From NCBI RefSeq assembly GCF_020085105.1, contig NC_058045.1, positions 13,799,833-13,863,832 of the forward strand: DNA of 64,000 nt, in the 5' to 3' direction. The notes below the pieces were generated by a model. It did not search any database. It was not told the DNA's origin and saw only the letters and a list, made by a program, of their open reading frames with translations. The translations under genes and the position numbers were made by a program. This document shows positions 1 through 64,000 of this stretch, piece by piece; positions within the stretch are counted from its first letter, which is position 1, and the number at the start of each line of letters is the position of its first letter. The DNA is from Siniperca chuatsi. Its lineage: Eukaryota; Chordata; Actinopteri; Centrarchiformes; Sinipercidae.

Positions 1-862
1 TATAAACTGTGTAAATGTTCTCTAAAATCAGATTTTAGTATTTTTGTAACATAAAAATTATGAAACCTACTGCTCATTTTACCTGTGCAATGAATTCCAT
101 GTTTTAACTCACTGTGTTAGAGAATTAGTGGTACTCTAATCTGTTTGTGTGATCAGCAGTTTGTGATCACTTTCCTATATTTGTGTCTAAAACTTGAATG
201 TACATACTTAGATGCTTTTGCTTTCTGACTAGCAGCATGCAGACCCACTTTTTATTGCCATGAATCTGTATGCTTTCCTGGTAAGTCTTGCAAAATAAAC
301 TCAGTCAAACCAAGATGTATCTGCTTGATCATCATCTTTTATAAAGGCTGTGAACACACTCTTATTCTTAATAAACGGGAATAAAGTAGGAATTGATATA
401 CTGTAAAGTTAGGTAGGGCTGCAACTAACAATGCTTTTAGTTCCTGATTAGTGTTTGTTTTACAATTAATGTGATGACCTTATGCGATTCAGCAAAAAAG
501 ACGTGCTCCGACTGTCATTTTGTCTTCTAACTTCCTGTCTACACAGGAAGTGGGCATGTGTTGCATTTTGCAGATTGACGTGTGCTGCTTGTGATCACCT
601 TGCGCCTACATTTGAGCAAATATCTGACCAGTTTTATAATATAACATTGTCTACTGACAAACCTTTCAACACTGCTCATGTTTCATCCGATGCTACCTGA
701 ATGCAGCATAACATTCAAAGGAACTGCAGCGACATCTTGAGGCCGTTCGGGTGAATGTAGGCGCACATCGCTACGTTAAATCCCGCGTCCCGTCCTGCCA
801 CGGAAGCAGGGCAGGCAGCGAAAGGAAGGAGCGGCTGTTCCGTCCAGCAGGTCGGCTCAGAA
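1..862. other. Upstream flank of lmf2; possible 3' end of an off-window gene
   Basis: No convincing coding exon is visible. An AATAAA hexamer at 294-299 on the + strand could be the poly(A) signal of a gene ending to the left, but nothing identifies that gene. In human the neighbour of LMF2 on this side is NCAPH2; I could not recognise NCAPH2 sequence here. Short reading frames in the region lack family motifs. Confidence 0.3.
413..480 (+). repeat. Fragment of a hAT-like MITE terminus
   Basis: The run TAGGGCTGCAACTAAC starting near 415 is the terminal sequence of a small teleost DNA transposon family. Longer related copies lie at about 21045-21380 and 36482-36780 in this window. Only one end is present, so this is a truncated copy. 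Confidence 0.45.
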
Positions 863-3800
863 ATGGGGGAAATCATCTTGCCACGGCGCATGTTCCTCTG
901 GTGCATGGCGGTCATCTATCTGGCTGCCTTTGTTTCCCTCTATATGCAGATACCAGGTGAGACTCACTCGGCTGCCTGTGTGGAAGCTAGCTCACTTAAC
1001 TTACTAACGTTACTGATGCGTGTAGCGTTATGTGTTAGCATGTTAGCTGGAAACTTGGCCCTCCGTCTTCCTGCGCTTTTCCTGCTGTCATGGAAGTTTC
1101 TGTGGGCTGCGGTCATAATGGTTTACCTGCTCCTGGCTAACTTTACAAGCTAACAGCCGCTGAGAGAGACCCAACCTGTTGTAAATACGCACACTAATGT
1201 GTTGTACTACAGTACCCAGAAACCCTCTGTTTGTTTGTTTTTATCAGTTGAGGACGCTTCATTTTAGTAGCCCAGCAGAAGTCCAGAAGACGTGGCCCAC
1301 GCCCATGAGTTAAAAGAAATGCCAACATAATTTTCGAGTGCATCGCATTCTCACTTCATTTAAAGCCATTCCAGAAATGTATTTGCAACATTTTTAAACT
1401 GTCTGCAATTGTGAATGAATGGATTTTGAAATGAAGGACATAGAGTATAAATGCAATCACAGAAACTCGATCACATCAAACTATGAAGTATACTTTGTCT
1501 TCCCATGTGTTGTACACACATTGAAATACATGTTGAAATACATTACATTTAAAATGTTGGTCCGGTATTTATTCTTTATATGAGGCTGCTTAACTACAGG
1601 CATTTCTAGCTGGTCTGTGCCAGGTGCTCATTGATCCTGATGATAGTCTATAGTACTGTTAGATCCACTGACAGATACAGACAGAAAACCTGAATAAATG
1701 CATGGAGAAACATAACAAATGCAGATGCTTGCATACAGTGCACAAGGAATCTCCAGTGGTTTGATGTATACAAATTATATGAATCATAGGCACCTTTCTA
1801 AGACGCTTTATGTTGTTGCTTCCCATGTTTATGTCTATTTCTAGGTCTCTATGGTAATGAGGGGTTGTTGCCTGCTCGCTGGCAGCTGCGGTACAGCGGT
1901 AAGCCTCTAGGGGAACAGCTGCTGTCCTCTCCCACCCTGCTGTGGCTGGGACCTCATCTCGGCTTGGACACGCAAACCGCTATGGAGCTGCTGTGTCTTA
2001 TAGGGGCAGTGCTGAGCCTCGCCGCCTTGCTGGTGGAGGCGCTGAGAGACAGCATGGTGTATTTCTGCCTCTGGGCCTTGTACCTGTCCATGTATCAAGT
2101 GAGTTTACAGTGTCCACTGTACACAGTTTTCCTTCACAGGCTGCCGTAGTTGCTGTCATGGTGTCCCCTCCTCTCACTGGCCATTTTTGTTTCTTGTTTC
2201 AGGTGGGCCAGGTTTTTCTCTACTTCCAGTGGTGAGTGATGATTTGTAGATTTGTGGATCTTTATGTTTTATTAACACAACAGTGCTATAAATATCAGCT
2301 GGTTATAGGATCCCGAGATGGTTTTGGCGGTTTGCTGATATGTTTGTCATCCTCGGTCCACTGTTTGTAACATCGTAGTAATGTTTGTCTCTGCTGCTGT
2401 GCAACAACACTGTAGACCTCACTAAATTAGAATGGCAACCTTGGTTCCCTTGTCCTCTCTGTCTGTCTCTTACTTGCCACTCTTTCATTGTTTCTTGTTG
2501 CTCTTTCTACTTATTACTGTCCAGGGACAACTTGCTTCTGGAGACGGGATTCCTCTGTATCCTTGTTGCTCCACTGACATTAATCAGAGGGTCACGAGGG
2601 GTCAGAGAGCATGATGGTGTGACCTTCTGGCTGATCCGCTGGTTGCTCTTCAGGCTCATGTTTGCCTCTGGTGTGGTGAAACTCACGTCACGTTGTCCCA
2701 CATGGTGGGGCCTTACAGGTGTGTATGAGTGTCCGTATGGAGGATGTTCTTTGTGTCCCTTTTATTCTGTTTGTACACTACAAGACAATCTCAAATTGCA
2801 ATAATTTGTAAGTAAGGATGCAAATTGGTTGCAGATGTGTCTTTTAATATGTGCAAAAGCAAAGAGAGAGGACATTGCTACAATTTGAAAGCTGCTATTT
2901 GACTGTTTTTATATTTCCTTTTGTCAGTGAACTATCAGGATCTCGTCTATTTTTCTTGTTTCATTTGATTAAATTTCTTTTCCACTGTGTGTCGAACAGC
3001 TCTGACATATCACTATGAGACTCAGTGTATCCCCACCCCACCAGCCTGGTTTGCTCACCAGTTGCCAGTGTGGTGGCAGAAGCTGAGTGTGGTGGGGACC
3101 TTCGTTATAGAGATCGCTGCACCCCTGCTTTTCTTCAGCCCACTGCGCAGACTCCGGCTTGGGGCTTTTTACTTGCAGGTGGGTAGAAATTCAAGTGCTC
3201 TGTAAAGTTTCTAAATTTCTTTTTACCTTTGCTCAGTGACTGGGGTGTGTTTTGTGTTAACTTTGAATGTTAGCAATCACCTTTGGGTTCATTTACGTTT
3301 CTTAATGCACGGTTAACTTCAGGGTTGTACAGTTGTTAATTCTTAGAAGTTGCACTACTAACTTTCCTCCCAAACTGGCTCTGAAATCTACAATTGGCAA
3401 GCATTGTGCTTAGTAACAAAATAAATAAAATAAAATTTCACTCCTCAAATACCTACCTGGTTTTGTGCAGCAGAAGAAATTATTGGTAATTTTGTTTTGT
3501 TTGTTTTTTTTCTTGTGTAGGTGTTGCTTCAAGTGCTCATCATTTTGACTGGAAACTACAATTTCTTCAACCTGCTGACTTTGACCCTCTGTACGTCTCT
3601 TCTGGACAACCAGCATGTACACTTCTGGCTACGCAAGGCAGACAAGATCAGCAACAATGGTATTATAAACATAACTGCTGAATACATATGCAGTCTACAC
3701 ACATTTGTAAAGTGTAGGAAAATAAGGAAAAACAGTATCACTCTCCCCAGGTCTTAAAGTTTAGGATTTGCTTAAATAATGAAGTATGCATGTAAAAGTT

Positions 3801-6800
3801 CAGATACACATTTAATGCTATAGGTTCAGTGTTGTTTCACAGACATTAATTTTGTCATATGCTGTCATCAGCATACGTCACCATATTAAACACCCACTAT
3901 CACCTACAAAATCAATAAACACACTGTGATTGGGAAAAGTTTGCCATTTTTAAACCTACAGAGGGACACACAGTGAAAGCTTGAAATTGGACCTGAGTGA
4001 TGTTGCCATAGTTTTCTTACTAGAGCATCATCATGCTCTCTCTCTGTTCTGGTCAGACTCCAAGCTGTGTTCGTGTCTGTGTTACATGCTGGAGCTGGCA
4101 GTCTGGTCTCTCATGATCTTCGGAACAATTGTATGCTTTGACCTACAGTTGGATACAACGAAGAGCGTCATCACCTCACGGACAGGTGTGTGTGTGTGTG
4201 AGAGAGAGCGAGAGAGAGAGAAAATAGAATATAAACAATTTAATTTTGCAGTTTGTTTACATTTTTGTCCTTGCAGCATTCACATACCACCAGCTTAACC
4301 AATTTCTGAAGACTGTCACTATCCCCTGTATCTGGATTGGTGTTCTCTCTCTCACCTGGGAGATAGTCACAGCCATGTTCAGGTAGGACTCTATCTGTCT
4401 ATCTATTTGTGTGTCTTTGTGCTTGATTATGTAGTTTTGTTGCATTTTCTGTATTGCATGTTGGTGAGGTACCTCTTTATAGAAAATGTGTTAGTGTGCA
4501 GCGGAAGGACAAAAATAACGTATGTATTGTTTCTCTAGATGTGCGTGTGTCTCTGGTTTCCTGAAGAGGTTTTGTGGAACTGTCCAGTGGACTGTGTTTG
4601 CTGCTGCCACCGCTGCTATGTTCACTATTAGTCTGGTGTGTGCTGTTGGAAATGCAGTAATGGTTGAATTTCATATCATGAAGCTAATGTGTCATGCAGT
4701 TGAACATCATAATTGATCAGCGATATTTCTTCAAACCTGGTTGCTGTCACTCTTTATGTTGGCGCAAGTCAAACTATCAGTGTTTACCATCCCTGATCAT
4801 ATTTTCCCACTTCATCCATCGTTATTATTTCTAATTTCTCATTGCCACAATTTCACCAAAATACTTTCTCTGATGTCATCACTTTCTGACTATGTTCTTC
4901 TGTTCCAGGTGCCATTCACCTACATAGAGTTTGACTCTAATGCCAGGTTGTGGCCTGGAGTACATCGGGCCTATGAGCTGGTGGATCGCTACCAGCTGGT
5001 CAACTCATATGGCCTGTTCAGAAGGATGACCGGGGTCAGTGGGCGGCCAGAGGTTGTCATCGAGGGAAGCAGCGATGGAGTCGTGTGGACCGTGAGAGAA
5101 AAAAGATATCATAGACGATGGGATTAACTGTTATGTTTATGATGACAGGACTGCACAGCTAATTTTATTGAAGCATGCTGTATAAGGTGGTCCTAGTTTG
5201 CACAACCTGTAACTATACAACAATACCATGAAGGAAGTATTATAACAATTCAATTAAGTAAGTAAGTTATTCATATCAGTATATTTCTTCTATTTTCTTC
5301 TAGGAGATTGAGTTTATGTATAAGCCAGGCAACCTAAGTGCACCTCCTCCTGTGGTGACACCTCACCAGCCCAGGTTGGACTGGCAAATGTGGTTTGCTG
5401 CCCTCGGGGCTCATACACAGGCTCCATGGTTCACCAGCCTCATATACCGACTGCTGCAGGGCAAAAGAGATGGTACGCACCCTCAGAGTGCTACAGTTTA
5501 TTTTTTTGCTGCATCTCCTGTCAGTCTTTGATCTCCCTAAAGGACAATTCAACACAGAATCAAATGGAGCAGAAAACTGGCACTGCTCTGCTTTTTTTTT
5601 TTTTTTTTTTTTTGATGGATTAAAACTTTCAAGGACGCTGCACTTCTTGACACACACAAACAGTGATGTCAGAGCAGGCGTTTAGCCATTGTCAGCTTAT
5701 TGACAAGGCCTCCTGTGACGTCACTAATTAGGTTGTGATAAGAAGTGAATCTAGCCCTGGATCATTGCAGCTGTGCTCACACTAATGCACGGTCATGAAC
5801 AGTTTAAATAGCTGCTTCTCACTAAAAGCCTGTATGTGTAGGATTTGAAAACTTATCTTTGGTGACCCCAAAATTATTATTGGTATTATTAAGAGAGAGA
5901 ATGTTGCAGACACCAACGCGTGCACTGCTGCACCATCTTTACTTTGATGAATAACGAAAACATAATAACAATAATTAATGTTAACTCTTAATAAAGTTTT
6001 CCAGCAGCAATTCACAGTATCTTGGACCACAGCTACAGGTACTTTTAAAAGTTTTAACCCACAGAGCACAGTGCAGAAAATGTTCTCTACCCTAAATGAT
6101 TCAGTGTGAAATTACCATTGAAAACATTGTAAGAACAAGCAGATCTCTGAAAGCTTTGTTGTATGTTCTGCAGTGATAGAGTTGATCCAGACAGATGTAT
6201 CTCAGTATCCATTCCACCAGCAGCCTCCTGCCTACCTCCGAGCCCACCGCTACAGATACTGGTTTACTGAACCAAAGGCTGACGGGTCAGTGGTCTCTCT
6301 TTCTCCCTCTGTCTCAGTGTGTTTACATGATTATTCTTGGCTTTGAGGTAACCTGTGTGTGCTGAAAGATGTCACCCAACACACTTTGGAACGTTACGGC
6401 CAAATTCAAACTCAATAAACTGCCACTAACATGATTTATAACATGTTTCAGCATTTTTAAGTTCACTTAATTTTCCCTGTGCAAAGATGCGTCATCAAAA
6501 CATTAATGGAAAAAATGTATATATTAAAGTATATTCTATATTATGTGAAAGGCACAAAGGGTTTGACTGTATTGTACTTAATTCATTGTTATACACTGTC
6601 TGCAACTTTCCTGCTTGTCTGGATGTTGCCGTCCTGGCCTGTTTATTAGAAAATTAGAAGTAACCTTAAATGCACACAAACGACAGGATATTTACTGTTT
6701 GGTCTTTGTTGGCAGTTCTTACCCACAGCGTTGGTGGAGGAGGGTCTATGATGAGGAATTCTATCCCACAGTGCACCTGGGCAACACCTTCCTGGAGAGC

Positions 6801-7413
6801 ATGCTCAACCAATATAAACTCAAGGTAAGTTTTAAAAAAATGAGATCGAAATGAGCAAAGATGTTTTGCTGTATTGACCTTTGTCATAAAGCTTTCATTA
6901 GAAACTATGGGAAACAAGTGAAGAAGGGTGTCCCTTTGAAATGTCCCTTTTCATTCTTTAATCTATCCAATATTAATCCAGTATTGATTAATATTCATCT
7001 TTATTTGTGTGTAGGACAAATCATCACCACATCGTATGTCCAACACCACTGTTGCCCGGGCGGTGAGGTGGGTGCGCTCTAAGGTCAGAGGTGTTCCTGC
7101 CCACATACTAATCTGGACCCTGATTGTCTGCAGCACCGCCTTCTGTCTGCTCCAGGGATTGCAAAACAGGAACAAACACACGACTGTGAACAATCACACA
7201 GAAAATGTGTCTAACGGCTCTTCAGACCATTTTGGGAAGTCAGATGAACAGCAGGCAGCGGAGGAGGAGGAGAAGGAAGATGAAGAGGACCGCGAAGATG
7301 AGGTGGAGGAGGTCGAAGGAGGGGAGAAAGACGATGAAGAGGATGAGGCACGAGAGGAGGAGGAGGAAGACAGGACAGAAAAAGATGAGATCCCCCGAAA
7401 GAGAAAGTTTTGA
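863..7413 (+). CDS. lmf2: Lipase maturation factor 2, 14 coding exons
   Basis: Multi-pass ER membrane protein of the lipase maturation factor family; the paralogue LMF1 is needed for folding of dimeric lipases in the ER. Exons: 863-956, 1845-2098, 2203-2231, 2525-2718, 3000-3178, 3521-3659, 4057-4185, 4277-4382, 4539-4635, 4909-5091, 5304-5472, 6174-6285, 6716-6824, 7015-7413. All junctions are GT-AG and the phases close to 730 residues (human about 707). Family landmarks seen are [54 protein letters not shown] and [15 protein letters not shown]. The first ATG ([11 protein letters not shown]) is followed at once by a hydrophobic membrane segment. After a final membrane segment ([17 protein letters not shown]) the tail is a long Glu/Asp-rich stretch ending KRKF, more acidic than I expect for the mammalian protein. 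The gene converges on miox. Confidence 0.97.
5589..5613 (+). repeat. Poly(T) tract in lmf2 intron 11
   Basis: An uninterrupted run of T in the intron after the exon ending at 5472. It could be the reverse tail of an old retroposon or a simple homopolymer; nothing beside it identifies an element. Confidence 0.6.
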
Positions 7414-8334
7414 AAAAGATGCAGGTAATCCCGTAGTAGACTGTTTTCACCACCTGCCTTCATAAAAAAATGACCAAAATGACCAAAGAAGTTGTTCTCT
7501 GTATATTTGTATTTCCTGATCAGCCAATTATGGAAAAATAAGTTTATTTGCCTTCTCCCACCTACACCTTATTACAGTACATTGTTCATATATTAGTTAT
7601 ATCAGAAAGCAATCACTCTATTCAGCAGATCTTTCCAGGTGTTTATAGATTTTAAAACCTTCCTGGTTCTGACTTATGTTGATTCAAAGTGAAATCTAGT
7701 CATCAGATCAAATCATGCTCAAAGTAGAGAGGAAATTTATAATATAAGGTGGGTTCTGTTTTACCCATCAAGAGAGTAAATGTGTGTTGTTCATGTTACT
7801 CTTTGTCTACTGTTATTGGTGTGTTGCACTTGTATGTAAGTGTGTGTGTTTGCTTAAGGTATTTTATTTGTGTCACTGTGGTCTCTTGCCTCTTGCTGTA
7901 CAGAACTAAAACAATTCTGCACTTTCTTTTTTTTTTTTTTTTTTACGAATGTGTCTTGTTTCTGTCAGTATTAGAAATTAAACATCACAAATTAATGTAG
8001 TGCTTTTTAAAAGGTTTTTATAACATTAAAATACAATAAAATAGAAATGCATTTCTGTATATTTTTATTTGAAAATGTGTAACAATCATGAGTGGTTTAT
8101 TTATTTTTATATATATATATGTGTGTGTGTGTGTGTCTGTATACATAAGATATATACAGTTACTCAGGTTATATTCTGAGTAGCTTGATAGAAATATAGT
8201 CAGTGATAAGTATTATGTGTCTACAGGAGGTACTAAATCCAGCTTTAGTGTTATAAAGTTACTTAGCATATGTAATCATCCTCTGTATCAGCTGATTCAT
8301 GACAACATAGTGTTGCTGTTGAATTGTGTCTGTT
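7414..8334. other. Convergent 3' untranslated regions of lmf2 and miox
   Basis: The gap between the two stop codons holds no coding signal. A + strand AATAAA at 8035-8040 fits the end of the lmf2 transcript. Overlapping minus-strand AATAAA hexamers near 8097-8106 fit the end of the miox transcript. If both are used, the transcripts end within about 60 bp of each other. A poly(T) run near 7925-7944 and a TA/TG microsatellite at about 8108-8139 also lie here. Poly(A) site use is inference. Confidence 0.4.
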
Positions 8335-11300
8335 TCACCACTTCAGTATTCCAGGACAGTACTTGTCGATCAGAGACTGGTAGTAAGGCTTCAGCTTGTC
8401 GACATCAGGCAGATCTGTTGTCTTTGTGTACAGGTCAAATTTGCTGTGGAAAGGATGGAAGATGCAGCTTCTGAAAGCAGCGAGCAGGATAATACTAGGG
8501 AGGTAATGGCAAGATACTCACTTGAACCTTTGGACCCAGGGCAGCATGTGCAGGTCTTTGTCACTGCACAGGTGCATGTAGTCTCCATGGGAGTGCCACG
8601 GATAGAATGAATGGAAGCGAATCATGTACAAACCCTGAAGAGAGAGGAAAAAGTAGATCCATAACTGAGCAGCTTTTCTGCCAGTCAAGACCTTAGCAAT
8701 GCTTATAACAAATTTCACATTTGTGTTTCAGTAGTTGATGTCCCAAAACATAACTTTAACAATCATTTAATGTAATCATTTTGTCACCTCCTCTGGAATG
8801 GAGCAGTTGTTGAACTTCATAACTCTGTAGAGATACTCTGAAGACAACAATGCAGGAGTTCAGGTACAGTATCGTTGATAAACAGGCACTTCACTAGCAG
8901 TACACATTTTCTTATGGCTGAATGTGATGACGTCTCATACCATCATGGCCCCAGGACATGAAGACACTGTCGAGCCCATGGTTTGGTTCATAGATCCCAT
9001 ATTCAGTACTAAAGAGAGGAGAAAAAATCATTATGTAACAGGCCAAACTCCCAGTACATCAAACAACCAGCCTTTACATCAGGTGTTGTCGATAATTGTA
9101 GTGCTGAAATAAACAAGGATATTTAGAGTACATTTAAAGGCACTGTATTTTGTTCCATTCATTAAAACTGATGGATTATGGACTACAGATACCGAGTGGA
9201 TAATTTAACTGGGTGTTTTTAAAGTAAAGGCAAAAAATTCAGAAGTGTATTTACAATGTAGAGGACGGAGGACACATGCTGTGTATCTGGGTAAATCCTT
9301 AGGTTGGTATTATGCACTTTTGAGGAGATGACTGGTTGGCTAAATGTCATAAGCTTCATATTTCAAGTAACCATGCCAACATGATAATGTAACATGGAAA
9401 TACCAACTTGTAGCTGGGATTTTTGTCGTCTGGGTTATCCAGGAAGGTATTGTGTCTGAACACAATGGAGTTTTGAAACTTGCAGCCCACTGGGAAGGTG
9501 TCGCCTACTACAGCCCACTGCAGAGCGCACACATAGACTGCTATTAGAATTAATTGGATCTCTCCATGTATATTAAATAAAATTAAGAATGTTAGGGGTT
9601 ATTGTAATAATGATAATCACTTATCAAAACAGAGTTCAAGCATGCCTCACATAAAGAGACAAAAAGGAGCGAAGAGGGGTCATAGAAATAACATTGAGAG
9701 TATTGAGAAGACAAATTGAACTCATTCTTCAGTGAGGTTGTTCAGGCACCCTAATGGAACTGTAAAACAAAACTTCTTCCCCTGTGTTGAACCTGTCTCC
9801 TACCTGTGGTTCATCCCAAAGAGCCATGGTCTTCCCAACATCATGGATCAGACCTACCAAATGGAACCAGTCTGGAGAGGAACAGTGAACACATATTTAC
9901 CAGACTTCTGTATGTGTTTGTACACAGTCTCTGTGTGTGTATTCTGTCTCTCTCCCTGTATAGTACCTTTGTCTGGGTGTGCTTGGCGGATGCCCTCAGC
10001 AGTCTGGAAGGCGTGGAAGGAGTTTGGGAAGTCCACATCAGGATCAGACTCGTCCACCAGCTGGTCTAGAGACATGATGGCGTCCATCATCCCCATCTGA
10101 GTGTGGTTGCAGCCGGCCCATTCAGAATGCTGCATAGTCACAGTATTATAACTTACTATAATTTACTAAATGCTGCTTTCTGTTGAATTTTCAGGGATAG
10201 AGGGATCAGGTTTGTCTGCTGTTAACTTGAAAATGAGTTCATGTGTTATTGGAAACTTTTGCTTTATTCAAATGAGGCCCATCTGCTGTATGTTTTTGTG
10301 TGAATAACCAAATGCATCCAGTGAACAGCAATAGCAGTGACGTTATTCGCCAGTCACCTCTTATACGCTACATGTTACATAAAACTAAAAGGGCACCCCT
10401 CTTTTAATATTAACAACATTCTCCAATATCCCACACAGTTCTGAACTACAGTCCCAGGGTAGGTGGCCATGGCTGGGTCTCATATATAAAACAGGAAAGT
10501 GTCCCTGTGTGACCTTTGGGAGAAGTGAAAATGAGGTTAGTTAAATAACATTTAGTCCAGACAGAACGTCTATTGGCTCTTTGTCTTTCACTTCAGAGGA
10601 CTGGACGACATTTGTTTGCTCAGTCTGACAGGACCACTCGGTCATCCAGAGCAAAGCAGAAATTCCCAAAATACAAAGAAAATACAAAATCAGTGTGATT
10701 TAGTGCAAGATAAGTTACATAAAATAGCATCACTGATATTTGACACAGAAAAAAACCCTTTTGATGCACCATCCCATTTAATTTAATATTGGCTGTGTTT
10801 CATTCCCCCCAATATCTCAGTAAAGAAGCTCCTGTTGACACTTTGCTGAAGTTCTGTGCACTTGCTGTTTTTGCTCCTGATTTACTCACCTTTTGCTTGA
10901 CAAAGTCCAGCGTCTGGCTGGTGTGCATCAGCTTGTATGTGTTGAACACACGGTCAATCAGACTGCCACTCTGTAACATGCACACACACACACATGCAAC
11001 ACAACAACAGATTTACAGCATCTCAGGTTCAAAAAATACTATTGACTTAACTTTTAATAACTTCACATGAAATCTTCTACTGCAGAAATGTATTTTGGCA
11101 AAGACCGCTGCACAATAAAAGGTAATTAGATGGAGCTACTTACCACTACTAAAATAGTAGTATATTTTTAAATATTATTAAATTAAAAAGTAGTCCATGT
11201 GTGAACACAAACATATTTTATTACTTCACTAACTATTTAAGAGTGAAGGAACATAGGATGTAAAACAATATACACCACTGTTGAACACACAACTGAATGA

Positions 11301-12590
11301 TTACAAGTTTCTGTGTCAGCCAAAAGAACTGGTGTTGAGCAACTTCTGCATTACTTTCAAAAACTAGTGATACTCAGCAATGTTTTATGTATTGCAATGT
11401 ATAAAAATACTCAGGGAGGGTTAACCAGTGCAAGAAGAGAAGTTAATTTAAAGCCCCCCTCCTGTGACACAGTGAGTGTGATTAAGGTATTAACAGGAGA
11501 ATCATACAGAGCTGTGCATGTTTCAATTGGCAAAACTCAATTACAACACTCTTACAGCACTTAGGTAAACACACACGTAGGGAAATCACTGGTCTACAGG
11601 GCAAATAAAGAGCAATGTTCTGCTGATTGAAACAGACTCCGCTCTTCATCCATCATCATCCCTGGCCCTCATGATTGAGACTGAATAGGGGGAATAATCA
11701 TAGATCACTTCTTGAGATGCATTGTTTCTGAGAATTTTTTATAATTTTGTTTATATGCTGCATTCAACTGTAAGTCAGATTCCCCTCTCCTTAGCAGAAA
11801 ATATTCAAGTTCCCCTCTCAGTCTTTACTTCAGAGATCAGGTACATTTTACCCATTTCCTTAAACCTGAATTCACAAAGTGATGCCAAACAAACACATGG
11901 ATGTAATGTAGTTGACAATCACTAATATGAATAAAATTACATCCTTTTAAAAACACTGTCTTTTTACATATATGGCAAACAGTATTGCTGCATAATTGTA
12001 ACACTCCCATAACTGTAATAACGCTGTGTTTCTCACCTCTGTATTAATGCAGCATTAAATAAGTATCATCAGCTGAAGAGGGTCTTTGAATGCTTACCTC
12101 AAAGTTTCTGTAGTCTTCCTTCTCTTTGGTTTCATTCATCTTCACATTTGGCCGATATACCAGAGATGGGTCTGGACCCTGCAGTTGAAATAAGTACAGA
12201 AAACATTTTCAGGTTTTACAAAGATGAATAACGTCGTCTCCTTCTTCTTTTGGCTGCTCCCTGTAGGGGTCACCCCAGTGGATCATCTGTTTCCATCTGG
12301 CTGGCAAACCGGGCCCCACCTAACCCAGCATGGAGATCTGATGATCTGCATATTTGATCTGGCATAGGCTTTTTATGCTGGATGCCCTTCCTGATGCAGC
12401 CTTTCCCATTTATCCGGGCTTGGGACCGGCAATTAGGAATGCACTGGCTTGTGCATCCCCAGTGGCTGGGGAGCAACACAAAGATGAATAACATATATGC
12501 TTTCAAAAGAAATGTACGAGTAGTTAAAAATAGATAAATATGTAAAAATGATAACACTGAAGTCACACATACGATGCTGATGACCCTCAT
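8335..12590 (-). CDS. miox: Myo-inositol oxygenase, 10 coding exons
   Basis: Cytosolic di-iron enzyme that cleaves myo-inositol to D-glucuronate, the first committed step of inositol catabolism, mainly in kidney. Exons in transcript order: 12590-12573, 12178-12098, 10970-10890, 10129-9967, 9871-9804, 9517-9408, 9008-8941, 8837-8788, 8634-8522, 8443-8335. The phases close to 286 residues (human 285). Iron ligands of the HD-domain fold are all present, shifted by one from human: His99 in SFHAFQTAEGIR, His124-Asp125 in HLVGLIHDVGK, His195 in SWGHDEYLYRV, His221 in RFHSFYPWH, Asp254 in NKFDLYTK. DESDPDVDFPNS is also intact. Exon 1 codes only MRVISI. The donor after 9408 (GTTGGT) is weak but is the only site keeping frame. 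Intron 1 carries a SINE-like insertion. The enzyme should be functional. Confidence 0.97.
12233..12477 (+). mobile_element. SINE-like retroposon in miox intron 1 with 15-bp target-site duplication
   Basis: A 245-bp dispersed repeat with the recognisable teleost motifs GGGGTCACCCCAGTGGATCA, GCCCTTCCTGATGCAGCC and TTATCCGGGCTTGGGACCGG. It is bounded on both sides by the identical 15-mer ACAAAGATGAATAAC, at 12218-12232 and 12478-12492. That is a perfect target-site duplication and marks a single retroposition event. I know the repeat as common across fish genomes but cannot name its family with certainty. Confidence 0.75.
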
Positions 12591-12652
12591 GGCTGACAGA
12601 TGAAGTCTGTGTTGTGTTGTGTTGGTCCTCTGGAGCTGTCTGCCCGCAGGCC

Positions 12653-12660
12653 TATATATA
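12653..12660 (-). promoter_or_regulatory. Candidate TATA box of miox
   Basis: TATATATA lies about 65 bp upstream of the miox start codon in the minus-strand direction. With usual spacing, transcription would start near 12625, giving a 5' leader of roughly 35 nt. This fits a tissue-restricted gene. The position is seen; the use is inferred. Confidence 0.5.
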
Positions 12661-13117
12661 TCCTGCTCGTTTCAACAGTAATGTTTTTGACCTGCACTGC
12701 AGGTCTACATATAGTGCACGCCAATGTCCAGTCACACTTTAACCAAACCTCATCTAATGGGGTACCCTGTGTTGAACCTTGACCTTGTGTACAAGTGTGT
12801 GTGTGTCCATCCCAGGAAGAGTTTTTCAATAATCAGCAGGTTACCTGTTTGGACTGATGTAGAATGACTCAGTAGTTTTTTGTTCCACAGTTTAGTTGTT
12901 TATTTTTAACTATATCATATATTTAATTATTGAAAAAAGCACATTTACACAGATTTATAAGTCAAGAAAATCACACACAAATAAAACAAAACCAAATAAG
13001 CCGCCGTGGGTACATCTTCATATTTCTGGGTATTGACCCCATTACATAACACACAACAGGATCTGAATGGTGATTTCTCAGTATCAAATCCTGGTTCACG
13101 GTGTCAGTTTGATCAAA

Positions 13118-13147
13118 CCCGCGCGCATGCACACACACACACACACA
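13118..13147. repeat. (CA)n microsatellite with CG/TG-rich head
   Basis: A short alternating purine-pyrimidine tract of CG, CA and (AC)n repeats between miox and adm2. The surrounding bases show no gene. Confidence 0.7.
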
Positions 13148-13794
13148 GAAAGACTTCCACAGATTAGTTGTGACTGATTAGGAGGAAATCTGTTCTGTTT
13201 GTTGGACCAGAGGTAAAGTTGACCAAAGTGTTCAAACAAGGCACAGTCAATGACCCAGTACTCACAATTTATTGATTCCTGCCAGTTGTAGCCACCAAAC
13301 GCCCTGTTTGACATCAGTGTCAGCAGGCCACCAGGTGTCCCTCTCACACACTTTGGACTGAATGTGTGAACAAGAGGAAATTCTTCATAATATCTATAGT
13401 AAAAGATGCACATTTTAATGTGATGTGATATTTCGTGGACTGGTGTAGGATTTGAGAGAATTTAACTTTTGGCTTGCAGCCCTACTCTTGCCTTCACTAA
13501 GAGAGGTCAGTGCCTGGTACACACACGTACACACACAGCAACAAATATCTGAATAAGCTGAGTGTTGTGCGTCATTGTGCTGTTTGTTTGTCCTTGCGAA
13601 TAGTGTTGTGTAACATGTAAGAAAATGTAAAAGATCTATCTATCTACCAAGCTGTTAAACACTGTATTGTGTTTCAGGGGTGTGTCAAGGGGTGGTGGAG
13701 TCTCGGTCCAACTCTGAAATCTGATTGGCCGCCCCCAAATCCCAAATTATTGGCTAACTGTGGTCAACTTAGAACCACAACAAGCCACCACATT

Positions 13795-14165
13795 TTTAAG
13801 TGTTTAAAATGTTGTATAAAGCCTTTTGAAGGAGCTGCGTGAAGTCTAATAAATTACCTCAAGTGATGTCAGTGTCGGTTGGAGCTGAAGACTACAAGTT
13901 TGAGAATGAAAAAATCTGGGGGAGTGGAGTTAGAAAAAAGTGAGGTTACCGGACCTCTGTAGCCCCCTCCTCATCTCATGCATGAGGCTAGCAGCTCGAG
14001 GATACATTAGACTGAAGCACACCTGAAGCTCACTCAGAACTGTCGTGGACAAGTTGCATTGTGGGTAATGAAGGCACCAGGTTTTGACAAGGAAGAAAAA
14101 CGTGTGGAATAAAAAACGATGACATCTCTGGTTGTGCTCCACAGATTTCAGTTTATTTGTCATGG
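13795..14165 (+). repeat. Dispersed repeat, copy 1 of an inverted pair
   Basis: This segment is recognisably the reverse complement of about 29300-29665. Shared landmarks in order are TTGTATAAAGCCTTTTG, AAGTGATGTCA, GCTGAAGACTACAA, GGAGTTAGAAA, ACCTCTGTAGCC, TGCATTGTGGGTAATG and AGGTTTTGACAAGGAAGAA. Both copies have drifted. It is non-coding and belongs to a teleost interspersed repeat whose family I cannot fix. Confidence 0.7.
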
Positions 14166-14660
14166 AGAGTACTATTCAGCCTATGAAAACAGTGTCTTCT
14201 GTGGCTCTGGAGGGAACAGCCCAAAGTTTGAAAACCCTGATGACCCTGCTAACCCTGATGACGTCATAGTGGCGTCTACCACTTCGACTCTTTTTTAAAT
14301 CTGTTTTCTTTGTGATGCTATGAACCTGATTCTGATTGTGTGTGTTCCTGGTCCGGCCGCCCTTCGTCAGAATAATCTGAAATCTAAAAATGCCTTGCAC
14401 AGCCTTGCTTGTTTGTTGGTCAGTCAGTGGAGAAAATGTCTCACATCTACTACATGAACTACTCTGAAACAATAACTCAAATTTTGTCATGCAAGAATAT
14501 TTTCATATTCTTATCCCAAATATCTCTTTTTTTTCTGTAAGGCATGCTCATATGAGGATTCACCAAACTCTCTTAACTGCGCAAACTTGTTGTAAATCGC
14601 TCGTTTCAGCCTGATGAGCGCCACATGTTCATGAGGAGGTGCATGTGATATAAGGCTAAC

Positions 14661-14815
14661 GCCCCGGTAGCTCACTTGGTAGAGCGCATACCATTAAGGT
14701 TAAGGCCCCTGGGTTCGATAACCTGGTGCCCTTTGCTGCATGTCATCCCTTCTCTCTCCCCCGCCTTTCCTGTCTCTCTCTGCAGGTATCACTATCAATA
14801 ATCAATAAAGGCAAA
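14661..14815 (+). mobile_element. tRNA-derived SINE
   Basis: The 5' part reads like a tRNA head: A-box-like TAGCTCACTTGGTAGAGCG and B-box-like GGGTTCGATAACC, the internal promoter elements of RNA polymerase III. The body has TTTGCTGCATGTCATCCC, a C/T-rich stretch and the ending AATAAAGGCAAAAA typical of a widespread percomorph SINE. The head cannot fold as a functional tRNA and lacks CCA-proximal pairing, so this is a SINE and not a tRNA gene. No clear target-site duplication is visible. Confidence 0.8.
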
Positions 14816-17009
14816 AATCCCAATAACACATGAAGGTTTGATTAGAGTTTTATTACACAATGCTGCTATTGTAAAAACAAAGTATTAGAAGAAGGCAACA
14901 CAGATGGTTTACAAAAGGACACTTATACCTCGAAGGGGCGCTCACGCGAACATGAAGATTTAGTAAAGTGGAACATTTACAGCAAAACGGTCTCATTAAT
15001 TTTAAGTTAAATAACACATTTTTAAAATTCAAGTCATACTGAATGTAAAGAAAAATAAAGTGCTTTCATGCATTTCTATTGCTTTCATGCATTTCTATTA
15101 ACATTTGTAAGCCCTCCTGTAAGAACAACTACTGAAACTGGAGTCATGCTGAACTGACACACACAGAAAAGCAGAATAGTATAAAGCTTTAAATAACACT
15201 TTAATAGTCAACATTTACCATGACGCTTGATTTGGACAGCTGAAAGGCAAAACATTATAAGGCCTTACAAATGATTACACCAATTAAGGCTAAAAAAAAA
15301 ACTTTATGGCAACAAAAGTCAAAAATGATGCATCGCAGATTTACAGTTTGCAGATAAAAAGCACTCTACAGTGTAGTTGTCCTCTCTCTGGTTCACTTGT
15401 TAAGAGAGTAAAGACAAGCTATCTGTTAAGAAGCGTGCAGACAGTTCATGGATTAGGGTTAGTGGTTATTTTGGCTAATTGTGCGCACTGTGGGGTTTTG
15501 GGTGAAAGGTTAACTGGGTTTGATTGGAGGTTATTCTCGGTTTCTATCTGCATTGAAGTAGATCTACTTGTTTGCAGAGGGAGATGAAGGTGCTTTTGAG
15601 GGACATGGTGGATTAGCACTGAGCTCAGGTAAATTCAGATCAGCAGGATCACCACTAATGACGATAGCAGACATTAGTCAGGTAGGCCAGTTTGACAGAG
15701 GCTTCTCTGATTCACAGTTTTCCTTGTTTACATACATAGTATCTTCATGGTTGTTAGTGTATATCTGTCAAAACACCTAGGACTCTAGTTTCACTGCAGT
15801 AAACTGGCCGTAAAGGCAGATAACGCTGTGGTCTTTAAGGAATCTCCCATTTGCGCTGGCCCACACAACCATAAAACTAGAGGCCGTAATGTTAAAGAAT
15901 ACAGAAATTCTGCATTATTACAACTTATGTTTGTAGCGTTGCCCATCGTATCTGTAGGTTGTTATAACTTTGTACTCACCAGAATAATTGCTTGGATCAG
16001 AAAACATGGTAACATTACTACATCAGAGTCTGATGGGCCAAGAAACTCAATGTTTCCTGTCAAATGATCAAACGAGTCATAAATTTAGCCAGATTATCTA
16101 AACTACTTTATTTGGAGGTAAAACCAAAAGATAGCACACCTGAAATGTTGTTGATAATAAGTTGAAACAGGAAGTTGGCCTGTAAACTGTGGGGAGAGTC
16201 TTGAGGCACCAATACAACCTGCAAAGCAAGGGTCATGTGTACGACAGGGCTAGCTGGGCTAGCTATCTCCGTCTGTCATGTGACCCTCTGCCTTGCAAGT
16301 TTCACTGTGATGGTTATTTACAACGGACAGTTTGGGTAATAATTGTACTATTCCCCTTCGTTCCCCCTGTTTGGCTAACCTGGGGGTTTCTTTCAAATCT
16401 GTCTGACTGCTTGTGTTTCTTGCATTGTCTGACTTCTTTTTAGCAATGTCGCCACATTACGAGATCTCAGCAATTCATTTGATGAGTACAATGTTATTAC
16501 CAATGACAATGATAGTCAAAAGTACAAAAATAAGACCCAAGTTGTAATAAACCATAATCATCCTTTTACTGCCAAGCAGCTGAGGTCAGATGATACATCA
16601 AGGACCAACCCCGTCTCCTAGGAATGACCTGTATATAGGCCTACTACTAATTTAGAACAGCAAATATGTTTTGAGAGAATCCCGCTTTCTATTAACACAT
16701 TGAAAAAATGTTGTGAATCAATGCATCTGGCAAGTTGCAAAAATGTTGATATGAATGTGTTAATAAAATGTTCACTGACAACGTATGTCATTTGTTTTCT
16801 GCCAAAATATCCAATTTTGCAAGCAGATATTGTATTTTTCATCACAACACAACTGGGAAAACGATTTAATACTACAAAAACGTAATTTCTAGGAGACAGG
16901 GTTGCAAGGACTGACAAAGGCTTATTTTGTGCCACTGATGCAACAAAGGACCTGGGTAACTTGCCAACGTTTAGTGCTAAAGGCATCTGGCTAGATTCGA
17001 GGCATGGTC
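14816..17009 (-). other. Downstream flank and probable 3' UTR of adm2
   Basis: No exon with family motifs is visible. A minus-strand AATAAA-type signal (plus-strand TTTTATT near 14846-14852) could end a long adm2 3' UTR. The stretch contains an imperfect 86-nt hairpin at 16216-16301 and, near 16085-16135, a segment similar to the start of the MITE-like sequence at 36482. Confidence 0.3.
16216..16301. repeat. Imperfect inverted repeat (hairpin of about 86 nt)
   Basis: The left arm (CCTGCAAAGCAAGGGTCA) pairs with the right arm (TGACCCTCTGCCTTGCAAG), and pairing continues inward with scattered mismatches to a GCTAGC loop region. Arms are about 40 nt. It lies in the probable 3' UTR of adm2 or just beyond it. 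Confidence 0.6.
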
Positions 17010-17478
17010 TTAGCCATAGCTGTGAGGACTGCGAGGGTTAATGGGGGAAGAGTCTTCCCTCCCACTCTGTCCAATCAGCTGGTAGAGACGGTGGCTGAGG
17101 TTCTGAACCTGACAGGTGCCTAGGACACACCCTACCCTCATCAGATGTCCCTGGCCCCTACCGCTGCCACTGTTGGCATGACGACGACCCCGTGACCCAC
17201 GCTGCCAGACCGGCGCTTCCCATAGCACACTGTCGCTTTCGTCAAGCAACTGGTCGGACAACCTCGGCGGGGGCTCTTTGTGCAGAAGGGCCCTCCAGAT
17301 GATATGTCTGTCTCCCTGGGTAATGTGGTTGTCAACGGCAGTAGAGAGATCAGATGCAGTGGGCATGATGGCGGTGTAAGAAGACTTTGGGTATTTAGAG
17401 GTTCTGGGTAAACTCAGCCTGAGATACAGAGAAACAGAAGGAACGAGAAAATGTTTAGATGCAATGCAGAAGCAGTAC

Positions 17479-17515
<37 letters not shown>

Positions 17516-19328
17516 CCTGTTCACATATGATGCTGGGCAGTCATGCACATGTCGCCTGCTTGGGTTTCTGAGTGAAACTGAATCGCTACTATAAGATGAA
17601 ATGCCTCACAGGAAGTCAGGCTTGTACTGCGGGACTGTACTCAACCTGTGGTCTCTTCTTTTTTTTCAGGGAACGAAAGAGAGAAAGAGTGGATTGAAAG
17701 AGAAAGTGAGAAGGAAAGATAGAAGGAGAGATAGACAGAGGGTGGTGAACAGGTGAGAGTCTACAGCTGGCTATCTCTGTATCTTATAGTGTGGATGTGT
17801 GTGTGTGCATGTCATTTGTTATAGTATGCCAGCTTGCATTTCACTTATGATTTTATCACCTATGTGTGATCTTTTAGTCTATGCCTACATGGGCATAAAC
17901 ATATCTACAGAAAGCTGGTGGTGCCACCCAGTATGATATATTTAAAACACTTCAAAATAGCTGAAACGAAACATTTTCGTGAACATCTGATCATATGATG
18001 TGAATCCAGCAAAATGAGTTCACTTTGTAGGTCTACATGATACTTTACAAACTGGGAAACAACATCATGATGCAACAAACAATTTTGAGATATAAAAGCT
18101 GAAATCAGTTGTTTTTTACTCTCTACATTGTTTTCTTTAGTTTGTTTCAAAATTTTAAATGATAGGTTCACAATTTTCCAAGTCTGTCTTAATTAAAACA
18201 ATATTGAACATTGAAACAGGTTTTGCCTGCTCAGCACCAAATGGCAGACAGATACAGTTAGCAACTAGCTGGTGAACATAATAGAGCATTTAGCAGCTAA
18301 AGAGACAGACATTTCCCTCAGGAGTTGGAGAATAAAAACAGAGCTAACAAATTTAAGTCAAAGATAACACAAGTAAACACAAAATGCAGTTTTTAAATGA
18401 AGGTTTGTTATTATTAAGGGAAAACAAAATCCAAACCTACATGGCCCTGTGTGAAATAGTGATTAAATTTGTTTGTGGTGCTTCCTGCACCAAAATGTTT
18501 TAAACCGACTGAGTCTGACACTGCCATCCGCGTGATCACCAACACAGCTAAAAAAACAATATTTCCAGTTTATCAACAACAATATCTGAGCTGACAAATC
18601 TTAAAGGGGAGGGAGCAAGACAGTGACAACAACAGAGCACAATGTAGGCGGTAGTGAGAAACTCCTACACCACCACTCCTCTTGAGTGGGTTTGAAGTAC
18701 TTTTCTTTCTCACCTCCCTGCCGTCTAGCCTTTTTTTCTCACGTCGTCACAATACCTTTTTTGTTTTTCATTCATCCCCACTCTTTCTCAGACGTTCAAG
18801 AGTTCAGCTGCTAGAGCGAGCCGGTCTGTTTGGCCATGTGACCAGTCAGAAATTATACAATACTTAGTATTGTATAATTTCATGTAAAGTACCAAGGGAC
18901 ACATGGTGCTCTACAGCTGTCACTCAGTGAAGTTCTCTTTCTGTCTATCCATCTGAAAAGGGCCCTTTGCTAATCAATAGTAAATATAGTAACTTGCTGT
19001 TTACTGATGTTGATTTTGCCAGTACTTGGTTACCTTATAACTGTCCTGCCAAAGAGAAAATCACTTTGTATGTGTGTATAGTTGTGTGTGCGCACACACA
19101 CCTCCCCATTCACAAGTGTTGGCTGTTCATGAGGTGAGAAAAAAAGAGTAAAGGGAGAGGGGCAGATGGAGCGAGATGTTTGTGTTTGTTTGGTGTGAAA
19201 AGTGGGCCAGAATACCATATGATCTTTATCCTGAAGCTAATCCTGACTGGTATTCTGATCACCCTTCTGGCCGGACACCTCGGGCTCTCATTGCCAACAC
19301 GCGCACGCGCACACACACATGCACACAC

Positions 19329-19366
<38 letters not shown>

Positions 19367-19940
19367 ATTCATTCACTCACCCACTCCTTGACCAACTCAC
19401 TATTGTGTTATACCAGAGACTGGAAGCTTGTGAGATTTCCCAACTCTATTAGCTTTGAATAGTTTTTAATGGATGCTGAATTCTGGCAGTTCTGGACAAA
19501 AGTCACACACACACACATACAGGCATAATGTTGGTTTGTGGCACATTAGAGGGCACACACATGCAAGTGACATGTGACTGCCTGGCAACAAACAAGATTT
19601 ACCAACGCAGAAACATACACACATATACATACATATATATGCAAACACTTTCCTACAATGCGTGCTCTACATGTGCATGCTCAAGTTCACTCTTTCTTTA
19701 TTTCTCTCCTATGCACAAAAACACACTCACTCACATGCACACACCCATACATGGTTAAAAGGTTAAATGTGGTGAGGTTTGACACAGTTGTCTCTGGAGG
19801 AAAAGGCACTTGGTGCCGAGGGGCCTCCCAGTACAAGGAAATGTAGGCCACTGGACTGCTTGCCAGTGTAACAGGTAGAAATATCTGCTCCAACATGCAG
19901 CTAAAAAGTCTGGGAGCTATCTCTCACACTTTCTCCTTCT

Positions 19941-19971
<31 letters not shown>

Positions 19972-22140
19972 TCCAGGTTGTGAACCTGTGGAAAGTCTGA
20001 GAGCAAAAGGAGCTTCTCCAACATTCCTCCCAAGTTAGAGCGCAGCATGGGGTTCTTCACAGAGGAACTGAACACACAAACGCACACACACTTTCCTGTC
20101 GTAAAACTACTTTGCGCAAAGCTAACTTCAGATCCCCACTGTTTCACTAAAGTTATTGTTACTGGGTCTATTCATTATTTTCTCCTTCGTCTTTTCTAAA
20201 TTACAACCCTTTAATTTTTCTTTCTCTCCTCTTTTACTTTTTTCAAGGCATTTTGTCAAGTGTCAGCGGCAGTATTATGTTACATCAGTGCTGAATCACA
20301 CTGAGATTCTCTCTCCTCGTTCTCATTAGCCAGGGATTTTTTGTTAAACACCTAGTGCGCCCCAACCTACAAAAACCTTTATGGAGCTCTTTTTTCTTAT
20401 GTAAAAATGAATGCAACTTAAAAATTACCATTAGACAGTCAACTTTAGAAAAAAAGATCACAATAATAGCGTCTCTGTATGCAGAGACAAATGAATAATA
20501 CACGAATAGCTTGTTATTGTTACAAAGATTTATCAATATATTAAAGAAGCTCTGGATGCTTCTTTACCTTCCACAATGCAAATATCCAACTGAACCTGAT
20601 ATTGTCTTTAGCACTCAAATTAAAGTGTTATAAAAAACTATGAATTGTAGAGAAATCCCTGTTATATAAGACTCAGAGACTGATGATGCATGGGTCTGCA
20701 TGTGACAGTTATGTCTTTTTTTAATTTGCTACTGTGCCGGCAGCACTCGGTCACAAGATGCACTCACATCCACAACTATCAGAACCTACAAACTATTGTC
20801 TGTGGCGTGTGTTGATGTAGTCTACCTTACTGTGTTCTAGTGTGGCTTGTTTGCTGCTTGGCCCCTCTGCATGTACATGTATCCTTGTCCCAAATCCCAC
20901 TAAATCAACCTCACCTCTGTCTCACCTCCTGCTGCTAAAACAAATTACCTCATTCTGCTGTTGCCTTTTTCTCACATTAATGACTGCCAGAAGGCAAGGC
21001 ACAGGTTTAATGTTCTCCAACTACTGCCCTTCACCACTGTTAGGGCCGCAACTAATGATTATTTAGTCATTAATCGATTGATAATTTAGTCTAAAAATAG
21101 TGACAAGTTCCCTTAGCCCAAGGTGACATCTTCAGACATCTTGTTTTGTTCGCCCAAAAGTCCAAAAACCAAATATATTCAATTAACAGTAACATAAAAC
21201 AGACAAAAGCAGCAAATCATCACATTGGAGAAGCTGGAACCAGAAACTGTTCTGTGCTTTTGCTTGATAAATGACTTGAATGATTAATTGATTATCAAAA
21301 TTGTTTGTAATTGATTTTGTGTCAATTTACTAAATGATTAATTAGTCATGATTAATCAACGAATTGTTTCAGCATTAAGCATTATATCATCACAAAAATA
21401 TATTGTGAAATAAAGGCTTTATGATTTGGAGTAGTTTTTCCTTCCCTGAATAGAGGGTTTAAGGATATTGTATGTAGTTCAGATAGTAAAATCAAATATG
21501 TGATTTTGGGCTAAATGATACACAGACCTAAATAAAATTGACTTGACTTGATTTTCTGTTATTTAAACCTTTAACAATGCTTCACAGTTGATTTAATTAC
21601 AAAGAAAAAATATTATTATATATTATTATTATTATCTGATAAGAAGGCTATATCAGAGCAAAAATATAGTATAGGGCCTGTTGTATGGATATGAATGCGG
21701 TACCACTGAGGGACAATAAAGTAATATTAATAGTAGGCCTAGTTATTATTACTCACTATTGGGGGAGATATATTCACTAGAATCTAAAAAATATCAATAT
21801 CTTGACTGGGAAAAGTGTTCCTTCCTATAATTCGATCCATTTATGATATGGAAAAATACTGACTAAAGATAAAAGCATTTCAGTTTAATTTCTGTTTCAT
21901 GTAGAAATCGACCTCGAAATGACTCCCTGAATCACAAAGCGAGCAACATAAAAACAAAGTTTTGTTCCAAAAGCCCGTATTCTCATTTTCCACCTTCAAC
22001 TAGAACAGCGTTCACGCTTCAGTGTGTAAATGCTGAGTGAGGCAGTGGTACCTGTGTCTGTGAATCAAAGCCTGGGACTGGATCTCCAGAGGCACGAGGC
22101 CGAGCAGCAGGCACAGCCACGCCGTAAACAGCGCACACAT
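17010..22140 (-). CDS. adm2: Adrenomedullin 2 (intermedin) prepropeptide, 2 coding exons
   Basis: Secreted peptide hormone of the calcitonin/CGRP family that signals through CALCRL-RAMP receptors in cardiovascular and fluid control. Exons in transcript order: 22140-22052 and 17418-17010, joined in phase 2, giving 165 residues (human 148). Residues 1-24 are a signal peptide (MCALFTAWLCLLLGLVPLE followed by IQSQA). The C-terminal hormone has the diagnostic disulphide ring CVLGTC (Cys127-Cys132), then QVQNLSHRLYQLIG, and ends SPHSYG, where the last Gly is the amide donor for a tyrosine amide. A basic processing region, RGSRGRR, precedes it. Fish have adm2 duplicates; which copy this is cannot be told here. 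The 4.6-kb intron holds several microsatellites and a possible cassette exon (19930-20067) that I leave out of the main model. Confidence 0.93.
17480..17513. repeat. (AC)n microsatellite just upstream of adm2 exon 2
   Basis: A perfect CA array of about 17 units in the adm2 intron, roughly 60 bp from the splice acceptor of the hormone exon. Read on the minus strand it is a (TG)n tract upstream of that acceptor. Confidence 0.85.
18200..18680. repeat. Dispersed teleost repeat in the adm2 intron
   Basis: The run from GCAGACAGATACAGTTAGCA through AGCTGGTGAACATA and GAGCATTTAGCAGCTAAAGA matches an interspersed sequence I recognise from many percomorph loci. It has no reading frame. Its ends are not clear by eye and its class is unknown to me. 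Confidence 0.45.
18849..18881. repeat. Perfect palindrome, 16-bp arms with 1-nt spacer
   Basis: GAAATTATACAATACT is followed by T and then its exact reverse complement, in the adm2 intron. It is AT-rich and could form a cruciform or an RNA hairpin. It overlaps no exon. Confidence 0.9.
19297..19366. repeat. Compound (CG/CA)n microsatellite
   Basis: Begins as a GCGCAC-rich run and passes into a long CA array, in the adm2 intron. Alternating purine-pyrimidine tracts of this type can adopt Z-DNA. Confidence 0.85.
19940..19969. repeat. (TG)n microsatellite
   Basis: A TG array of about 15 units in the adm2 intron. On the minus strand it would be read as Thr-His repeats if the candidate cassette exon at 19930-20067 were used. 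Confidence 0.85.
21045..21380 (+). mobile_element. hAT-like MITE, degenerate
   Basis: Starts AGGGCCGCAACTAATGATTA and contains GATTAATTGATTATCAAAAT and AGCCCAAGGTGACATCTTCA, which are hallmarks of a very common teleost non-autonomous DNA transposon. The far end (GTTTCAGCATTA) is eroded relative to the expected inverted terminus. It is non-coding. Confidence 0.65.
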
Positions 22141-22458
22141 GGCGGCGCAGTGGACACGCACTGTCCGGGAGGGAGGCGGATCTCAGCGGACCAAAATATT
22201 ATAATTTATTTTTTTTTTAATGCGTAAAAATCCAGTGACAGCTCTTTCGGAGCTGACGAATTTTAAGTGATTTCTAAGAACTAAATTGTCCCGTATAGAT
22301 GAGTGACCTTGACAGCATTATCAATCTTGTGCGCTGCATCCTTTCTGCACACTGCTGGCCTTCTCGCTTTTAATGAGAAAAATCGTCGGAAAAAAGACGT
22401 GAAAACTCAGAAGCTCAATGGGGTTCACATCGGGAGCAACTGGAGTCCTGTGCTCTCT

Positions 22459-22466
22459 CATTTATA
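22459..22466 (-). promoter_or_regulatory. Candidate TATA box of adm2
   Basis: On the minus strand this reads TATAAATG, about 320 bp upstream of the adm2 start codon. Adrenomedullin-family genes often have TATA promoters. The implied 5' leader of about 290 nt is plausible but unproven. Confidence 0.3.
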
Positions 22467-24097
22467 AAGCTTGATGGAGGGAGGAGGAAGAGGAGGAGGA
22501 GGAGGGGAGGAAGAAGGCTTATCATCTGTCCTACTCAACAACCTTACCTCAATTGAACCCCACAACCTAATTAAACCTCAAGAACTTCAGTCTTCTCATA
22601 TAATCTTGGTTTTAGAAGTAAAGTACATTTGCCATATTTGTTGTTTTGGGTGTTTTTTTAAATGTGAGGTCATGGTGACCTTATAGGTAGGCCTATCCTT
22701 ATAGATTGTATTATTGGATTTAGTTACTTTTAACACAGCGACCTTCAATTTGTGGTCAGAGTGAGCTTGACCCACTTAGAAATCAACTGCTGAACTCATC
22801 TTTAAAGCAGTGAGGTCATATTAAAGCCCTCTGGAGTCCGTCTATTCATCAGTGAAAACACTGAGCATGTTTTAGTACAGTAACATAACTTTATTTATAT
22901 ATCATGCATAGTATGTATTTCATGTCTGTAGACCATAAAACATTTTTTTCAAAATAAATTTAAAAACTGTGTTATTAATTTTTTCAGTAATTTACAGCAT
23001 ACATACTGTAGACTTCCAATAATAATAATAAAAAAAAAACACTGATTGGAATAAAATCACTTCACTACATGTAAATAGACTGTATTATAGTTGTATTTCT
23101 TCCATTTTTCTGCTGTTTGATGAGTTATGATGTGTTTAAATAGTGAAAAAATATTTTTACAACCTAGAACTGTTAATACTATAATAGTATTTTGAGTGAT
23201 TATGACTAAAGATTTGTAAATGTTTTTAGGTGTCTGTGCCATTTTTCTTGTATTTTGGGTTTCTGGCAGCTTCATACTTTGTTATACTGACTAAATGCGA
23301 AGTCAGACTTATGGCTGAGCTTGTGCTGAAAAAAGGATACCATGAATGTGGGGTAAGGACAGTTTAAAAAGTGCTAAACAAAGAAATTAATGCATAGAAA
23401 GTTGGCAAAAATGACCAAAAAAATCCACCCGGACTCCAATAACAAAGCCATTATAAGAGTAGCAATAGTGCTATTGAACTATAGAGCTTTAAAATGAAAG
23501 CCTGCAGGTGTTAGCGAGACCTTGAAGTGTGAGTGTGATTGGTTGATTGGAAACTGATAAATACAATTATCCATCAATAAATAGCTCACAGTAAAACTTT
23601 GCTGATAAGAGGTACAAGAATGGTCTTACCATAAGGCTCCTGGTTCTGGCATTAAAAACAGAAATTACATGTTATATCTGAACTGTATTTATAGTAAAAG
23701 CTTTGTCAGTCTAGGTTTATGCCCACTTGCCCTTTTTAAAAACTATGCCTCTGGTACAGCACAGGTTTTTGTGATATTTGTAAAGTTAACTACAAAAACT
23801 GACATTTCTCTTTACAACCCAGCACAAGATTCAATCTCAATAAACACAAAAAATAAGAGATCGCTACCGGTAACTCTAGTGACTCATATGTATCCATACA
23901 CAAAATATTTTCTTGTACAGTACAGTTTTAACAGCATTTAACCAGCTTGCTCCATTTAATCAGGTAGATTACGTTCTCTTTTGCAAGAGAGACCTGAGTG
24001 CAGCAGCAGTAATTGAATTGATGTGGTGGCCCAGTAGTGTGTATCTGCCCTTGTTTGAGATGTGGATTACAGGGATGTCACTGTACAAACTGTAACA

Positions 24098-24412
24098 CAC
24101 TGGTTCCCAACCTCAGGGTCGAGATCCCCCAAGGAGTTACTAGATTAATCTGAGGAGTCGTGACATGATTAACAAATAAGGGGAAAAGAGAAAAAAACGG
24201 CACTTTTAACGGATATGTCTCTCATGTTAGTTTTTTCATGTGAAATATGGGGGTAGTTTTACCTCTTCAGGCCTCTAAATACTCAAATTAAACAAATAAT
24301 CATTCTTTGCTTGAAATGCTCACAGCCCAAAGAAATATGTAACCTATGACAAGGGGTTGTGAGTTGACTTTGCTTCGTCACATGGCAAAATGGTTGGGAA
24401 GCAAAGCTTTAA
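24098..24412 (+). mobile_element. hAT-type non-autonomous element
   Basis: The left end CACTGGTTCCCAACCTCAGG and the right end ATGGTTGGGAAGCA form the inverted termini of the abundant fish family that begins CAGTGGTTCCCAAC. Just inside the left end is GGGTCGAGATCCCCC. The element is about 315 bp, with no reading frame. Flanking duplication is not clear by eye. Confidence 0.65.
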
Positions 24413-24756
24413 CCCAACCACTGGATCCTGTGGCATACTTTTTGATATGGAAAAAGATTTTATATCAGACATTAAAGTGTGCGTGTGCAGAGAAATGAAC
24501 ATAGTTGTGTAACCAGGTTCAGGTCAGCCGTGGCTACCATCGTCATGGTGTCCCTCGATTTACAAATGTCCAAAGGAAAAGATACAGCGAGGTAGTCCGG
24601 TTCTGCGTTGGTCGCTGTGATCCTGTTCTCATTTTCCTTGTATAACAACGACTACTCTTTTGTGTGAAGGAGGACACAGATGAGAAGCTCAGAGTCTGAA
24701 CCCGATTAAAAGAATGCTCTGTATGTGGAGATGGCTTCAGGCTTTAATTAAATGGC

Positions 24757-24903
24757 TGTGTGTGTGTGTGTGTGTGTGTGTGTGCTTGTCTGTGACTCAG
24801 CAGTTTGCAGTATTACCTTCTAAGCTCAGTTTCCAACACCATGAGCCTCAACTCAGTCCAACATGTGCATTATCTACCCTAAGAACAAACCTCTATGTGT
24901 GTG

Positions 24904-24951
<48 letters not shown>

Positions 24952-24959
24952 CATGTGTG
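24757..24959. repeat. Two (TG)n microsatellites
   Basis: TG arrays occupy 24757-24784 and 24897-24959, separated by about 110 bp of ordinary sequence. They create long Val-Cys reading frames that are artefacts. Confidence 0.85.
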
Positions 24960-27087
24960 TCCACACTATCCAGACTCATCCCCTCTCCCTCTGATCTCTT
25001 AGCAGGCAAAGATGCTTTGGCTCTCATTGGAAAGGCTGAGTTTCAGTCTTAGGCTTAACTTTGACGAGCCTGCTGGGCTGAAATCAGAGAGGAAATCAGA
25101 CGTCTGGCCACATTCACAAACTTTGAATCTGAGAAATTTCCAGCTTTACCTGTCAACACAAATATTTCCCCTTTCCGTTGTGGGGATGATTTTGAACTGA
25201 TTTATCACCCAAAAAGGTTTTTGGATGTGGAACTGATGTTGCACAAGTAAAAGGGCACTGTGTTAAAAACAGGAGATTTCTTCACTGTCAGGTTCAGTGA
25301 GTGCAGCAAGGGTTGAGAGAGGTGGTGGTGAGGCGTTCCTAAAAGTTGCTTAAAACCTTGCTAAAATTACTATAGACAAAAACATTATATTAGATAGCGT
25401 GTTGTCAGCAATGTCATTTTATCACTTATGGTAATTTTGAACGAGACACACTTAATTCTACAGGTATGGACAGTTTGTTCCTCTTAAAATATTGCAATTT
25501 TAATGGAATTATTTTGATCTTTTTTAGGTTTGGCAAGATAAAGCTTGTAATTCTAATAATACAATACTGGTCAATTTCAGAAAAAAAAAAATTTGTCACC
25601 AGTTTTTTCCGACATCTTTCCATTACAATGTGGTGGTATTTTGATGCCTCTGTGTGGTGAAATGGGGGACTACATGCTCGCGGTGAAAGAAAAACTACCA
25701 CACAATACTGTAATCATTCACTCTTTGATCATATATTCCCATTTTATCTTATTCAGGGTTTTCAGGGTGAGTGGACTGGGGGACTAAAACCTGTCCTGGC
25801 ATACTGTAATATTTGAACAAAAACACATCTCAAGACATAATTCACTTTTGTTGCTGCGGTGTTCAGCAAAGTTCTCATTTGCACAAATGCACTCACTCCC
25901 AGAGAGAGGGAAATAACCATCTATGCATCTCTAGAGTGACTTCATGGTCTCTGTATCAGTTTGCTTTCAGCATGCCCTGGATATTCTTTTTGTTTTTGTG
26001 ACTGACAGCAAAAAGCAGAAAAAAGCAGCTTGAGTCTCTTGTCAAATTGCCCACAGTGCTGTCTGTGCATACAAAGGTGTCCTCTGGTAGCACTGCAGCT
26101 CCAGGATTTGTCTCTTGATTACATCAGTAAAACAGCCTTGCTCTCCAATCCCCCCCTTTGGAAACGTGTATCCACAAAGACTGTGGTGTCTGTTATTACT
26201 GAAATTGCAGTGAATTGTATTTTATTTTCGAAGTCTGACACTATGACAAAATCGAGAAAACTGCACCCCCAAACAACCTTTCATCGTAACGATTTTGTCA
26301 CTCCTATTATTATTCTTTGTCATTTGAGGAATTATCATGTTCTAAATTTTGGAAACAGTTAGCGTCACCATCATTTGGGTGCTTTGAGAGATGCAACAGG
26401 AAGTATGTTGCCATGAAGTGAGTAAGCTGTGGGCTACATCTTGAGCCCCGTTTTTATTTGCCTATATTTGTTTACATTTTGGCAAATTGGCACTATTAAA
26501 AGTATGCCTGATAGTATTTGGAGTTACAAGGAGCGTCTTTTTTTCTATTATTTCTAAGCGGATTTATGGACACTTATTCGCGATGGACATCGGATACAAT
26601 GGTAACCATGGTAAAAATGTACGTCACTATTAGATGTGTTCAGATTTGACTGAGTTATGCCTCCAAAAAGGTGAAATGATTTTTGACGCAAAGTGCGGCG
26701 CAGCAGTGTTACCTTATTTTCCTCCATGAGCAACTGCTGCAGCTCCAGCTGCTGACCGTGCTGACAGGCGGGCCAAATTACAATGGAGAACTTGCTTTTA
26801 GGACACCAATATGCACACGTCCCTTTCACCTCTAGCAGCATCATGTCTCTCCCTCCGCACCTCAGTTTGAAAACCTCTGTGTTAAATGGTAACACTCCAG
26901 AGTGAGGTTGGAGTGACCTGGGGGGATTCAGTATGTACTCAAGGACATTTTGATGGGGTGTGGTTTGCCAAAATGGGAACTTGAACTGGCAGGAGAGAGA
27001 GAGAGAGAGAGATTCTCTAATCCCTACACCACCCAGCAGTTTACTGTTATAGGAAGAAGTAAAACGAGGCATCGAGCCTTTAATTCT

Positions 27088-27415
27088 GTGAAGATGTACA
27101 GTGCAGTCTGTAAGTATTTAAGCAGTGGCACATTTTCTGTTCTTTTGGCTTGACTCCAAGACACTAAGTTTGAAATGAAAGGATGACAAAACTTTACAGT
27201 AAAGTGCTGACTTTCCAGCTTTAAGAGTCCTGGAGGGTGTTCATATCTGTAATAGATGAATAGTGTAGGACTCTATAGCCCTTTTATACATAGTCTTGTA
27301 TTTTTTTAATACAGTTACCACACCGTTGAACCCAATCTGGATGTAAACACCCTTGCATGAAAGCTGAAACTCAGCACTTTACCCTCAAGGGTCATTGTTT
27401 TATTTCAAATCCAAA
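27088..27415 (+). mobile_element. Tc1/mariner-like MITE remnant
   Basis: TACAGTGCAGTCTGTAAGTA at 27098 followed by GTGGCACATTTTCTGTTCTT and TTTGAAATGAAAGGATGA matches a dispersed fish element whose consensus begins with nearly the same bases. The inverse-oriented end near 27380-27415 (ACTCAGCACTTTACCCTCA) is the mirrored counterpart of internal motifs. It is non-coding. Confidence 0.5.
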
Positions 27416-28311
27416 ACGCTGCAGCCAGCAAAACAAACAGACTGCAGTGTTCTGTAGCTGACAGTGAAGGTTAAAATGCGATATGTGCTGGGTGGTGCTG
27501 CTGGCAGCAGGTGGTGCTGCTCTCAAACCAAAGACCTGGAGGTATGTTGATGTTACAGTAGCATCAGTTACTTCAGGATAGAGACATGAACAGGAGACAG
27601 TTGCAGGATACTGAACAGAGTACCCAAACGTAGAGAAGTGAGACAGCATGATATCCTGTCTTTCAAAAAAACAAATCTACCATATACAGAAAATTGTCTG
27701 TCATAAATGTTTATTAAGAGTACAGAATCATACATAAAGATGCAGAGATAAGCTGTGACGTTCCATGCAGATGCAGTCACAATGTATTCACATTTGCATC
27801 AACACATCCACCTGTATGGGCTTTTGCAAATGTTCAAAATGTAACAATGGCACATTTTGTCTATATTTACTGTGAACCGTCTGGATCAGTTGATGTCTCA
27901 TAGGAAAAGACACCAGAGGACAATTCAATGTTTTTTTATGACTGTGAGGAAGACATAAATGACCTTGAAGATTTTGACCTTATCAAAATATAATAACATA
28001 CCATTATGTTAAAATACACTAACATGCAGTATTACAGTTTTGCACAGTACTATAAACAACAGGAGCCAGATGCTCCTGGTCTGGTCTGATTTACTGCTTT
28101 TTAAAGCAAAACAGACTCATTCATAAACAGTATTTTATTTTCTATTTTATAACTTCCAGTCCTTTAAAAAACAAAATCCATACTGTGAAGTAAGTTTAAG
28201 TTTGGCCCAGAGTATAGTGGAGACACTATAAAGCTTTATAACCAGATATAACAAGTAAATAAACGTGTGATGAAAATGTGAGTGTATAATACGTGTGTTT
28301 GCTCTTTAGGT

Positions 28312-31300
28312 TCAGCCTTGCTGTCGCAGAGCTGTGATGAGGTCCTGCAGCGGCTCAATGTCCTCCGGCTCCAACAGGGCGTGCTGCCGGCAGAAGAGTG
28401 TGAGGTGTGTGAAGAGTGTGTTGAGGTGTGGGTGCAGACCCAGCGCAAGAGTCTCTCTATAGTGAGACCAGTAAATGTGAGCCAGAGTCCTGAAAAACAG
28501 CAAAAACACCTTCTGGACCAGAAAGATGAAGCCTGTTGGAAACATTGAACCTGGAAAAGAGGGAAGAGATAATGGCTTTGGGAATGTGATGCACAACAAC
28601 GCAACATAAATAAAATGCCTTTTACCTGTTTTTGTGGGGAACACATCTTCGTCAGTCAGTAGCTCCTGAATGTATGACATGGCATAGTCAAAGTAAAGTG
28701 GAGCAGAGCACTTCAGCTTCCTGCCGTGGTCATCGGTCCAAACATAAACCCTAACAACACCAACACACGGCCATTAAGACAACATGCTATGTGTTCAGTT
28801 ATCAAGGAAATAACAGAAACTATGTTTAATGTTTTGGAAAGCATAAATATTATATCACTCTAGGGTCACCTGAATAAACCCCATCTGCTGATACAGACTT
28901 TCAGATGCAACTGAAAGCTCTGTTTAAAACTAGGATGTGTTTCCATAGTCAGAAATTAACTTTCACTATCATGACTCAAGTTTAGCTATTATTTGAACAA
29001 ACATTGCACAGGTGATATTTAAAAAAATATCCATTTCTGTTTTAAAATTGTTGTCAAACCAGGAGATAATTAATGATGATCACTTTATTCCTGTGCATTT
29101 CAAATGCAGTGCTGCTGCAAAAATTATTTCTAAATTTTATCTTAAAGGGTCAGTTCACCCACGTCATAAAAAAATGGTGAGGCTTTTAGATCTCAAGCCT
29201 CGAGAAACTTCTGCCTCCGTCCCATTCACCGATTTATCAATGTACTTTTATAACATTGCCAAACTCACAATTTAAAAAAAGTCAAATACAGCAGAACCAG
29301 AGATTTTGTCTTTTTTATTCCACGCTTTCTTCTTCCTTGTCAAAACCTGGCGACTACATTACCCACAATGCCACGCGACTGCCAACAGGTCAGTTGGAGA
29401 TTTGAGTGTGTTATGCTAGTAGCAGCTAATGTAGCCTCAAGCCTCTAACCTCAAGCAGAGATGAAGAGCGGGCTACAGAGGTCTGGTAAGCTCACTTCTT
29501 TCTAACTCCACACCACCAGATTTTTTTCATTATTAAATTTGTAGTCTTCAGCCCCAACCGCCGCTGACTCAAGTGACATCACTTCAGGGAATTTATCAGA
29601 TCCCTCTGGAGCCACAAAAGGCTTTATACAAGTTGTTTTCCCCCACATATACGTTAGTACTCCCCAAGACCTAAAAGGCTTTGTAAAATTGGTGGAGTTC
29701 CCCTTTTAAAGGTTATATTGATTACATTAACATTTTTATGTAGACAAATATTTAAAAAAAATAATACATCCACAGAACTTTTAGAAAGGTGCAGAATAAA
29801 AGTATCACTTTTCCTAAAAAAAAAATTCTGATTGTGAATTAATCATTTAAAACATTTTGACGGGCCCAAAATTAATGTTTTGTTTGGTTCCTGCTTCTAA
29901 CAAGGCTTGTGAGCCAATAGTATAACAGCGTTGGTATCACATGGTATAGCTGCCAGTTAGTGTGGAAAAAACACTGACGTTAGCACATATTAGCTATCTT
30001 AGCTTAATCGTCCGAACAACAATAAACCAATAAAATTACACTTCTGCATATTTAAACAAAATAAACAACAACTACCGACAGTCATAGTCCTTAAAACCTT
30101 AATTAATGTGGTGTCACCGGTTAGATTGTCAAAATTAGAAAAATAACAGCTTCAATTTCTGAGGAGCTACGTTAGCATTAGTGACGGTTGTGCCTTGTTA
30201 CCTAACTTTATAGTTCCCTCAAAAAATGTAACGTTATAACAAAGATGTGTATCAGAGGGGATTTAGAAGTGGGCCAGGGTCCGACATAACTGATGGCCTG
30301 GGGCCAGTACAGTTTGTCTGTCACTGGTTTGTCTGGGCCGGTGGCGGACTGGTCTGCTTAGGAAAAGACGGTCACTCTTCTTTAAAAAAGGAGTGGATGT
30401 GGGATCCCAATATATTACCAGTGTGACACGTCGAAGATAAATTAAAGTTCAGAGATACTGTAAATCTGCTCACTATGCAGTTAAGATCCAAAACGTGACT
30501 GTTATTGAGGGTGCCATCTCATATAGCAGTTTAACGTTAGCCCTATTATGAGACACTTCGCTGAGGCACTAGCTAGCCATGTAGCCAGCTGCGTTGAGCT
30601 TAACAGCTACGGTACTCACGTTAATATAAAAATCTCAAAATACTGACATGATCATACAGTCGTCCTTTCTCCCTGTAGCCATTGTTGCTGTGTAGTGCAC
30701 TACTACGCTAACAGTAACGCTAGCTAACGTCAACTTTTACTGTAGCTGTCTGTCTAATGTCGAGCGCTGTGAGTTTTAATAGCATCCCTACAATGTACTG
30801 TACTGTACTATTTGATTGGATTAAAATGTAAATATTTACCTACTGTCTTATAGTGTAAGGATGATTGAAATGTCATTTTACGGTAAGTGTTGCAATATAG
30901 GTCCTATTATTTTTAAATGATGGGAAAAAAAGGGTTACCTAAAGCTTGCTAGCCATATCCTAAGATTACCATAGATGACGTTACATGAAACACCACCGCA
31001 CAAAGTAACCTAAATCTATAGCTAATGTATGTTGCAAAATTAATTAATTACTCTATCACGAAAGATTCATCACTTGATATGAGTCTCACTCCACTCAGCC
31101 ATGAAATATGCAGTTTGTACAGCGAACCACTGGAATGGAATGAAAGGGGGGAGAGGGAGTGCGTCATCTAGTGGCTGGATGTTATCAATGTTCTCAATAG
31201 CACCTTTAACAATGGAGGTGAATACTATTTCATTTGTGCTGCCCAAAGCATCGAAAAAACTACCATTGGAGAAATTCAACAGACATTTGTCTTTCCAGAA

Positions 31301-32801
31301 ACAACATCCAGGTTACTCAGGATAATCCTGCACTGTCAAAAAAGTTTTCATGATTTTGGGACAATTTCTTTGGTAGAAAGTAGTTCATTTAAAAATGGTC
31401 CACTGCAAGGCCTGTGGATATCTCAGAACCTCTGCAAATAAAACTTTAAATATCTGCATGACAAGACACCACTAAGATAACGTGAGAAAATATGTTTTTT
31501 CATCTTGTGATTTGGGTGAACTGACCCTTATGTGCAGTATAAGCTCAGTAACTTACGTGTTGCCTGGTCCACAGGCAGTTGGGCAGGTGCTGGGAGTGCA
31601 GAACTCAGATAGTGCACTAGAGAACAGGTTGATATGCTTGAAAAACGCCACCGCTGAAAAAAAACAAAAAGAAGAAAATGACATCTTGTATATATTCCTA
31701 TGTCTGTTTTTTGCAGTGTGTGGAGGATAGTGAGCAGGAGAAAAGGGGTACAAAAAGTCAGAAATCTGCTGTGTTTAATGGGGTCTACTCACTGTTGCTG
31801 GCAAGCCACTCTGCCTTGTCGACGCCAGGTGGCAGCTCTGTGAGGGCAAACATGTCTGTGTGTGTGATCCGCTGGCACACATACTGCTGCCGCAGATATG
31901 GACGCTCCTCCAGAATATTGTTATTAATTCCCCTTGGGAAGACAGTGCAGAGTTAATGAAGCAGAGACAGAAGAAGAAAGACAGAGAGACAGGAAATACA
32001 GCTGTGTAAAACAATCGATAGGTCAGTGGATTATTTACTCCTGCTGCAGCCAGTACATAACACGTTTTACGCTCTGTGATGCTCTCTCATCTGTCTTGCC
32101 CTCTGTGGCTGGCACACACACACGCAAACACATACAAACACTGCTGTAACTGCAGACTGAACGTCCAATAAACCAGCAGTTAATGTAATGAAGGCAGTCA
32201 ATTCAGAGCTAGAGTAATTACTGTTAATGAAGCTCACTGCTGCTGTAGTCCGTGCTACAAAGCAAATAACTGAAAGGACTAACGTTGTGCTAGTTAATGT
32301 ACAGAGCTGAGTGCTGAGGCCTGCTGGCTTTACCAAATCTCTCTTTCCTACATCAGCTCATATACCTACTGATAAGCTACAGGTAGTGCTTTATAATCAG
32401 TAACACGGGACTGGCAGCTTGGGAACTTGTGATAACTATAGAGTGCAGGAAATGAGTGATGTTTGCGAATGCCCGAGTGTACTGGAAAGTCAAACTTGGC
32501 AGCATGATTTGACTTTATGCAAACAGGGAGGCCACTTTAGCGCAGGTAGTGTGCTGTGATGATGATGATGACTGCTCTACTCTGTCTCTTTGATAGCTAG
32601 AATTTTAGGATTTTGGGAAGATGGTGCTTTGATTTGGCGATTAAAATTAATATTTCAAAGTGTAGTGGAATCAGGCAGCTGCCACGCTCAGTTTTTAGAC
32701 ATCTATACACACAACAGCTGAGAGTTTGCTCAGTGTGACCTTGCCTATTGCGATAAGGGAAACACAGTGCTCTCTATGGGGTTTCACTCCCCCTGGTGTA
32801 A

Positions 32802-32848
<47 letters not shown>

Positions 32849-33395
32849 AGTTAGTTTAATGGTCTAAACAGCAGGTCTTTGTCCAAAGAAAAGGTCAGGA
32901 GAGGCAGAGAGGGAGGAATAGTGACAGAGAAGAATGTAAACATTAGCTTCTAAAGGTACACTAGTGCAAACCCTAACCATGACAAACTTCTCTGATGTCC
33001 TCAGGAACTTCTTTTGTTAACATCCTGTTCTGTTCCAGCTCCATGGTATTGATTTAATCACCGCCTCTTGGCTACCAGTTGTCAGCACACAAACACAATG
33101 AACCCGGAGCTACTTGTAATGTAGTGTTTGTGTGTAAACACACTCCTCTGTGACCCTGCTCTCCTGCTCTTGGCCAGTGAGGGTGAAATAAACAGCCAGC
33201 TGACTCCAAAAGATTAATCCTAGAGCAAATATTTGCATAGTAACTGCGCTAACACCCATGTACGTCTATGTATGTCTTTCCTCATTTTGGTTCAAACTAC
33301 TTTTCAACATGTGTTCCTGCCATTAGAGGAATCCACCTTCCCTGATGCCATCGGACAAATATGCAACACACACACACACGCACACCGACACACCG

Positions 33396-33426
<31 letters not shown>

Positions 33427-33761
33427 TATCTGGAGAACATTCCTCAGCTGCCAGCTTTCTAGTCATGTTTCTTCCACACTACCCATTGCTATAATTACAT
33501 CCTCCTTTTCTATACATGATTTTATGTTCTTTCAGAATACAAGAGTATAATAAAGGTGACTATAGAAAGACGGAACAGCAAATGCAAAACACTAAACTTA
33601 TTGACAGATGGGAAACTGAAACATGAGTATAAGTGTGAGGCGTAGGACGATAGTGAAGAAAGACGAAATACAACTTACAGTTTTTCACTGCTGATGTCTG
33701 ACAGCTGCAGAGTCTTGCTGTCTGTCTCCGTAGCCGAGGGGTAACTCTGGCAACCCCCCAT
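28312..33761 (-). CDS. MOB kinase activator 2-like protein, 5 coding exons
   Basis: MOB-family adaptor; MOB2 proteins bind the N-terminal region of NDR (STK38) kinases and compete with MOB1. Exons in transcript order: 33761-33679, 31932-31793, 31653-31557, 28750-28626, 28550-28312; phases close to 227 residues (human MOB2 about 237). MOB zinc ligands are intact: C-x4-C in SEFCTPSTC (Cys93, Cys98) and H-x4-H in LAHIYWSH (His173, His178). ETLALGLHPHLNTL and TDEDVFPTK place it with MOB2 rather than MOB1, MOB3 or MOB4. The N-terminus (MGGCQSYPSATETDSK) is unlike human MOB2, so exon 1 may be lineage-specific or an alternative start. The large intron 3 is filled with repeats. I give no symbol because I cannot tell which mob2 paralogue it is. 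Confidence 0.88.
29142..29712. mobile_element. Dispersed DNA repeat(s), copy 2 of the inverted pair, in MOB2-like intron 3
   Basis: The left edge TTAAAGGGTCAGTTCACCC is a common teleost transposon terminus. The right edge, read on the minus strand, is AAAGGGGAACTCCACCAATT, another familiar fish repeat terminus. Between them, 29300-29665 is related, in inverse orientation, to 13795-14165. The two edges differ, so this may be one repeat inserted into another. Confidence 0.6.
29950..31000. other. AACGTTA/GTTAGC-rich intronic segment
   Basis: This part of MOB2-like intron 3 repeats words such as GACGTTAGC, TACGTTAGC, TAACGTTATA, TTTAACGTTAGC and GCTAGCTAACGT. The same words crowd the 5' regions of ppp6r2 (54.1-54.8 kb) and dnaja2 (59.2-59.8 kb). 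No exon is recognisable. Confidence 0.4.
31080..31532. mobile_element. Transposon-derived sequence ending in an inverted terminus
   Basis: Ends with TTTGGGTGAACTGACCCTTA, which is the reverse complement of the terminus at 29142-29160 apart from small differences. The body includes GTGCGTCATCTAGTGGCTGG, a sequence I recognise from repeats in other fish. The terminus lies about 25 bp from the splice donor of MOB2-like exon 3 (31557). Confidence 0.5.
32803..32848. repeat. (TG)n microsatellite in MOB2-like intron 1
   Basis: A perfect TG array of about 23 units. Confidence 0.9.
33367..33422. repeat. (CA)n microsatellite with CGACAC interruptions
   Basis: A CA array about 250 bp from the first coding exon of the MOB2-like gene, interrupted by ACCGACACACCGACAC. 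Confidence 0.85.
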
Positions 33762-34945
33762 GGCGTGAAGCTAAGAGCAGAGCTGTTGGTTATGCCAGCC
33801 CCACTTTTCCATCCCCAACATACTAACCCACACACTTCTACACACTACTGGCAGCATATGGTAACCACTGCTCAAACACAAACATCTCTCAGTTCACAAA
33901 GGAATCCATACAACTGACAAACACATATGGTCCCTTTCTGACAAAATTTTCCAAAACACAGAAAAAAAAAGTAGCCCTGGAGTTGAGGACTGTCTCCTGT
34001 GCGGAATGTGAAGATCTCCAGCTGTCTGCCCCTCCTTTCGCTCCAGTGATCCAGTGTCAGTGTGTATATGTCTCCTTTGTCTGGAGTCCCACACCCCACA
34101 GGCTCCTCCTCTCTAAACTCCAAGCGGACAGGCAGGTTTCTCCACAACCCATTAAAGTACAAACCACAACTCCGCCTTCTTCCCCTTTCCACCCACTGCA
34201 TACACACTCTTTTCTCCACGTGTGCCCCTCTCTACGGAGAGAGCAGGCAGGTGCAGATGACAAAGTAAAGGTGGTTTTCCTCTGTGGAAGTGGAAAAGAG
34301 ATGGAAAAGAGGGAGGAAGGCAGGGAGAAGAATAGAAAGAGAGGCTGGAGCAGCGGCAGGTGTGTTCAGTATCTGTGCTCCACTTGTAAACTACAGAGGA
34401 ATGCGATGACATACATGGTGTATCTGAGCCAAGGAATGAAAACACACACCCACAGTGAAAGCGCAATGATATATACTAGATAAGACTCCAAGCTGAAAAG
34501 TGTGAATATGAGAAGTGTATGAACACAAGAGAAGGAGAAGAAAGAGAATTTCACCTCCGCCTGTCGCACATTAAGATCTATGTGACAGGCAGGATTATGT
34601 TTACACTGTGGACACTGACGGTGTGAGGGTGGAGCAGTAATTGTTAGTGTGGCTTACATGTGCAGGAGACATACAGTAAGGAACATAATCCACTAGCTCA
34701 CCTGCCCCTAAGGTAAACATATTTGTGCTTCCAAAGACCAAGTCCTGCTCTCTCTGTTTGTGCTGTATGTCTATGTGTTACTGCAGGCTGTTGTAAATAT
34801 GAGACAAACACAGGCTCATTCATCTAGGTCTGACATATTTATTAGATTCATATCTGAATGTACAAGCTAAATTGACGACAGGTAACACATTACTCTCTAA
34901 ATGAAAAAACAACCCCCCCAAAAAAAATACCAGCATCAGTCCACT

Positions 34946-34977
<32 letters not shown>

Positions 34978-35036
34978 TCTACAACATGGCTGTCTTTCAC
35001 ACCACTTCCCCCACATACACATACACAGAAAGATTT

Positions 35037-35409
35037 AAAGGTCCAGTGGGTAACATTTAGGAGGCGTTATTGGCATTACTGGGATATAATAAGTATGTTT
35101 TCATCAGTGTATAATCACCTGAAAATAAGAATTGTTGTGTTTTCATTAACTTAGAATAAGCCGTTTTTATCTACAGAGGGAGCGGGTCCCCTTCCACGGA
35201 GGCTGCCATGTTGCACCACCATGTTTCTACAGTAGCTCAGAACGGACAAACCAAACACTGGCTCTAGATAGGGCCTTTCGCGTTTTTCGTTGCCACCATA
35301 GTTTCTCCTACATGCTTGGAACGGGAGGGTGAGACGTGCGGTATTCAGATGGTTGCAAACTGCAATTTCACCGCTTAATGCCACTAAATCCTACATACTG
35401 GACCTTTGA
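35037..35409 (+). mobile_element. Non-autonomous DNA transposon with inverted termini
   Basis: The left end TTTAAAGGTCCAGTGGGTAA and the right end ATACTGGACCTTTGAA are inverted counterparts. The inner motif AACATTTAGG on the left mirrors CACTAAATCCTACA on the right. The body contains GGTCCCCTTCCACGGAGGCT and GCCATGTTGCACCACCATG, typical of an abundant fish MITE that starts AAAGGTCCAGTGTGTA. It is about 370 bp and non-coding. Confidence 0.75.
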
Positions 35410-36481
35410 ACTTTGAAATGGCCTCAGTGTAAGTAACAGACAATGGGATGAAGTAACAATTTAACACCCATCGTCTCTCAATTAAAGTTTTGGGGATACA
35501 CTGTACAATACAGCACATACCCAATGAGGTGAATGAGGCTAATGTGCAAACTTAATGGCACTTAAAGATGACTGTATTGTACCTCATGCCATTATGCATA
35601 ACATCACACCATACCCGTAGCTACACTGCACACGCACCACACTCGCAAAGTTAAGGGGAGACACACACACACACACACACACACCAAAAGGTAAGGGTCA
35701 GACGCAGTGCTTAGGTTTGGTGAAAGGCGGGATGACATATTCTGACCCCATACACACCCTGACAAAAAACAGCCCTGTTTTTCTCCTCTAACCCTGACTT
35801 AAACCAATGCTTCAAACCACTTCAAACAGCTCAAAGTGCTCAACAGATAAAAGCTAAATATCTGTGATCTAAGATGAATGAAACTCTTTCTTTGACGTGT
35901 GGCATCCTCTCCTACTGTGGATAACTCCATCGCATGACTAAAAAAAATACATGACGGAGGGATCAAACAAAGACTGCTTTAGATAAATCTAGACCTGTAA
36001 GACCATTGCAAGAAAGGAGGCTACTTCACAGATATGAAACCCAGTTGTACACTGGTGGGAAGACACACTTTGGCAGAAAGCATTGAAGAAAAAAGTATCT
36101 ACTAAAGTATTTACATGATTCACTCATTCAAGTCAAACATTCCAACCTCTTTGAGAGGGGAATAATGTGGTGGCACTTGACACCACCAAATATAAACCAA
36201 AAGTGCCTCTTGAAAAAGTGCTTTCAAAATAAATACAATAATCTATGTAAATTGTTCCATAGGCATATATGCAATTAAAGTCAACTCCTGCCCTGAGAAA
36301 GAGAGAGACGAGGAGAAAGATAAAATAAAGCATGACTGTCTGGCAAACACTAATGATAATACTGGTTTATTACCACTTTGGTCTTGTGCGCCATGATTTC
36401 TATCGTTTAGGATTAGATTGTACAAGTTAAATGTTAATAACATGAAGTCCATGAAGTCCAATCAAACAGGTTTTAAACAAC

Positions 36482-36780
36482 CAGCAGTTTAGTCAGATTA
36501 TCGAAACAACTTTATTTGGAGACAAACCCAAAGTCATGCCATCAAATTGCTTGTTTTGTCTGACCAATGGTCCAAAACCCAAAGATATTCAGTTTATTAT
36601 AACATTAGACAAATAAAAGCTGCAAATCATCTTTATGGAGAAGCTGAAATGTTATGTACTGTATGTAATGTTTGGTATTTTTGCCTGAAAAATGACTATC
36701 GACTAACTGATTATCGAAATAGTTGCCTAATATTTGTCTGTCGATCAACTATTGGATTAATCAACAAATTTCAGCTCTAG
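36482..36780 (-). mobile_element. hAT-like MITE, degenerate
   Basis: Contains CAAAACCCAAAGATATTCAG, GACTAACTGATTATCGAAAT and the end TCAGCTCTAG, all shared with the family represented at 21045-21380. The left end is eroded. Confidence 0.6.
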
Positions 36781-37556
36781 TTGACAATAATTCCTCATTA
36801 CATAGGACAAGTATGTGCGAACAAATTATATACTAAAAGGTAAAGGTTGTAGCAGTCCATTGTGAAGGACAGTTCTGTTATTATTTTAATGTTCACCTTT
36901 GGTTTCTCTTCCTAATAAAATTGGTTAACCTGGTATTTTGTTTAAAACTGATGAATGAAAATAAGACCCAAGTTCTAATAAACCAGAATTATCCTTTAAG
37001 TAAATAATACGGAGGACATACTACAGACTACCGACATTCACGCACATGCACACTCCCCAACCTCCATGTAGGAAGCATGTAGCAGAGGAACAGGAACTGA
37101 TGCTGGGGTAACCGAAACACAGACATCATTATTGCCTCATTTCAACGGTACAACATACACATACAATACACACATTGCAACCTGCAAAACAACTGCCTTT
37201 CCATACATTGGATTTATTCCAAAAATAGATATAATGTTTATATATATTGTTTACATTTATATTACGTTTACATGATACCAAGAATAGCCACAACCTAATA
37301 CAGGTTCAAATTTCACAATATTACATTTAAACAGCTCTGAGGGTGATATGAATTTGTATGTGCACGTCATTGTGTCTTGTGGTTTTTTTTTGTTTTTGTT
37401 TTTTGCATGTGTGTATAGATTTGGTTGTGTATACATGGGGCACTATGTGTGTGTGTGTGTGTGTGTGTGTTACACAGGTGTGCTTTCTTTGTATCTGCAT
37501 ACCTCTTTGACCTCCTTTGACCTGAGAATGCACTCTGTACCTCAGACAGAGCTCAA

Positions 37557-37601
<45 letters not shown>

Positions 37602-38477
37602 TACAACAGCACATACACCTCTAATCTACATGAATCTGTCAGAGGTTTGAGGAGGAAGTGACACATGATGCTCCAAAATCTGATGCTCCAAATTAACAAA
37701 AAGAGAGTATTTATGTTCCACATAAACAAAAAAAGCAAAGAAATCTTACTTGGACTGAGAAATGACTTAGGTAGGATGTATGAAAAAAGCCAAATTATTA
37801 TCACTCACACATTTGCACTAATAAAATGTCTGCCTGGCATGTACTTTGAAATGCTGAAGAACAAAATAGCAGCTAGCTTTGCAAGCATCTTGGCTTTTGT
37901 AATCTTGGCTGATTATTTGAATACAGTTTTCTTTACTAAAGTGTAAACAGTCAAATGCTCTGATAGAAAAATGATCTGGGCTGTGATTTAATGCCCAGAG
38001 AACAGACATGCTCAAGCAATCTGAAATTCTGATGCTGAATTTATTAAAGGTCAAATTTCAGACTTATTTATTTGTTTTCTTAGGATTAAAGTGCCACAGC
38101 TGGTAACAAGTACAGATAAGAGTGTTTTCACTTTCCCAAGTTCAATGGGAAAATCACATTTTGAAATAGTTCATATGTAACACAATTTGGCTTTGGGGGT
38201 CTGGCACAACAAAATGTTCTTTAAAACACACATTCCTCTTGGAAGCGTTTCAGTTGTAATTATATCATGAAGGTGCAGGAGAGATCAATAGTACCCATGT
38301 GCAGATTTGTGTTATCCAGCATACATACTGTAAAGGGCTGTTTGACCTCAACACTGAGGATCTCCCATTCTTCAGACACAAAAAAGGGCATTGGAGGGCT
38401 GCTAGCAGGAAGCAAAGGTGGCATGACTGGGTGTTGAATGGACAGGCATGAAGCGTGTGTCTGCTTGTGTTGCGTCG

Positions 38478-41400
38478 TTAAGCTGGTCCATTAGCAGAGG
38501 GATCTGTCTCTCTGTAAGGTAAACAAAAATAAGCAATAATAAAAACATTACAAAATTCTGAACATTATGAAAATGACAGAAAGGAAAATTCAGACAAGTT
38601 TGGTTTTATCTGCCAAGGTTTTGAGATATCTGCCACTGAGACTTACAGACAGAAAAATTACAGTTGAAGAAATCAGTAACATCTCTTTTAAAGAGAGAAA
38701 AAAGACCCGTTTGTGAGGATAATCCACAGACCACTGGCAACTTTTTCTTAGCTTCAATAGACAGTTCTCCATTAAAACAGCTGATTTATCTCCCTTGATG
38801 CCCCACCAGGGATTTAAAGCATTGGTCTTACTTTATTAACTTGTTATAATGGACATTATGGGCACACTAATTTCAGTTTCATTTCAAAAATAAGTTTTTC
38901 TCAATACATTAAGATAACTATGACAATAAAACACTGAAACATTCCTTTAAACAATATTCATTAGTTCATTTGTGGTTGTCATACACACAAATGTACAGCA
39001 TTTCGCAAAGGTTGTTACCCAAGTTTTAAGACCACTCAGTGTTTATAGCAATACATTTTGACTTGTCATTTCAGGAAAAGCACAGGTGTAACTAATGAAA
39101 GTACAGACGGCTTCACTCCTTTTGTACCAGTAGACCATACTGGTACAAATGCAATTCAATTTTAATATCGCAGAAAACACTTTGTCTTGGAGTCATGTAA
39201 TATGGCTCATTCTTGGGAGGTGCTTTAACCAGGGATTTGAAGCATCTGTTTTGTGTGATGATCTCACCCGACTTTATTCAACTGTATACACACACAAACA
39301 CACACACACTTACTGTGTGACAGAAGCGGACTGGGTAGCTGGGCTGGCGGTAGCTGGGCTGGGACAGTCTCCATGTTTCTTTCCCTTCTTGCTTTCTTTC
39401 TCCTTGCCTTTCCCTTTGTCTTTGATGGAGAGTCCCTCCACTGGCACCTTATCTGCTTCACTGCATAAAACAAATAAAGCTGTAACAAACTAGAAGGAGA
39501 GCCAGGGGTTGTCACCTGAACTCATATCGTAAAAAAACAAACTGCAGACGCTACTTTCTGCTATTAGTTGAACTTCACCAGTTGTCTGCTTTCAGCTGTA
39601 CGCACTGGGCATGGTAATGGCCAGTGCTTCCAATAGCTGGCTGTGACTGACCAAAATCAAAGTGAGTTGGGTACACAGTTGCTAAGGCTTGTGCTAAGGT
39701 AGTTACTCTCAAATTACAAGAACAATCTATTTAATTGAAACATGCTCGTAGGTGCACTGTTTGTTAGTAACTTATATGTATTGATTTGTTAGAATGTTGA
39801 TATGTTGGACTGGTAGCAACTGCTGTTCATGGCATGCTATCTGACATACTGTTAGTAGAGTGGGTCCTCTGAAAGAAAACAAATCATATCAAGTTGAGTT
39901 CTATCAATGTTATGACTGAGACAAGAATTATCTCTATTATATAACCACATTAAGTGGTCATATACTGCTCTCATCTTTTGGTGTAATTGCATAAGATAAC
40001 AAACCACCATTTGATTTCTAATGATGATGCTGAGTAGAGTGTTTCATGCCGCGAGTTGTCATTGAGACCTGTGGTGTTTGACAATTACATGGTCATGTTG
40101 AGAATATGGGATAAGCCTGGCATAGGGACAGAGGTTCACAAGTCACTAGTTGTGGGTTAGTATATTTTTGTGATGAATTAGGCTTGTCCTGAATTACGGC
40201 ACAAGAGATTGTTACATCACATCTTGTTAAATGCAACAAGCAAACAAAAACATGTGGCACATCTATTCTTATGCTGGCCTTTAAAATCCTTCATACAACT
40301 TCAGGAAAACATTCCATACTCCAGAGCAGAGGACCTCAAGCACAACATACCGTCTGACTGCTGGTCTGAATACTCTGGAGTCAAGGGCAGATGAGAAAGG
40401 AGGGGACAGACAGGAGGAGGGCAAAATCAGAAGAAAAACAGAGAAGGTGGAAGTAAAATTGTGTGGGAAAAAGTTTGGAGGGGAAAGGAAAGGAAGGGCT
40501 CTATAAAAGTATTTGAAAGTATAATAGGAGAGGGGGAAACACTACACCAATCGAGACACAGCAGCTGCACATCATTTGACTGTGAGCGTGTGTACCTGCT
40601 GAAGACTGCCCTCTCGTTTTTGGTGTCCACGGTGAGCCGAATGGTCTCCTTGCCAGCCCCTGTGGTGATGGTCTCTGTGGTGACCGTCTCACTGGTTGCA
40701 GACTCTGTCTTGCCTTCTTCCTCATCGCTGTCTGAGCTGCTGGAGGAAGAGCTGTCTGATGCCACCAGTGGAGCTTTTCTCGCCACACACACACTCCACA
40801 CACACGCTGCAGAGAGTGAAAGATAGAAGAAATCATCAGACTTTAACATGGATGTGTGCTCATGTCACTGGAGAAGTCAACTCATCACAGAGGTAAAAGA
40901 TTGAGAGGCAGTAGTTAAGATCTGCCAAATGCATGTGACTCTATAAGCCTTACTGTCACTTTTCTTTGGGTTTATCTCAGCAGAGTTCACCAACTAAAAG
41001 ATCCCAGGTTCTAAACCAGAGCAAATAAACTTGTTCCAAAATCGTGACAACTTATCACAATTGATGTGTTTGTACATTTTAATGAAAGAGTAACCATACT
41101 TAGGCCTGTCATGATATTTAGTTATCGACTTATCGTACGATATATGGACATGATCATTTTTGCTGACCTTGATATTGCCCATTGTGTTTACATGCGTGTT
41201 TGTTTACATAAAAATGTCACCAACATTTTAGCCAACATGATGCCAGAATAAAAAGCAGGGTTTTCCCTACCAATATAAGACTTGGGGCGTAGTGCCTAAG
41301 TGGTTTTACACAGCGCCTAAGCTGAATGAACAGAAAAAAACTATGCTGAGACACGTTTTGCTGTCATTTCTGGTCGCGCTGCTTCTCTCCTCTCGTCGTC

Positions 41401-44400
41401 TGCTCTCTGTGTCGGAGTTTCACCGTGGGCGGGGCTCAGGCAGCTCCTCCACACACCCACACACGCACACTCACAAGCCCAAATGGACTTCGTTCAATGC
41501 CGCATTCCACAGCTCCGGTGTGGGAACATTTTGGGTTTAAGCCAAATAGAGAGAGCCCATTAACATGAAAAAGCTGGTATGTCGACTTTGTTTAAAAACA
41601 GTGGCAACGAAAAGTGGCAATACAACTACCTGTTAAGGAATGAATTACTCTCTATACCCCTGTGGCCAATGTTAAAGATTTATTTAAGTGCAATTTTTGT
41701 TAACAGAGCCAGAGAGTCCATTTCATTTCTTGTTTTGGTTATGTGGTTTTATTTATTTAGGATATTTTAATATTTTTTTCACATTCCAATTCCAACGTCT
41801 GCACCACAGAACTGAGACAGCCCTTCTCAAAGTCACTAATGACCTTTTAATGAACGCTAACGCGGGCATGTGTTCAATTCTTGTGCTGCTGGACTTAAGT
41901 GCTGCCATTGACACTATTGATCTCGGCATTCTTCTAGATAGACTGGGGCACTGGGTGGGCATATCTGGCACTGCACTAAACTAGTTCTCATCTTATTTGT
42001 AAATGGTAAATGGACTGTACTTACATAGCGCCTTTCTAGTCTTTCTGACTACTCAAAGCGCTTTAACTACATATGACATTCACCCCATTCACACACATTC
42101 ATACACTGATGGCAGGTGCCAACTGCTCATCAGTGTTGCTAGGCTGCTAGGCTTTAACCAGGACCAAGAGGTATGATCACATCACACCTGTTTTAGCCTC
42201 TTTACATTGGCTCCCTGTTTGTTTTAGGCTTCATTTTTAAGATCTTATTGATTACTTTTAAGGCTCTTCATGGCATGGCTCCAGATTACATTTTAGACCT
42301 TTTAATCCCCTATGAACCTTTATGTAGTTTGAGATCTTCAGGCAGGGGTCTGTCTCTTCCTGAGTCCAGGATGAAAACAAAGGGGGGCAGAGATTTTGCC
42401 ATCAGGGCTCTGGAACAACTTGCCCGAAGAAAATCATCTTCTTCTCTTCTTTCACTTTAATCGGAAAGCATATCCTGATCTTGTATCTGAGCTGTCTGTT
42501 TATTTTATTGGTTTTTATGTATTTTATCATTCACTGTGGTAAATAAAGTTTATTATTATTATATGGAGTTGAATAGGCATTGTATACCAATGATGGAGAT
42601 TGGGGGCATTTTTAGCATTTTGTCTGATTGACAATTGTATTAACGAACATTTACATTTTATATTATCACTCAAATAGCTATGCTGCAGCAACTTACGGTT
42701 CTGGTTTGGTTTGGTGTTGTCTGATCCGCTGAGCTCTGAGTCCACCGGAGAGCTGCATCTGGGGCCTGTTTCAGAGCTGGGGACATAAGTCACACAGATA
42801 AGAAAACCTGCAGAAAACACAGTACAGCCAATAAACTACTGACACACAGCCATTGCAATTTAAGGGTGACTTCGTCCCCATTATAGTGGCTGTCTATGGT
42901 TGCCTGTGCTAAAAAAAAAAAAAATATTGTTTAACTTCAAGCTGTAAATAAATTTCAGATACAGATGCCAACTTGCATTATGTGTCCCAACATTAAATAC
43001 AAATAATTTACTTTTTCTATTGTTTCTTTATTGTTAGTTTTGAAGTGTTTTTTACTCAGAATGTGTCCAAAATTGTCAATGCTGAGAGAATCACCAGTTT
43101 AATTGTATTCTTCAACTTCTAAGTCTAAGGCTGTGTGATATAGGCAAAGTATCATGATATTTATTCTAATGTAATTTATTCTCAATTAATTGTCACCACA
43201 ATTTCTTTACTGAGCCTTTTTTTATTGAGGCTCAATAAAGAACCTCAATGTTTAGTTTTAGAATTACTGAGAGGGTAATGCAAAATTATTATTAGTATAT
43301 ATATTATCACAATAGTTTTATCAAAACTAAGCTTTAAGATGGCTTAACCCTCAAAGACAAAACCCACCAAATACTAATCTTATCCATATGCTTTAAAAAG
43401 TCAGGTAAAGTGGAGTTTTCTCATCTTTTCAGTGGTATCACATGTGCCTCGTTTAGACATTCAGAGGCTCCGTAGTGAACGTTGTTATGTCGTCATGTTC
43501 TGCAGCATTGATTCGGAAGGAAACCCACGTACTTTCTTTTTCTAAGCCAATTGGCAATGGTTGAAGTGCCACCCTCGTGTCCCGATTGGTTCAAAACTTT
43601 AATGTCCAGGCTTACATTTCTCCATGACATCATCTACTCCACCAATCAACGTAGGTGTTGTACTTTTGAACCACCAATCAACAAGTTTTTTGAAAATTTG
43701 AATAAACACAGAGGGAAACTAAGATTTGCACGACAGAGCGCAACCCAAAGCAAAAACAAGATGGCAAAATGACTGTGCACACACACCCAAGTCACTAGGC
43801 GACGTTGCAGTGGAACCATCAGATTCTGATGCAGACAGCTGGTGCAGCGAGGAGGAGTACAGCCAGGGAATCGATCCGTTCGAAGACATCCTTCCTTAGA
43901 GTTTTCTAATTGATGGCCATTTGCCGTAATTTTGTTATAAAGGTCAAGTCAAAAAAATCTGCCGCACACTAACAAAGCTCAAGACCCACTAGATCAGTGT
44001 TCTATTTATTTTCAGTAAAAGACATGGCAAGCAACGTATTGCTTCATCAGACTTGCCCTTTTTGTAGATTGTTATAAGGTTGTTTATTTTAGATGCATTG
44101 CATAACAATTCAGTTGCTGAAGTCTGTGTGTGTGTGTGAATATGAGATAGGATGACAAACCCACTGGAGAAATAAAAGCAATAAAGGAATAAAAAGAAAT
44201 TTGAACACATTTACATCTGTATATTTTCTTCCCTTTTTATTTTAGTCCAGAGGATGACAGGGGGGATGCACTGTCCCCATCAGCATGCCTCCTGCAGACA
44301 TTGAGACTGAAGAATGTGTCCAGGAGGGTCCAGGCTGCCAGCACAGGAGACAGAGGACCACACCATACCCAGAAAGGGGGCAGGGAGAGACAACACCTCA

Positions 44401-47400
44401 TGCCCCAGAGGAGCCAGGAGCTGGGTGGAATGGACCTGAGGTGAAAGACACGGTCCAGGAGCTTCCACACTTTTCCCCCAAAAGAGCCCCTAGATTACAG
44501 AGTTTTGTGGGTGTAACGTACTCTCCTGCACACATTTTCAGACAGTTTTTTGTGACAAAGCTGTCAAGATGATCTGTCACAACACCAATATTAATGCAGA
44601 AAAGGAGCATGCTAAGGGAAAGATGTTTGTTAGGGAAGAGCTGAAGCCTGTCAAATTCCTGATGTATGTGGGCCTTATGATTTATATGGCAAGAGTTAGA
44701 GACTACTGGAGGAAGGGATCACACCTAAGTCCTAATGACCAGAGACAGGTTCATGGCAATTAGCAGAACCATATACATGAGCAACCCAGAACATGACATT
44801 GAGAATGACAGGAAGATTACGATTATCTTCACCGTCTCCACCATAAAACAGACATGCAAGGCATTGTGGCAGCCTAGGAAGCAAATTGCCACTGATGAAA
44901 GAATGGTTGCCACGAAAGCCAAAATTGGACTAAGACAGTACATGAAGGCCAAGCCAACTAAGTGGAGTGTGAAGCTTTTTGTGCTTGCAGACTCTAGCAA
45001 TGAGTATACCAGCAATTGTGCTATTTACACAGGAAATAGGCATTTCATTTCAGGGCAGGGTCTCTCACATGATGTTGTCAGCAGCCTCATGGATGCATCA
45101 TTCTTGGGGAGAAGTTATCATTTGTATGTTAATAACTTCTACACCAGCCCAAACCTTTTCAGTGATTTGTATGCCAAGGGTTTTGTGGCATGTGGTACGT
45201 TCCACAGTTCACGCAGGAATGTACCAAAAACAAACAAACACATGCACTGATATCACAGAACCCCAGGGGCTCAATCTGATGGATCAGAGAGCAGCAACTG
45301 TTGTTTGTGAAATGGATGGACAGGAGAGAAGTGTCTGTGTGCTCTACCATACACCAAGCCTTTGATGGAGATACTGTCACCAGGAGCGTGCATGACAAGG
45401 AAACTAGGAGATGGCAGAAAAAAAAGCATCACAGCACATTGTTGTGTGGTGGACTACAACAAATACTGGTGTGGACCTTTCTGACCAGCTTCTCCGGTAT
45501 TACTCCGTGCACAAGAGGTCCAACAGGTGGTACAGGACACTGCTGTATCACTTCATCGACATAGCTGCAACAGCTATATTTTGTACAGATATGTCTCATC
45601 AGAGTCAGTGCCCATGTCTCACAGCCAGTTCATGGAGACAGCTCCTCTGTCTGCAGAGGTATGTCGAGTCCCAAAAGGCAGTGATGTGCCACCCAGAGGG
45701 GCACAGTGCTTACCTGAGTCACTGGCCTGTGTGGATGAGGAGGAGGAGGAGGGAAGTTCCTCATTTGAGAGATGGAAGTTAGCAGACACTGCAACAAAGG
45801 TGCGGCGGTACTGCGTGCTCTGCAAGAAGCGCTACATTTGGAAGAGTGCGCAATGTGATGTGGCACTGTGTCTTGTGGCCCACAGAAACTGCTTCAGTCA
45901 GTGGCATAGCGGCAGGGAGTCACAAGGCACATAAAACTCAGGACTATCCTGACTGACTGAATCCAGTCTGATTGTAATATAATATAAATACTTTGGATAT
46001 AGTTTGTGAAGATCATTTAGACTATTTGTATTTTGTTGCACATTTGATTGACTGAATTGTGGAGAATCTTACCGATTTAACAATGTGTAGCATTTCCATA
46101 TTGACAAAAGTTTAAACATTTATATTTGTATGCATGATCTAAGCAGCTTATAACTAGCTCAAGCAGGCGACGCGATGGGCTTTAAGAGGTTTTATACATC
46201 CAAAGTACTTCTATAAAAACCAGACCCGGCGTCTAATTGAGACGTTTGTCAAAACGTCTATCCACAACCAGCCAGTAAATGGGACTCTGCGTTTAATTGG
46301 GACTCGGCTTTTAATTTAAGTTTTACAGTAATAACCTTTCTATTTACTCTCTGAACTTTTTTGGAGACATCCATGGTCAGTAAATGAAATATAGGAATAC
46401 ACCTGTTTTTCACTGAAAACGCCTAGGATAATATAATAAATGGCTGTAACTTGCTTAGGAAAGGTTAGATGTAGACAAAAATTAATCTTTCTGTCTGAGT
46501 TCACAGTAAAAAACACATTTTTTTTTTTTAATTCTGGTAAATTCATCCATTCTCAGACAAAGCAAATGTAAAATTGGGACTTTAAATGAACCAGGCTGAA
46601 ACTTAAGGCTCTCCTGAATCAAATGATGTATGGCAATTGATGCTGACTGCTGGAATAGGTTAGAAAAACAAAATAAATACAGGAGAGTCAGACATCCTGA
46701 AAATTGTTCTAGGTCTTTAAGGGTTAAGGCAATTTCTCAAATAAGATCCTCATATTTAGACCACACCCAGACTCACCAACAGAAAGGCTGGAAGTCGGTG
46801 AACTTGGCCCATCCTTTCTCCTCTGCGGCAGCTGGTTGGGAGTCTGGAATGTCCCAGGCTGAAAAGCCCGCTCCTGCTGCAGGAGCCTTTGAGTTCACCT
46901 CCCCAAAGTCTGCTATCCAGCCAGTGCCTAAGTATGAAAAGCACCACACACTCTTCATAAGACACTTGCTCAAAACCTGCTTTAGTCCTCACATATAAGT
47001 TAAAACAATTATGCATTACTATACAATATGACATTTCTCACTCTTTGTTGCCTCGGTTTGGCCCTGGCTTGAGAAAGGATCCAGGGCATCTTTAAGATCC
47101 TCTCCCTCCTCAGAATCTGACTCTGCTGCTCTGTCAGAGGCCTCAGCGCCAGAAGCTGCTGTCCTATCACAAGCTTTACTGGCTACTTGGCTCTTGGATG
47201 ATCGCGACCCACCAAACCTTGAATCAAACAAAATATTTTAGTATGTTTGATTGAGCAAACACAATTAATTCACATACATGTTGAAATAAATCATTCCAAA
47301 ACATAATGTTGAGAGCATCTGTATTTACTGTAGTGTGTCTACCTGTTACGGGACTTAGTTTGTGTTGAAAAGTTGATTTCTTTCTCCTCCCAAATGTCCT

Positions 47401-50400
47401 CTTCATCATCATCGAAGGACTGAATCCTCTCCTTGGAGCAGGCCTCAAACACAGCTGTATTAGCCTGCAAAGGACAGGTGGACAAATGAAATGTGTTACA
47501 TTTAATCAGTGTACATCACTATTCATAATGCTGCATAACAAATGCTAAGATGAAGGCTAAACCTTGAACCTGAATTAATCAATATTTTTGATTTTAGCAT
47601 TGAAACAAATGTAATGTAAAAGGAGGGTAAACCTGTCTGCGGGATGAGTAAGTAGGCAATTGTAAGGTGGTGTTATATGGTGGCTGTGTGTTTGTTAGGT
47701 TGTTTTGATTTTTTCTTTTTGGCCCCTAGTGGCCATAAAATTCGTTGATGCAATGTTAAGAATTAACAAAGACATTTACAGCCCAGAAGCATTACAGAAA
47801 TACAACTTCATAGAACAAATGAGGGAATACATTTGTATGAAGAATCTAAATAAACTCACACTGTCCTGGCCTGCATCAATGTTGATATTGATCTCTGCAA
47901 TTCGGTCAAACGTTGCCCTGCAATAACAGTAGAAATCACTCAACTGACACACAACAACAGTAGTTCACTGTCATACAGAGAGTAATGTAAGTTAATTTAC
48001 CCAATGCTGTCGTCATGATCAGTAAACTCTTCATCATTGAAGCCAAACTGATCCACAAAGTTAGCTGTCATCTGCTGGATCTGGTAGTCTGAAAAGGCCT
48101 AAAAAACACATCACAACTTAAATTAGACTACTATCTCTGATAACAGAAGCCCTCTATATTTTTTGTTTTTGCTCTTATGTATGGGTACCTGCTGTAGAGT
48201 CAGTTCTTTAGGGAAGGGGCTCTCCATATCATCTTCTGAGGAAGGGCACGGGTTTCCACTGCCAACCTGGACAGGGAAAAACCACCACACAATGGCACAT
48301 TTGGAGTTTGAATGTGTGTGTAATTACACACAGCTTTCATATACTGTAGATGAGCATGTGTGTGTGTTCACCAGGTCTATGGTGTTCTTCCTATTGGTCT
48401 CTGACAGGGTCTGGTCCACAAATGTTTCCCAGCGCCCTCTGTAGTCCTCAGGGAGATCTACATCCAAAAACACAACAGTATTAAGAAAACAATATTCAAG
48501 TGGAGTGGGTGAATTCCTTGTTTTATAATCACTTTTTTCCACATAGGAATGTGAGTGCACATCTCCACACACACACACACACACCTGTGATGAGGCTACT
48601 AATCTGTGTATGAACCGGGCCCTTCTCCAGGTTGTGGACTACTGTGTTGGCAATCCTGGTCAGATGTCCCATGTACCCTCTTCTCATGCCACCTTCTGAC
48701 CTGAACACAGAAGTAACACACTTAGGGAACCCCATAGGCTACAGCCTACAGCAAAAACAACATCATGCCTTAATTTCAAAGTTCCTTACTGTATTTTATC
48801 ATTCTCTTCCCAAGCCTCTAGAATCCTCTGGACAAGGTGGCAGTGCTGAAACAACTTGTGAGAGACAAAGATACAGTCAATCAATTGCTTTAATTAAAAA
48901 AGAACCAGTATATCAAATGCCACTTAAGCCTCTTGCTTCAAACACAAGCAGAGACACCTACATGAGTCACCATTAGATTATGTGCAGAGTTTTCAGGGGT
49001 GACTGGAGGTTCAGAAGGGGTTTCAGTCAAAGCTTGCTCTTGTGAAGAATCTTGATGAGGGTTTGATTTTTCCTGGAATCCCAAGCCAGGCTGAAGTCTC
49101 ATTTCATGGGCACAGGGCCGGAGGATGGCAGCAACACAAAGCTCCACTTGGAGGTGCAGGAAGTTGTTCCATGTATACTTGAAGAACAAGTCCTGAAAAA
49201 AAGTCATACATTTTCCAATGGGACATTTAACATCTGCCACTTTCTCAACATTGTACTATGAAAATGCAGCATGTTTGCTCATCTCACCAGAAGCAGGTCC
49301 ATTGTATTGAGTCGGCAGAGTTCCTGTGCTACGACCGTGTGGCTAGCAGAACTGGTATACAGCAGAGAGGCCACTAGTCTGGCTACATGCAGACGTGTGT
49401 TCCCTAATGGTTCCTCCAGCACACCCAGACTAGTCAGCATGGGATTTCGCTAAAAGTGCACAGATAGAAGAATTTGGGAAACAACAGTCAGGTTTAGCAG
49501 AGTGCTTTTAGTGCAAGCACTGTATAGATTATCTAAATGGCAGAGAATCAAACACTGAAGAAAGGGGTTGTTGCACAGCAAAAATGAGAACATGCTTGAC
49601 AAGGTAGCATGTTCTCTCCCTCTGCAAGTGAAAGAGCTTGTCCTTCTGAGTTTTGGTGTGGGACAAGCCCTTTCTTCATGTATTTATCATGTGTACCATG
49701 TTATCACTACAACTGCTAATATTAAGGACCTACAGATGATTATATCTTTGTTTATGTACCTTGGGTGGCTCCAGAAGTAGCTGGTGGAAGTGTATCAGGT
49801 GTGGTTGGATGGCCAACAAAATGCTGCTGTTAACAGTGTAACTTCTCTCAAATCCCTGAGCATCCATTACACCATCCACCCTGTCATAAACACACACCAA
49901 ACACATAAAACAGGAAACGGACAGATAAAATGTTTAATAAATGGTCACACGAGTGAGACGTGACTAGCTTCAACTGGAGACAATTTTAGAAAAATAATAG
50001 AGGCCAGGGGTCAAATGAAAAATGACATTAGCGATCCTTATAAAGTAGACAGTTTTATTTACACACAGTTTGAAATTGCTTTAAAGTCTCACACTCACAC
50101 AGGCCTCCTGATTTCCAGTAATGTGAGAAGAACTTGTATCCCATTGATGATACAGCTCTCAGTACTCTCTCCTGAGAACATATTCTGTAACAACTGCTCC
50201 ACACACTCCTGCCTGCAGAGACACAATGGAGTATGTCATCATCTCCACATCCTGTAAAGAGAGTGCAAACGTGTTTGTGTGTGTGTATCTGTCTGACTTA
50301 CGACTCCAGCACAGTCAGCAAAGGGTCAGGCTGTGAAATCTCTTGGAGCTGATTGGCCTGGTCTCTGCTCAGACGAATGATGTCGCACAAAGTCTGAGAT

Positions 50401-52927
50401 GCATTGGACTGCCTCTGTGAGAGAAAAAATACAAATACACATATTGAAAATTGTCTATTCAAAAGTCTGTGAGTTCTAGTGATAGTATGTTTTATCAAAG
50501 AAATTAGTTACTCGTTAATATAAAAATAATGAATTGCCCTTCTACCTCTTCATCTCTCTCAGGGTGAATGAGCTCTATGAGTCTCTGGGCCAACTTCTCT
50601 TCATTCAGCCACTGTTGAGAAAAAGTATCACATTACAACTGCAAACAATATTAGCATGTACTGTGTAAAAGTATGAATGTTGGTCCATTTGTCTCATACA
50701 GTAAGTGTCTCGAGCCGAAGAGGGGGTGGCTCCACACAGCTGATAAGTCTTAGGAGCACATCCATCATGGCTGATGTATCAATATGCTTCAGGACCAAGG
50801 AAAGGAATCCCTCCTTCCGTCGCAGGAAACTAAGCACCTGAACAAATCAGAGGAAACACCATGACACAAAATACAAGACTGAAAATTGTTGTCCAGACTC
50901 AAATTAAGAAAAGGACATGTGACCTGGCTGTCAAAAGTTGTCATTGGGATTATTTTTTAGATAGAAAAAAGATTATTGTGAGTAAGTGAGATATTGTTTC
51001 TGGAAAGACATGTTGCTGTTCAGTTTTTTAATTTTTCAGTGATTTCAGCAGCACAAATTAAAATCTGCACATGCAAGTACAAATGCTCTTTTAATATGTC
51101 AGTTTCTACGTACAGCACAGACATCTCAGCAATGCCTTATGCAATACTCATTTAGCTTCAGGGTCAAGCCTTTTAAACATGTCACCAACAATAAATGTCA
51201 ATCAATTCATTACCAGCAGGTGTATCAAGCAGCTGCCTCTGGGTAAGATAGGTGTCCTCAGAGTTTCCTTGCCTTGTTTCAAAGGGCCACTTGGCAACAT
51301 TAAATCTGAGAAGTGCATTAACTAAACCCAAGTACGCACACATAATCACAAACTATAGATTATGCAAACTTTACATCTCTATACAATTACTATCCACATA
51401 TAAGCATACATACGTAGTGTAAAGCAAGTATATAGCTGTGTGAACAATTACATTCAAAACCTTTACACATAAAAATGAAAATATCACTAATAGTAGTGGT
51501 ACGAGAGAAAATATGTTTTTCTCTTGATTTTGGTATACAAGTGGCAACAACATCCACAGCAACTTTCATTCAGTCCAGTGATTTGTTTTTGAGTTAAGCA
51601 TCATAGACCAAAGTGATGCTCAAGGTCACAGTGGTCACCAGAATCATTTCAAATCATCCCCCTGGAACATAAATATAAATTTCAAATTTCAGCTTCTGAG
51701 ACAGTTTTCAAGACATATTGGTCTGAACTAACAAGCTGGTCAGATGGACAGGCCTACTGACCTTGACATCCTCAGGCCCTGCCACTAACAGGGTAAAACC
51801 TGAACTATGTGCACTGCTTTGTGTGTTTGAACATCTGCGTGTTGGCATTTCAAGAGAAATAAAACTTTACAGCAATCTTGGATCAGAGTAATTCCTAGTG
51901 TGAGTAGTTTCCATTATCTTGCTGTAAGCACCCCACACACTTTGTGAATTAAATCACGACAACACAAAAACATAGCTGTCATCTTCTCTGAGCATGCCCT
52001 TTGATTTAGCTGTGTGAGTGTGTGTGTGTGTTTGTGTTACCTGCTCAGTCTTCCGTGTGATGAGGTTCCCAATTGTCTTGCTAAAGAAAGATGCCAGGAG
52101 GGGGTTAAGTGGGGACGGCTGCTCCAGGAAGGCATACAGAGTTTCCAGCAGAGGCTCCTCATTACCTAGCTTATCATTGATCACTCCCACATCACATGTC
52201 AACAGCTCACATGCTATATTTGAATACCTGTAATAAATTAAGAGACACACCTGGCAGTAAAACACAGCAGAAAAGAAACCAATTCTTATTTTCTACCTTA
52301 TTACATTTAGTGTGCTACAGTGAACTGGAGAAAAACTATATTTTGTGGAACAGGATTGTGCTGATTTTGACAGGTTGATTGTCCAACAGACAATTAAGTA
52401 GTTTTACATTTTAAATCAATGGTTTTGTTAAATAGCTGGATCAAGAACCATTTTTTTCCACAAATCTTAACCCACTCAAGCTCTCATCTTTACTACAAAA
52501 TGGCAGGTAAGAGATGAAGTGCAGCACCAGCAAAACACATTTGTTTCCTGGATACAGTATACTACATCAGCACATTCTACCCAACCACCTACTTGAAGCG
52601 CTTGGTCTCCTCTACACCAGCAGGGGGCTCTGTAGTAATCATGCGGACCAGCTCCTGCATGCACTGGTCATGGCACAAGAACAGGAGAAGTCTACAAATC
52701 CAGAATATTGAGAAAAGAAGCACCAGCAGGAATTACTGGAAACTGAAATGTAATAATATTAATGTGCTGCTGATATGCTAAAGCTAACAATAAACTGACC
52801 TCCTGTTCTGGGCCTTGCACTCCTGCAGCACATCTTCCTCGTCCATGAGCTCAGTGAGCGTGACATCCTCCTTATCCAGTAAAGCCTCCAGATGAGAAGA
52901 TGTGTGTAAGTCAAACTTCCAAAACAT
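38478..52927 (-). CDS. ppp6r2: Protein phosphatase 6 regulatory subunit 2 (SAPS domain), 23 coding exons
   Basis: Scaffold/targeting subunit of the Ser/Thr phosphatase PP6. Exons in transcript order: 52927-52800, 52691-52593, 52227-52041, 50837-50700, 50611-50546, 50414-50302, 50212-50099, 49880-49760, 49449-49288, 49192-48962, 48854-48790, 48700-48585, 48457-48372, 48266-48189, 48098-48001, 47917-47860, 47464-47343, 47217-47042, 46927-46777, 42776-42697, 40806-40596, 39460-39314, 38511-38478. All phases agree and close to 926 residues (human about 966). The start [20 protein letters not shown] and the SAPS helical repeats ([39 protein letters not shown]) are intact. The PPP6R2-specific tail [25 protein letters not shown] and [16 protein letters not shown] ends NGPA; these separate it from PPP6R1 and PPP6R3. 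Two late introns hold transposon relics in antisense orientation. Confidence 0.96.
41235..41645 (+). pseudogene. hAT transposase 5' fragment with BED zinc finger remnant
   Basis: Starts with a recognisable fish hAT leader (CTTGGGGCGTAGTGCCTAAG, GTGGGCGGGGCTCAGGCAGC) and runs into a coding remnant. [12 protein letters not shown] comes first, then a small insertion breaks frame, then [19 protein letters not shown] and a stop near 41627. The W-x-x-F and C-x-x-C pattern fits a ZBED-type BED finger. The rest of the transposase is missing. It lies antisense to ppp6r2 in an intron. Confidence 0.6.
41770..42565 (+). pseudogene. L2-type LINE relic with a nested repeat
   Basis: The first part (to about 41985) encodes [17 protein letters not shown] and [15 protein letters not shown], the reverse transcriptase region of L2/Rex-like LINEs around the catalytic LDLSAAFDT box. 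The second part (about 42170-42460) encodes the C-terminal end, with [30 protein letters not shown] and [12 protein letters not shown]. The central region is deleted. It ends with AATAAAGTTTATTATTATTA, a LINE-type tail. Gly or Phe positions of the active motif have mutated, and it cannot be functional. Confidence 0.8.
41999..42165 (+). repeat. Short interspersed repeat nested in the LINE relic
   Basis: GGTAAATGGACTGTACTTAC, ACTCAAAGCGCTTTAA, TTCACACACATTCATACACT and GTGCCAACTGCTCATCAG are consecutive landmarks of an extremely common teleost repeat. It sits exactly between the two LINE pieces. Confidence 0.75.
43800..45935 (+). pseudogene. piggyBac-like transposase, broken
   Basis: Pieces in order: an acidic N-terminal stretch ([20 protein letters not shown]) at about 43818-43890; a middle segment from about 44490 to 44760; the DDE_Tnp_1_7 core in the frame starting 44735 ([62 protein letters not shown]); a segment from 45411 ([21 protein letters not shown], then [17 protein letters not shown]); and a Cys-rich C-terminal finger at about 45790-45930 ([20 protein letters not shown], then CLVAHRNCF). 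Several frame changes and stops separate the pieces, so it is not functional. It resembles PGBD4-type elements. It lies antisense within the ppp6r2 intron between exons 46777-46927 and 42697-42776. Confidence 0.85.
46195..46330. repeat. Three imperfect direct repeats of a TTTAATTG(A/G)GAC module
   Basis: GCGTCTAATTGAGAC, GCGTTTAATTGGGAC and CGGCTTTTAATTTAAG follow each other about 260 bp after the piggyBac relic. The module is common in fish genomes. Whether it is part of the transposon is unclear. Confidence 0.45.
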
Positions 52928-54831
52928 GGCTGATGTCACCGGCACGTACACTGTTGACCCAAAGAGGATGTGGCTTGGTGATCAGTATCATGCCCACGTA
53001 GCATACATGTACAAGTTAATGGCACCATTTTTTACTGTGTGCTGAACAATTCCTTTTGTGATACAATATACTGTATGTATGTATGCTCTTACGTTTGAAC
53101 AAGGAGTAGTATCCTCAGTCAGATCTTGCTAAACAGTCATTTGCTTTATTGACATTGCATGGCCTGGACATCAATTAGCATCAGCAAATTCAATGAAGAC
53201 ACAAACACACCCACTTCACTCATACTAACAACAGACACACAAACACAGGAGAGATTGGCTTCGACCTGGTAATGAGAAATGAGAAAATGAGAAACAACAA
53301 ACGTTACACAATCATTTCCAGGAAGATTTGCTCTGTCTTCTTTAGAAGTAGAAGATGAGTTAAAGTCAGCCTAAGTGCAGAGACTAGGCTTGCACTCCTC
53401 TCTGGAAAGAGCAGGAAGCAATGCAACTGTAATTTAATTAGTGCTGCACATCTGTATTGACATTACCAAGCTTGCTTTGAGAATGGCCTGGCACATACAG
53501 TTACATCATCAAATAACGACTGGAGTAAGAATAATGTTGAACAAAACAAATCCCCTGCAGAAAGACACTTAGCTTCAGTGTGTCATATGAATACTTGTGT
53601 TTAAAGAAAACAAATGTGCCAGCCAGGGAGTTGGGGGAGGACTATTGACTTACTTACTTGCATTAGCTGACATCTGTGTTACAACAAAGTGCAAACTTGA
53701 GACTGAAGTGTGGCGATGATGACAGCTGAACACTATATGATGCAGGCAGGAGCAGTCACTGACCAATGGCTTTTAGAGAGGGATCTTCACCTTACATCCC
53801 CCTGAATCAAATCAGACTACAGTTACAGTAAAGAATCCATCTTAATAAAATTGGCCTATGATTCAGTCCATTGTCCATTAGATTGAACAGTTGATTCCTA
53901 TGGTGAACATGCCGCTGATAAAACATGTGTTTGTCTAAATTGTGGGCAAGGCCCCGCATGAAAATGAATATGATCTATGATGATATGATATATGAAAGTA
54001 AGCAGTCACAACATTTGAACAGGTGGGTAATTTATAACGTTTAACAGCGTAAAATGAGGCTTGAACATAACTTGCTAATTTCTAAGCACCATTCAAACTG
54101 ATTGCACAACATTAACGATCTCTGAAAGTATGCTGCCCTAGTGTACTCATCCCTTCAATAATCATGTTGAGGCTAACGTTAAACAAACAGGTGTTTTAGA
54201 GCTCAGACTATGAACTTCAGGAATTCATCCTTACCCCATAAGTTAGCTAATGTTAGATATTGATTTTACATTTCAAACAACAGCACGACCATGGTCAGCT
54301 TTAAGACAGGCCTTTCTAGTGTCCTAAGCATCAGCTTGCAACGGTTAACGTTACTGTTAGCTATTAACGGATATTAACCTTAGTTAACGTTACAACAGGG
54401 TAACAGTCATATCAGCGTGAATTAAGATGAATTCGCTTATCCAGACAGTTATCGTAACTTCACGTTATCTTATGTCCTGTTACCAACCTCTGTCTGTCAG
54501 TAACGTTAAAGGTAACGTTTCCAATGCTTAACGACGGTGCCTTTCACTTGCCTTGCATGCAGATTGTAAACCAGCCCGCTAGCAATGTTTCAATCGTGTT
54601 GCTAACGTTACCAAACTATTTCAATACGGTACAGGTAGCAAACCGTGTTTAGATCAAAAGCTAACATTGGTCAGTCGTTTATCACTGCTGCGTGGGTAGG
54701 TGGGACGATGTCCTCCTGATTCAGACCTAGCGTTACCGTTACCGTCCTCCGACCACTTGACAGCGAGGCAGCTCGCACAGGTTTTACGTTAGGTTACTTT
54801 TTTTTTCTCCCAAAAGACACGCGACTGTTAC
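52928..54831 (-). other. First intron (5' UTR intron) of ppp6r2
   Basis: No coding signal. The stretch from about 54160 onward is dense in AACGTTA words. A splice donor is proposed at 54831 (see the adjoining entry). Confidence 0.45.
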
Positions 54832-54970
54832 CTTTTATCCATCATTTTATCAGTAGTCATCTGCAAGCTGAACGGCAACTCGACGACTTTGGCTGTCAGG
54901 TCACCCGGAGGCCATAGCTGGCTATTCACGACTGCGTTGTTAGCTTGATGATACTACCCTTTCCCGGTTG
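54832..54970 (-). promoter_or_regulatory. Candidate ppp6r2 non-coding first exon and promoter
   Basis: On the minus strand a consensus-like donor (AAAAG followed by GTAACAG) lies at 54832/54831, downstream of a relatively CG-rich stretch. The coding exon starting at 52927 would be reached after an intron of about 1.9 kb. No TATA box is visible, as expected for a housekeeping gene. The upstream edge is a guess. Confidence 0.35.
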
Positions 54971-55799
54971 CGATGTCATTTACAGTGCCGTTACGCGGTG
55001 GTTGGCCTGCCGAGCGGCTGTGTTGACACTGTGCAAATTATAATTCAGCAGGCAGGCAACAAAAAATCTGTCAGATTTGAAAATCAAAATGGCGGATACC
55101 TAAAACGTAATCAAAAGTTCGGCTGTCCATCAACTGTGTACCGACTCTGTTTATTTGCTGTCACCCTGAAAATTGCTGGCAGGAGCTGGGTGATCCGGCA
55201 TCAAGTAACGTTACTGCAGTAAAATGTGATATTCAGATTCATAACTCTTAAACAAAACCTTCCTGTGTAAGAAAAGTAAACTCCCTTTAATTTTCTAACT
55301 GTGGTAAAGAAGATGCAACAAAATTAATTTAAAACAAATTATTTCAGTATTACAAGAAATTGCTTTGGTCTCTGGCTATGGACACCTGACAGTGTTTAGG
55401 GACTGTCGTTCTCTTTCTTTTTTGAAAAGATTTTTTTTAGTGAAAGATGCTCAATTTACAGTGTCATTGCAATGTGTAAGATACATAAACATCCATTCGT
55501 GCATGGGAAAATATATTTAAAGAAATGAAAAGAACAAATACACATATGTATACAGATACACGCAAATGTATTTGTAGTAAAAAGGATACATAAACTTAAT
55601 ATAGTATAATGTATAGTATAATGACATATACTGTATAACATATTACTAATAATAAACCTAACCTGTTGTAGTGGTAATGAATGAAAACAGTAAATATTAT
55701 ATAAAAGAACAATATTATTAACAAAAAAAATATTAAATAAAATAAAAAATAAAGTAAATAAATATACATACATGTCAGATTGAGGTTCATGGTTTTGTA

Positions 55800-55811
55800 C
55801 TGTATTGTCCA
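55800..55811 (+). repeat. Left target-site duplication of the Penelope-like element
   Basis: CTGTATTGTCCA here is repeated exactly at 57973-57984, immediately outside both ends of the element. One further base (A) also matches. Confidence 0.85.
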
Positions 55812-57972
55812 ATCGTAGAAAAGGTTTCAGTCGTAGTCATCTGGACACTGTTTTCAGAATCAAGACGTTTCGGCTCCCATCCGGAAGTCATTCTCAATTG
55901 TGAAAAAATTGGACGGGAACTGGAAATTCCCTGCCTTCAGGAGGGAATCTGCCTGAGTATCTGTTAATAGCTAGTTTCACCTTGGTCCTTTGCTGCAAGG
56001 TGGAGTCCTCCTGCAGTCTTCTCATCACCGCTGTCACTGCTTCTGAGGTTGGGATGCAAGTGAACAAGGTGGTTGTGTCGACACAACCACATATCAAAAA
56101 CTTAAAAGCGATCCAACCAATGGCTACAAGAAGAAGGTTATAGACTGTCTACAGAAGCTTGAGAAGGAGGAGGTGATAGACAGGCCTCTGTACTACAGAC
56201 TATACCCTGGGGAAGCCATTCCCTGCATCTATGGCCTTCCCAAAATTCATAAAGAGAATATTCCACTCAGACCCATCGTTTGCAGCACAGATTCCATCAC
56301 ATACAACTTAGCCAAACATTTGACTACAATCTTGGCTCCGTTGGTGGGGAACACAGTACATCATGTGGAAAACACACAGAAATTTGTGGACAAAGTGAAA
56401 CATCTCCAGTTGGACCCAGATGACGTTATGGTTTCTTATGATGTAGTGTTCTTGTTCATTTGCATCCCAACCTCAGAAGCAGTGACAGCGGTGATGAGAA
56501 GACTGCAGGAGGACTCCACCTTGCAGCAAAGGACCAAGCTTACACCTGAACACATATGTAAACTATTAGACATCTGTCTCAACACAACCTACTTCCAATT
56601 CCGGGGACACTTCTACAGACAGATTCACGGCTGTGCTATGGGCTCTCCGGTCTCTCCCATTGTGGCCTGTACATGGAACAGTTTGAGAAGAAGGCATTAT
56701 CCTCGTTCTCGGGCACACCACCAAGTCATTGGTACTGTTACGTGGATGACACCTTTGTGAAAATCAAGAAACAAGACTTGGAAGCGTTCTCAGAGCATAT
56801 TAATACGGTGGACCCCAACATCAAGTTCACGCGTGAGGATGCGAAAGAGAACCGCTTGGCCTTTCTTGATTGTTCTACTCTCAGAGGAGAGGACGGAAAG
56901 CTCCAGATAGAAGTGTACAGGAAACCAACACATACGGATCAATACCTGCCCTTTGACTCACATCATCCACTACAGCACAAGCTGGGTGTAATCCGGACAT
57001 TACAACACAGAGCGAAAGAAGTGCCCTAAGGCTCAGAGGGTAAGAAGAAAGAGGAAAGGCATGTCCAGAATGCACTCTCAGCCTGTGGTTATCCTACTTG
57101 GGCTATCAACAAAGAGCCAAAAAACAGGACAAAAGTGTAACTGAACCAAGAAGGAACGGTGTCTCCATTCCTTCTGTATCTGGACTGTCTGAAAAACTAC
57201 AAAGGATCTTTAGACAGCACGATGTTCCTGTCTTCTTTAAACCAGGCAGCACTTTAAGACAGAAACTCGTTCACCCTAAGGACAAGTTACCCACACAGAA
57301 ACAGAGCAATGTTGTCTACTCCATTCAGTGCAGTGAGGAAAACTGCAAAGAACGGTACATAGGCGAAACCAAACAGCCACTTCACAAAAGACTTTATCAG
57401 CACAGACGACACGCTAACTCAGGATTACAGAGCGCCGTGCATTTGCATTTAAAAGCTACAAACCACACATTTGAAGACAGCGAGGTGAAGATTCTTAGTA
57501 GAGAGAAGAGTTGGTTTGAACGGGGCGTCAAGGAAGCCATTTTTGTGAAGAAAGAGAACCCCTCTTTGAACAGAAATGGTGGTCTGAGATTTAATCTGCC
57601 CAAAGTCTATCAGAGTGTATTATCACCTTGGTCACGCCTATCACATGCTAATCAGGCACTTAACAGTGATGAAGTAGATGCAGCCAGAGAACAATAGGCC
57701 TGATTACTGATTACTGGGCCATCTTGAAACTATTAGGTCAGTTTCAGGTGAAACTAGCTATTAACAGATACTCAGGCAGATTCCCTCCTGAGGGCAGGGC
57801 TTATGTAACTCAGAGTAGCTTAAATTTCCAGTTCCCGTCCAATTTTTTCACAATTGAGAATGACTTCCGGATGGGAGCCGAAACGTCTTGATTCTGAAAA
57901 CAGTGTCCAGATGACTACGACTGAAACCTTTTCTACGATAGAACTCCTGGACGAATGAGGGACTACACCGTC
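55812..57972 (+). mobile_element. Penelope-like retroelement with fold-back 5' end
   Basis: Encodes a Penelope-type reverse transcriptase joined to a GIY-YIG endonuclease. RT motifs in order: YGLPKIHKENIPLRPIVC, DVMVSYDVV, CAMGSPVSP and WYCYVDDTFVKI (active-site YVDD, about 56738-56773). The nuclease (57098-57697) carries VVYSIQ, YIGETKQPLHKRLYQHR and ENPSLNRNGG. Three breaks make it non-functional: a small deletion near 56665, an in-frame stop at 57027-57029 and a frame change near 57115. The outer about 180 bp at the left (55812-55990) is the reverse complement of the right end (about 57755-57943). It is followed by an inverted piece of the RT gene (55981-56066, equivalent to 56453-56538). 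A 12-bp duplication flanks the whole. Confidence 0.93.
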
Positions 57973-57984
57973 CTGTATTGTCCA
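57973..57984 (+). repeat. Right target-site duplication of the Penelope-like element
   Basis: Exact copy of 55800-55811 (CTGTATTGTCCA). Confidence 0.85.
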
Positions 57985-58013
57985 AGTTATACTTATTTGT
58001 GGTCGTGAATAGT

Positions 58014-58036
58014 ATATATATATATATATATATATA
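58014..58036. repeat. (TA)n microsatellite
   Basis: A perfect TA array between the Penelope-like element and the following hAT-like element. Confidence 0.85.
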
Positions 58037-58062
58037 GGTTGCTATAGAAAACTCGTCAATTG

Positions 58063-58357
58063 TAGGGCTGCACAATGAATCGAAATATTATCGAAATCGC
58101 AATATGGCCAAGTGCTATATCCACACAAAACAGCATTATAATGAAGTACTGTAGTGCTGCAGAGATGCCCTGGCCTACAAATCTTGTTCTCCAGATGTAA
58201 GAAAACATGTTTGTTTGGTACAGACCCCCAAAAATGTCACATCAACATTATTTTAATAGTTTTATTAGTGAAAATGAAAATTGCGATGCAAAAATGATTA
58301 TTCCCACTAATCGTGAACCGTGATCAATATGATTTTTTACCATATCGCGCAGCCCTA
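58063..58357 (+). mobile_element. hAT-like MITE with 8-bp duplication
   Basis: The termini TAGGGCTGCAC and GCGCAGCCCTA are inverted repeats with one mismatch. The 8 bp on the left (GTCAATTG, 58055-58062) and right (GTAAATTG, 58358-58365) agree at seven positions, as expected for an aged hAT target duplication. The inside has the ATCGAAATCGCAATATGGCC motif known from an abundant fish family. It is non-coding. Confidence 0.8.
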
Positions 58358-59029
58358 GTAAATTGGTAAAAATTTAAATTGCAAAGCTTAAAGCTGAAAA
58401 CGGGCTGGTTGTGATGTGCCTAGTCGACAACAGATATAGGCCTAACTGAATATGCCCCAAGACACCTTTTAGACCTTATTTCAGTGCTCCATATGGAGTG
58501 GCCTTTCAGATTTATCCTACCTCAGATAAATGCTGGTCTTCCTTCAGACTCTGTAGTGTAGCCTACTTTTAAGACGGTCCCTAACTCCCTCTCACACTTA
58601 CCTAGATATAAATGCAATTTTTAAAAAATGACTAAATGTTTGTACCGAGTGTTTTATGGCATTCACTGGCAAGTCCAAAAGTGAATTTACAGCCAGTTCA
58701 ACCTCATGTAGGCTCATGTATCACGCTTGCGGGCATTTTAATATACAACTAATATCAGTAAAACGCGCCGAATTGGAAAAAACATTGTGTATAACGTACC
58801 ATTTTGTCCAATACTTAAAAAAAATACAATCAATGTAAATGCACAAGCCCTGTAACTGTTAACACTGTGAATGATATGGGTGCTGTTTTTTGGCATCTGT
58901 TTCCGAGTGGGTGTTTGTGTCTGTCGTAGTATCTGGCAACCCTGGACAGCCCCAGCCGGTGAATCTTGCGTCGGTTCCTCGCTCAGCTGAACCTCCGCAG
59001 TAGGTCTCTCTGTGTAGCCGGTTAGCATC

Positions 59030-62000
59030 ATGGCGAACGTTGTGGATACTAAGCTATACGACATCCTCGGAGTTTCACCATCTGCCTCTGAAAATGAACT
59101 AAAAAAGGTACGTACCTTCTGAAACGAAAAGGAAATGTGTTAGTGTAAGAACAGAATAAAAATAAGGAAGAGAGGTCACCAGTGAGATGTGGCCTAGGAA
59201 CAAGCTAATCAACGTGAGCTAGTTTACTAAACGCTAGCAAAAGATGCTCAGCAACAGCTTGCGATTTTGCGAGCCTAGCCAGTAAGCTAAGCTAGATAAC
59301 GGTTCAGTACTTAATGGCCCGGCGTTTTTGAAGACAATTAAAGCGACTCGTTGGTGTTGGTGAAATACCAGCAATGATTGTCATTGTCATCGTTTCTACA
59401 TAAATCAGAAGGATAGAGTTAGCCTGCTGAAAACCAAAAAATACACTGCTGACCACGAGTGTGATAGCTTGCCGGCTACTAGCTAGATTATAGCTACATT
59501 CCAGCAAATAGCCTCCGCCAAGTCGAGCAGTAACGAAGCAAGTAACGTTAGCTAAACAGCCCCAAAAGGTAAAAAATAAACAATGAAAAGAAATTTGCGT
59601 GTGTGTTCACGGCGTTGGTGTAACATTTGGTAGCGCTAAACTCGGCGTGAAATTAATGTTGAGTTAACGTTTAAAGATAAACTTGTGTGGTGGTGACTAA
59701 CGTTACCTAACGTTAATGTCAACGTCTTGTAGCTACTGTATACTCGGCGTAGTTAGCCAACATACACGTCGCTGTGTACTCACAAACTCCATCCAAACAT
59801 CAAGCAGTTACGAATTGTTTATAATCCACAAATCTACGGTCCTTGCTAAACATGACTTGAGACATTTTACTATGTTTGTGACCGCTTGAAAATTCGTCCT
59901 ATATTCTGTAACTTAAACCAATCAAATACCCCTATACATTTAGTCTGATTTTAAACTATTTTAAGACAATCGCCTGTCATCCCAGCTGTTTTCCTAGAAA
60001 TTCAACATGCTAGATGGTAGCGACTAGCGACGGTATGATTCACTTTCAAAACCTTTTTATGTCAAAAAGAAATGCTTTTAATTTTATTTGAGGGTATTAT
60101 TGATTCGCCAGAAGCCATGACAGTTATTTAACGTCTCGACACCTCAAGCAGGTAAACTCAAAAGATATAGATTATCGGATGTAACGCTAGCCTGGTTTTG
60201 TTGACGTCGTCTTCACACTGGAGTGTATTTTTATTTTTTATTTATTTTTTTGTGTGTCTGAGATGTCAAAGACAGCGATGCTCTTCCGGTGTCCTGATGT
60301 TTTTGACAGCAGGCTCACAAGTCAAGCCTGGCTAGTAAGGCCGGTTAATACACTTAGCTAGTTAGTGATTGGTAGCAGAGCTATCTAACACAGTTGGCAC
60401 CTGAGCTCAGGGCACTCACACAGCTTTTTTCACGTTGATATTTGATTTATTACAGGCCTACCGGAAATTGGCCAAAGAGTACCATCCTGACAAAAACCCT
60501 GATGCTGGAGACAAGGTATGATGCACCAAAGCATGTCATGGTAACAACAGCAATGCCATAGTTAGCAACAGCACCAACAGCAGCAGCTCAATTGCTCAAC
60601 AATTGGGACCGAGAAATGATGTCAACTTAGTTTGTCATGATCACACAGCCCAACTCTTTGAGGATTAATACAAGGTACAGATCAGAGTACAAAACATGAA
60701 ACAGCTTTTCCCTAGAGAAAAGCACATCAGTTTTTGATTTGTACTGCTCTATGACTTAATTCCTCTGATACAGCAAAAACATGACACAAGAGACTAGACT
60801 GTCTTTTTAAAAAATGTTTTTCACTTTGTAAGAGGGGCTTATCAAAAACAAAAGTAGTTGGCCCTTTTTGCTGTGATGTACTGAATCCTTTGTATCTTAC
60901 ATTGTGTCAAGCTGTCTGATTGTTATTTTTTTCATTCTCCAGTTTAAAGAGATCAGTTTTGCGTATGAGGTCCTGACAAACCCAGAAAAAAAGGAGCTTT
61001 ATGATCGCTATGGAGAACAGGGGCTACGGGAGGGAGGAGGCGGAGGGCCTGGCATGGACGATATCTTCTCTCACATTTTTGGTGGAGGACTGTTTGGGTT
61101 CATGGGGGGACAGGGCAGAGGACGCAATGGAGGCAAGAGGAGAGGAGATGATATGGTACACCCTCTGAAGTAAGTATGTTACTTAAATGCAGTTTGGGTG
61201 CTTCGATGGGTGGTTCACATATAATGTGTATAATTTAAACTCTTTTGTCACATAGAGTTTCTCTTGAAGACCTCTACAATGGCAAAACCACCAAACTGCA
61301 GCTCAGTAAGAATGTGCTGTGTGGTGCCTGTAATGGGTGAGTTTGCTTTGAATGTTTCATTTTAATCATTAAGAAAACAGCATATTGATCTATAGTTTAA
61401 AAGCCCTGACAGAAGATGGTATGTCATTGCAGTAATTTTGTGAGATAGAAATTCGTGTTAACAATGCTGATGCTTTACTTTTTGCCTTTTAGTCAGGGGG
61501 GTAAGGCAGGAGCAGTGCAGAAGTGTGTGGCATGCAGAGGACGAGGTATGAGAATCATGATTAGACAGCTGGCCCCTGGGATGGTCCAACAGATGCAGTC
61601 AGTCTGCACAGACTGCAATGGAGAGGGTAATATGTCCATAAACACCCACACACTGACTGTACTTTTAAAAAACATGGATCATTGAAATTGTCGAATCTCT
61701 GTATGTGTGCTTGTGCAGGTGAGGTGATAAATGAGAAGGACCGCTGCAGAAAGTGTGAGGGTCATAAGGTGTGTAAGGAGACTAAGCTTCTGGAGGTGCA
61801 TGTGGACAAAGGCATGAGACATGGACAGAAGATCACATTCTCTGGGGAAGCTGACCAAGCACCAGGCGTCGAACCAGGAGATATAGTCCTGGTGCTGCAA
61901 GAGAAAGAACATGAGGTAAAAAAACAAAAAATAATTGGCTTCTGAGATTGATTGTTCAGCTGTATTTACTTTATTATCATGGCTAAGAAGATAACAAAAA

Positions 62001-63383
62001 TTGTGTTATATCAACAAGCAACATATTTGGGATTTCAATCTAAATCAGGAATTCCGCCGTGATGGCAGTGACCTTCACATGGTCCAACGTATCGGCCTGG
62101 TTGAGGCTCTGTGTGGCTTCCAGTTGACTGTCACTCACCTTGATGGACGCCAGTTGCTTGTCAAATACCCACCTGGCAAGGTCATCGAGCCAGGTAAACA
62201 TATCTTCATACCACATTAATTTTACTTATAATTTTACTTTTAATTACTGCTTTTTTTGTTCTATTATAATGCACAAAAGATGATTGCTCTTAGATTTATT
62301 GTTTACTGCAGCTATTAAAAGCCTCTCCATGTCGGCAGAGCTCCCCTGAAACTCTTAAGGGGCGGTGGTGCAAACTTTTATTTTTGGGACAAAAAAACTG
62401 ATATTTTGGAAAAGCAAGCCACACTGACACTAATGGATTGCAGGCCGATCCACTTATACATGGAATAACATCAGAAATGTTGGTTGCTGTACTAAGCACA
62501 GTGAGAAAAAACATGAGCCAAATTGCTGGTAAATTTTCGATTTGGCAGCTAGATTTACTTTCTCTACCAGCCATTTTTGCAGCTAACATCAGCCATCTTG
62601 TCGTTTATAAATATCTATAATTACCTGGTAAATATTAAATGTGTGTAATACACAATTAACTATGGTTTGTGCACAAAAATATTATATATATTTTTAACCC
62701 ATTTCTTACCTATTTAATGTCTTAGGCAATCACATTCACGTTTTCATGACAGTTAAAACTTGAGGAATTGGAATGTACTAGTAGTTTTCTTATCTTGTGT
62801 GTAAATATATAACAAATCCCAAATAATAGGATTTTAAATTGTTATTGTAGCACATCATAATATGCCAAAAGCAAAGTGGTGTGCATATTTAATATGCACA
62901 CCACTTTGCTTTTGGCATATTATGATAGCAATGTTTTTAATTACCTGACAATTCTGTGGCAGGCTGTATTCGAATGGTGAAGGGAGAGGGAATGCCTCAG
63001 TATAGAAACCCATTTGAGAAGGGAGACCTTTACATCAAGTTTGACGTCCAATTCCCTGAAAACAACTGGATTAGCCCCGAAAAACTAAATGTGAGTCGCA
63101 ATCGTTAAACATCCTGATTTGCACAATTTTAACTCCAGTAAGCTTGAATGACGGTGGTGTCGTGATGTATTAAAAAACAATTCATTTCTTTCAGGAACTA
63201 GAGTGCTTGCTGCCTGCTCGTGCTGAAAATCCTGTTATTGCAGCAGATGCAGAGGAAGTTGACCTGACAGATTTTGACAAGAGTCAAGGGTCAGGAGGTG
63301 GAGCCAGGAGAGAGGCCTACAATGATAGTTCTGATGAGGAAGGGGGCCATCATGGCCCAGGGGTGCAGTGCGCACACCAATAG
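59030..63383 (+). CDS. dnaja2: DnaJ homolog subfamily A member 2, 9 coding exons
   Basis: Type I Hsp40 co-chaperone that stimulates Hsc70/Hsp70 ATPase activity and delivers unfolded clients. Exons: 59030-59107, 60456-60515, 60943-61169, 61256-61336, 61493-61626, 61719-61915, 62049-62193, 62963-63090, 63195-63383. Phases close to exactly 412 residues, the human length. The J domain has HPD at 36-38 ([13 protein letters not shown]). It is followed by a Gly-rich linker ([10 protein letters not shown], then [11 protein letters not shown]) and four zinc-finger repeats ([32 protein letters not shown]). The client-binding C-terminal domain includes [20 protein letters not shown]. The end GPGVQCAHQ keeps the CaaX farnesylation box. 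DNAJA2 signatures such as [18 protein letters not shown] separate it from DNAJA1 and DNAJA4. Intron 7 holds a long palindrome. Confidence 0.98.
59108..60455 (+). other. dnaja2 intron 1, AACGTTA-rich
   Basis: No exon is seen. The first 700 bp carry repeated words GTAACGTTAGC, GAGTTAACGTTT, CTAACGTTACC and TAACGTTAATG, the same vocabulary found upstream of ppp6r2. Confidence 0.5.
62854..62926. repeat. Near-perfect palindrome, 36-bp arms with 1-nt spacer
   Basis: The left arm (62854-62889, starting ATCATAATATGCCAAAAG) is the exact reverse complement of the right arm (62891-62926, ending CTTTTGGCATATTATGAT), with a single T between. It lies in dnaja2 intron 7, about 35 bp before the exon 8 acceptor. 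Transcribed RNA would form a fully paired hairpin. Confidence 0.95.
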
Positions 63384-64000
63384 AAAGACTCATACATAAA
63401 GACATGCACACACATAACACATAAATACATGAACATCCCTCGAGTACCATCGCTAACACCATTCAAGACTTGATGCACATCCATGCACATTTCTCTCCTT
63501 TCATGATTCCAATGAAAATGAGACATACACAAATACATATACAGGTATATCCACCCTCCTCAGTTCCATGGTGCCCATAAGTCAGATGTGTGGATGCTGG
63601 ATGTGTGATGACCATTTTGTGTTTATGGACAGTAGTGCTCATCAAAGCCTTCAGCAAGAAGGTGGTCTCAGTCTCAGAGGTCATTGACTGAACATGACTT
63701 TGACTTCCCTATTTTCATCCTAGGCTTTTCCCTTTCACTGTGGGAAACACCAGTCTAGTGTATAAAATGCAAATATTGTTGACTATCTTGTATAATGTGT
63801 AGTTTAGTCTATCACACACAAGCGCATGCTGCTTTCTTGCTGAAGATCTTGCACATATAGATCCAGGGTCCGGACACTATAGAGAAATCACCACACCTGT
63901 TTAAATTTCAATGTGTCCCTGCTATCAGAGTGCTCTGCTATCATGAGAGCTGACCTGATTACGGCCCTAAAAATGCGTCCTCTGCACAGCCTGCTGAGAA
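63384..64000 (+). other. Start of the dnaja2 3' untranslated region
   Basis: No further exon or poly(A) signal is evident before the window ends, so the transcript probably continues beyond 64000. Confidence 0.6.

Follow-up and report, generated by a model that had tools for sequence, protein, structure and literature searches.

The inverted 5' arm of a Penelope-like element (PLE) in the Siniperca chuatsi genome was probably made when both ends of the cut target primed cDNA synthesis, each at its own one of two adjacent start sites on RNA from one source, and the two cDNAs, having stopped at the same template base, were joined. The element occupies positions 55813-57972 of the stretch of DNA analysed here, a window of 64,000 nucleotides (G000:C4:13799833-13863832) in a genome of 718.8 Mb in 65 contigs. 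It is a dead copy, 5'-truncated and broken in frame, with the RT and GIY-YIG regions of a PLE.

The initial annotation had already called this element a PLE, and the RT and GIY-YIG regions, the partial tandems and the tail seen across copies confirm that identity. Our reference, E, is an unchanged 2833-nt stretch of the sister copy L010, on which window position 56080 corresponds to E933 and 57972 to E2830. The forward part of the window copy (56080-57972, plus strand) comprises the RT and GIY-YIG regions and the 3' terminus with its tail, and is 97% identical to L010. It contains at least two frame breaks between the RT region and the endonuclease region, and its pieces returned no Pfam match. 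In L010, Pfam recognized RVT_1 with 35.7 bits (cut-off 29.6) and, downstream of it, GIY-YIG with 28.5 bits (cut-off 22.6); the YIG motif is present in the window copy in frame 57044-57694. L010 has a direct terminal repeat of 93 nt, and partial tandems are found in L028 and in L047 with L050. In both of these (L028 at 1309-4831) the forward part continues past the end of one unit into the next, so the template RNA extended over more than a single tandem unit. A search for hammerhead ribozymes with Rfam models, which may miss a divergent one, gave no match up to E 10 in window 55700-58100 or in L010 4950-5300; otherwise Rfam returned one and three chance-level matches, respectively. A scan of viral contigs with the RT piece gave no match, and a sequence search of the PDB with the RT piece of the window copy found nothing up to E 0.1. 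The endonuclease piece gave a single chance-level PDB match (E 0.93), and the RT of L010 gave seven weak ones, the best of which was a nuclear receptor (E 0.0059), with bacterial RTs from E 0.07; none of these was used.

A single exact target duplication, CTGTATTGTCCAA, encloses the whole composite, with its left copy at 55800-55812 and its right copy at 57973-57985. The initial annotation was right that one exact duplication surrounds everything, but its length is 13 bp and not 12 bp; the duplication and the element have a base in common at the outer left end (offset 1).

Within this duplication the left 267 bp are inverted and composed of four copied pieces. Read from the outer end, the arm runs through the 3' terminus from about E2795, without the tail and minus 23 nt, followed by E1391-1303 and finally by E943-933. 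The inverted terminus (55813-55982, minus strand) is the reverse complement of 57746-57938, from which it differs by one substitution and by the absence of the 23 nt at 57800-57822. The right end bears a 33-nt tail (57940-57972, plus strand; 35 nt in the reference copy) that the left arm lacks. The left end is thus the reverse complement of the right terminus, as first described, with its extent corrected to 55813-55982, minus 23 nt and minus the tail. The inverted RT-gene piece was likewise correctly recognized, at 55981-56066; we place it at 55981-56069 (minus strand, the reverse complement of 56450-56538), where it overlaps the preceding terminus piece by 2 nt. The last piece, 56069-56079 (minus strand), repeats the forward copy's first 11 nt in inverted orientation, and its first base is common to the preceding piece.

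The 23 nt missing from the left arm are present in the forward copy and in all 58 other segments compared, and a pre-existing deleted subfamily was rejected on that ground. Splicing as the origin of the internal joints was dropped because neither joint has a GT donor, as judged by eye. Three substitutions separate the arm from the forward copy, at E1303, E1312 and E2648. At E2648 the left arm is the odd one, the forward base being present in 57 of 58 other segments. The other two sites lie in the RT piece, at 56450 and 56459 (LFTC in the arm, LFIC in the forward copy), and at these the forward copy is odd, with the left-arm base found in 30/31 other segments at E1303 and in 31/31 at E1312. Because all 31 other segments have the left-arm base at 56459, it is the forward copy that appears to have changed (LFTC to LFIC), which was one of the two options offered at the outset.

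The inverted arm meets the forward copy, from 56080 on, at a perfect and spacer-free 22-bp palindrome (56069-56090), just as the initial annotation had described. The corresponding motif was found in six of seven sister copies among L002-L008, and in each of the six GACACAACCAC is preceded by another sequence, CTTCTTGAA. Because the six sister stretches have other upstream sequence, the forward copy ends exactly at 56080 (E933), and the left half of the palindrome is therefore its own first 11 nt, inverted without a spacer. The 2833-nt reference E contains no palindrome with 8-nt arms and loops of up to 6 nt. Of 39 copies, three have a tight palindrome (arms of 8 nt or more, loops no longer than 4 nt), always at the head-to-head junction, and the palindrome at the junction is more than chance. 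The window copy has 11-nt arms with a loop of 0, L035 has 17 nt with a loop of 0 and its turn at E1171, and L028 has 20 nt with a 2-nt loop at E2138. Three copies added later (L048, L049 and L047 with L050) have no tight palindrome. Elsewhere in the window, 62854-62926 is a near-perfect 73-bp palindrome (loop 0, 98.6% self-complementary) that is unrelated to the PLE as far as seen and may be a relic of a small palindromic transposon. The window also holds a dispersed repeat pair, 13812-14138 and 29290-29631, in opposite orientation and with 76% identity over 346 columns.

A palindrome that turns exactly at the truncation point is what would be expected if the first cDNA, or an antisense transcript, had folded back at 56080 and copied itself with skips, the right arm thus serving as template for the left. 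The left arm of the window copy does lie within the range of the right arm, and self-priming on an antisense template has been proposed from the palindromic junctions of rotifer PLEs (PMC3846280). We nevertheless consider such folding improbable. The turn has no hairpin loop in the window copy or in L035, and only 2 nt in L028, and the left arm of the window copy stops at the tail-less start site that sister copies use. A DNA hairpin requires a loop, while two cDNAs that stopped at one template end and were joined do not.

The junction of the composite is private to this locus. A 26-nt pattern across the junction, allowed up to two mismatches, has one match in the 718.8-Mb genome, the window copy itself. 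The junction and both internal joints, allowed up to three mismatches, occur in none of 49 other loci, a set in which several loci come from the same copies (L001, being the window copy, was left out of this search). Flanking sequences show no relationship among the 39 copies, apart from a single 99-nt match that links L026 and L038. Because the junction is unique, the 23-nt deletion is absent from the 58 other segments and the copy flanks are otherwise unrelated, we conclude that the composite was very probably made in the insertion of the window copy. This agrees with the initial annotation, which had the inverted piece joined in the insertion event and not later, and to which the single enclosing duplication and sister copies of the same plan with other breakpoints also point; an identical junction in other copies, which it took as the mark of a fixed subfamily structure, was sought genome-wide and not found. 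A single duplication would also surround an existing composite that had been transcribed and inserted whole, but with the junction unique in the genome, neither internal joint in the 49 other loci, the deletion in none of 58 other segments and the flanks unrelated apart from that one match, we regard re-insertion, together with later rearrangement, nested insertion or a fixed subfamily structure, as very improbable.

The plan of the window copy is not exceptional. We compared it with 38 others (L009-L046), a selected sample of best matches from a large family (the best 40 scored of 2885 candidates), and found 28 of the 39 to be head-to-head and 11 single-orientation. An exact duplication of at least 11 bp surrounds the whole composite in 23 of the 28 head-to-head copies; L040 has an 8-bp duplication, and four (L015, L035, L042 and L046) have none. 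Duplications of at least 11 bp were found in 4 of the 11 single-orientation copies, and 13 bp is the commonest length (11 of the 27 copies with a duplication of at least 11 bp). The inner breakpoints vary from copy to copy. Of 29 head-to-head joints, 17 are spacer-free, and overlaps of at least 3 nt at five of these 17 suggest microhomology joining. One single-orientation copy, L021 (4710-6101), is complex: an inverted 54-nt piece (E2074-2127) lies between forward pieces, and the examined stretch stops inside the copy.

The outer ends of the head-to-head copies follow a rule. In all 25 copies that could be classified, one outer end lies near E2830, with the tail, and the other near E2795, without it; if the ends were chosen independently at their observed frequencies, the probability of 25/25 would be 3e-8. 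Outside this count are L027, with an odd outer end at E2762, L035 and L042, each with one internal outer end, and the 11 single-orientation copies, L021 among them, which have seven tailed and four tail-less ends. A second look with a query that contains the tail (the best 40 scored of 2443 candidates) gave 24 additional copies, of which three were examined, picked for a visible inverted partner: L048, L049 and L047 with L050. All three have one end of each kind, and L048 and L049 are flanked by 15-bp duplications. L047 with L050 had at first seemed to have a tail at both ends, but proved to be tailed at one and tail-less at the other once its tandem unit was followed to the end. Among the 24 additional copies, a 37-nt inverted piece (G000:C14:811610-811646) adjoins the tailed copy C14:811684-812358. 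We do not claim a stem-loop around the two start sites, since the predicted RNA fold is no better than that of shuffled sequences (z 1.28; 181 of 200 shuffles at least as good).

The lengths and inner ends of the arms bear further on whether one arm was copied from the other. Of the 25 copies, 13 have the longer arm on the tail-less side and 12 on the tailed side, so that in general neither arm can have been copied from the other. In 18 two-piece copies the inner ends are far apart and uncorrelated, with a rank correlation of 0.10 when L022 is entered in first-unit coordinates (8 and 113, a distance of 105); the inverted arm of L022 lies in the following unit (8 = E2745), and the true distance between its inner ends is large. 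These observations count against folding back of the first cDNA, which also leaves the pairing of one tailed with one tail-less end in 25/25 copies unexplained. Self-priming would fit the window copy taken by itself only if a loop-free turn is allowed, but it fits the longer tail-less arms in 13/25 copies poorly and is disfavoured.

The two arms of a copy usually have a common source. Twelve sites are variable in three arms or more; at these, pairing the two arms of one copy gave 7 differences in 192 comparisons, and pairing arms of different copies gave 5107 in 18289. The differences within a copy come from L028, L043 and L046; at the three sites that are informative in the window copy its arms agree. 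On the strength of these shared variants, both arms would usually derive either from a single RNA or from separate RNAs of the same source copy.

Two-end priming, the reading that we favour, would account for the window copy as follows. The GIY-YIG PLE would cut the target in a staggered manner, leaving 3' overhangs, and both 3' ends would prime on the element RNA. The right end would start at the distal site (57972, with the tail) and copy the RNA up to 56080. The left end would start at the proximal site (about 57938, tail-less), copy the 3' terminus with a skip of 23 nt, jump on the RNA into the RT gene (56538 to 56450) and then to 56090, and stop at 56080. Both cDNA 3' ends would thus have halted at one and the same base of the template; the simplest candidate for it is the 5' end of a broken RNA. 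Joining of the cDNA ends end to end would produce the spacer-free palindrome, and the target overhangs would become the 13-bp duplication. The common variants argue for a single source; that a single RNA molecule served both ends, and the order of these events, we infer. Counting against two-end priming are the four of 28 head-to-head copies that lack a duplication, the 8 bp of L040, the internal outer ends of L035 and L042 and the one odd outer end of L027.

In L1 twin priming an inverted 5' segment is made during integration and is enclosed by the target duplication. The window copy shares these features, but its inverted arm has a defined start site, at the element's 3' terminus, and covers part of the same sequence as the forward copy. 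A strictly L1-like route, in which the second strand primes within the one RNA close to where the first cDNA ended, would fit L035 (2218-3916) and L042 (2032-3424), in which an inverted piece spans the truncation point and a terminal inverted arm is absent; no target duplication was found around either. In L025, L042, L043 and L044 one arm ends with a piece that overlaps the 5' end of its partner; in the window copy, L025, L043 and L044 the last piece lies at the partner's 5' end, which again resembles L1. Since the left arm of the window copy starts at the 3' terminus, both kinds of terminal start are present in 25 of the 28 head-to-head copies, and the two L1-like copies lack a detectable duplication, we think this route quite unlikely here. 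The initial annotation had proposed a snap-back or a twin-priming-like template switch. The former is not supported as a general mechanism, given the mixed ends and the longer tail-less arms; the latter comes nearer, yet what the data suggest is that both target ends primed at the element's own two 3' start sites and that template jumps followed.

A close biochemical parallel is the Poseidon element of Anolis carolinensis (PAc), whose protein cuts and extends both target strands in vitro, and in which two adjacent start sites bound the tail (PMC11167929). PAc thus resembles the present element in its RT and GIY-YIG domains, in a tail between two adjacent start sites and in the cutting and extension of both strands. 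It differs in that single extension reactions were described: the steps after the first extension, including the meeting of two cDNAs, are left open in the available part of that work, which also reports no difference in start site between the strands in vitro, a result that counts against two-end priming. A further point of difference is that the hammerhead search came out negative for the present element. Inverted terminal repeats with a tail optional on one, palindromic junctions and short duplications have been described for PLEs (PMC3846280; PMC8969392). The Adineta vaga Penelope with inverted pLTRs is likewise a GIY-YIG PLE with an inverted terminal repeat upstream of the forward copy, an optional tail, palindromes and short target duplications; self-priming on an antisense template is preferred there (PMC3846280), whereas here end usage and arm lengths favour two cDNAs. 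The accessible part of a 2026 paper on Drosophila virilis (PMC12910113) holds nothing further on insertion features of inverted-repeat PLEs. Among the titles and abstract openings listed in literature searches, which leave most subscription papers outside, there was no paper on PLE integration for Penelope with twin priming and no statement of the one-tail rule, and we claim no priority for it.

For PLEs more widely, we tentatively propose concerted two-strand integration in which both cut ends prime on one RNA molecule. Start sites 35 nt apart would be mutually exclusive primer seats, giving one tailed and one tail-less end, and two RTs running off the same broken 5' end would leave a spacer-free palindrome; we hold this broader model to be plausible but somewhat short of an even chance. 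The window copy itself is a known kind of PLE insertion, unusually readable. The end rule seen in its sisters is of greater interest: every one of the 28 classifiable two-armed copies pairs a tailed end with a tail-less one, a rule that self-priming does not predict.
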